A stretch of DNA of 35,419 bases, taken from the NCBI GenBank assembly GCA_031263445.1, contig JAISFV010000152.1:1-35419 (forward strand), read 5' to 3'. Source of the stretch: Synergistaceae bacterium (GTDB lineage: Bacteria > Synergistota > Synergistia > Synergistales > Synergistaceae). Both the position numbers and the translations under genes were made by a program. The notes under the pieces were generated by a model. The model did no database searches. It was not told the DNA's origin and saw nothing but the letters and a program-made list of their open reading frames with translations. Shown in pieces: positions 1-35,419 of this stretch; position 1 is the first letter of the stretch, and each line of letters begins with the position of its first letter.

Positions 1-5
1 CAGCA

Positions 6-36
6 TTGACAAATAGTATCATACCAGGGTTATAAT
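6..36 (+). promoter_or_regulatory. Sigma-70-type promoter of the glycosyltransferase operon
   Basis: A TTGACA -35 box (6-11) and a TATAAT -10 box (31-36) both match consensus exactly. The 19-base spacer is longer than the ideal 17. Transcription would begin near position 43 and lead directly into the GT2 gene starting at 90. No other promoter of this quality precedes the three + strand genes, so they are probably one transcript. Confidence 0.6.
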
Positions 37-89
37 CTATCATGCCTTGAGAAGTTTTTTATCATTATTATCAGAGGGTCGTGTTAACG

Positions 90-1013
90 ATGATCTCTTT
101 TGTTATACCTTGTTTTAATGAAGAAGACTCTTTGAAAGCGCTCTGCGAAGAAATTATAAAAAATATCAGCGCCTTGAAGCATGAATATGAAATTATTTTT
201 GTTGATGATGGCTCTACGGATAATTCCGTCAATGTCATTAAGCATTTAATTGCGGATAACAATTCGGTACGGCTTATCTCATTCAGGAAAAATCTTGGCA
301 AGTCACTCGCCTTACAATCTGGTTTCAGAAATTGCAATGGCGATATTATCATCACCATGGACGCCGATTTACAAGATGACCCGTGTGAGATAAACAAGTT
401 TATCGAAAAGATCGAAGAAGGCTACGACCTAGTTTCGGGATGGAAGTATGAACGTCACGACCCGCTGGAAAAAAGGTTTCCATCAAAGATTTTCAACAAA
501 ACCGTCTCTTATCTCTCCGGCGTCAGGCTGCACGACTTTAATTGCGGCTTCAAGGCTTACAGGCGCGAAGTCACTCAGAACGTCGATATATACGGAGAAC
601 TGCACAGATATATCCCGGTATTGGCGCATCGCAAAGGTTTCAGGATTGCGGAAATAAAGATTACACACAACTCTAGGCAATACGGGAAATCTAAATTTGG
701 CATGGAGCGCTATCTGCGTGGCTTTTTTGATTCAATAACTGTCGTATTCCTCAGCAAGTACTACGACAGGCCAATGCACATATTTGGGCGATTAGGGGGC
801 GGAGTTAGCCTTATTGGAGTGCTGATTAGCACGTATCTTTCAATAGAATGGCTCAGAGGATTTCCGATAGGCAACAGGCCGTTACTGTTGCTTGGTATTC
901 TATGCATCTTGCTCGGCGTTCAGTTATTTTCAATCGGCCTTATAGGGGATATGATGTTGGACACGACGTATAGATACAGGTACGATGAAAGCCACATCAG
1001 GGAGAAAATTTAG
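90..1013 (+). CDS. GT2-family glycosyltransferase with two C-terminal membrane segments (GtrB/DPM1-like)
   Basis: Membrane-anchored family 2 glycosyltransferase of 307 aa. By analogy with GtrB and dolichol-phosphate mannosyltransferases it would move a sugar from a nucleotide donor to undecaprenyl phosphate on the cytoplasmic face. The N-terminus shows the GT-A start ISFVIPCFNEEDS, a VDDGSTDNS motif around residue 40 and the metal-binding DADLQDDP motif around residue 90. Two hydrophobic stretches at about 230-255 and 265-290 are the usual C-terminal pair of this subfamily. I chose ATG 90 over GTG 81 because AGAGGG at 73-78 is 11 bases from 90 but only 2 from 81. The gene is AT-rich like its neighbours and unlike the rest of the window. 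A methyltransferase gene follows 9 bases later and a GtrA-like gene completes the set, which fits a lipid-linked sugar modification system. The acceptor and the sugar are unknown. Confidence 0.88.
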   Translation: MISFVIPCFNEEDSLKALCEEIIKNISALKHEYEIIFVDDGSTDNSVNVIKHLIADNNSVRLISFRKNLGKSLALQSGFRNCNGDIIITMDADLQDDPCEINKFIEKIEEGYDLVSGWKYERHDPLEKRFPSKIFNKTVSYLSGVRLHDFNCGFKAYRREVTQNVDIYGELHRYIPVLAHRKGFRIAEIKITHNSRQYGKSKFGMERYLRGFFDSITVVFLSKYYDRPMHIFGRLGGGVSLIGVLISTYLSIEWLRGFPIGNRPLLLLGILCILLGVQLFSIGLIGDMMLDTTYRYRYDESHIREKI

Positions 1014-1022
1014 GAAATTATT

Positions 1023-1637
1023 ATGTCCGTATTACACGGTAAACTTACTTCAAATAATTTTACGAAACATACATGCTCGAAGGGTATTAGGCGTGTTTTA
1101 ATAAATCGTTTTAACGAGACTTTGATTTTATCTATTAAAAACTTGTGTTATCAGCAGACGATAGATCTTTTGGATGTTGGTTGCGGGGAGGGTTTTACTC
1201 TTGCCATGCTACACAAAGAGATGCCTGATCTAAGCCTCTATGGTTTTGATATCAGCCAAGAGGCCATAAATCTCGCTCGCGAAAAAGTTCCTGCCGCAGC
1301 TTGCATATGCGGTGACATTTATAATATTCCTTTTGCAGATAAACGTTTTGATGTTGTTTTATGTTCGGAAGTCCTTGAACATTTGGATAGCCCGATTGCG
1401 GCAATAGAGCAAATAAAGCAAAAATCCAAAAAGTATGCAATTTTAAGCGTTCCTAATGAGCCGTTTTTTCAGTTGGGAAATTTTTTAAGCGGGAAATACC
1501 TTTCTACATTAGGCAATCATCCTGAACATCTGCAACATTTTTCGAAACAAAACTTTGGGTGCTTGTGTGACAAATTCTTCAAAAGGTTAGCCTGTATTTC
1601 CGTATTCCCGTGGACAATGTACATTGGGAATGTTTGA
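1023..1637 (+). CDS. Class I SAM-dependent methyltransferase
   Basis: A 204-aa methyltransferase with Rossmann-fold motif I (LLDVGCGEG, about residues 48-56), the acidic motif II in LYGFDISQEAI and the post-motif VVLCSEVLEHL, typical of the Methyltransf_11 group. The C-terminus (FPWTMYIGNV) resembles the normal ending of this family, so the protein looks complete. It starts 9 bases after the glycosyltransferase stop and 25 bases separate it from the GtrA-like gene, so it is probably part of the same transcript. Context suggests it methylates a sugar or lipid-linked intermediate of the surface polysaccharide; the substrate cannot be read from the sequence. Low GC content agrees with its neighbours. 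Confidence 0.85.
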   Translation: MSVLHGKLTSNNFTKHTCSKGIRRVLINRFNETLILSIKNLCYQQTIDLLDVGCGEGFTLAMLHKEMPDLSLYGFDISQEAINLAREKVPAAACICGDIYNIPFADKRFDVVLCSEVLEHLDSPIAAIEQIKQKSKKYAILSVPNEPFFQLGNFLSGKYLSTLGNHPEHLQHFSKQNFGCLCDKFFKRLACISVFPWTMYIGNV

Positions 1638-1662
1638 CGGTCACTAGCCCAGCGATAATCGC

Positions 1663-2091
1663 ATGTTTTTTCTATCTCTCAAAAAAATTTTAATCGTTCC
1701 TACCACAAACGTATTTTTGCAGCTTCTCCGTACAATAATATATGGTTTTATCGTTTTTTTAATTGATTCATCTTTATTATTCTTATTCACAGAATCAGGC
1801 ATTTATTATCTCTGTTCTGCGGCAATTTCTTTTATTATTGCGTTGTTAATTAACTTCTACTTCAACAGAACCTTTGTTTTCCCTAAGACAAACAGATCAT
1901 TTTGTGAAGAATTGGCTTCATACGCTGGAATTGCATTAGTCGGGCTTGCGCTGACAGAACTTTGCCTTTTCATGTTCACAGAATTTATGGGAGTATACTA
2001 CATATATTCCAAATTTATAGCCGCTGTCATAGTGCTTTTGTGGAATTTTTCCGCGCGGAAATATTGGCTGTATTCCACGCTAAAACGATAA
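1663..2091 (+). CDS. GtrA-like small integral membrane protein
   Basis: A 142-aa polytopic membrane protein of the GtrA-like family. About four hydrophobic segments are visible (roughly residues 20-42, 48-66, 84-104 and 110-130), with the conserved family segment LINFYFNRTFVF between the second and third and a final WNFSARKYWLY. GtrA proteins are thought to flip undecaprenyl-phosphate-linked sugars made by a GtrB-type GT2 enzyme, and such an enzyme is encoded two genes upstream. The pair therefore suggests sugar decoration of a surface polymer. The 3' end overlaps the convergent yfhO-family gene by 65 bases, so the two genes share coding sequence on opposite strands. No terminator is visible there. 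Confidence 0.82.
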   Translation: MFFLSLKKILIVPTTNVFLQLLRTIIYGFIVFLIDSSLLFLFTESGIYYLCSAAISFIIALLINFYFNRTFVFPKTNRSFCEELASYAGIALVGLALTELCLFMFTEFMGVYYIYSKFIAAVIVLLWNFSARKYWLYSTLKR

Positions 2092-4573
2092 ACATCGCAC
2101 AGCCAATAATTGACATTATAACTCCAGTAAGCAACCCTGGCAAAAAGTAATCTAATTTTATTATATGCTTGCCCGTGCTGATTTTCGCCCCGATAAACCC
2201 AACATTTACTTTTTCCATTGCCACTGGTTCGCCATCGATTGTCAGTTTCCAGCCTTCCGAATATGGGATGGAGAAAAACAGCATCCTGTCGCCAACAACG
2301 TCTATTGTCCCCTCAATATGATTCTGACTGAACCTTGTCATTACAAAAGGCTCTTTTTTGCGAATATTCAGCGTGTCTTTATAGTCATCATATGAACTGT
2401 ATATTTCAGCCCAATTCCACTCTCCATTCTCGGCGTCAGTGGAATCAGCAAAACCTGGTCTGACGATCTGCTGGATCCTTGGAGGCAAACTGTACCGCCC
2501 TAGGCCATCACGGGATACTTCAGTCACAACGGCGTTAAAAAGAGCAATATCCTTGGCCGGTATGTCCAAATTATCGAAATCGTCCCTCAATATATATTCA
2601 TCGTACACAAACGCAAGTGGCAGCGCGTCATCGTTTTTATATATTGCCTTGTCGTCTACGATAGCAATCAGCGTTTCGAATCCGAAAGGAGGCATGTCGC
2701 CTAAATTCATGATCCGATATTTAACACCAACCAGAGCACCAAGCAACGGACGTTCCAGCAAACCAAAAGAATAGGATCGTATGGGGGAATTCTCGAAAAT
2801 GCCAGCCCTTAAACTTAACAAGAACTCTACATAGGCTTTATTTATAAAAGAGTTATAATATGCGCTTCCGTAATACTCGTTGAACAAGGAATCATTCAGC
2901 AATACTTTCGCGTTCATTTCTAATCTGAAAAACCCGTGATCGATGGATTTTATCAAATCAACGGCGTCAGAAGCGTTATAATAACCCTTCTTGTTTTCCT
3001 TATTTACATAAGACTCACCTGCGTAATCAGCATATTCATACTGCCCACCCACGCTAATATGTGAAAAAAAACAGACTTCTAACACAATCACTAAAAACAA
3101 CGCTATTAGCAAGCTTGTTTTTTTTAATTTATCGGAGCAAAAGAGTATCGCAGCGTATGCCGATAGAAATAATACGATATACGCGGATATTTCACGCTCA
3201 AAAAAAACAATGCCTTTTCCTGACATCAAATACAGATTAACAACAAAACCAATAATAAGAAGATCAAATACAAACAACAGATTCTTTTTATTCAAAATGG
3301 TACCTTTGTCAATCTTATCAAGGGTGTGTGCAGTAGTTACAAGCATGATAATGCAGATCCAGAGTGACGATAATTTAAAACTTCCGCCAATAAATCCGTT
3401 TAATAGCAAATGGATACTGGGAAAGACCAAATATGCCAAAGAGGCCGAAATGCCAAATGTAAGCAAACGACCTGTTTTTTTGTTTGAAAAACAAAACGCT
3501 TGCGGTATTGCTAATAAATTCAAGAGGCCGCAGTAAAACAATGGCCCCTCAAGATAATTCCCTGCGCCAGAATAACCTTCAAATACACCCAAAATATCTG
3601 ATGAAAAAAATCTATAGAATTCCGAAAGATAGACCTCAACCTCATCAAACCGAAACAAATTCACAACATATTCAACAATGCTTATATCATCGGTTGTCTC
3701 GGTAAATCTAAAAGTAGAAAACATGCTGAACGCGTATGGCAACAATATAAAACCAGACATCAAAACCCCGAGAAAGCAAATTCCTGCGATTTTGAAAATG
3801 TACAAACCATATGTCCTCATGCTAAATTTAACACTATATAAATACCTAGTAGTCGAATATATGAATATCAGAATGGAGTATAAATATACATAATATGCAC
3901 CGAATGACATCGACAACAGACATATCGAGATGGGAACCAAGTGCCATTTCCCATTTTTCAGATAAACTTCCATTGAATAAAGGATAAAGGCCGCGATAAC
4001 GCATTCGACGCCGTAATTGACCCACGGTCCACGAGTAATCATTATTCCGCAAAACGCGTATAAAATTGATGCTGTAGAACGTGCAAATATGCCAAATTCG
4101 AGTTTTTTCAAAAAAAGGTAGAAAAACAAAAAAGCAAAGATTATTTTACAAATTTGCATGATTACCATAACGTATGGGATAGCATCTCTGCCTAAAAGTA
4201 TAGGGATAAATAAAAACGGATTCCCGTATAATGTTGCGATATACGGGGATCCGAGACCTATTCCGAAATTCCACATCGGATAACCTTCACTCCTTATGTA
4301 ATCAGACAGGCTGGCAAGAAAAGGCCATGTCTGATCAAACCCGTCAGAAACTGTCAATAGAAAAGAAACGCCTGTTCTTAGAAAATCCCAGTATATAAAC
4401 ACCGACATCACCAAGACTAACATCAAACCCGAAAGCATAGGCATCTTTTCTATAAAAACTATTATTCTCTTCAATTTTTCAAGACCTCTCTGGCAACTCG
4501 AATCAACAGAGTAAAACAGTTTGGCGAAATACTTGATGCTATTCGTTGTTTTGATCACTGTCAATCCCATCAT
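2027..4573 (-). CDS. YfhO-family large polytopic membrane protein
   Basis: An 848-aa integral membrane protein of the YfhO type. Many hydrophobic helices fill the first ~500 residues, followed by a mainly soluble C-terminal domain and a final transmembrane helix before a basic tail. YfhO proteins are linked to glycosylation of lipoteichoic acid or other envelope polymers and resemble GT-C glycosyltransferases. The reading frame is open upstream of this start, but the extra 56 residues are translated from inside the neighbouring GC-rich gene and are not protein-like. ATG 4573 overlaps that gene's TGA as ATGA, which suggests translational coupling; a second ATG follows at 4570. Base composition drops sharply at this start, so an AT-rich gene has been joined to a GC-rich operon. 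At its far end it overlaps the GtrA-like gene by 65 bases. Confidence 0.85.
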   Translation of the reverse strand: MMGLTVIKTTNSIKYFAKLFYSVDSSCQRGLEKLKRIIVFIEKMPMLSGLMLVLVMSVFIYWDFLRTGVSFLLTVSDGFDQTWPFLASLSDYIRSEGYPMWNFGIGLGSPYIATLYGNPFLFIPILLGRDAIPYVMVIMQICKIIFAFLFFYLFLKKLEFGIFARSTASILYAFCGIMITRGPWVNYGVECVIAAFILYSMEVYLKNGKWHLVPISICLLSMSFGAYYVYLYSILIFIYSTTRYLYSVKFSMRTYGLYIFKIAGICFLGVLMSGFILLPYAFSMFSTFRFTETTDDISIVEYVVNLFRFDEVEVYLSEFYRFFSSDILGVFEGYSGAGNYLEGPLFYCGLLNLLAIPQAFCFSNKKTGRLLTFGISASLAYLVFPSIHLLLNGFIGGSFKLSSLWICIIMLVTTAHTLDKIDKGTILNKKNLLFVFDLLIIGFVVNLYLMSGKGIVFFEREISAYIVLFLSAYAAILFCSDKLKKTSLLIALFLVIVLEVCFFSHISVGGQYEYADYAGESYVNKENKKGYYNASDAVDLIKSIDHGFFRLEMNAKVLLNDSLFNEYYGSAYYNSFINKAYVEFLLSLRAGIFENSPIRSYSFGLLERPLLGALVGVKYRIMNLGDMPPFGFETLIAIVDDKAIYKNDDALPLAFVYDEYILRDDFDNLDIPAKDIALFNAVVTEVSRDGLGRYSLPPRIQQIVRPGFADSTDAENGEWNWAEIYSSYDDYKDTLNIRKKEPFVMTRFSQNHIEGTIDVVGDRMLFFSIPYSEGWKLTIDGEPVAMEKVNVGFIGAKISTGKHIIKLDYFLPGLLTGVIMSIIGCAMFIVLAWNTANISARKNSTKAL

Positions 4574-5463
4574 TCCCCAGGCAGCACCGTCCAGCCGGAC
4601 GCGGCCATCGCGCGGGCGTCGGCGTGGCGGGATTCCGGCAGCCATTTGTCGGGGACGGTCACGATCTTGTCGTGTGATTCCCGCGAGAGCCAGGCGGCCC
4701 ACCAGCCCAGGAGGGAGTTCGAGACGACGAAGTGCTTGCACCTGGACATAAGGTACATGCGGGTCGCCTCGTCGCTCTGGCCATGATCGGCGTAGACGAA
4801 CTCCTGGCCTGTGTCGGACAAAACATCGGCTGCGAGGGCTTCGCTGTCGGCAAAGACAAAAAAGACGGGCTTTGCGGGGGCGAGGCGCTCCGATATCGTC
4901 CTCACGGACAGGCGGAAGTAACGCTCCGATACGATCCCTGGCGTCAGATGCACCGCGACGGGAAGATCCTCCACGTAGACGCTCGAAAATATGAAGCGCG
5001 CCTCCTCCGACAGGACGGGCTTGAAGGCGAAGCCGTCACGGAGCGCGTCCCCCTGGCCGTCTACATACGCAGCGTTCAGATAACGCCCGCCGAGATACCG
5101 CAGCGAGCCTGAGCGCAGCACGGCCTCGTCGTAGGCCATAGGGGCGCCGTCCGGGTCGCCTGTAAAAAAATAGCGCCGATAGATCTTGGCAATATCGTCC
5201 GGCGCTCGCTGCAGGCTGATCTCGGGGAAAGCGCTTTCCATCTCGCACGTCCCGCTCTCGAAGCGCGAGAGGTCATACAGCGCCGGCAGGCCGGAGAGGG
5301 CTGCCGCAGCCCTGCCAACGGTGTATCCCCACATCTGCGGGCCAAGGCCGCCATCCAGCGGGATGACTATCGCGCGCTCGAAGTCCTTCCGCGCGGCGCT
5401 CACAATCATCCGGGCTATCGGCGACACCACGGACTTGTATGCCGCTTTAAACGGGTTTTTCAT
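4570..5463 (-). CDS. GT11-like (alpha-1,2-fucosyltransferase family) glycosyltransferase, divergent
   Basis: A 297-aa protein matching glycosyltransferase family 11 in three places: GGLGPQMWGY near residues 38-47 (usual GGLGNQxFQY), FFVFADS near 213, and the long C-terminal signature CKHFVVSNSLLGWWAAWLS. The family motif HxRRGDY, which contacts GDP-fucose, is not conserved: the aligned stretch reads AVHLTPGIV around residue 172. Donor specificity and even activity are therefore uncertain. I chose ATG 5463, which overlaps the upstream CHAD gene by 17 bases; the frame is open to 5496, but those residues lie inside the CHAD gene. It ends in a 4-base overlap with yfhO. GC content matches the polyphosphate genes upstream rather than the AT-rich block downstream. 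Confidence 0.72.
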   Translation of the reverse strand: MKNPFKAAYKSVVSPIARMIVSAARKDFERAIVIPLDGGLGPQMWGYTVGRAAAALSGLPALYDLSRFESGTCEMESAFPEISLQRAPDDIAKIYRRYFFTGDPDGAPMAYDEAVLRSGSLRYLGGRYLNAAYVDGQGDALRDGFAFKPVLSEEARFIFSSVYVEDLPVAVHLTPGIVSERYFRLSVRTISERLAPAKPVFFVFADSEALAADVLSDTGQEFVYADHGQSDEATRMYLMSRCKHFVVSNSLLGWWAAWLSRESHDKIVTVPDKWLPESRHADARAMAASGWTVLPGE

Positions 5464-6430
5464 GGCTGGCGCGACGCCCCTCCCTGTACGCCTCATAGAG
5501 GAGGGCGCGCAGACCGCCCCACGTGTCCTGCGCCACGGAGGATCGCCAAAGCCCCCGGGCCGCCTCGTACCGCAAAGCCCTGTGCGCGAGCCTGTCCGAC
5601 ACGACAGCCCTGTAGCCCGCCGCCAGCCTCGCGAAGGGCTTGGCCGCCCCGTAGTAGCGGGCCGTGTATTTTTTTTCGCGCTCCATGAGTTCCGGGATGA
5701 TCGCTATCCAGACGTCGGCGTCGTGCAGCTCGCCCAGCGCGTCCTGTAGTTTCTTAACCGCAGTGACGCAACTGTCCAAGCCATCCGTGTCCGCGTACAG
5801 CCCGCGGTATATCTCGATGGCGTAGCGGAGGCGCTTTATCTCTATCCTGAAACGGTGGTGCGCGTCAGACGCTTCCGGGAAGGAGAGGGAAGCGGCGTGC
5901 CGCGTCACGGACTCTATCTGGAGGCCAATGACCTTCGTAGCGCGCTCCATGTCACCGCCGCCTGAGTCATAGCCCTTCATCGCCATCTCGACCCGCGCGT
6001 CCTCGAGCCTCGCCCTCGTGTCGGACATGACCCTGCCATCCGACAAATCAGTGAGCAGACGGTTTATGGCGGGCTGTTTTTTGGCGCGGGACTGGGTGAG
6101 GCGCAGGGCCAGGCGTTCTACTCCAGGCCGCTCCCCTCTGGCGCACGACACTACGAACTCATTGAGCCACGAGACCTGGACGTCGAGGTCGCGGGCCCGC
6201 CCCAGGCGCTTCGTGACGGACCGGACGAGCTTGAAGAACGCGCGCGCGTCGTCCAGGCCGGCCTCCTCGCTCAACAGGCCGAGCGCGGCGCGCAGCCTTC
6301 TCGACGCCACCCTCATGCGGTGGAGGCATTCGGGATCCTCCGAGGATATAACGCCGGGGATCTCCCTGGCCATGGCGTCCATCCTGCTCAGTATCTCGCC
6401 GATGGCATAGGCGGAGGGCCGCTCTGTCAT
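5447..6430 (-). CDS. CHAD-domain protein (polyphosphate-associated)
   Basis: A 327-aa CHAD (conserved histidine alpha-helical domain) protein. The two halves of the helical bundle each carry the basic, histidine-containing signature: CLHRMRVASRRLRAAL around residues 35-50 and HRFRIEIKRLRYAIEIY around 192-208. CHAD domains bind inorganic polyphosphate and localise to polyphosphate granules. The gene starts one base after the polyphosphate kinase stop codon, which strongly supports that role. No CYTH triphosphatase domain is attached, so this is a stand-alone CHAD protein. It overlaps the downstream GT11-like gene by 17 bases. Confidence 0.88.
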   Translation of the reverse strand: MTERPSAYAIGEILSRMDAMAREIPGVISSEDPECLHRMRVASRRLRAALGLLSEEAGLDDARAFFKLVRSVTKRLGRARDLDVQVSWLNEFVVSCARGERPGVERLALRLTQSRAKKQPAINRLLTDLSDGRVMSDTRARLEDARVEMAMKGYDSGGGDMERATKVIGLQIESVTRHAASLSFPEASDAHHRFRIEIKRLRYAIEIYRGLYADTDGLDSCVTAVKKLQDALGELHDADVWIAIIPELMEREKKYTARYYGAAKPFARLAAGYRAVVSDRLAHRALRYEAARGLWRSSVAQDTWGGLRALLYEAYREGRRASHEKPV

Positions 6431-6431
6431 T

Positions 6432-8585
6432 CTATGCCATCCCTGGGTTGTCGGTCATCCACTGCTGCGAATTTATCAGCGGCGATCCCTCCTGCGGCGT
6501 CCTGCGCACGTATTCCCCGTCAGGGGTCAGGAGGCTCGACTGCGCGTTGTCGTCAAGGTGTACGGGCAAAATCACGTTTATGATCCTCTGGCGCAACAGC
6601 GGGGACTCGATCGGGAACAGCGTCTCGACGCGCCTGTCCAGGTTCCTCCCCATGAGGTCGGCGCTCCCGAGGAAGATCTCTCCGCTCTCCTCGCCGCCGC
6701 CGTTACGGAAGTAAAAAATCCTTGCGTGTTCCAGGAAACGGCCCACGATCGAGGTCACGGAGACATTTTCGCTCAGGCCGGGGACGCCAGGGCGCAGGCA
6801 GCAGATCCCGCGCACCTGGAGATCCACCTTGACACCCGCCACCGAGGCCCTGTACAGCGCCTCGATGCACTCCCTGTCCGAGAGGGCGTTCAGTTTGAAT
6901 ACTATGTGGCCGCCGCCGTCACGTTCATGCGCCTCTATCTCGCGGTCGATCCGTGCGATTATCTCGCGCCTCAGCGTGTTGGGCGCGACGAGCAGCTTCC
7001 TGTACTCCCTCTGTCGCGAGTAGCCGGTGAGGACGTTGAACAGGTCAGACACGTCCGCGCCGATGTCCGGGTTTGACGTGAAGAGGCCTAAGTCCGCGTA
7101 AATGCCGGCCGTCACGGCGTTGTAGTTGCCAGTGCCCAAGTGTACGTAACGGCAGATGCCGCCCTTCTCGCGCCTGACAACCATGCAGAGCTTCGTGTGG
7201 GTCTTCAGCCCCTCCAGGCCGTAGACGACGTGTACTCCCGCGCTCTCCAGAGTCCTCGCCCACCCGATGTTGTGCTCCTCGTCGAAACGGGCTTTCAGCT
7301 CGACGAGCGCCGCCACCTGCTTGCCGGCCTGACATGCCTCCATCAGGGCGGCCACGATCGGCGAGTTCGAACCGGCACGGTACAGCGTCTGCTTTATAGC
7401 CAGCACGTCCGGATCCTTGGAGGCGAGCCGTATGAAGTCCACGACCGGCTTGAAGCTGTCGTAAGGATGGTAGAGCAGTATGTCATGGGACGCTATCGCG
7501 TGGAAGATGCCCCTGCGGTCATTGAATTCCACGGGCTGGCGCGGAACGTACGGGCGGTCCTTCAGATCCTGGCGGTCCAGCTTGCAGAGCTGCATGATCG
7601 CGGACATCCCGATAGGATCCTTCTGCGAGTACACCTGATACAGCTCTAGCTCCAGGTTTCGCGTCAATATCCCGCGTATGCGCTTCGAAGAGCCCTTCTC
7701 TATCTCCAGGCGGACGGCGCTGCCGAAGCGGCGCCTGTCGATGTTCTCCAGTATGCTGTGCATGAGATCCTCAGCTTCGTCCAGCTCTATCTCGAAATCA
7801 GCGTCGCGGGTTACGCGGAAGAGCGCGGACTCCACCACCTTCATGCCAGGAAAGAGCGAGTCGAGGTTCTCCCTCACCAGATCCTCTATCCAGACGAACC
7901 TGTCGGCCGAGGCGTGCTGGCGGAGCCCCATCTTCTCCATCTTGTCGGACGCCTCCGCTGGGAGGTGCAGCAGTCTCGGAAAGGACTCCGGTATCTTCAG
8001 CCTCGCGAACAGCTCCCTCTTCTTTTCGTCCATCAGGACGAGGGCGATATTCATGCTCAGCCCTGAAATGTGGGGAAACGGGTGGCTTGGGTCGAAGGCC
8101 AAGGGCGTGAGCGTCGGATATATCTCGTCTTTAAAGTAGTTATCGAGGTATTTTTTCTGTTTATCCTTGAGTTCCTTGTACGCTAGTATCTCTATGCCGT
8201 TTTTTTTGAGCTCAGGCACGATCTCGCCGTTCCAGCACTCTATCTGCCTCTTCAAATCAGGCATTATCCCGCGCCTCACGGCAGCGAGCTGCTCCGTTGC
8301 GGACATACCGTCGAGCGAGCGGTCGGCCACGCCGACGCGGTGTTGCCTGCAAAGCCCGGACACCCTTATCATGAAGAATTCGTCGAGGTTGTTAGAAAAT
8401 ATCGCGAGGAACTTAACGCGCTCAAGGAGGGGCTTGGATTTGTCCATCGCCTCGTCAAGCACCCGCTTGTTGAAGCGAATCCAGCTTAGTTCGCGGTTGA
8501 AATACCTTTGCTCCAGCTCGTTTTCCCCGTTCGCCCGGGATCTCCCGGCATCCGCAGCGTCCACTTCAAATTCTCCTTTGTCCAT
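6432..8585 (-). CDS. ppk1: Polyphosphate kinase 1
   Basis: A 717-aa polyphosphate kinase that reversibly transfers the terminal phosphate of ATP to polyphosphate. The N-domain begins YFNRELSWIRFNKRVLDEA (residues 28-46), typical of the family. The phosphate-accepting histidine lies in GLKTHTKL (His463, equivalent to E. coli His435) and the second catalytic histidine in GRFLEHARIFYF (His620, equivalent to His592). GTGNYNAVTAGIYADLGLFT is also intact, and the length is normal. ATG 8585 has only a weak ribosome site (CGGCGG). A GTG at 8564, seven codons in, has AAGGAG 8 bases upstream and may be the real start; the residues lost are not conserved. A CHAD protein follows immediately. Confidence 0.95.
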   Translation of the reverse strand: MDKGEFEVDAADAGRSRANGENELEQRYFNRELSWIRFNKRVLDEAMDKSKPLLERVKFLAIFSNNLDEFFMIRVSGLCRQHRVGVADRSLDGMSATEQLAAVRRGIMPDLKRQIECWNGEIVPELKKNGIEILAYKELKDKQKKYLDNYFKDEIYPTLTPLAFDPSHPFPHISGLSMNIALVLMDEKKRELFARLKIPESFPRLLHLPAEASDKMEKMGLRQHASADRFVWIEDLVRENLDSLFPGMKVVESALFRVTRDADFEIELDEAEDLMHSILENIDRRRFGSAVRLEIEKGSSKRIRGILTRNLELELYQVYSQKDPIGMSAIMQLCKLDRQDLKDRPYVPRQPVEFNDRRGIFHAIASHDILLYHPYDSFKPVVDFIRLASKDPDVLAIKQTLYRAGSNSPIVAALMEACQAGKQVAALVELKARFDEEHNIGWARTLESAGVHVVYGLEGLKTHTKLCMVVRREKGGICRYVHLGTGNYNAVTAGIYADLGLFTSNPDIGADVSDLFNVLTGYSRQREYRKLLVAPNTLRREIIARIDREIEAHERDGGGHIVFKLNALSDRECIEALYRASVAGVKVDLQVRGICCLRPGVPGLSENVSVTSIVGRFLEHARIFYFRNGGGEESGEIFLGSADLMGRNLDRRVETLFPIESPLLRQRIINVILPVHLDDNAQSSLLTPDGEYVRRTPQEGSPLINSQQWMTDNPGMA

Positions 8586-8624
8586 CTGCCGCCGAGAAAG
8601 GCTTATTTAACGGCAAAACAGTAT

Positions 8625-9512
8625 TTACCTGCGCATGACCGCCCTAAACTTGGCGAGCAATTCCTCGACAGACATCCCTGTCCTTATCCCAAAGCGAGTC
8701 AGCGCGAAATCGTAACGCACCGGGTCGTCGGGCCGCAGCCTCCTGAAACCGTCCGTGGCGTCTTGCGCCGCCATCCCGTCGGCGCTCTTGCGAGTGACGA
8801 AACCAAGCCCGGTAGCAATCCGAAACATATGCGTATCGAGCGGGACAATGATATCACAAGCAGGGACGCTTCTCCACCCGCCTGGATCCACGTCGTCCTG
8901 CCGTGCCATCCAGCGGATGTACAGGGCCAGGCGCTTGCAGGCGCTCCCCTTCGACGGGCGGGGAAGGAGGTGGGATGAATCAAGCCCTGCGCAACTGAGC
9001 AGGGTCCGTGTAAAATGTTCCATCGCGCCCGGCACACCGCGTCGCGGCGAAAAATCGCCAAACCCTGACCGCACTCCTTCCGACATGCCCTCCATGAAGA
9101 GGTTTTCGAGGCTTCCGTGGGAGATCAAGGCCCTGCCTATCCCGTGGAGGAACATCGCCATCTCCTCGCACGCAGTGAAACGGTGGACGAAGCCCCCGAG
9201 CCTCCGCGCCATCTCGTCGTGTGAGGCAGCGCGCCTAGCGTACTCAGCGAGTGCCTCCGCAGGGGAGGGGCCGACCACGTCCAGAACGCGGCGGACGCTT
9301 GACAGGATCGACGCCACGCGCCCATAAGCCAGCGACGAGGCGATAAGCCCGACGACCTCCCTGTCCGCCGCCTTGTCGTAATGATACAGGAACTCCAGCG
9401 GATCCGGCGATACGTATTCCCTGCGGTTATACTCCTGGTATAAGTCCTCCAGCAGCTCATATGTCCCGCCCTCGTAAGGCGCTGCCGGCGTGTCTGTCTC
9501 CAAAGCGGTCAT
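8625..9512 (-). CDS. TIGR02757 (DUF2400) family protein
   Basis: A 295-aa protein of the TIGR02757/DUF2400 family, recognised from YNRREYVSPDPLEFLYHY near the N-terminus, the DREVVGLIASSLAYGRV segment, KRLALYIRWMARQDDVDPGGW in the middle and LDTHMFRIATGLGF towards the end. The second half has the look of the helix-hairpin-helix/DNA-glycosylase-like helical fold, but no catalytic lysine-aspartate pair can be assigned by eye. The molecular function is not established as far as I know. Its ATG overlaps the flavin reductase stop by 4 bases (ATGA), so the two are translationally coupled, and ppk1 follows 39 bases later. Confidence 0.82.
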   Translation of the reverse strand: MTALETDTPAAPYEGGTYELLEDLYQEYNRREYVSPDPLEFLYHYDKAADREVVGLIASSLAYGRVASILSSVRRVLDVVGPSPAEALAEYARRAASHDEMARRLGGFVHRFTACEEMAMFLHGIGRALISHGSLENLFMEGMSEGVRSGFGDFSPRRGVPGAMEHFTRTLLSCAGLDSSHLLPRPSKGSACKRLALYIRWMARQDDVDPGGWRSVPACDIIVPLDTHMFRIATGLGFVTRKSADGMAAQDATDGFRRLRPDDPVRYDFALTRFGIRTGMSVEELLAKFRAVMRR

Positions 9513-10054
9513 TTCATGTCGTTGAACGCGAACGTAGGCGCGGTCTTAGGGGATTTGCCCCTCTTCACTAGGTGGTAGTTCGCGTACGTCAGCGGGATGC
9601 CCTCTTTAAACACCCATGCTGAGACGATCTCCCCGGCGAAGAGTGTATGGGTTCCCAGGTTGAGCCTCCCGGTGACCTTCGCCTCGAACGCGGAGAGGCA
9701 CCACTCCCTGACGACGGGGATATTGAGGCCGCCCGTGACGTGATCCACCCCGGCGAACTTGTCGATATCCCGCCCGCTCTTGAACCCGAACGTCCCTATG
9801 AAGGTCATCGGGACCTCCTCTTGCAGCACGGAGACAGCAAACAGGCCCGTCTCCTGCACACATCTCTCCGTCAGGTTCTCCCTGTTCAGGCAGACGGTGA
9901 TCGTGGCTGGTTCGGCCGTGGTCTGCATAACCGCGTTCGCGATCTGCCCATTTGCCTTCTCCGCCAAATGGGAACTCACGATATACATGCCGTAGCTCAT
10001 GCTGAAAAGCGCCTTGGGGTCAAATTCCGCCAATCGGCTCGCCTCCTTGGTCAT
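9509..10054 (-). CDS. Flavin reductase-like FMN-binding protein
   Basis: A 181-aa flavin reductase domain protein, similar in layout to anaerobe proteins that reduce FMN or pass electrons to rubredoxin-type partners. Recognisable segments are the start FDPKALFSMSYGMYIVSS, the flavin-contact stretch ANAVMQTTAEPATITVCLNREN, GFKSGRDIDKF, and the closing YHLVKRGKSPKTAPTF, which matches the Y-x-x-x-K-x-G-KSPKTAPT ending of the family. ATG 10054 lacks a good ribosome site. A TTG at 10033 has AGGAGG 8 bases upstream and would give MAEFDPKALF, closer to the conserved start, so the true start may be 10033. It is the first gene of a chain running through ppk1 to yfhO. Confidence 0.85.
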   Translation of the reverse strand: MTKEASRLAEFDPKALFSMSYGMYIVSSHLAEKANGQIANAVMQTTAEPATITVCLNRENLTERCVQETGLFAVSVLQEEVPMTFIGTFGFKSGRDIDKFAGVDHVTGGLNIPVVREWCLSAFEAKVTGRLNLGTHTLFAGEIVSAWVFKEGIPLTYANYHLVKRGKSPKTAPTFAFNDMK

Positions 10055-10125
10055 GTTTTAAGGAAAAGCTGGTTTGTTCTTAGGAGCCTGAGGGATAAAG
10101 ATTTAAACCTCGCGGCATCCGCTGT

Positions 10126-10150
10126 CCTAAACAGCAAAGCGGCGTTTAGG
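10126..10150. repeat. Perfect 7-bp inverted repeat between the Fic gene and the flavin reductase gene
   Basis: CCTAAAC (10126-10132) and GTTTAGG (10144-10150) are exact complements around an 11-base loop. The repeat lies after the Fic stop and before the flavin reductase start, both on the minus strand. It has no run of T on its 3' side, so it is a weak terminator candidate and could be an operator. Confidence 0.4.
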
Positions 10151-10177
10151 CGAACTTAACCAGCGTCCCCTCAGTTT

Positions 10178-11068
10178 TCACTCTATATTTTTCGCTGATT
10201 CCTTGCCCAGCGGGGTGAGCCGGTATTTCTGCGTCGGGCTCCTAGGGGAGTCCGGCTGGGTCATCTCCACGAAGCCTGATTCGATAGCAGGGTCGAGATA
10301 GTTCTTCCTGAACGTCCCCCTGTGTGCCATGTGGAGGCCGGACATCACCTCGGAGCTGCTCAACGTGCGGCCTCCGAAGACCAAAAGGAGCCTCTCCATA
10401 TAGTCGGACAGCCTGGCTGGCGCTGTCAGCCGCTCCGAGGCGGCGCGAGGGGCGGCGGCTATTTTCGCGGACAGCTCCTCCGCAACCAGCCCGAGCATAT
10501 AAAGGACGAATGGCGCGGCGTTTTTTTGCCTGTCCGACCGTTCGAGCGCCAGCAGGTACGCGGGCTTGCCCCGGGAGACAGCTTCCTCCAGGCTCAAAGG
10601 GGCCAGCGCCGGACGCCACTTGACGATCAGCTCCGAATGCCAGAGCCTCGCAAGGCGTCCGTTCCCGTCGATGAATGGGTGGGCGCAGAGGAGCTGATAG
10701 TGGAATATCGCAAACGCGATCATGGGGTGTTCTCCAGGGTCGCCGAGCCATTCGAAGAGTTCTTCGGTGAGTCTCCTGGCAGCCTGTGGCGGCGGCGGCG
10801 TCAACATCACCTGCGCGCCTCGCGTCACGCGGGCATCCGTCGTCCTGAACGCGCCAGCCCCAGGGACGGAGAACCCGAGCAACGCCCCATGCGCTCCCAG
10901 CAGGTCGGATATCTTGTAGGGATCATAACGGGCCAGCCCGGCGTCATCGCTCCGGCCGGCCGCCCTCTCGGCATACACGCCGACGGACTCGCATACATCG
11001 CCTAAAACCACCGATAACCCAGCTTCCATGACGAAAGGGGCAGTCCAGCCCCTCTTGGACGCCATCAT
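10178..11068 (-). CDS. Fic domain protein with C-terminal winged helix
   Basis: A 296-aa Fic protein. The catalytic loop HPFIDGNGRLAR (from about residue 130) is intact, including the histidine, the acidic residue and the GNGR anion hole; Fic enzymes with this loop normally attach AMP to a hydroxyl on a target protein. The C-terminal third reads as a winged helix (EVMSGLHMAHRGTFRKNYL, then SPTQKYRLTPLGK), the usual companion in the large single-chain Fic group. The inhibitory motif [S/T]xxxE[G/N] that normally precedes the core is not visible in the N-terminal region. The frame opens with TTG 11071, but a G-rich ribosome site at 11073-11078 fits ATG 11068 or 11065 better. It stands alone with about 120-155 bases of non-coding DNA on each side; no antitoxin gene is adjacent. 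Confidence 0.85.
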   Translation of the reverse strand: MMASKRGWTAPFVMEAGLSVVLGDVCESVGVYAERAAGRSDDAGLARYDPYKISDLLGAHGALLGFSVPGAGAFRTTDARVTRGAQVMLTPPPPQAARRLTEELFEWLGDPGEHPMIAFAIFHYQLLCAHPFIDGNGRLARLWHSELIVKWRPALAPLSLEEAVSRGKPAYLLALERSDRQKNAAPFVLYMLGLVAEELSAKIAAAPRAASERLTAPARLSDYMERLLLVFGGRTLSSSEVMSGLHMAHRGTFRKNYLDPAIESGFVEMTQPDSPRSPTQKYRLTPLGKESAKNIE

Positions 11069-11226
11069 CAATCCCCCCAGATTAACCCACTGATCGGGAC
11101 GCGTTTTTTCCTGCGTTGCTCGCCCCGGGCCTGAGCAGACGTAGATGCCTGCTCCCTGTATTATGCGCTCCGCTAACGCAACCCATCATAACAGGAATAT
11201 ATCCAAAGCGAAAGAGGTTATCGCGA

Positions 11227-12696
11227 TCAAGAGTCGCGCAAGCGCCTTAAGGTAAAAACCAAGCCGTCTGCGTCAGGGGTCGGCAGCGTCACGGGCTTTC
11301 TCGCGAAAACCCTCTCGACCGTGCCGGCGCAGACAGGGCCCCATGCGATCAGTTCCACTCCCGCAGGGCGTCCGATCACTCGGGCAAATTCCTCAGACAG
11401 TGCCGAGCTGCCGAAAAGGACGGCGTCCAGCCCGCAAGCCTCCCACTGTTCCATCATGATATCCAAGCCCGGCACGTCCCTAGACATCATCCTGTACGTC
11501 GGCACGGAGGTCACGGAAGCGCCAGCGTCCTCGGCCGCGTCTGACGCGGAGTCCGAAGCGCGCTCATTGCGGGCGAAAACGACGGAATCGCCCGGCCTTA
11601 CCGCCTCGCGCAGCGAAGAGGCAAGGCTCTCGCTCGTACCTCCGGCGACCAGATCCGGCTCTATGCCTATCTGGCGGAGCGCAGCCGCCGTCCCGTTCCC
11701 TATAGCCGCGACGCGCCCCTTGACGCCCCGCAGGTCGCGGACGACCCTCCTGAGCTCCCTTGGGCCGCGCGGGCTGGTCAGCACCAGCCAGTCGGCGTTA
11801 CAGAGGGCTTGCGCGGCCTTCTTTGAATCGTCTGGCTCAAGCGGCGCCAGGGACAGCAGCGGAAGCCCGTAACAGTCCGCGCCAAGCCCCTCCAGCGCCC
11901 GCCCCGTATGCCAGCACTCGGGATAAGGGCGGCAGACCGCTACCTGCAACCCCTGGAGAGGACCCCTCTGCGGCGCAAGATCCATACCGGCAGTCCCCCC
12001 GACGTATATCACGGCCGGGGCCGGCAATCGTTGATTTTGCGACAGCCCGCTCATTTCAAGGAGCGTGCCGTCCATGCGGCGCGCCCTGCCCCACCCGCCC
12101 CATACGACGACCGTCACCCTCGTGTCCGGAGGCTTGCCCATATCGAGCAGCTTGCGGGACAGATCGCCGAAAGCGGACGCTCCCATGTACAGCGCCGCAG
12201 TCCCCGATCCCGTCATGCTCCGGAGGATATCGCAGTCATCTCTGTCCACTCTGCCTCGCCCGTGGCGGCCGGCGACCAGAGAAAGCGCGGGCGAGACGTC
12301 CCTGTGGGTGACGGGCAGCCCTGCGGAGACCGCCCCGCCGAACGCGGCAGACACGCCCGGGACGGCACTCCATTCGACGCCCGCCGAGCTGAGGGCCGCC
12401 GCCTCCTCCCCTCCGCGCCCGAATACGAACGGGTCGCCGCCCTTGAGCCTCACGACTGTTCCGCCCTCGCGTCCGAGCCTTATCAAAAGTTCGTTTATTT
12501 CGCCCTGCGGGATCGAGTGCAAGCTCCCTCTCTTCCCGACAGGATGAAAAATGCAGGACGGAGGGGCCAGTTGGAGGATGTCCGGGTGTATCAGACGGTC
12601 GTACACGACGTGACGGGCATTTGAGAGACACTCGCGGGCCGCTGCCGTGAGGAGCCGGGGCGACCCGCAGCCGGCACCGGTGAGTATGACGCTCAT
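11227..12696 (-). CDS. cobA/hemD: Uroporphyrinogen-III C-methyltransferase / uroporphyrinogen-III synthase fusion
   Basis: A 489-aa two-domain enzyme. Residues 1 to about 240 are the SAM-dependent methyltransferase that makes precorrin-2, with VILTGAGCGSP at the start, VVYDRLIHPDIL, VVRLKGGDPFVFGRGGEE and VPGVSAAFGGAVSAGLPVTHR. Residues from about 250 to the end are uroporphyrinogen-III synthase, weakly conserved as usual but recognisable by DWLVLTSPRGPRELRR, VAAIGNGTAAALRQIGIEPDLV and AVLFGSSALSEEF. The fusion makes uroporphyrinogen III and commits it to the corrin/siroheme branch in one polypeptide. Such fusions are known in Firmicutes and related anaerobes. The start overlaps the preceding precorrin-2 dehydrogenase-HemC gene by 4 bases (ATGA). 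Confidence 0.93.
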   Translation of the reverse strand: MSVILTGAGCGSPRLLTAAARECLSNARHVVYDRLIHPDILQLAPPSCIFHPVGKRGSLHSIPQGEINELLIRLGREGGTVVRLKGGDPFVFGRGGEEAAALSSAGVEWSAVPGVSAAFGGAVSAGLPVTHRDVSPALSLVAGRHGRGRVDRDDCDILRSMTGSGTAALYMGASAFGDLSRKLLDMGKPPDTRVTVVVWGGWGRARRMDGTLLEMSGLSQNQRLPAPAVIYVGGTAGMDLAPQRGPLQGLQVAVCRPYPECWHTGRALEGLGADCYGLPLLSLAPLEPDDSKKAAQALCNADWLVLTSPRGPRELRRVVRDLRGVKGRVAAIGNGTAAALRQIGIEPDLVAGGTSESLASSLREAVRPGDSVVFARNERASDSASDAAEDAGASVTSVPTYRMMSRDVPGLDIMMEQWEACGLDAVLFGSSALSEEFARVIGRPAGVELIAWGPVCAGTVERVFARKPVTLPTPDADGLVFTLRRLRDS

Positions 12697-14120
12697 CTCA
12701 TGGAAAAAGGCGCGGTGATGAGGGCCACGAGCGGCAGGGCGCGCATCTCGCCCCAGAGGCGGGACGCGAGCGCCAGAGCGTCATCGGCAGAGGCCACGCG
12801 ACCGCTGACGCCGGCTTCCGCGCACTCGCCGCGCAATGAGTAGAGCGCGGCATCGAGGCGCATCGTCCCGTCTGCCATCTCCCCTCTCACGCCTATCGGG
12901 CATACGCAACCTAGCCCTATGAGACGTAGCAATTCGCGCTCTGCCATGGTCTCGCACCACGTCTCAAAATGATTCAGATCGCGTGCCGTCTCCTCCTCTG
13001 GCGAACCGGCGCGGGCCTCTATCGCTATCGCCCCCTGGCCGGCCGCCGTTATGAACGGCAGTCTCACAGCGCCGCTGACGCTCATGCCAAGCCTGAAGAG
13101 CCCCGCCTCGGCGATTATCAGCGCGTCCATCTCGCCCTTTTCGAGCCGTGCCAAGCGCGTCTCGACATTGCCCCTGCACTTGACGAATTTGAGATCTCCC
13201 CTCACGCGCCCCGCCTGGGCCCGTCTCCTGAGGCTGGACGTACCCACCACGGCACCCCGCGGCAGGGAACCGAGCCCGCCGCCGCAGCGTGTCACGAGGA
13301 CATCGCTCACAGGCCCCCTCGGCAGGACGGACGCTATGGCGCACCCGTCGGGGAGGATGACCGGCATATCCTTCATGCTGTGAACAGCGAGGTCGCCTCT
13401 ACCGGCCAGCAGTTCCTCCTCCAATGCCTTCACGAAGGCCCCGAAGCCGCCAAACTCCCTCAGCTCAATCTCCCGGTTGCGGTCCCCGTGGCTTGTGACC
13501 GCCTCGCAGCGGGCGCTTATCCCTAGGCCTGACAGCGCCTTCACGCACTCGTCGGCCTGTGCCTGCGCGAGCGGGCTGTTCCTCGTCAAAATAGTCATCG
13601 TTTTTCGGCTTGGCGCCAGCGCGTCCTTGCCAGGAGCGGCTTCACCCCCGCGCAAGTTTTTTTGCTGCCGCGCGCGGGCGGCGATCCCCCTCTTGACCTC
13701 CGCAGCCGTTGCCGGGTCGCTCCCGCCGCTCGACACGCCCACGAAACAGCCGTCCATTTCGAACTGGGCGCACAGGGCAAAATCCCCGCGCAGACCGTTT
13801 GAGCAGGTATCCGCGGCACAGCGTTCCGCCCTGGCCATCGCCAGGACATCATCCAGCTCGTCTCTCGGCAGCGCGAGCACCGCAAAGGAACGCCCCTGGA
13901 AATCCTCCCGGGCTGCGGTTTTTTTCTCCCACGTTATTTCTCCCGCCGCCGCCAGGGCGCGAAGCCCCTCGGTGGCATCCGGGGAAATCAGCCTCACCCT
14001 CGCGCCGGAAGCCAGCATCGTCCCGACCTTGCGCTCGCCCACGCTGCCGCCGCCGACGACCAGTATTTCGTGCAGTCCGAGGTTGAGTGAGACTATCAGC
14101 CTGAACGGATTATCCGGCAT
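12693..14120 (-). CDS. hemC: Precorrin-2 dehydrogenase (SirC/CysG-N type) fused to hydroxymethylbilane synthase
   Basis: A 475-aa fusion. Residues 1 to about 160 are an NAD-dependent precorrin-2 dehydrogenase, with the dinucleotide-binding LVVGGGSVGERKVGTML and the GVSSGGSDPATAAEVK segment. From about residue 175 comes a complete hydroxymethylbilane synthase beginning ILTRNSPLAQAQADE. It has HSMKDMP with its catalytic aspartate (about residue 251), GTSSLRRRAQ, CRGNVETRLARL, and the cofactor-binding cysteine in GLGCVCPIG (about residue 405, where other HemC proteins read GGCQVPIG). One protein thus acts before and after uroporphyrinogen III, and the steps between are in the next gene's CobA-HemD. 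I chose ATG 14120, which overlaps the cbiG-cbiH stop by 11 bases; the extra upstream codons lie inside that gene. No internal stop or convincing internal ribosome site separates the domains. Confidence 0.9.
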   Translation of the reverse strand: MPDNPFRLIVSLNLGLHEILVVGGGSVGERKVGTMLASGARVRLISPDATEGLRALAAAGEITWEKKTAAREDFQGRSFAVLALPRDELDDVLAMARAERCAADTCSNGLRGDFALCAQFEMDGCFVGVSSGGSDPATAAEVKRGIAARARQQKNLRGGEAAPGKDALAPSRKTMTILTRNSPLAQAQADECVKALSGLGISARCEAVTSHGDRNREIELREFGGFGAFVKALEEELLAGRGDLAVHSMKDMPVILPDGCAIASVLPRGPVSDVLVTRCGGGLGSLPRGAVVGTSSLRRRAQAGRVRGDLKFVKCRGNVETRLARLEKGEMDALIIAEAGLFRLGMSVSGAVRLPFITAAGQGAIAIEARAGSPEEETARDLNHFETWCETMAERELLRLIGLGCVCPIGVRGEMADGTMRLDAALYSLRGECAEAGVSGRVASADDALALASRLWGEMRALPLVALITAPFSMR

Positions 14121-15759
14121 AGCCAGCTTCCTGCTCAGGCACGTCACGCGGCGGTTCCAGCCATACCTTCTTGCCGTCCGGCCCGATGCGCAATTCACGC
14201 GCCGTCGGGGAGAGGAAGAACATCACGGTACCGGCGTCCACGGCATCCGGGTCGAGCGCGTCTGCCGAAATTTCACGGACGGATTCGCCCTCACGCCCCG
14301 CGTCGCGCACCACGAGGAGTCGCCGATCCGAAAAAATGCGCCTGACATCCGCGAGCCTCTCCGCAAGACCCTCCCTTGCCGGATTAGAGAGCGCGACAGT
14401 CACGCCGCCGAGGGCCGCCCCTTCCAGCGCCAGGAGCGCGGACTCCCACGGCTGATGACGGTCGGAGAGCGAGAACATCGCAAGGCCGTTGGCATAAGGC
14501 GCGCCGATTGCCTTTGCGGCGGCCTGCACGGCGCTTACGCCCGGGATGACGCTTACGCGGAGATCCCCTGCCATAGCGAGCGCTGACGGGGCCGGCCCGA
14601 AGAGGCACGGGTCGCCGAACGAAAGCAGAGCCACTTCATAGCCGGACCTCGCGAGATCCATGGCGCGCCGCGCGCCGTCCTCTCCGACGCCGTAACGCTC
14701 TATTATCTTGCCGCCCCTGAGTGACGGAGGCAGCACGTCTACGTCCAGGTCACTTACGACTATGGCATCTGCGGATGACAGGGCGTTTGCCGCCTCCGCA
14801 GTCAAAAAAACGGCTCCGCCCGGCCCGGCACCGACGACGGACAGCCCGCCTGGCTTCGTGGGATCCGTTATCGAAAGCCCGACCGTGACGCCATCACCGC
14901 GTCCGTTATCGGGGACGCCTCCAGAAAATACCGTGAGCGGCAGCCCGTACAACCTGGCGAGTTCCGTGACGCCGCCCTCGCCTGACCCGGCTTCGTCTGT
15001 CCGAAGCCCGCTTAACGCCTCGGCGAGAAACGGACCGCCCGGGCTGGACGAGAGGGCTTTCCTGAGAGCCTTCTCCAGGTCTGACGGTGACGCGTCCCTC
15101 CCGCAACAAATTTCCGCCGCCACGACGCGCGGCACTATCTGCGGCTTCGCGCCGACGAGCCTCTGCGCGTTCCTTGGGGATATGATCAAATCCGCGTCCT
15201 GCTGGCGCGCCGTCGCCTCATAACCAAACGGGAGAGGAAGCGAGACGCCGCTGCCAGCCAGGACGGGATCGACCCAGACTGAAATCTTGCGGCTAGACAC
15301 GAGCTTCCGCACGACGGAGGGGAGGAGCGTCCGGAGCAGCATCCGCCAGTTGCGGCGCGACGCCCACAGATCCGGCGCGATCAAGCCGCTGCGGTCTGTC
15401 GCGGCAGTCGGGGCAAAAATAGCCCCAAAGGACGAGAGCGCGTCAGCACAGCTCCTCGCGAGGTCTGAAGCGCGGCCCATATGCCCGGGCAGCACGGGAA
15501 TCACGACGGCGCCGTCCTCCGATACCGCGACCAAGGCCGGGGTTTCAGCCTTGCCGCCGAGAAGAGGCGCTACGGAGCGGACGGCTGCGGACAGCGCCCC
15601 GATGAAGATAAAGGCGTCCGCCGCGTCCCATCTCGACGCAAAAGCCTCCGCCGCGTCATCGGCAATCGCGGCCCTCTCAGCACCAAGCGTTTCCGCCAGC
15701 TTCAGCGCGACATCGGCACCGCCCTCGTCGTGAAGGATGCAAACGTTTTTTTCCTGCAT
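14110..15759 (-). CDS. cbiG/cbiH: Cobalt-precorrin-5A hydrolase / precorrin-3B C17-methyltransferase fusion (CbiG-CbiH)
   Basis: A 549-aa fusion for corrin-ring contraction. The first ~290 residues are CbiG, with GALSAAVRSVAPLLGGK, VVIPVLPGHMGRASDLAR, ATDRSGLIAPDLWA and a C-terminal half starting near ADLIISPRNAQRLVG. From about residue 305 comes CbiH/CobJ, a tetrapyrrole methylase with LSVVGAGPGG, VALLSFGDPCLFG, VIPGVSAVQAAAKAIGAPY and SLSDRHQPWE. CbiH methylates C17 and closes the delta-lactone; CbiG then opens the lactone and releases acetaldehyde, so the fusion joins functionally consecutive steps. It is separated from cbiE by 119 bases, the largest gap in this cluster, and overlaps the SirC-HemC gene by 11 bases. 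The ribosome site is weak (GAGAG 4 bases upstream). Confidence 0.92.
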   Translation of the reverse strand: MQEKNVCILHDEGGADVALKLAETLGAERAAIADDAAEAFASRWDAADAFIFIGALSAAVRSVAPLLGGKAETPALVAVSEDGAVVIPVLPGHMGRASDLARSCADALSSFGAIFAPTAATDRSGLIAPDLWASRRNWRMLLRTLLPSVVRKLVSSRKISVWVDPVLAGSGVSLPLPFGYEATARQQDADLIISPRNAQRLVGAKPQIVPRVVAAEICCGRDASPSDLEKALRKALSSSPGGPFLAEALSGLRTDEAGSGEGGVTELARLYGLPLTVFSGGVPDNGRGDGVTVGLSITDPTKPGGLSVVGAGPGGAVFLTAEAANALSSADAIVVSDLDVDVLPPSLRGGKIIERYGVGEDGARRAMDLARSGYEVALLSFGDPCLFGPAPSALAMAGDLRVSVIPGVSAVQAAAKAIGAPYANGLAMFSLSDRHQPWESALLALEGAALGGVTVALSNPAREGLAERLADVRRIFSDRRLLVVRDAGREGESVREISADALDPDAVDAGTVMFFLSPTARELRIGPDGKKVWLEPPRDVPEQEAGYAG

Positions 15760-15878
15760 CAGTCTCTCGGGAAGGGGTAATTTATCACTGGCAGCGCCCG
15801 TATGCCATAACAGCAGAGTCTCCTTCGGATCATTCTGTCAAACGCCTCCCCTGATAATGGGAAAAATCGCGGCGCGGC

Positions 15879-16523
15879 TCAGTGCCTCTCCAGCCAGAGC
15901 GTGCCCAGATCGCCCGCGTAGGGGCAACGGGCGAGATCCGCCAGGCTCTCGGCCTCGAACACCAGCTCGCCGGGCAGACCGAGATTCCAGCCTACGGCCG
16001 CCCACATGCCCGAAAGCGCCTCGTCCTCCGCCAGCCACCTGATATGAGATATCGCGTCATGCGCCGGCCCCAGCATCACGACGAGCGCCGCAGAACAGGC
16101 CAGCCTCTCCGCTAGCGCGCGCCGTTCCGGAAGCTCGCGGCCGTAAAGCGCCTCAGACGCCACGTTAACCCACGAACGCCCTATCCTGGCGGCAAGCAAC
16201 TGGATTGAGGCGAGGCCAGGCACTGTCGTGACGTTGTCCCTGCCAAATCGCGCGATCACTTTTTTCGCGAAGCTGTAGAAGCCAGGGTCGCCGCTCACGG
16301 CAAGCACGACATCCCCGCCGCGCGACTCCCTCTCCAGCACCCCCACGACCTCGTCTGACATGCCCGACTGCGGCAGCTCCACCATCCTCGCCCGTGACAG
16401 GGGCGCCGCCGCTTCGAGCATCTTCTTCCCGGCGATTATGACGCGGGCGGCAGACAGCGCGTCCGTTGCCTCGTCGGTCATATACCTAGGCACCCCAGGC
16501 CCCATGCCGACTACTCTGATCAT
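15879..16523 (-). CDS. cbiE: Cobalt-precorrin-7 C5-methyltransferase, CbiE
   Basis: A 214-aa tetrapyrrole methylase matching CbiE. It opens with IRVVGMGPGVPRYMT, has VVLAVSGDPGFYSFAKK in the middle and TVPGLASIQLLAARIGRSW, the SAM-binding and substrate loops of this branch. It methylates C5 of cobalt-precorrin-7 and, with CbiT, completes the conversion to cobalt-precorrin-8. CbiT is not fused here and is not present in the window. Its start overlaps the cbiD stop by 4 bases (ATGA). In the 119 bases after its stop I see no clear terminator or cobalamin-riboswitch box. Confidence 0.9.
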   Translation of the reverse strand: MIRVVGMGPGVPRYMTDEATDALSAARVIIAGKKMLEAAAPLSRARMVELPQSGMSDEVVGVLERESRGGDVVLAVSGDPGFYSFAKKVIARFGRDNVTTVPGLASIQLLAARIGRSWVNVASEALYGRELPERRALAERLACSAALVVMLGPAHDAISHIRWLAEDEALSGMWAAVGWNLGLPGELVFEAESLADLARCPYAGDLGTLWLERH

Positions 16524-17638
16524 TTGAGCGCGTCCGCGTTTTTCCTTATCTCACCGATCAGCCCGTCGAGGTTCGGAGTCCTCGCGAGCTCCCTGTCAGG
16601 CAGCGAAAACGTCAGGCACGCGCACTCGGACACTCCCATCGCGCCCGTCCTGGCCGTTTTGACGATCCTTTCGACCAGTTCAAAGAGCGCAGCCCGTCCC
16701 CACTCGGTCTTCGAAATCCTCGTGGCCACCTCGTCGGCCATCGAGCTGTCCAGTATAGCGCGCACTTCCCCGCTGTCGGCGCCGTGCAGGGCGGAATAAG
16801 CCGCCAGGGCTTCCAGGCGTCCGTCGCTCTTAGAGCTGTGCGTGTCGAGCGAACCCGCTGAAAGTTTGGCGAACTTTCCTATCTGGCCGATGAGGATGAG
16901 TTTTTCGAACCCTAAATTGCCGCTGACAGCCAGCGCGTCTCCCGCGAAATTGCTTATGTTGACGATCATCCTCCCAGGCACGCCCAAGAGCATTGCCATC
17001 CTGCGCCCGTAATTGCCAGGCACGAGGCACACAATCCGCGCGCCCGAGGCCGAGAGCGCGGACAGCTCGGACTTTATCGCGTCCATGACGGCTTCCGCGC
17101 TCATAGCGGGCGCGAGCGCGTTATCGCTGATGATGGACAGCCCGCCCACGATCCCGAGCCTGGGGTTGTACGTCCTCTTGGCAAGCTCCTCGCCGCCCGG
17201 GATCGAGATAGAGATGATCGCGCCGCTTCCCGGAGGCAGCTCCGCCTCGATGGATTTCCTGATGAGCGCCAGCGAGCTCTGGTTGATGGCCGCTTTCCCA
17301 GGGCTGATGGGGAGGCCGGGCTTCGTGACCACCCCGACGCCCTTGCCGCCCAGCACCGTGATGCCAGGGACGCCCAAGATCTCGACGGACGAGACCACGA
17401 CGGTACCGTGAGTGACGTCCGGGTCGCCGCCTGAATCCTTCGTCACCCAAGCCTCGGCGCCCTTCTCCGTTCTGAGGCACCCGGTGACCGGGATGGCCAC
17501 GTCTCTTCCGGCCGGCAGGGAAAGCCCGACGCTGGAACAGCTCTTGTCCGTCAAAAAGCGCACTGACGCAACAGCCGCCGCTGCGGCGGCCGTCCCGATA
17601 GTAAAGCCTTTAGCCCCACCGTAGTCCGCCTGATCCAT
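16520..17638 (-). CDS. cbiD: Cobalt-precorrin-5B C1-methyltransferase, CbiD
   Basis: A 372-aa CbiD, first gene of the cobalamin run. The start GFTIGTAAAAAAVA corresponds to the family's GFTTGTCAAAAAKA, here with alanine where cysteine is usual. GVGVVTKPGLPISPGKAAIN and NPRLGIVGGLSIIS are well conserved. The enzyme methylates C1 of cobalt-precorrin-5B in the anaerobic pathway and is a marker for early cobalt insertion. A good ribosome site (GGGAGGT, 5 bases from ATG) supports this start. A candidate promoter and two inverted repeats lie upstream between 17660 and 17845. Confidence 0.93.
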   Translation of the reverse strand: MDQADYGGAKGFTIGTAAAAAAVASVRFLTDKSCSSVGLSLPAGRDVAIPVTGCLRTEKGAEAWVTKDSGGDPDVTHGTVVVSSVEILGVPGITVLGGKGVGVVTKPGLPISPGKAAINQSSLALIRKSIEAELPPGSGAIISISIPGGEELAKRTYNPRLGIVGGLSIISDNALAPAMSAEAVMDAIKSELSALSASGARIVCLVPGNYGRRMAMLLGVPGRMIVNISNFAGDALAVSGNLGFEKLILIGQIGKFAKLSAGSLDTHSSKSDGRLEALAAYSALHGADSGEVRAILDSSMADEVATRISKTEWGRAALFELVERIVKTARTGAMGVSECACLTFSLPDRELARTPNLDGLIGEIRKNADALK

Positions 17639-17664
17639 GAGCTACCTCCCAGCTTTCCAAGGTC

Positions 17665-17700
17665 ATCTATTATGCAAGTATACTCTTTTTTGAGGAATTC
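17665..17700 (-). promoter_or_regulatory. Candidate promoter upstream of cbiD
   Basis: Read on the minus strand, a TATACT -10-like box follows a TGTTGA -35-like box with a 16-base spacer, about 30 bases before the cbiD ribosome site. The -10 matches consensus at 5 of 6 positions; the -35 is poor. The surroundings are AT-rich compared with the coding sequence on both sides. Confidence 0.4.
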
Positions 17701-17712
17701 AACACTATCCTC

Positions 17713-17743
17713 CAAAGTTATGCCCAATTAGTGGATAACTTTG
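17713..17743. repeat. Perfect 9-bp inverted repeat upstream of cbiD
   Basis: CAAAGTTAT (17713-17721) and ATAACTTTG (17735-17743) are exact complements separated by 13 bases. The repeat sits just upstream of the candidate cbiD promoter, where an activator or repressor could bind. It is not followed by a T-run on either strand. Confidence 0.5.
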
Positions 17744-17825
17744 TGCAAAACTGGCTTAAATTCAGGCTATGCCGCCCCAAAGACATTGTTGATAAGTTGG
17801 AATGGTCAAAAATCTTAGCAGCGGG

Positions 17826-17845
17826 CAAATCGCATGGACGATTTG
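17826..17845. repeat. Perfect 7-bp inverted repeat between nudC and cbiD
   Basis: CAAATCG (17826-17832) and CGATTTG (17839-17845) pair exactly around a 6-base loop. It lies about 35 bases beyond the nudC stop in a comparatively AT-rich 240-base spacer. It lacks the T-run of an intrinsic terminator. Confidence 0.4.
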
Positions 17846-17881
17846 AAATTCGCGCGGAAGTGCAACCCCCGATGAGAAATA

Positions 17882-18679
17882 TCAGCTATGAGGGGCTTCC
17901 GCGCTACGGCGACGGAGCCAGTCGTCGATGAGCATCCGCGAGATGCTGATCCTAGGGGGCAAATTGGGGAGATCGTAGGGCGTAAACCAGCGGACGTCCG
18001 TCATCTCCACCCCGTCCGGACAGGGCTCGCCGCTCTCCCAGTCGGCGTGGAAACCCAGCATCATGGACGACGGAAACGGCCACGGCTGGCTGCCGGCGTA
18101 GCAGATGTTTTTGATCTTTACGCGGGACTCCTCGTAGACCTCCCTCTCCACAGCGGCCTCGACCGTTTCGCCCGGCTCTACGAAACCCGCCAGCACGCTG
18201 TAGCGGCCGCTCGGGAAGCTCGCGTTGTGCCCCAGGAGGATCATGCCGTCCCTCTCCACCGCCACTATCATCGCCGGGCTGAGCGACGGGAATACGACGC
18301 GCCCGCAGCTCGGACAGAAGCGGGCCGTCTCCGTGTCGTGGTCGCGCATCGGCGCGCCGCACCTTCCGCAGTGCTTGTTATCCAAGTGAAGGTTCATCAT
18401 TTGGAATGCCGCGCCGGAGCGCAGGAAGAGCCGATGCCCCAGAATCGCCGCAAGGTCACGCCGGCTCACCGCTACGAACTCGTCAGGGACGACAGCGCCT
18501 GCCGCGGCCAGCCCCCATGTTTCGCCCGTGCCGGCCGTCCAAGACACGACGCCGGAGCACTCCAAAATGTCCCTGTAGCTTTCGATTTCTGAGGATCTGG
18601 GCGGAACCATCCCGGCCCGGTAAAGGAACACGTTCGCCTCGCGCGTCCTGTCGAACAGGAAGAGCGGTCCGTCAGACAC
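17882..18679 (-). CDS. nudC: NAD(+) diphosphatase (NudC-type Nudix hydrolase)
   Basis: A 265-aa NudC-family protein, which hydrolyses NAD(H) to NMN(H) and AMP and in E. coli also removes NAD caps from RNA. Three family marks are visible: a four-cysteine zinc ribbon (CGRCG about residue 104 and CPSCG about 122), a Nudix box GFVEPGETVEAAVEREVYEES, and the NudC-specific SQPWPFPSS. In the Nudix box the glycine usually found after EE-x is replaced (EESR), but the catalytic REVYEE core is intact. It overlaps the preceding AMP-ligase gene by 8 bases and is the last gene of a four-gene minus-strand run. Confidence 0.92.
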   Translation of the reverse strand: MSDGPLFLFDRTREANVFLYRAGMVPPRSSEIESYRDILECSGVVSWTAGTGETWGLAAAGAVVPDEFVAVSRRDLAAILGHRLFLRSGAAFQMMNLHLDNKHCGRCGAPMRDHDTETARFCPSCGRVVFPSLSPAMIVAVERDGMILLGHNASFPSGRYSVLAGFVEPGETVEAAVEREVYEESRVKIKNICYAGSQPWPFPSSMMLGFHADWESGEPCPDGVEMTDVRWFTPYDLPNLPPRISISRMLIDDWLRRRSAEAPHS

Positions 18680-20147
18680 CGCGTAGCTCCTTTTTCAGCA
18701 CCTTGCCGAAGCTGTCCTTCGGGAGGGCGTCCAGCAGCTTCACGGACCGCGGCGCCTTGTAGTTCGGAAGCCTCGACCTCCCGTACTTCACGATGTCATA
18801 CGGGCGGACGGCGCTCCCCTCTTTCTGGACGACATAGGCCTTGACCGTCTCTCCCTTGATCCCGCCCGGGACGCCGACGACGGCGACCTCCGAGATGTCC
18901 GGGTGGCCCTTTAAAACAGCCTCGACCTCGGCCGGGTAAACGGGCGCGCCGCCTGCCATGATCACATCGACAGCGGGGGAGACTATCGTTATGAAACCAT
19001 CCTCATCAATCCTTACAATGTCCTGCGCGTCGAACCAGCCGTCCCTGAAGCGTTCTGCTGTAAGGGCCGGCGTCCTGTAGTAGCCGCCCGTTACGGCGTC
19101 CCCGCGAAGCCAGAGCCTGCCGTCGCTGCCAAAGGGGAGTATCTGGCCGTCGTCACCCCGCACCTCGGCGTCGAAACAGGGCAATATCTTCCCAGACGAA
19201 CCCGGCTTCGAGCTGCCGGCCCCTGGCGTGACCGCAAGCACGGACGAAGCCTCCGTGAGGCCGTAGCCTTCCAGCGGCTCGACGCCGAATATCTCCCTCG
19301 CGCGCGCGGCTATGCCAGGGGTGAGCTCGCCGCCGCCATAAAAGACGAGCTTCACCTTCGACATCGGCGCGATCTCGCGCTCCCCGCCCAGGAGGATGCC
19401 AAGGAGCGTCGGCACGGCAGGGATGATGGTGACCCCCGCAGAGCGGATCGCGGCCAGGGCGTTCTTCGGCGGGACGAAGGACGAGACGACCACCTGCGGC
19501 ATCCCTGAAGCGAGCGGCATTATCCCGCCGATCACGAAACCGAGCGAGTGGTAGTTGGGTATCGCGTTCAGTATGACGTCGTCCTCGTCAATGGACGGTA
19601 TAGTTTCCAATATGGACGACAGGAGAGTGATGATGTTCACGTGCGTAATGGGGACGGCCTTTACGTCGCCGCCCGCGCCGCTAGTGTGGAACAGCACTGC
19701 GTTATCGGAGTCTCCGTCAGGGACGCTCTCGCGGCCAGCTATAGAGGGCGCGGCGTCGCCAAGCTCCGCCGAAACGGCAGGGATGCCCTCGGAGCGGACA
19801 TGCTCGACGAGGCCCTCGATCTCAGGGCTCATGATCGCGCCGAAGACGTCCACGCTCTTGAGGTAATCTACGAGCGGCGGGTGCTTCAACTGCGGGTTCA
19901 CGGGAACCACCGTGCCGCCGAGCTTCCAGACGGCTATGGAGGAAGCCAGCATGAGGGGGCTGTTCGGCAGCACCAGCGCCAAACGCCGCCCCGGCGAAAA
20001 CCCGCCTTTCGCGAGGTTCTCCTCGCACTCCGTCGCCATCTCCTCGAGCGTCCCCCTCGACCACCACGCGCCGCGCCACCAGAGACATGGCTCCGTGGAC
20101 GCTTTCGCGAAATTCTGCGTGACAAGCTCTTCCAGCCTTTGGCTCAT
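18672..20147 (-). CDS. AMP-forming acyl-CoA synthetase/ligase family protein, divergent
   Basis: A 491-aa member of the adenylate-forming (ANL) superfamily. The phosphate loop reads LFHTSGAGGDVKAVP rather than TSGTTGxPKG. GYGLTEAS and the DGWFDAQDIVRIDEDGF hinge region are good. The C-terminal lysine motif (DSFGKVLKKEL) is present, so adenylation is still possible. The segment that usually reads GRxKDxI reads SPAVDVI, losing the conserved basic residues. The natural substrate (fatty, aryl or amino acid) cannot be told. The frame is open to 20291, but ATG 20147, following GGGAGGG, is the first start after the upstream gene's stop; the extra 48 residues lie inside that gene. It is sandwiched between an M20 amidohydrolase and NudC. 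Confidence 0.83.
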   Translation of the reverse strand: MSQRLEELVTQNFAKASTEPCLWWRGAWWSRGTLEEMATECEENLAKGGFSPGRRLALVLPNSPLMLASSIAVWKLGGTVVPVNPQLKHPPLVDYLKSVDVFGAIMSPEIEGLVEHVRSEGIPAVSAELGDAAPSIAGRESVPDGDSDNAVLFHTSGAGGDVKAVPITHVNIITLLSSILETIPSIDEDDVILNAIPNYHSLGFVIGGIMPLASGMPQVVVSSFVPPKNALAAIRSAGVTIIPAVPTLLGILLGGEREIAPMSKVKLVFYGGGELTPGIAARAREIFGVEPLEGYGLTEASSVLAVTPGAGSSKPGSSGKILPCFDAEVRGDDGQILPFGSDGRLWLRGDAVTGGYYRTPALTAERFRDGWFDAQDIVRIDEDGFITIVSPAVDVIMAGGAPVYPAEVEAVLKGHPDISEVAVVGVPGGIKGETVKAYVVQKEGSAVRPYDIVKYGRSRLPNYKAPRSVKLLDALPKDSFGKVLKKELRGV

Positions 20148-20170
20148 CGAGGCATCGTCCCTCCCGTTCC

Positions 20171-21364
20171 CTACAACAGCAGGCCCATGTACGCGCTCCA
20201 CGCCGAGGCGAACGGGAGCAGGTTCTCCGGGATGTCGTACCTTGCGTGATAGAGTCCGTACTCCATGCCTGTGCCAAGGAACATCAGGCACGACGGAATC
20301 TGCTCGGAATAAAACGAGAAGTCCTCTCCGAGGAGGAGAGGGCTTCTCAAAAGTTCCATGGAATCGCTTCCTATAAGGGCCGTCCCGTACTTGAAAACAT
20401 CCGACACGAGACTCTCGCTGTTTACCACCTGGTTATAGTCGAGCGTATATTCGACCGACGCGGCGATATGGGAGAGGCGCGCAAGGCCCTTCACGATCTC
20501 CTCTATCCGCGTCTTGAGAACTCTGTGGGTCGCATTGTCGACAGACCTGAGAGTGCCCCAGAGATGGGCTTCCTCCGCTATCACGTTGTACACCTCCGCA
20601 GCCTCCATGCGACCGAACGACAGGACGACGGTGCTGGCCGGGTTTACCTCCCTGGTGATCATGCCCTGGAGCGCGAGCTGCACTTCTGCTGAGAGGTATA
20701 CCGGGTCGCTCGTCAGGTATGGGGTCGGTCCATGCCCCCCGGGCCCGGTAAGCCCTATGTGTACCTTGCTGGAGAAAGCGGTGACACCGCCTTTGTTCGT
20801 TATTATCTGCCCATAAGGGAGGTGCGGTATCCAGTGGACACAGAGCATTCTCTCTATGCTGAACGCGCCGATCAGATCCGCGTCTATCAGGTGCTTCGCG
20901 CCGCCCTTGCCCTCCTCGGCGGGCTGGAAGATAAACACCACCGGGCGCGTCAAAAGGCTTCTGTGCTCGCAAAGCAACGTGGCCGCCCCTAGGAGCGACG
21001 CCATGTGGGCGTCGTGTCCCTGAACGTGCGAAACCCTGTTGTCGTAGGAGCTGAACGGCAGCCCCGTATCCTCACGGACTTCCACGGCGTCTATCTCCGC
21101 CCTGAAAGCGAGAGCCCCGCCCGGGAGTTCTCCGCCCAGCCTGCCGATGACGCACGTCTGCAAGCCGAAACCCTTGAACACTTCCATCCCTGGCATCGAC
21201 TGCAGGATGCTCTCTATCTTCCCGGACGTCATATACTCCTCGAGGCCCAGTTCAGGGAACTGGTGAAACCTCCTCCTGTACTCGACGATTTCCTCCGTCA
21301 TGCCCTCCGCTTCGGAGAGCAGCTTTACGCCGAGATCCGCTGCTACGGCCAGGTCCTTAAACAT
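20171..21364 (-). CDS. M20-family amidohydrolase, altered metal ligand
   Basis: A 397-aa protein of the M20D amidohydrolase group, whose members cleave amide bonds of N-acyl amino acids or hippurate-like substrates using two metals. The family frame is clear: RRRFHQFPELGLEE (30-43), FRAEIDAV (88-94), GHDAHMASLLGAA (116-128), FQPAEEG (147-152), VHWIP near 178 and GGHGPTPY in the lid domain. The usual HACGHDxH reads HVQGHDAH here, so the metal-binding cysteine is glutamine (residue 115). The two histidines and the glutamate pair remain. It starts 5 bases after the CbiA-like gene and is followed 23 bases later by the AMP-ligase, so the three are likely co-transcribed. An acyl-amino-acid hydrolase next to an acyl-activating enzyme suggests linked chemistry, but this is inference. 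Confidence 0.85.
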   Translation of the reverse strand: MFKDLAVAADLGVKLLSEAEGMTEEIVEYRRRFHQFPELGLEEYMTSGKIESILQSMPGMEVFKGFGLQTCVIGRLGGELPGGALAFRAEIDAVEVREDTGLPFSSYDNRVSHVQGHDAHMASLLGAATLLCEHRSLLTRPVVFIFQPAEEGKGGAKHLIDADLIGAFSIERMLCVHWIPHLPYGQIITNKGGVTAFSSKVHIGLTGPGGHGPTPYLTSDPVYLSAEVQLALQGMITREVNPASTVVLSFGRMEAAEVYNVIAEEAHLWGTLRSVDNATHRVLKTRIEEIVKGLARLSHIAASVEYTLDYNQVVNSESLVSDVFKYGTALIGSDSMELLRSPLLLGEDFSFYSEQIPSCLMFLGTGMEYGLYHARYDIPENLLPFASAWSAYMGLLL

Positions 21365-21369
21365 AAAAC

Positions 21370-22761
21370 CTAGCCCTCCAGCCAGCGCCGGAAGAGATCA
21401 GGGGCGCTCCACGGCTCGACCCTCATGGAAGCGGCCAGAATCCTGTCCTTGGACCAGCCGTCGCGTGATGTCTTCTTGTGATCCAGGGCATCCACGGTTG
21501 TCCAGCACTCGTCCTCTTCCTCGGAAGCCACCATGGAGTAAGAGTCGGAGGCGTAGCCCATAACGCGCTCCCGCGAACCGGTGAGGAGAGGGTTATCCTT
21601 GCGTTTGGATGCCTCTAATTTTTTGATGCTCCCAAACGTCGCCCTCTTATAAATGCTGTTAAAGGGCAGTATCCCAAAACCCCTGCCCTCGCCCTGCCCT
21701 TCCGGCAGGATAATCCTGTCGCCTAAGACCGCCGACGACCCGCCCTCCGCGAAGAGGAAAGCCCCTCCCGTCGAACCCCTGGCGAGCATGGTCTTAAGGT
21801 AAATGTTGCTGAAAAATTTCGGCAGGGCTATGTAAGCCAGACCGTGCGGCAGGTACACGCCATGTATCGGCACGCTGTGGGTTATGCTGCCCACGAGCGG
21901 GATATCCACGACGTTGCATCCCAGCACCCTCAGCAGATGCTCCGTGCCGTCGCCCGAAATCGAAAGCACAGGGTGCTTCACGACTGCGATGTTGACCTTG
22001 CCGCTGTCCGTTATGGCATCGCACAGGCGCGGCTGGCGCGGCCACACCGGCGCCGCCTGCGCCATGGCACTGAAGAGCGCCCAGTTGACCATCTGGTTCA
22101 TGCTCACGAGCTGCTTCGCGGCAGAGCGGACGGGCAGGGCGACCTGAGCGGCGGAGTCGGAGCAGAGTTGCAGGAGAGAGGGCGAATCGCGCTCAACGAC
22201 GCGCGGCATGGAACCGACCGAAAAGGCCGTGAAGATCCGCCTGGCCTCGCGGTCAACCAGCTCGTATTCCCTGTTGTTCAGTATAGCGCGGAATAAGATG
22301 GCGCGAACAGGCTTCCCTCCGTCCTCGATCTGCCGGATGACCGCAGCGACTGACCGCACCGTCAGAGTCGAAGAGGCGTCGCTGTATATTATCGGGACGA
22401 CGTCGCAGTTCAGCCAATCGGAGAGCAGCGCGCACTCTTTCGGCACCTTGAAGGGCGCGTCCTCGAGAATTCGCCCGCCCAGGTTCGCCAGGACGAGGTT
22501 TATGCAGTCAGGCGAGGCCGCGCTCTCGAACAGCCAACGCAGGTTTGCCTGCCCGCCGCACAGCGTGGGGTCGAGCAGTGTCACGGGCTGGTTGCAGATG
22601 ACCTGCAGTGAGCGTATTGTGAGCTCATCCGCGTTACCGACAAAAAGTTTTATTTTGTAACCAAGCTCTTTCAGGGCGCTTGCTATCAAAACCCCCGACG
22701 GGACCTTGCCCGATCTATGTTCGTCAGCTAATATCAATCTCGGAAGGTTCAAAGACAACAT
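21370..22761 (-). CDS. CbiA/CobB-like protein with degenerate active sites
   Basis: About 463 aa. The overall order resembles cobyrinate a,c-diamide synthase. An N-terminal P-loop-like region (LILADEHRSGKVPSGVLIASALKELGYKIKLF in several pieces) leads to a region like the CbiA GPDYxDP segment. A C-terminal type-1 glutamine amidotransferase-like domain holds GVYLPHGLAYIALPKFF, FAEGGSSAVLG and GFGILPF. The P-loop lacks the GxxxGxGKT pattern, and the glutaminase nucleophile in AECGG is absent (AEGGS). The closing histidine region is also unrecognisable. It therefore looks like a pseudoenzyme or a member with a new function. The frame opens with GTG 22776; ATG 22761 lies directly after AAAGGGG, and TTG codons at 22758 and 22752 are also possible. 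It heads a run with the amidohydrolase, AMP-ligase and nudC and diverges from a PEP/pyruvate-binding protein gene. The homology is my reading by eye. Confidence 0.6.
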   Translation of the reverse strand: MLSLNLPRLILADEHRSGKVPSGVLIASALKELGYKIKLFVGNADELTIRSLQVICNQPVTLLDPTLCGGQANLRWLFESAASPDCINLVLANLGGRILEDAPFKVPKECALLSDWLNCDVVPIIYSDASSTLTVRSVAAVIRQIEDGGKPVRAILFRAILNNREYELVDREARRIFTAFSVGSMPRVVERDSPSLLQLCSDSAAQVALPVRSAAKQLVSMNQMVNWALFSAMAQAAPVWPRQPRLCDAITDSGKVNIAVVKHPVLSISGDGTEHLLRVLGCNVVDIPLVGSITHSVPIHGVYLPHGLAYIALPKFFSNIYLKTMLARGSTGGAFLFAEGGSSAVLGDRIILPEGQGEGRGFGILPFNSIYKRATFGSIKKLEASKRKDNPLLTGSRERVMGYASDSYSMVASEEEDECWTTVDALDHKKTSRDGWSKDRILAASMRVEPWSAPDLFRRWLEG

Positions 22762-22776
22762 CCCCTTTGGGCGCAC

Positions 22777-22859
22777 AAATCGCTTAAATGATGCTATAGT
22801 TTACCACATAATTTTTATATGAACTATCAATCCGCCTCGCGCTGGATGGAGGAGTCAAA
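22777..22859. promoter_or_regulatory. Divergent promoter region between the CbiA-like and PEP/pyruvate-binding genes
   Basis: This 83-base spacer is AT-rich and must contain promoters for both divergent genes. Candidate -10 boxes are CATAAT and TATATG on the + strand and TATAGC on the minus strand, but no convincing -35 partner is visible. The ribosome site GGAGGAG at 22848-22854 sits 5 bases before GTG 22860. Confidence 0.4.
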
Positions 22860-24575
22860 GTGGGACAGTCTCTCGAAAATTATGACGCGTTCAGGGGGGA
22901 AGATTTCTTCCGCGATAGAGGGAGCCTCATCGGCGCCGGGAACTGCGGCGGAAAAGCCAAGGGGATTGCGTATGCTTACGCTGCTCTTTCCGGAACGCAG
23001 ATCGGGGAGAAAATCAGCTTTCCTGACCTCACTGTCGTGCTTTCCACCGAGGTATTCAGAGATTACCTAGACGCAAACCGCTTGTCCGGACTCTATGACG
23101 ACGAGGACTGGGCCAGGGTCCAGGAGCGGATCTCGGAGTCCCCGCTGCCTCCGGCGATAACGGCGGAACTCTCGGACATACTGGATCGTTTCGACGCGAT
23201 CGGCACCCCTCCTCTCGCCGTGCGCTCGAGCTCGCTCATGGAAGATTCAGTCTCCCTCGCGTTCGCAGGTAAGTACCAAACATGCTTTTCCCCTAACTGC
23301 GGCCCGAAACAGTATCGCCTGTCGCTGCTCGAATCCAGCGTCCGTACCGTGTTCGCTTCGGTATTCAACCCATCAGCGAGGGCTTACCGCGAAAAGCACG
23401 GCAAAAAACACAGAGACGAGGCTATAGCGGTAATTATACAGTCTCTTTCAGGAAAAAACCATGGCAGCTTCTTCTACCCGGAGCTCGCGGGTACCCTTTT
23501 CTCTCGCGTCTTCCGCCGGCCGAACCCCAGGATAAAGAAGGAGGACGGCCTCATGCGCCTCTGCTTCGGCATGGGGACGAGGTCTGTGGACCGTTGCGCC
23601 GCGAGGATCTTCTACCTGACAAACCCGTCCCTGCTCCCGGCGGGGAACCTCCCGGCCCAGGTCGCTGAGGCGAGCCAGGAGAACTTCGATTACATAGACA
23701 TGGGATCGTGCGAATTCGCGAGCGGGGCCCTGTCAGAATTCGCCCCTTTCCTGCAAAAGGAACACAAGAACTACGGCGCCTATGTGCAGATCTACGCCGA
23801 CGACTTCTTGTACTCCACCTTGGGCGGGCCGGAGGGGCCGAGCCGGCCCATCTTCTCCTTCCCCGAGATGCACCTGAAGGAACGCGGGCTTTTCGACCTT
23901 TCCAGGGAACTCCTCCGCCACATGGAGGACACGTCGGGCATCCCGGTCGACATAGAGTTCGCGTGCGAGACAAGCCCGGAAAGGGACTTCCGGCTGCTCC
24001 AGCTCCGCCCCCTGGCCGCTTACGAGGAGATGAGCCGCGTGGAGATTCCCGAGACCCCTGACGAAAAAATAATTTTCAAGGGCGACAGAATGGTGAGCAA
24101 CGGCCTGCTGGAGAACGCGGAGTACCTCGTGTACGTCAGCGCGGAGGCGTACAAGGGCGAATGGGACCCGTCCGCAGCGGCGAGGGCGATCGGGGAGCTG
24201 AACGGAAAGCTGGAGGGCACGAAATACATCCTTGCGGGCCCTGGCAGGTGGGGCAGCAGAAACCCTGCGCTCGGCGTGCCGGTCCTGTACGCTCAGATAT
24301 GCAACTGCGGCTGCCTTGTCGAAATAAGCGTCCCCGAGCTGAATTTCTCGCCTGAGCTGTCATACGGCACCCATTTTTTCCTGGACATGGACTCCGACGG
24401 CACGCTCTACCTGCCGGTCTTCGGCAGACAGAAAAAGAACAAATTCAACACGGACTGGCTTGAGAGTACCCCCTACGAGACCGGCGATCACCCGTCTGTG
24501 CGCCTTTACAGGGGCAGCTTTTCCGTGTACCTCGACGGGGAACTGGAGACGGGCATAATAGTAGCGGCTGAGTAA
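22860..24575 (+). CDS. PEP/pyruvate-binding (PPDK N-terminal) domain protein without a phosphohistidine domain
   Basis: A 571-aa protein with the ATP-grasp-like PEP/pyruvate-binding domain of pyruvate phosphate dikinase. Conserved points are NCGGKAKGIAYAYAAL near residue 28, the VRSSSLMEDS and FAGKYQT loop near 120-138, FGMGTRSVDR, and VDIEFACE with LLQLRPLA near 385-400. The central phosphohistidine domain and the C-terminal TIM barrel of PPDK/PEP synthase are absent. Instead there is a C-terminal domain with ILAGPGRWGSRNP and GTHFFLD, a known arrangement in uncharacterised PEP/pyruvate-binding proteins. Full PEP synthesis is therefore not expected, and the reaction is unknown. The start is GTG with GGAGGAG 5 bases upstream. 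It is transcribed alone, divergently from the CbiA-like gene. Confidence 0.82.
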   Translation: MGQSLENYDAFRGEDFFRDRGSLIGAGNCGGKAKGIAYAYAALSGTQIGEKISFPDLTVVLSTEVFRDYLDANRLSGLYDDEDWARVQERISESPLPPAITAELSDILDRFDAIGTPPLAVRSSSLMEDSVSLAFAGKYQTCFSPNCGPKQYRLSLLESSVRTVFASVFNPSARAYREKHGKKHRDEAIAVIIQSLSGKNHGSFFYPELAGTLFSRVFRRPNPRIKKEDGLMRLCFGMGTRSVDRCAARIFYLTNPSLLPAGNLPAQVAEASQENFDYIDMGSCEFASGALSEFAPFLQKEHKNYGAYVQIYADDFLYSTLGGPEGPSRPIFSFPEMHLKERGLFDLSRELLRHMEDTSGIPVDIEFACETSPERDFRLLQLRPLAAYEEMSRVEIPETPDEKIIFKGDRMVSNGLLENAEYLVYVSAEAYKGEWDPSAAARAIGELNGKLEGTKYILAGPGRWGSRNPALGVPVLYAQICNCGCLVEISVPELNFSPELSYGTHFFLDMDSDGTLYLPVFGRQKKNKFNTDWLESTPYETGDHPSVRLYRGSFSVYLDGELETGIIVAAE

Positions 24576-24594
24576 AAACCCGGCCGCCGCTTTT
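24563..24594 (+). terminator. Weak terminator-like hairpin after the PEP/pyruvate-binding gene
   Basis: AGCGGC (24563-24568), overlapping the last codons, can pair with GCCGCT (24586-24591), followed by a short T-run. The 17-base loop is large and the T-run is only four bases, so this is a tentative call. Confidence 0.25.
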
Positions 24595-24726
24595 GCCTGA
24601 AACTTTAGGAAACGCTGATTAATTTGTTTAAACGAGGTTTTGCCGTCTGGAAAGCACCCACAGCAAGGGTTCAAATCTTCACTCTTCAGGCCCCTGACTA
24701 TAAATCGGCCTTCTCAGATCTTTTAA

Positions 24727-25188
24727 TTATTTCACAAGAAATACGCCCCACAGCCCGAAGCTGAGGCCGACCATGAAAATCGCCGTTATGAGCGCCACCA
24801 CGAGCAAAAACTCGCTCCAGCTCCTCTTCTTGGGCGCTTCGACCTCCCGCTCCGCATAGCTGGCCGGATCCTTGGACGGGAATCCGGACTCGTCCGGATG
24901 GATAAAGTCGGGGTACGAGTATTCGTTTATTTCGACCTCGAGGAGATCCGCTATCAGCGAGTCAAGCGTAGTTGACAGCGACTCCTGCTTGTCGTCGGCT
25001 TCAAGTGGGAGCGTGATGGCGGCGTCCATATCCACGCGGGCCACGAACTCCTGCTCCATTTTATCCAATTTCGCTACCAAGCTCTCGCGCCGTTCCGAGG
25101 CACTGCGAGTGATTTTAATTTCTTCTTCAGTCACTGGGTCACTGAGCTTGACTCCAGTCCCAGCGGAAGCATACAGATCGTCTTCCAT
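24727..25188 (-). CDS. Hypothetical protein with a C-terminal membrane anchor
   Basis: About 153 aa of unknown function. The N-terminal ~120 residues are hydrophilic and acidic, with a possible helical or coiled stretch around ERRESLVAKLDKMEQEF. They are followed by a basic patch (EAPKKRSW) and a single hydrophobic segment of about 22 residues ending four residues before the C-terminus. This is the layout of a tail-anchored protein facing the cytoplasm. The start is uncertain: the frame opens with TTG 25242, whose ribosome site AAGGA is only 3 bases away. ATG 25188 has AGGAGG 12 bases upstream. It converges with the PEP/pyruvate-binding gene across a 151-base spacer. No family recognised. Confidence 0.6.
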   Translation of the reverse strand: MEDDLYASAGTGVKLSDPVTEEEIKITRSASERRESLVAKLDKMEQEFVARVDMDAAITLPLEADDKQESLSTTLDSLIADLLEVEINEYSYPDFIHPDESGFPSKDPASYAEREVEAPKKRSWSEFLLVVALITAIFMVGLSFGLWGVFLVK

Positions 25189-25242
25189 TGTCAGCCTGGG
25201 CCTCCTCTCCGGCTTATCGCGGCTAAACGACGACGAAGCCAA

Positions 25243-25481
25243 AAATCCTTAAAAATTTACGATCCCGCCAAATCCCCTGATTTCTTACCGCCCTAGCGAC
25301 ACCACATTGCGCTCCTTCAATCACCCGAACGCCGCACTGCACGACATAAAGGAACGCACAAATTACCACAACCAAATTTATTAAGCAACTAATACCTTAT
25401 TACTAACTTAAGCAACGACATTATAATCCTCTCGCCCTTTTTATGCAAATCTTTTTGCCGAGTTTTTATGAGCCAAAAGGC
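25243..25481. other. AT-rich intergenic region
   Basis: This spacer between the membrane-anchored hypothetical gene and the MBL-fold gene (both minus strand) is much more AT-rich than the surrounding genes, especially 25360-25460. I see no RNA gene and no conserved coding potential. It probably contains the promoter of the hypothetical gene, but I cannot assign boxes. A short hairpin closes its right end. Confidence 0.4.
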
Positions 25482-25485
25482 TCAT
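25468..25485. repeat. Hairpin spanning the stop codon of the MBL-fold gene
   Basis: ATGAGCC (25468-25474) and GGCTCAT (25479-25485) form a perfect 7-bp stem with a 4-base loop. The TGA stop of the minus-strand MBL gene lies within the stem. On the minus strand it is followed by A rather than T residues, so it is not a classical intrinsic terminator for that gene. It may protect the 3' end of the message. Confidence 0.4.
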
Positions 25486-26411
25486 TTTACATTCCCAAAA
25501 TTGCGCAATCCCCTCACGCTGTTGGCGATAAATATGCGCTCGCGAAATCGCAGGTCGCCGGGGAGGTTTTTGTATTCCGACAACAGCGGGTCACTGGATA
25601 TGAGGCGGCGGACTACAGCCTCCTCCGGGAGGCCAGCCATGCCGGAAACCACGGACGACCACCTGTCGAGCTGCTCTCCGGCGAACCTTATCATGTCCTC
25701 TGGCTGCCTGGAAAGCCCCCAGTGGGAGTAACAGAGGATTTCACCGCCGCAGAGCGCCCGGCCGATTTTAGAAAGAGAATCCCTTGCCGCCGGCCCGTCA
25801 AACTTAGGCGGCGTAGCGGGACGGAGGTAGGGAAGCCCCGATTCAGAATAAACCGGGAGGCGAAGGCCGGCCGCTTCGCCCACGAAGAACAGTCTCCCGC
25901 CCGGGTACGGGACTATGAAGGACAGGTGATGCGGCGCGTGACCAGGGGTTTCAAGGATCTCAAAGCCCGATATCCCTCCATCGGCGAGCGAGTCAGGGTT
26001 CAAGGGGGACGGAGCGCCGTACGTCTCCGCCACTTCCCCTAATGTCCTGAGTGACGCGTCCCACAGTTTTTCAGGAGACAGTAGGTGCTTTATGCCCCTT
26101 GGATGAACCACCACCTTCGCGTCCGGATAGCGTTCGCAAAGCTGCCCTATCCCTCCGGAGTGGTCGAGGTGTATATGGGTCAGCAGGATGAGATCCAAGC
26201 CATCCGTAATGCCTGACAGTTCATCCACGAGAGCGCGCACGCTGCTCGCCGGCCCGGGATCGACAAGTACCCTCCTGCCCTCGATGTCCACAAAAAACCA
26301 GGCGGATATGAAGCTCGAAAAACCCCTTATGGGCTGCGGCAGATCGATCAGTCGCAGACCGTCCGGAAGCTCGTCCCTCCAGGTTTCCCCAAAAAGCCGG
26401 TCAGGGCGCAC
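25482..26411 (-). CDS. MBL-fold metallo-hydrolase
   Basis: A 309-aa metallo-beta-lactamase-fold hydrolase. The metal-binding motif THIHLDHSGG lies around residues 78-87, the next histidine in ETPGHAPHH around 155-163 and the final histidine in YSHWGLS. The position that is usually aspartate in a GD pair reads FVGEAAG here, a conservative change. VLVDPGPASSVRAL is the typical early strand pair. Substrate unknown; the layout resembles glyoxalase II-like and general MBL hydrolases. The GTG start is the first possible because TAA precedes it in frame two codons upstream. A 58-aa gene lies 36 bases upstream on the same strand. Confidence 0.87.
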   Translation of the reverse strand: MRPDRLFGETWRDELPDGLRLIDLPQPIRGFSSFISAWFFVDIEGRRVLVDPGPASSVRALVDELSGITDGLDLILLTHIHLDHSGGIGQLCERYPDAKVVVHPRGIKHLLSPEKLWDASLRTLGEVAETYGAPSPLNPDSLADGGISGFEILETPGHAPHHLSFIVPYPGGRLFFVGEAAGLRLPVYSESGLPYLRPATPPKFDGPAARDSLSKIGRALCGGEILCYSHWGLSRQPEDMIRFAGEQLDRWSSVVSGMAGLPEEAVVRRLISSDPLLSEYKNLPGDLRFRERIFIANSVRGLRNFGNVK

Positions 26412-26447
26412 CTCTAATTACCGCCCCCTCCGTGCGTTCACGCGCCG

Positions 26448-26624
26448 TCAATCCTCTATCACGCTGGAAAAAAGGCCGCATAGTTCCTTGTATCCCGCGT
26501 AAACCTCCTCCGGGCTTTCAGCCCCGTTCACCCGCTTGGCGAGCAAGAGCATCGACAGCTCGTGGACGAGCGGTCCCTTTGGAAGTCCGTGAAGCTCAGT
26601 GAAGAGCGTACTGTAGGCGTGCAT
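26448..26624 (-). CDS. Small hypothetical protein, 58 aa
   Basis: A small protein starting MHAYSTLFTELHGLPKGPL and ending in an acidic helix-like stretch. I chose ATG 26624 because GGGGGG lies 7 bases upstream; the frame is open to 26669, but those codons lack a ribosome site and the DNA there is AT-rich and promoter-like. No domain is recognised. It shares strand and a 36-base gap with the MBL-fold gene and may be co-transcribed with it. Confidence 0.55.
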   Translation of the reverse strand: MHAYSTLFTELHGLPKGPLVHELSMLLLAKRVNGAESPEEVYAGYKELCGLFSSVIED

Positions 26625-26746
26625 GTAAATACCCCCCGAAATATATTTTATAAAAAGCCAATTTATCATTAGGTGCCTGAATGGTGAAGATTTAGGGAGC
26701 AGCCAAAGGTTATTTAATCAGCGATCCCTTAAACCCTTATTCCTTG

Positions 26747-28207
26747 TCACTGTCCCTGCGCCCCCCGGGCCTCCAGAGCGGGCCGGTAGTCCGGGTTGAC
26801 GGCGAGCGCCCTGTCGAACCAGGCCAATGCCTCTTTTTTGCGGCCGAGCCTGAGCGACGCCATCCCCGCCCAGTAGGCCGACAGGTAATTGCCCCTGTAA
26901 GAGTCCGCGAGTCCCTTGAAAATAGCGAAAGACTCAGCGTAGCGCCCTCTTTCATACAGGTTGCGGGCGTTCGTATGCCCTATGCGGATGTTGCTCCTGT
27001 CTATCGGCGACATCTGATACGTCTCGATGACGTCGGTCCCTGTCGAATTGTCCCGATCCACCGCCCCCGCCCTGGTCACTGCGGACGCTGCCGCGTCTGG
27101 GGATTCGACTGAAACCCCAGACGCACCGGGAGTCCGGCTATTCTCCCAGAGGGCCCGCAGGTCAGGGCTTGCGGCTGGTTCGCCCTCATAAGGCGGACGC
27201 TCGTCACCGGAGGATATTTCGCCGGTGACTATCAGGGCGCCACGCGACTCGGCCATTTCCGCAAGATCTTCGATGAGATCCGGCGCGTCGCCTGAAGCCA
27301 CGTCGGCTGAAACTGCGTCATCATCGGGCGGAGCTTTTTCTGCCTGCGGCGCCCGGTCGGCCGAGAGCGCCAACTCCTTCGCCGCGCCGGACGAGACTGC
27401 CTCCAGCCTGTCACCGGGCAGAACCGCCGCCCCGGACGAACGCACGGGGACGCATATGCTGCTCACGCGCCCGACGTCGCGCAGCCGCAGGAGCGCGACG
27501 GGGATTTTATCCCACGGCCAGTCCGAGAAGGTCACATAGAGCCAGCCCGCCTGGGCCCCGTTCTCCGTTCCTACGTTGACCGTATATTCTTCCCCCTTCA
27601 CGCCGGTCACCAGCAGATCCTTATGGCCGGCGAGTCCGCGGACGGCCCGGCCCGCAAGCGAGACTGCCGACACGACGGCACGCGCTTTGAGCTCTCCGAA
27701 CTCCGTCTCCATGGCCTCTCGCCTGGGGACCGCAAGCGGCGAAACGGCCCCGGACGCGCTCCCCGTCTCAGAGATGCCAGCCAGAATCTCGGCGGCTCGC
27801 ACATCTATGACGCGCACGTCCAGGGTGGCGCTCGCCATGCCGGACAGCCTGCCGCCGGTAACTTCCGGCAGACCCATCGGCCCGATCTCGCTCACATCCT
27901 TGAGTGACCAGAGCATGACGTAGTCCCATCCCGCCCCGGCACCAACGCTGACCGCCTCTTCCACGCCTGCGGATTCTGGAAAGCCCGCCCCGAAGTCCGC
28001 CGAAAAAGCCTCGTAGACCGCGATTTCGCCCGCCAAGAGATCCGTTATCAGATCCGCCTGCGATGCGGACACAGCACCACTTTCAAACTGAAGCACCCCG
28101 GCCCTGATCGCCGCATCTGCCGCTGCGGCGGGGCATAGGAGCGATGCGCAGACGGCGGTCACGGACATGAGTCTCACGAAATAAACCAGGAGGGCCTTCC
28201 GCGTCAT
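26747..28207 (-). CDS. Exported protein with CsgG-like N-terminal half and C-terminal TPRs
   Basis: A 486-aa protein with an N-terminal signal peptide: a basic start (MTRKALL), a hydrophobic core and an alanine-rich cleavage region near residues 28-32 (AAAADA-AIRAG). The following ~200 residues (AGVLQFESG, then ADLITDLLAGEIAVYEAF, later VDVRVIDVRAAEILAG) resemble the CsgG/FlgT-type lipoprotein fold, though weakly. A low-complexity acidic/alanine linker comes next. The C-terminal ~80 residues hold two tetratricopeptide-like repeats (ARNLYERGRYAESFAIFKGL and KEALAWFDRALAVNPDYRP). It is probably periplasmic or envelope-associated. The frame is open to 28306, but ATG 28207 is the start that gives a signal peptide. 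The ribosome site is weak. Confidence 0.7.
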   Translation of the reverse strand: MTRKALLVYFVRLMSVTAVCASLLCPAAAADAAIRAGVLQFESGAVSASQADLITDLLAGEIAVYEAFSADFGAGFPESAGVEEAVSVGAGAGWDYVMLWSLKDVSEIGPMGLPEVTGGRLSGMASATLDVRVIDVRAAEILAGISETGSASGAVSPLAVPRREAMETEFGELKARAVVSAVSLAGRAVRGLAGHKDLLVTGVKGEEYTVNVGTENGAQAGWLYVTFSDWPWDKIPVALLRLRDVGRVSSICVPVRSSGAAVLPGDRLEAVSSGAAKELALSADRAPQAEKAPPDDDAVSADVASGDAPDLIEDLAEMAESRGALIVTGEISSGDERPPYEGEPAASPDLRALWENSRTPGASGVSVESPDAAASAVTRAGAVDRDNSTGTDVIETYQMSPIDRSNIRIGHTNARNLYERGRYAESFAIFKGLADSYRGNYLSAYWAGMASLRLGRKKEALAWFDRALAVNPDYRPALEARGAQGQ

Positions 28208-28274
28208 TGATTTTATTGCTAAAGGCCTAAAGGATAAAGGAGCACGCCCAACCGCGATCCGCTCGCTAGAAAAA

Positions 28275-28290
28275 TGTTTCACGTGACACA
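28275..28290. promoter_or_regulatory. parS-like ParB-binding site
   Basis: The 16-mer TGTTTCACGTGACACA differs at one position from the chromosomal parS consensus TGTTTCACGTGAAACA, including the full central CACGTG core. It lies in non-coding DNA just upstream of the signal peptide of the TPR gene. parS sites are bound by ParB and usually cluster around the replication origin. A second, degraded match (12 of 16 positions by my count) is at 28366-28381. Confidence 0.6.
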
Positions 28291-28547
28291 TCAAGCGCAG
28301 AATCAACGCTCAGAGCGAGTGATCCCGCATATTTAAAAAACGCGCGGCAAAAAAGCCCGATATCACGTTTCACGAAAATCACTCCTTCACACGAACCTGG
28401 CTTGCCGCGAACGCGCAGGACTCGCACTGCATGGGCGCGCCGCATATTTCTGAGAGCTGCCCATGTTCTAATTATCCCATCACGGTTATGTTTGTCAAGT
28501 TCGGCTCCGCTGCCCGACGGATGCCGTCACTTTCGGCCCTTCCCACT

Positions 28548-28582
28548 CAGCCCTTCTCACTGTATCATATGTAAAAGGGCTG
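28548..28582 (+). repeat. Perfect 8-bp inverted repeat in the cobQ leader
   Basis: CAGCCCTT (28548-28555) and AAGGGCTG (28575-28582) are exact complements with a 19-base AT-rich loop; ATTTTTCTG follows on the + strand. It ends 38 bases before the cobQ start. It could be an operator flanking a promoter (TATCAT lies in the loop) or an attenuator-like hairpin. Confidence 0.45.
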
Positions 28583-28620
28583 ATTTTTCTGCAAGAAACC
28601 ACAGACAAGGCGGTGCAAAT

Positions 28621-30123
28621 ATGGCGAAATCCATAATGGTTCAAGGCACTATGTCGAACGCGGGCAAGAGCATACTCGTGTCCGCGCTGTGCCGGATATT
28701 CAAGCAGGACGGGTATAAGGTCGCGCCGTTCAAATCCCAGAACATGGCCTTGAATTCGTTTATCACACGCGACGGCCTCGAAATGGGCAGGGCGCAAGTC
28801 ACTCAGGCGGAGGCGGCGGGCATCGAGCCGGACGTCAGGATGAACCCCATATTGCTGAAGCCGGTTCACGACCAAGGATCACAGGTGATTTTGCACGGCG
28901 AGGTTTTCGACACGATTACCGCGAGAAACTACTACGCCATGAAGCCGAAGCTCAGGCCGGAGGTAATGAAAGCCTACAACTCGCTTGCGGACGAGTTTGA
29001 CGTGATCGTGCTAGAGGGCGCCGGTTCCGCAGCGGAACTGAACCTCGGAGATGACGATTTCGTGAACATGGGCATGGCAAAGATGGCCCAGGCCCCAGTG
29101 CTGGTCGCGGGCGACATAGACCGCGGCGGTATTTTCGCGCAGTTGTACGGCACGGTCAAAATTTTGCCTGACGACGAAAGCAGCCTGATCAAGGCGTTGA
29201 TCGTCAACAAGTTTCGCGGGGACGCGTCGCTGTTCGAGAGCGGCGTGAAAATCCTGGAGGACATCTGCGGCAAACCCGTGGCGGGCGTCGTCCCGTACCT
29301 CGATGTGGACATAGACGACGAGGACAGCGTGACGGAGCGCATGTCGCGCGGAAGCGTAAGCGCGGTGCTGGACATTGCCGTAATTTTCCTGCCGCATATC
29401 TCTAATTTCACCGATTTCGCCGCGCTGGAGGCGACGCCAGGCGTGAGGGTGCGCTACGTCAAGGAGCCATACCGCCTCGGAAACCCCGACCTCGCGATCA
29501 TCCCTGGCTCCAAGAGCACGATTTTCGACCTGCTCCGTCTGCGCGAGAGCGGGCTGGAAGAGGGCATAAAGCGGCTGGCGAGCCGCGGCGTGCCCCTCCT
29601 TGGCATCTGCGGCGGCTATCAGATGTTAGGCGAAAGCATAAACGACAGCGAAGGCGCGGAGGGCGGCGGCACGGTCGCAGGCATGGGATTGCTGCCCGTC
29701 GATACCGAGTTTGCCAGCGAAAAGCACCGCACACGCGTCTCGGCGGCCGCGCTTGACATTGGCGGCACCCTCGCACCGCTGGCGGGATCCAGGCTGGAGG
29801 GATACGAAATCCACATGGGCGTGTCGACGCTCAAGGGCGGCGCAAAGCCATTGCTCAAATTGAGCAACGGCATGTTCGACGGATGTCAGTACGGCGACGT
29901 CTACGGCACGTACCTGCACGGATTTTTCGACAGCGCGGAGTGCCGTGACGCCATTCTGAACGCGCTCGCGGACCGCAAAGGCGTAACGCTCACGGAAAAA
30001 GCGTTCGACTTCGCCGCGTACAAGGAACGCAATTACGACTTGCTCGCGCAGGGTGTGCGCGACTCGCTCGACATGCGGCTAATTTACCGCATCCTGGAGG
30101 GCGGCATGGGCTACGGGATATGA
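28621..30123 (+). CDS. cobQ: Cobyric acid synthase CobQ/CbiP
   Basis: A 500-aa cobyric acid synthase that amidates side chains b, d, e and g of adenosylcobyrinate a,c-diamide using glutamine and ATP. The N-terminal nucleotide-binding loop reads IMVQGTMSNAGKS (residues 5-17), followed by VAPFKSQNMALNS. The C-terminal glutamine amidotransferase domain has its catalytic cysteine in LLGICGGYQMLG (near residue 329) and the histidine in YGTYLHGFFD (near 437). All expected motifs are intact and the length is normal. ATG 28621 is preceded by AAGGCGGTG; the open frame to 28402 is non-coding by composition. Its TGA overlaps the ATG of a DUF1850 gene by 4 bases. It is 11 kb from the other cobalamin genes. 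Confidence 0.96.
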   Translation: MAKSIMVQGTMSNAGKSILVSALCRIFKQDGYKVAPFKSQNMALNSFITRDGLEMGRAQVTQAEAAGIEPDVRMNPILLKPVHDQGSQVILHGEVFDTITARNYYAMKPKLRPEVMKAYNSLADEFDVIVLEGAGSAAELNLGDDDFVNMGMAKMAQAPVLVAGDIDRGGIFAQLYGTVKILPDDESSLIKALIVNKFRGDASLFESGVKILEDICGKPVAGVVPYLDVDIDDEDSVTERMSRGSVSAVLDIAVIFLPHISNFTDFAALEATPGVRVRYVKEPYRLGNPDLAIIPGSKSTIFDLLRLRESGLEEGIKRLASRGVPLLGICGGYQMLGESINDSEGAEGGGTVAGMGLLPVDTEFASEKHRTRVSAAALDIGGTLAPLAGSRLEGYEIHMGVSTLKGGAKPLLKLSNGMFDGCQYGDVYGTYLHGFFDSAECRDAILNALADRKGVTLTEKAFDFAAYKERNYDLLAQGVRDSLDMRLIYRILEGGMGYGI

Positions 30124-30701
30124 TTTTGCCCGATAAGATGAGGCGCGTCACTTCCGGACAGGCATTCTCGCGCCTGTCCGGCCGATTGAACGGCACGGCG
30201 GCACGTGCGGCGATTGTCGCGTTCTGCGCTGTCCTCCTTCTGGCCGAGCTGCCTGTGAACTACCTCGTCATCTCAGGAGACGCGGTGTCGCTCGCCTCGC
30301 CTGTGCCGAGCGGAGCGCCCTTTACGACAATCTACGTCCACTCGGTCGAGAAAACGCCGGTAATAGACACGTATCGGATAATCGACGGTGAAATATGGGT
30401 GTGGGAGGAAATGGTGCGGTCGCACAACGCAGGGCTGCCCTTTGACGCGCCTGAACACGGATCTTTCGTAATGGCGGACTCAGGATGGATGACAGTACAG
30501 GGAGGCAGGCGCTCGATGAAGAGCATCGCCTACAGGGTCGGGGACGCGGACATCGGCCAAAACAGATGGTACCTGCCTCCGTATTTCGTCAAGGCATACG
30601 AGAAATATCCGTCAAGGAGGGTATTTATCGAGTCCGGCGTAAGGAAATTTCGGGACGCTCCCCTCATTGGATGGCCAAAAGAAGGCACCCGGCAGCGGTA
30701 A
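30120..30701 (+). CDS. DUF1850 domain protein (TRAP-transporter-associated)
   Basis: A 193-aa membrane-anchored protein with one hydrophobic segment near residues 29-48 followed by an extracytoplasmic DUF1850 domain. The family signature appears as YVHSVEKTPVIDTYRI, then EMVRSHNAGLPFDAPE. DUF1850 genes are commonly next to TAXI-type TRAP transporter genes, and such a transporter starts 1.2 kb downstream, beyond two oppositely oriented genes. Here the gene is instead coupled to cobQ by a 4-base overlap. Its 3' end overlaps the convergent membrane-protein gene by 38 bases. Role unknown; an accessory to the TRAP transporter is the best guess. Confidence 0.75.
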   Translation: MILPDKMRRVTSGQAFSRLSGRLNGTAARAAIVAFCAVLLLAELPVNYLVISGDAVSLASPVPSGAPFTTIYVHSVEKTPVIDTYRIIDGEIWVWEEMVRSHNAGLPFDAPEHGSFVMADSGWMTVQGGRRSMKSIAYRVGDADIGQNRWYLPPYFVKAYEKYPSRRVFIESGVRKFRDAPLIGWPKEGTRQR

Positions 30702-31377
30702 CGGTCAGCGGGACGAATTCCATGCTGAGGCTGACGCCGTCAGGGATGGCTTCGTCCTTTATAAATAGGTAACTGACGACGCAGGACAGCGTAAAGATCA
30801 CGCCCGGCGTCAGAATCGCCAAAAAGCGCGGCTCGGCCCACCAGAAAACCGAAAAGTCAAGCGGCACGAAAGTTATGAACAAAAAGCCGGAAAACGAAAA
30901 ACTGACCGGCCTGAACGCGGCACATCCGCGCTCCATGCCGAGAAAAGACAGCAAAAGCCCCGCTGCTGCAAGGCACATCGCTATAGCTGAAACAAACGGG
31001 CAGAGGCGGAGTATCATCGAGAACCCCTCTATAGAGTACAGCCTCCCTGGTATGCCCGTTCTAGACATGAACAGGCTCATGGCGGCTTCAAAGGCCATAA
31101 TGGAAACGATCAGGACAGCCCTGCCGCAATACCCTCCAAATCGCCCCTTTGGCGCAATGACGACAGCCACGGCAAAAAACGGCAGCCACGCTTCGGAGCC
31201 AAGGCCCAGAGGGCGCAAGAGCGAAACACCGCCCCAGGGCAGCGCGCACGCGGAAAAAAGCGCCAAGGCGAAAGCTGCGGCGTCCCTGTTGAAAAGATGC
31301 CGCCACCTAGGGGCAGTCACCCCCCAGGGCGCGAACAGGGCGACGGCCAGGGCGATAAACAGCAAGAGCGCCGCCAT
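30664..31377 (-). CDS. Polytopic membrane protein of unknown function
   Basis: A 237-aa strongly hydrophobic protein with about seven predicted membrane segments, judged from hydrophobic runs around residues 1-20, 34-55, 64-78, 84-104, 122-147, 154-172 and 182-205, with a last one at the C-terminus. No family motif is recognised. It starts 7 bases after the stop of a 70-aa membrane protein, so the two probably act together. Its last 38 bases overlap the convergent DUF1850 gene. Confidence 0.65.
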   Translation of the reverse strand: MAALLLFIALAVALFAPWGVTAPRWRHLFNRDAAAFALALFSACALPWGGVSLLRPLGLGSEAWLPFFAVAVVIAPKGRFGGYCGRAVLIVSIMAFEAAMSLFMSRTGIPGRLYSIEGFSMILRLCPFVSAIAMCLAAAGLLLSFLGMERGCAAFRPVSFSFSGFLFITFVPLDFSVFWWAEPRFLAILTPGVIFTLSCVVSYLFIKDEAIPDGVSLSMEFVPLTVTAAGCLLLAIQ

Positions 31378-31384
31378 GACAAAC

Positions 31385-31597
31385 TCAGTTCAGGTGACGG
31401 GATATGACGTCTATGCCAGCGAAGGAACAATACCCCAGCACGACGGCGCCCGCGAGGAGGAAGCCCAGCAGCATACGCAGATAGAAGATCATCCACGACG
31501 CGCCCAGCCACTTCCCCCGGTAAATGTTGGCCACCGTCCGCGCCACCAAAAGCGCCGCCAGGAAAAAAGCCAGCGCGATCAACGCCTGCAAGTTCAT
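31385..31597 (-). CDS. Small membrane protein, 70 aa
   Basis: A 70-aa protein with two hydrophobic segments (about residues 3-20 and 38-58) separated by a short basic loop (NIYRGKWLG). I chose ATG 31597; the frame is open to a GTG at 31657, but the extra residues are hydrophilic and have no ribosome site. The gene precedes the 237-aa membrane protein by 7 bases. It diverges from the TRAP permease, so the palindrome at 31681-31709 lies between the two and could act on both. No family recognised. Confidence 0.5.
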   Translation of the reverse strand: MNLQALIALAFFLAALLVARTVANIYRGKWLGASWMIFYLRMLLGFLLAGAVVLGYCSFAGIDVISRHLN

Positions 31598-31680
31598 AAC
31601 CGGAATTTCCAAAATCTTCCCACCACCGACCTTTTCCAATTCATCACATGATAGCACATGGAAATGCTAAAAATACGTAA

Positions 31681-31709
31681 AATGAATTCACTCCCACGGT
31701 GAATTCATT
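31681..31709. promoter_or_regulatory. Perfect palindromic operator candidate upstream of the TRAP operon
   Basis: AATGAATTCAC (31681-31691) and GTGAATTCATT (31699-31709) are exact complements with a 7-base spacer (TCCCACG). The right arm ends 8 bases before a consensus -35 box. The position and symmetry fit a dimeric regulator of the TRAP transporter genes. The regulator is not encoded in the window as far as I can see. Confidence 0.6.
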
Positions 31710-31717
31710 ATATACAC

Positions 31718-31745
31718 TTGACAGAGAAACCCTCCCAAATATAAT
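31718..31745 (+). promoter_or_regulatory. Consensus sigma-70 promoter of the TRAP transporter operon
   Basis: TTGACA (31718-31723) and TATAAT (31740-31745) match consensus exactly, with a 16-base spacer. Transcription should start near 31752, leaving a leader of about 190 bases before the permease ATG at 31941. The leader contains no recognised riboswitch. Confidence 0.75.
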
Positions 31746-31940
31746 TTTTCGTAGAGCGTAGGGGCCTTCCATTTGGCCTTTCATTTTAACAGTCTGAACA
31801 CAGCCAAATACTTATACAGAGCAAATCCAACCGCCTTGAGGTTAGCCGCTGGGTATTGGCCGTGTGCGCTGCGATACATTTTACCCCTTTCTCCAAATGA
31901 ACTGACTGGCAGCAAAAAATTCATCACAGGAGGCAACGCG

Positions 31941-33938
31941 ATGGATATTTCAAAAGATCAGGCCGACGAGGCCCTCTTATCCGGGCCGACAGAACCATCA
32001 AAGGAAGGTATCGACTTTGATGAGCTTATGCGCAAATTCGACACGGAGTCGCGCTTCAGGACTCCCCCTGGATGGCAGATCAAGCTGATCGTTTTCCTGT
32101 GCGTCGCGATGTCGTGTTTCCACTTCTACACCGCCGGATTCGGGCTGCTTCCTGCGCAAAAGCAGGGCGCAGTTCATCTGGCGTTCGTGCTTGTCCTTGT
32201 CTTTCTGCTTTATCCGATCAAATCGACGATGCCCAAAAACTCCAAGATACCAATTTACGACTTCGGGCTGGCTATATTCGCCGCCATCCCTCTGATATAC
32301 CTCGTCACGCAGATCGACGTGATCGCGATGGAGCGCTCCGGGCTGCCGACCAGGACGGACATCGTAATGGGCTTCATGCTCATTGCGGCGCTGCTGGAAG
32401 CGACAAGACGGATATCGAACCCCATCCTGCCGTGCCTTGCGATAGTGTCCCTGCTTTATTGCTACTTCGGCAGGTACATGCCGGACATGCTCTCACACAG
32501 GGGGTTCAACATAAACCGGATAGTCAACCACATGTATCTCGGGACGGAAGGCATCTTCGGCACACCGCTTGAGGTGTCGTCCACATTTGTATTCATGTTC
32601 ATACTGTTCGGCTCCGTGCTCGAAAAGACGGGCATGGGCAGGTTCATAATAGACCTCTCAATGGCCCTTGCCGGCTGGTCAACCGGAGGCCCGGCGAAGG
32701 TCGCCGTCGTCGCGAGCGGCCTGATGGGCACGATATCGGGGTCGTCGGTCGCCAACGTCTGCACGACCGGGATGTTCACGATCCCGCTCATGAAGAGCGT
32801 GGGATACAAACCGTACTTTGCCGGGGCGGTGGAAGCCGTTGCCTCCACGGGCGGTCAGATCATGCCGCCCGTAATGGGCGCCGGCGCTTTCATCATGGCG
32901 CAGTTCCTGGGCGTGAGCTACCTTGAAGTGGCGCTGGCCGCTGTGGTCCCGGCGCTCTTATACTACTTCGCCGTAATGGTTCAGGTACACTTCGAGGCGA
33001 AGCGCCTGGGACTCATGGGGCTGTCGCGTGACCGGCTCCCAAAAATCGGTGGGCTCATAAAGGCAAAGGGCTTCCTCCTGATACCGCTCGTAGCGATAAT
33101 TTACCTGCTCGTTGCCGGATACACGCCGCTATATGCCGCTTTCGCCGGCATAGTGGTCAGCTTTGCCCTCTCCTGGCTCAACAAGGAGACGCGCCTCACG
33201 CCGACGCGCCTGATGCAAGCATTCGAAGCCGGCGCGAGGGGAGCGCTCGCAGTCGCCTGTGCATGCGCCTGCGTCGGGATGGTAGTGGGCATGGGGACGC
33301 TCACGGGGCTCGCGCTGCGCATAGCAGGCGCGATAGTGACGCTGGCGGGCGGCAAGCTCATCCTCACCCTCTTCTTCACGATGTGCGCGTCCATTGTCCT
33401 GGGGACAGGGCTCCCTACGACGGCCAATTTCATAGTCACCAGCACGATGGCCGCTCCTGCGCTCTTGCAGCTCGGCGTTCCCGCCATGGCGGCATACATG
33501 TTCGTGTTCTACTTCGGGATAGCGGCGGATCTTACGCCGCCCGTGGCCCTAGCAGCCTACGCCGGCGCGGGGATCGCCGGCGCCGATCCGATGAGAACCG
33601 GCGGCACGGCGTTCAAACTTGCGCTGGCCGGATTCCTCGTCCCCTATATTTACGTGTACAACCCTATGCTGCTCTTTATTGACGCGACGCCGCTACCGAT
33701 GATCCAGGCCATCTGCACGGCCATGATAGGCGTATTCCTTCTGGCGATGTTCACCATCGGGCATTACAAAGCGCCGCTCCATCCGCTGATACGCGTCCTT
33801 GCCCTCGTAGGGGCGCTAGGGCTGCTTGACCCAGGGACGATGACGGACATAATCGGGATCGTCCTGCTGGTTATAATATACTTCGTCCAGACCGTGAAGG
33901 CCAAGTCGGCGGGCGATTCCGCGGCGGTGGCTAAATAG
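31941..33938 (+). CDS. TRAP transporter fused 4TM/12TM permease (DctQM fusion)
   Basis: A 665-aa fused permease of a TAXI-type tripartite ATP-independent periplasmic transporter. After a hydrophilic N-terminus of about 60 residues come roughly four membrane segments (the small DctQ-like part) and then the twelve-segment DctM part. DctM-type conserved patches include LMGTISGSSVANVCTTG (near residue 270), VEAVASTGGQIMPPVMGAGAF, VLGTGLPTTANFI and AADLTPPVALAAYAGAGIAG. It imports an organic acid or amino-acid-like solute using an ion gradient; the solute cannot be inferred. ATG 31941 has AGGAGG 7 bases upstream, and the open frame back to 31773 is leader sequence. The cognate binding protein follows 129 bases later. 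Confidence 0.93.
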   Translation: MDISKDQADEALLSGPTEPSKEGIDFDELMRKFDTESRFRTPPGWQIKLIVFLCVAMSCFHFYTAGFGLLPAQKQGAVHLAFVLVLVFLLYPIKSTMPKNSKIPIYDFGLAIFAAIPLIYLVTQIDVIAMERSGLPTRTDIVMGFMLIAALLEATRRISNPILPCLAIVSLLYCYFGRYMPDMLSHRGFNINRIVNHMYLGTEGIFGTPLEVSSTFVFMFILFGSVLEKTGMGRFIIDLSMALAGWSTGGPAKVAVVASGLMGTISGSSVANVCTTGMFTIPLMKSVGYKPYFAGAVEAVASTGGQIMPPVMGAGAFIMAQFLGVSYLEVALAAVVPALLYYFAVMVQVHFEAKRLGLMGLSRDRLPKIGGLIKAKGFLLIPLVAIIYLLVAGYTPLYAAFAGIVVSFALSWLNKETRLTPTRLMQAFEAGARGALAVACACACVGMVVGMGTLTGLALRIAGAIVTLAGGKLILTLFFTMCASIVLGTGLPTTANFIVTSTMAAPALLQLGVPAMAAYMFVFYFGIAADLTPPVALAAYAGAGIAGADPMRTGGTAFKLALAGFLVPYIYVYNPMLLFIDATPLPMIQAICTAMIGVFLLAMFTIGHYKAPLHPLIRVLALVGALGLLDPGTMTDIIGIVLLVIIYFVQTVKAKSAGDSAAVAK

Positions 33939-34067
33939 CGCGTAAAAAAGACTCTCTGCCGTATATGAGGAGGTGTTCAGGCAAACGGCATCCAGGTCAT
34001 ATGTACCTGACGAAAAGGCCCCGTTGATTTTTCTGATATACCGAAGATTAAGGAGGGATATTCAAAT

Positions 34068-35039
34068 ATGATGAGAAAAAACAGCGTCAAAGCGTTCACC
34101 ATAGCCCTGTTCGTCATCGCGGCGACGTTCGCGACCTCCGGCCCAGCGTTTGCCGCAGCCAAGACCTTCCTCTCGATAGCGACCGGCGGCACGTCAGGAA
34201 CCTATTACCCGATCGGCGGGGCGATCGCCCAGGCCGTATCGAAGGGAACCGATATCCAGGCCACGGCGGAGACGTCGAACGCGTCAGTCGCCAACGTCAA
34301 TCTCGTGGCAACGAAGGACATAGAGGTTGCGTTCGTTCAGAACGACATCACATTCTGGGCCTATACGGGAAATGTCATGTTCAAGTCCCCTCTGCGCAAC
34401 CTGCGGGCCATCGCCGCGCTCTACCCTGAGCATGTCCAGGTCATCACGGCCAAGGATTCCAAAATCGCCACTATCGACGATCTCAAGGGCAAGAGGGTCG
34501 GCGTCGGCGCCCCGGGCTCCGGTGTAGAGGGAGACGTCCGCGCGGTGCTGCAGGTAGCAGGATTGAAGTACAGCGACATGAGGACCGACTTGCTGGATTT
34601 CGGCGCCACCACCAGCCGCTTCAAGGACAATCAGATCGACGCCGGCTTCGTGGTCGCCGGATTCCCGACGGCGTCCGTCATGGATCTCGCGACAACGAAG
34701 GACATATCCCTGATCAGCTTCACCCCGGAGTTCATGGACAAGCTCACAAAGGAGTTCCCGTACTTTATAAAGAGCACGATCCCGGCGAATACGTACAGGG
34801 GCGTGGATAAGGACATCACGACGCCGGCTGTGATGGCTATGCTGGTCACCCACGACGAGATTCCTGACGACGTCGTTTACGAGTTCACGAAGGCCATGTT
34901 CACGAACCTCGCGGACATTCACGCCGCACACGCCAAAGGCAAGGAGATAACGCTCGCAACCGCGCTCGACGGCCTCACCGTCCCACTCCACCCAGGCGCC
35001 GCGAAATTCTACAAGGAACAGGGGCTCAAGGTGGACTAA
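34068..35039 (+). CDS. TAXI-family TRAP transporter solute-binding protein
   Basis: A 323-aa periplasmic binding protein. A signal peptide covers about residues 1-29 (basic MMRKNSVK, a hydrophobic core, AFA-AAK cleavage region). The mature protein starts with the TAXI family hallmark FLSIATGGTSGTYYPIGGAIAQ and continues with VANVNLVATKDIEVAFVQNDI, LYPEHVQVI and GVGAPGSGVEGDVRAVLQVAGL. It captures the solute for the fused permease encoded upstream. A ribosome site AAGGAGG lies 11 bases before ATG 34068; a second ATG at 34071 is equally possible. The 129-base spacer before it may set a different expression level for the binding protein. Confidence 0.94.
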   Translation: MMRKNSVKAFTIALFVIAATFATSGPAFAAAKTFLSIATGGTSGTYYPIGGAIAQAVSKGTDIQATAETSNASVANVNLVATKDIEVAFVQNDITFWAYTGNVMFKSPLRNLRAIAALYPEHVQVITAKDSKIATIDDLKGKRVGVGAPGSGVEGDVRAVLQVAGLKYSDMRTDLLDFGATTSRFKDNQIDAGFVVAGFPTASVMDLATTKDISLISFTPEFMDKLTKEFPYFIKSTIPANTYRGVDKDITTPAVMAMLVTHDEIPDDVVYEFTKAMFTNLADIHAAHAKGKEITLATALDGLTVPLHPGAAKFYKEQGLKVD

Positions 35040-35064
35040 CGGATCTTAGTGTTTTTAACGCTTA

Positions 35065-35112
35065 ATTCCGATTCTAAATCAAACGAACTATAATTTGATT
35101 TAGAATCGGAAT
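35065..35112. repeat. Perfect 19-bp inverted repeat downstream of the TAXI gene
   Basis: ATTCCGATTCTAAATCAAA (35065-35083) and its exact complement (35094-35112) flank a 10-base loop. No T-run follows on either strand, so it is not a standard terminator although it could stop or stabilise the TRAP transcript. It lies 25 bases after the TAXI stop and may belong to the insertion sequence to its right. Confidence 0.65.
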
Positions 35113-35158
35113 GGCGTAACGGCACGTTGCGCCCAGTATAAAGTGTTGAGGTTTTCTT

Positions 35159-35191
35159 CCAAATCAACTCGTGATAGGCGAGTTGATTTGG
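35159..35191. repeat. Perfect 13-bp inverted repeat upstream of the transposase
   Basis: CCAAATCAACTCG (35159-35171) and CGAGTTGATTTGG (35179-35191) pair exactly around a 7-base loop. Its arms share the heptamer AAATCAA with the larger repeat at 35065-35112. It ends 12 bases before the candidate transposase -35 box, an operator-like position. Confidence 0.6.
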
Positions 35192-35203
35192 GATAATAAC
35201 TAT

Positions 35204-35232
35204 TTGACATGGCAGATACTATCAATTATTCT
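35204..35232 (+). promoter_or_regulatory. Candidate transposase promoter
   Basis: TTGACA (35204-35209) is followed after 17 bases by TATTCT (35227-35232), a 4-of-6 match to the -10 box. Transcription would start around 35239, at the end of the left arm of the hairpin covering the transposase start. Confidence 0.5.
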
Positions 35233-35266
35233 GTGAGCAACTGAGGGGAAGGGGTGCTCACAGAAT
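35228..35266 (+). repeat. 12-bp-stem hairpin over the transposase ribosome site and start codon
   Basis: ATTCTGTGAGCA (35228-35239) pairs exactly with TGCTCACAGAAT (35255-35266). The 15-base loop holds the purine-rich GAGGGGAAGGGG, and the first two bases of the ATG are in the right arm. The left arm overlaps the -10 box of the candidate promoter. Confidence 0.65.
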
Positions 35267-35419
35267 GACGAGGCCGCTGTCAAACGATTTGCGCAAGCGG
35301 ATCATCGAAGCGAAGCTGAGGGGCGACACGGAAGACAAAATCGCTTCCGAGAAAGAAGTGAACAAAAGCACTGTCACAAAGCTGTGGGCACGCTACCGTG
35401 AAACCGGGGGATATGACGC
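35265..35419 (+). CDS. IS630-like transposase, N-terminal fragment (runs off the window)
   Basis: Fifty-one codons are visible before the window ends. They encode a helix-turn-helix domain: MTRPLSNDLRKRIIEAKLRG, then DKIASEKEVNKSTVTKLWAR and YRETGGYD. This matches the N-terminal DNA-binding part of IS630-family transposases (and the related Paired-like helix-turn-helix). The catalytic DDE part would lie beyond the window. The start is ATG 35265, with a purine-rich ribosome site (AAGGGG) 10 bases upstream in the loop of a hairpin. The break is only the window edge, so whether the element is intact is unknown. Confidence 0.7.
   Translation, partial: MTRPLSNDLRKRIIEAKLRGDTEDKIASEKEVNKSTVTKLWARYRETGGYD

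Follow-up and report, generated by a model that had tools for sequence, protein, structure and literature searches.

A Synergistales paralogue of cobyrinate a,c-diamide synthase that lacks both catalytic signatures and may serve in binding or regulation

The CbiA-like gene and its locus

The window analysed here is a stretch of 35,419 nucleotides from a Synergistaceae bacterium. A gene for a degenerate CbiA-like protein occupies 21370..22761 on the minus strand. Its product has 463 amino acids if translation begins at ATG 22761, or possibly 460 amino acids if it begins at TTG 22752. The TTG, which lies near the point where the orthologues begin to align, may be the true start, since the sequence AAAGGGG touches ATG 22761 without any spacer.

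Three genes follow on the same strand. The first, encoding an M20 family amidohydrolase (TIGR01891; 20171..21364), starts 5 bases past the point where the CbiA-like gene stops, and the 3' end of the latter contains a GGAGG sequence. It is followed by genes for an AMP-binding acyl ligase (18672..20153, start approximate) and a NudC-type NAD diphosphatase (17882..18679). An earlier sequence-only reading of this DNA had placed the CbiA-like gene at the head of an operon with these three genes, and the tight spacing bears this out; linkage to nudC is restricted to the window's own subclade. The same reading correctly identified a divergent gene for a PEP/pyruvate-binding (PPDK_N) protein, which lies on the plus strand at 22860..24575. 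Beyond it, positions 24727-25242 on the minus strand encode a 171-residue protein with a hydrophobic stretch at its C-terminal end and without a Pfam match. Homologues of this protein occur near the PEP-binding gene in four other loci, three in the same genus and one in a near genus.

Genes for cobalamin synthesis flank the operon on both sides. Directly downstream are cbiD (16520-17638), cbiE (15879-16523) and a CbiG-CbiH fusion gene (14110-15759, minus strand), and a cobyric acid synthase gene (28402-30123) lies on the other flank. The CbiG-CbiH gene is the second of two apparent fusions; the other (12693-14198, minus strand), as read from its sequence only, joins a precorrin-2 dehydrogenase-like part to HemC.

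Kinship with CbiA and loss of both active sites

Searches with the single CbiA-like sequence were not decisive. Its match to Pfam GATase_3 (E 0.016, 15.3 bits) fell below the cut-off of 27, and a PDB sequence search with this protein alone returned no match. Among 25 orthologues, 13 matched the CobB model PRK01077 (best 2e-13), nine matched TIGR00379 (best 1.4e-14) and five matched the CfbB model NF033195 (best E 7.6e-8). The orthologue scores against TIGR00379 were at most 53.6 bits among the matches listed, compared to a cut-off of 261.4, and no curated family was matched above its own cut-off. Profile-profile comparison with hhalign, in which the CbiA side consisted of 18 genuine CbiA proteins from the Synergistales, aligned residues 8-458 of the CbiA-like protein with residues 1-447 of CbiA over the full length (probability 99.7, E 5.7e-26). 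From the orthologue matches to TIGR00379 together with this full-length match, we conclude that kinship with CbiA is far above chance. In a phylogenetic tree the CbiA-like family formed one clade (support 0.79) separate from the CbiA clade (0.98).

Structure prediction was consistent with this relationship. In the AlphaFold2 model of the CbiA-like protein (pLDDT 91.3, pTM 0.92), strands and helices follow one another as they do in the model of a genuine CbiA (pLDDT 90.7), and the nucleophile elbow is retained as a strand at 335-339 followed by a helix at 340-346, with Gly340 at the tip where CbiA has Cys. Foldseek searches of the PDB with the CbiA-like model matched CTP synthase across both halves, HisH and GatD with the C-terminal half, and MinD, FleN and NifH with the N-terminal half. 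The genuine CbiA model, used as a control, also found CTP synthase, GatD and HisH within its best 50 matches, with better E-values. Both the full-length profile match and the model thus agree with the earlier proposal that the two-domain order of cobyrinate a,c-diamide synthase has been kept.

The catalytic signatures were examined in an alignment of 72 orthologue sequences from 71 genomes, one genome being represented twice. In the region equivalent to the CbiA P-loop (residues 13-24; codons at 22690..22725, minus strand), profile-profile alignment placed 'ADEHRSGKVPSG' of the CbiA-like protein opposite 'GTHSGTGKTTIV' of CbiA. None of the 72 orthologues contained a P-loop, and the position of its Ser/Thr was Val or Ile in 68 of them. 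The protein reads AEGGS at the place of CbiA AECGG, and the column of the glutaminase nucleophile Cys (Gly340; codon at 21742..21744, minus strand) was Gly in 72/72 sequences. The C-terminal H-x-H of CbiA aligned with R447-V-E449, within an RVEPWS segment (residues 447-452; codons at 21406..21423, minus strand), and the catalytic His column (447) was His in five sequences and not His in the remaining 67. Residue 158, whose counterpart in CbiA is the conserved Asn148, was variable. The sequence-only reading had reported the loss of the GxxxGxGKT P-loop, the loss of the glutaminase Cys and an unrecognisable C-terminal His region in this one protein; all three hold for it, and the first two are common to every aligned orthologue. 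The loss of both old active sites is therefore family-wide, and this is strong evidence that the family is non-catalytic in the CbiA sense.

Among known systems, CbiA/CobB (TIGR00379, PRK01077) resembles the family in the full-length profile match, in the order of domains and structural elements and in the nucleophile elbow. It differs in possessing the P-loop Gly-Lys-Ser/Thr, Asn148, the Cys nucleophile and the catalytic His, and in lacking the new set of invariant Trp, Glu and Arg residues described below; the family also falls under both curated cut-offs (TIGR00379 and GATase_3). The Ni-sirohydrochlorin a,c-diamide synthase CfbB (NF033195), which acts in coenzyme F430 synthesis, belongs to the same superfamily, but its match was weaker than that of CbiA and the ATP and glutaminase motifs of its reaction are absent from the CbiA-like family. 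The top profile match among solved structures (E 4e-4) was GatD, the glutaminase subunit of lipid II isoglutaminyl synthase (5n9m, 6gs2), which shares the GATase_3 fold. GatD is a separate chain that partners MurT and has an active Cys, whereas the CbiA-like protein carries a fused N-terminal CbiA-type domain and has no Cys at that position.

Conservation of the CbiA-like family within the Synergistales

High-scoring orthologues were present in 73 of 183 Synergistales genomes and in none of five further Synergistota genomes outside this order. A contig scan restricted to close relatives matched close Synergistaceae MAGs only, and a plasmid search gave no match to the CbiA-like gene. In many genomes a genuine CbiA with intact motifs coexists with the CbiA-like gene. 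Our literature search found no description of the family, and under the names searched these genes are absent from a paper on the CodY regulon of Synergistetes (PMC9318921). The family thus seems to be an undescribed CbiA paralogue that is dead at both active sites.

Although the CbiA catalytic residues are gone, other positions are strictly conserved. Trp451, Gly340, Gly183, Phe78 and Phe40 were found in 72/72 orthologues, and Glu14 and Arg8 were invariant in all aligned sequences that cover those positions. Trp227, Arg175 and Trp436 were nearly invariant, residues 162-166 form a conserved N-x-R-E-Y motif, and position 449 is Glu or Asp. In eight orthologue pairs dN/dS ranged from 0.12 to 0.21, a ninth pair being too similar to inform. 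We conclude that the family is kept by purifying selection.

Possible roles of the CbiA-like protein

The interpretation we favour, with a probability of about 0.55, is that this repurposed CbiA paralogue is a putative non-catalytic pseudoenzyme with a binding or regulatory role. We arrive at such a role by elimination and from the set of residues that have newly become invariant. An ancient paralogue of cobyrinate a,c-diamide synthase in the Synergistales would have retained the two-domain fold, lost the P-loop and the glutaminase nucleophile, and been maintained by selection for its non-catalytic role. Its ligand would most likely be a small molecule or another protein, bound at the surfaces that formerly held the substrate and at those between the domains; these would have been rebuilt with Glu14, the N-x-R-E-Y motif (162-166), Arg175, Trp227, Trp436 and Trp451. 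The CbiA-like protein could then have a sensing or regulatory task, perhaps within the metabolism of amino acids or acyl amides. That it binds or regulates, where its binding surface lies and which area of metabolism it serves are all inferred.

The same invariants might just as well make up a new active site, and we regard it as rather unlikely, though a serious competitor, that the fold has become a new enzyme with an active site built from invariant acidic, Arg and Trp residues. Its putative reaction would need neither P-loop ATP nor glutamine hydrolysis. The strongly conserved residues E14, R8, R175, E449/D, W227, W436 and W451, which differ from those of CbiA, and the frequent presence of enzymes (M20, ligase) in the same operon are consistent with this idea. 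However, the protein has no recognisable catalytic motif and belongs to no curated family, and in several lineages the locus persists without the CbiA-like gene.

The neighbouring genes bear on a further alternative, in which the CbiA-like protein serves the downstream M20 amidohydrolase and acyl ligase as a subunit or as an allosteric scaffold. The genes are adjacent and tightly spaced, and in a survey of 71 loci the M20 gene came next in 35 and the ligase gene lay downstream in 40, in each case across several families. Of the divergent neighbours, 28 were AsnS and 29 were the PEP-binding protein. The earlier reading had proposed testing whether the operon travels together; it does so only in part, since M20 and the ligase accompany the gene at about half of the loci, nudC is linked in one subclade alone, and the locus also occurs with the CbiA-like gene missing. 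We retrieved 13 loci via the ligase from genomes without a detected orthologue, a few of which are short contigs and undecidable. At five of these loci (L159, L160, L161, L164 and L166) AsnS adjoins the M20 or ligase gene with 76-268 bases between them, and a profile search at maximum sensitivity found no remnant of the CbiA-like gene there. Conversely, in many f3 genera the CbiA-like gene is accompanied by neither M20 nor ligase; nine genomes have it behind a HI0933-type flavoprotein gene, usually with Tex as well. The M20-ligase operon is therefore conserved across families, yet separable from the CbiA-like gene in both directions. For this reason the two neighbours are weak evidence for the role of the CbiA-like protein, and we consider a scaffold role, or an obligate partnership with them, improbable. 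Phylogenetic profiling of the ligase gave no information, since 173 of 183 genomes carry close homologues, frequently at least two each.

Both neighbours have altered catalytic motifs in the window's subclade, which would fit a scaffold role. The M20 protein at 20171-21364 has Gln (HVQGHDAH) at the usual Cys, which is a metal ligand in the M20D family. This Cys-to-Gln change was present in 18/18 sequences from genera g1, g12, g13 and g17 of f1, which make up the subclade, and the Cys was kept in all 17 sequences from other genera. The ligase at 18672-20153 reads HTSGAGGDVK in its A3 motif, an adenylation motif of the ANL family, compared to the usual TSGTTGxPK. Sequences resembling HT[SAG]GAGGDVK were found in 8/8 ligases of the subclade; elsewhere nearly all ligases had the usual motif and no readable one was altered, a single fragmentary f4 ligase being unreadable there. 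These sequence changes suggest that the whole module has drifted in function in these f1 genera.

Descent from the CbiA lineage and the cbi genes that flank the operon in the window could point to a corrinoid or tetrapyrrole binder with a retained cobyrinate site, which would assist cobalamin metabolism as a chaperone or a sensor. Among the 183 genomes, however, the CbiA-like gene was associated with neither the presence of cbiA (Fisher p 0.36) nor that of cbiD (p 0.09); as these tests take no account of phylogeny or of incomplete drafts, they give no evidence for a link but do not disprove one. Moreover, 21 genomes, several of them 97-99% complete, have the CbiA-like gene and neither cbiA nor cbiD, and many invariants of the CbiA synthetase domain are replaced. 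With these markers the family has no detectable link to cobalamin, and we consider a corrinoid binder very improbable. The sequence-only reading had stated that the context is not cobalamin synthesis, which is correct across the order but not locally. As a separate observation, assemblies G000 and G001 contain cbiD and no intact cbiA was found in them, for which draft incompleteness could be the explanation; G002 and G003, from the same genus, have both genes.

A decaying CbiA pseudogene, as the loss of both signatures in the window copy might suggest, is ruled out by changes shared among the orthologues of 73 genomes, by intact reading frames, by the low dN/dS values and by the separate clade of genuine CbiA. 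No orthologue with intact motifs was found among the 72, which argues for a repurposed branch and not for decay.

A putative binding or regulatory pseudoenzyme thus remains our preferred reading. In wider terms, we put forward only tentatively that an order-wide family has lost both amidotransferase chemistries and been rebuilt as either a metabolite sensor or a different enzyme. The family plainly illustrates a pseudoenzyme whose role is hidden, held under purifying selection across an order after both sites of an ATP-dependent glutamine amidotransferase were lost. Since some lineages keep the locus without the CbiA-like gene, this role can be sought by comparison. Annotating these CbiA-like proteins as cobyrinate a,c-diamide synthase would lead to an overcount of the potential for B12 synthesis in the Synergistota.
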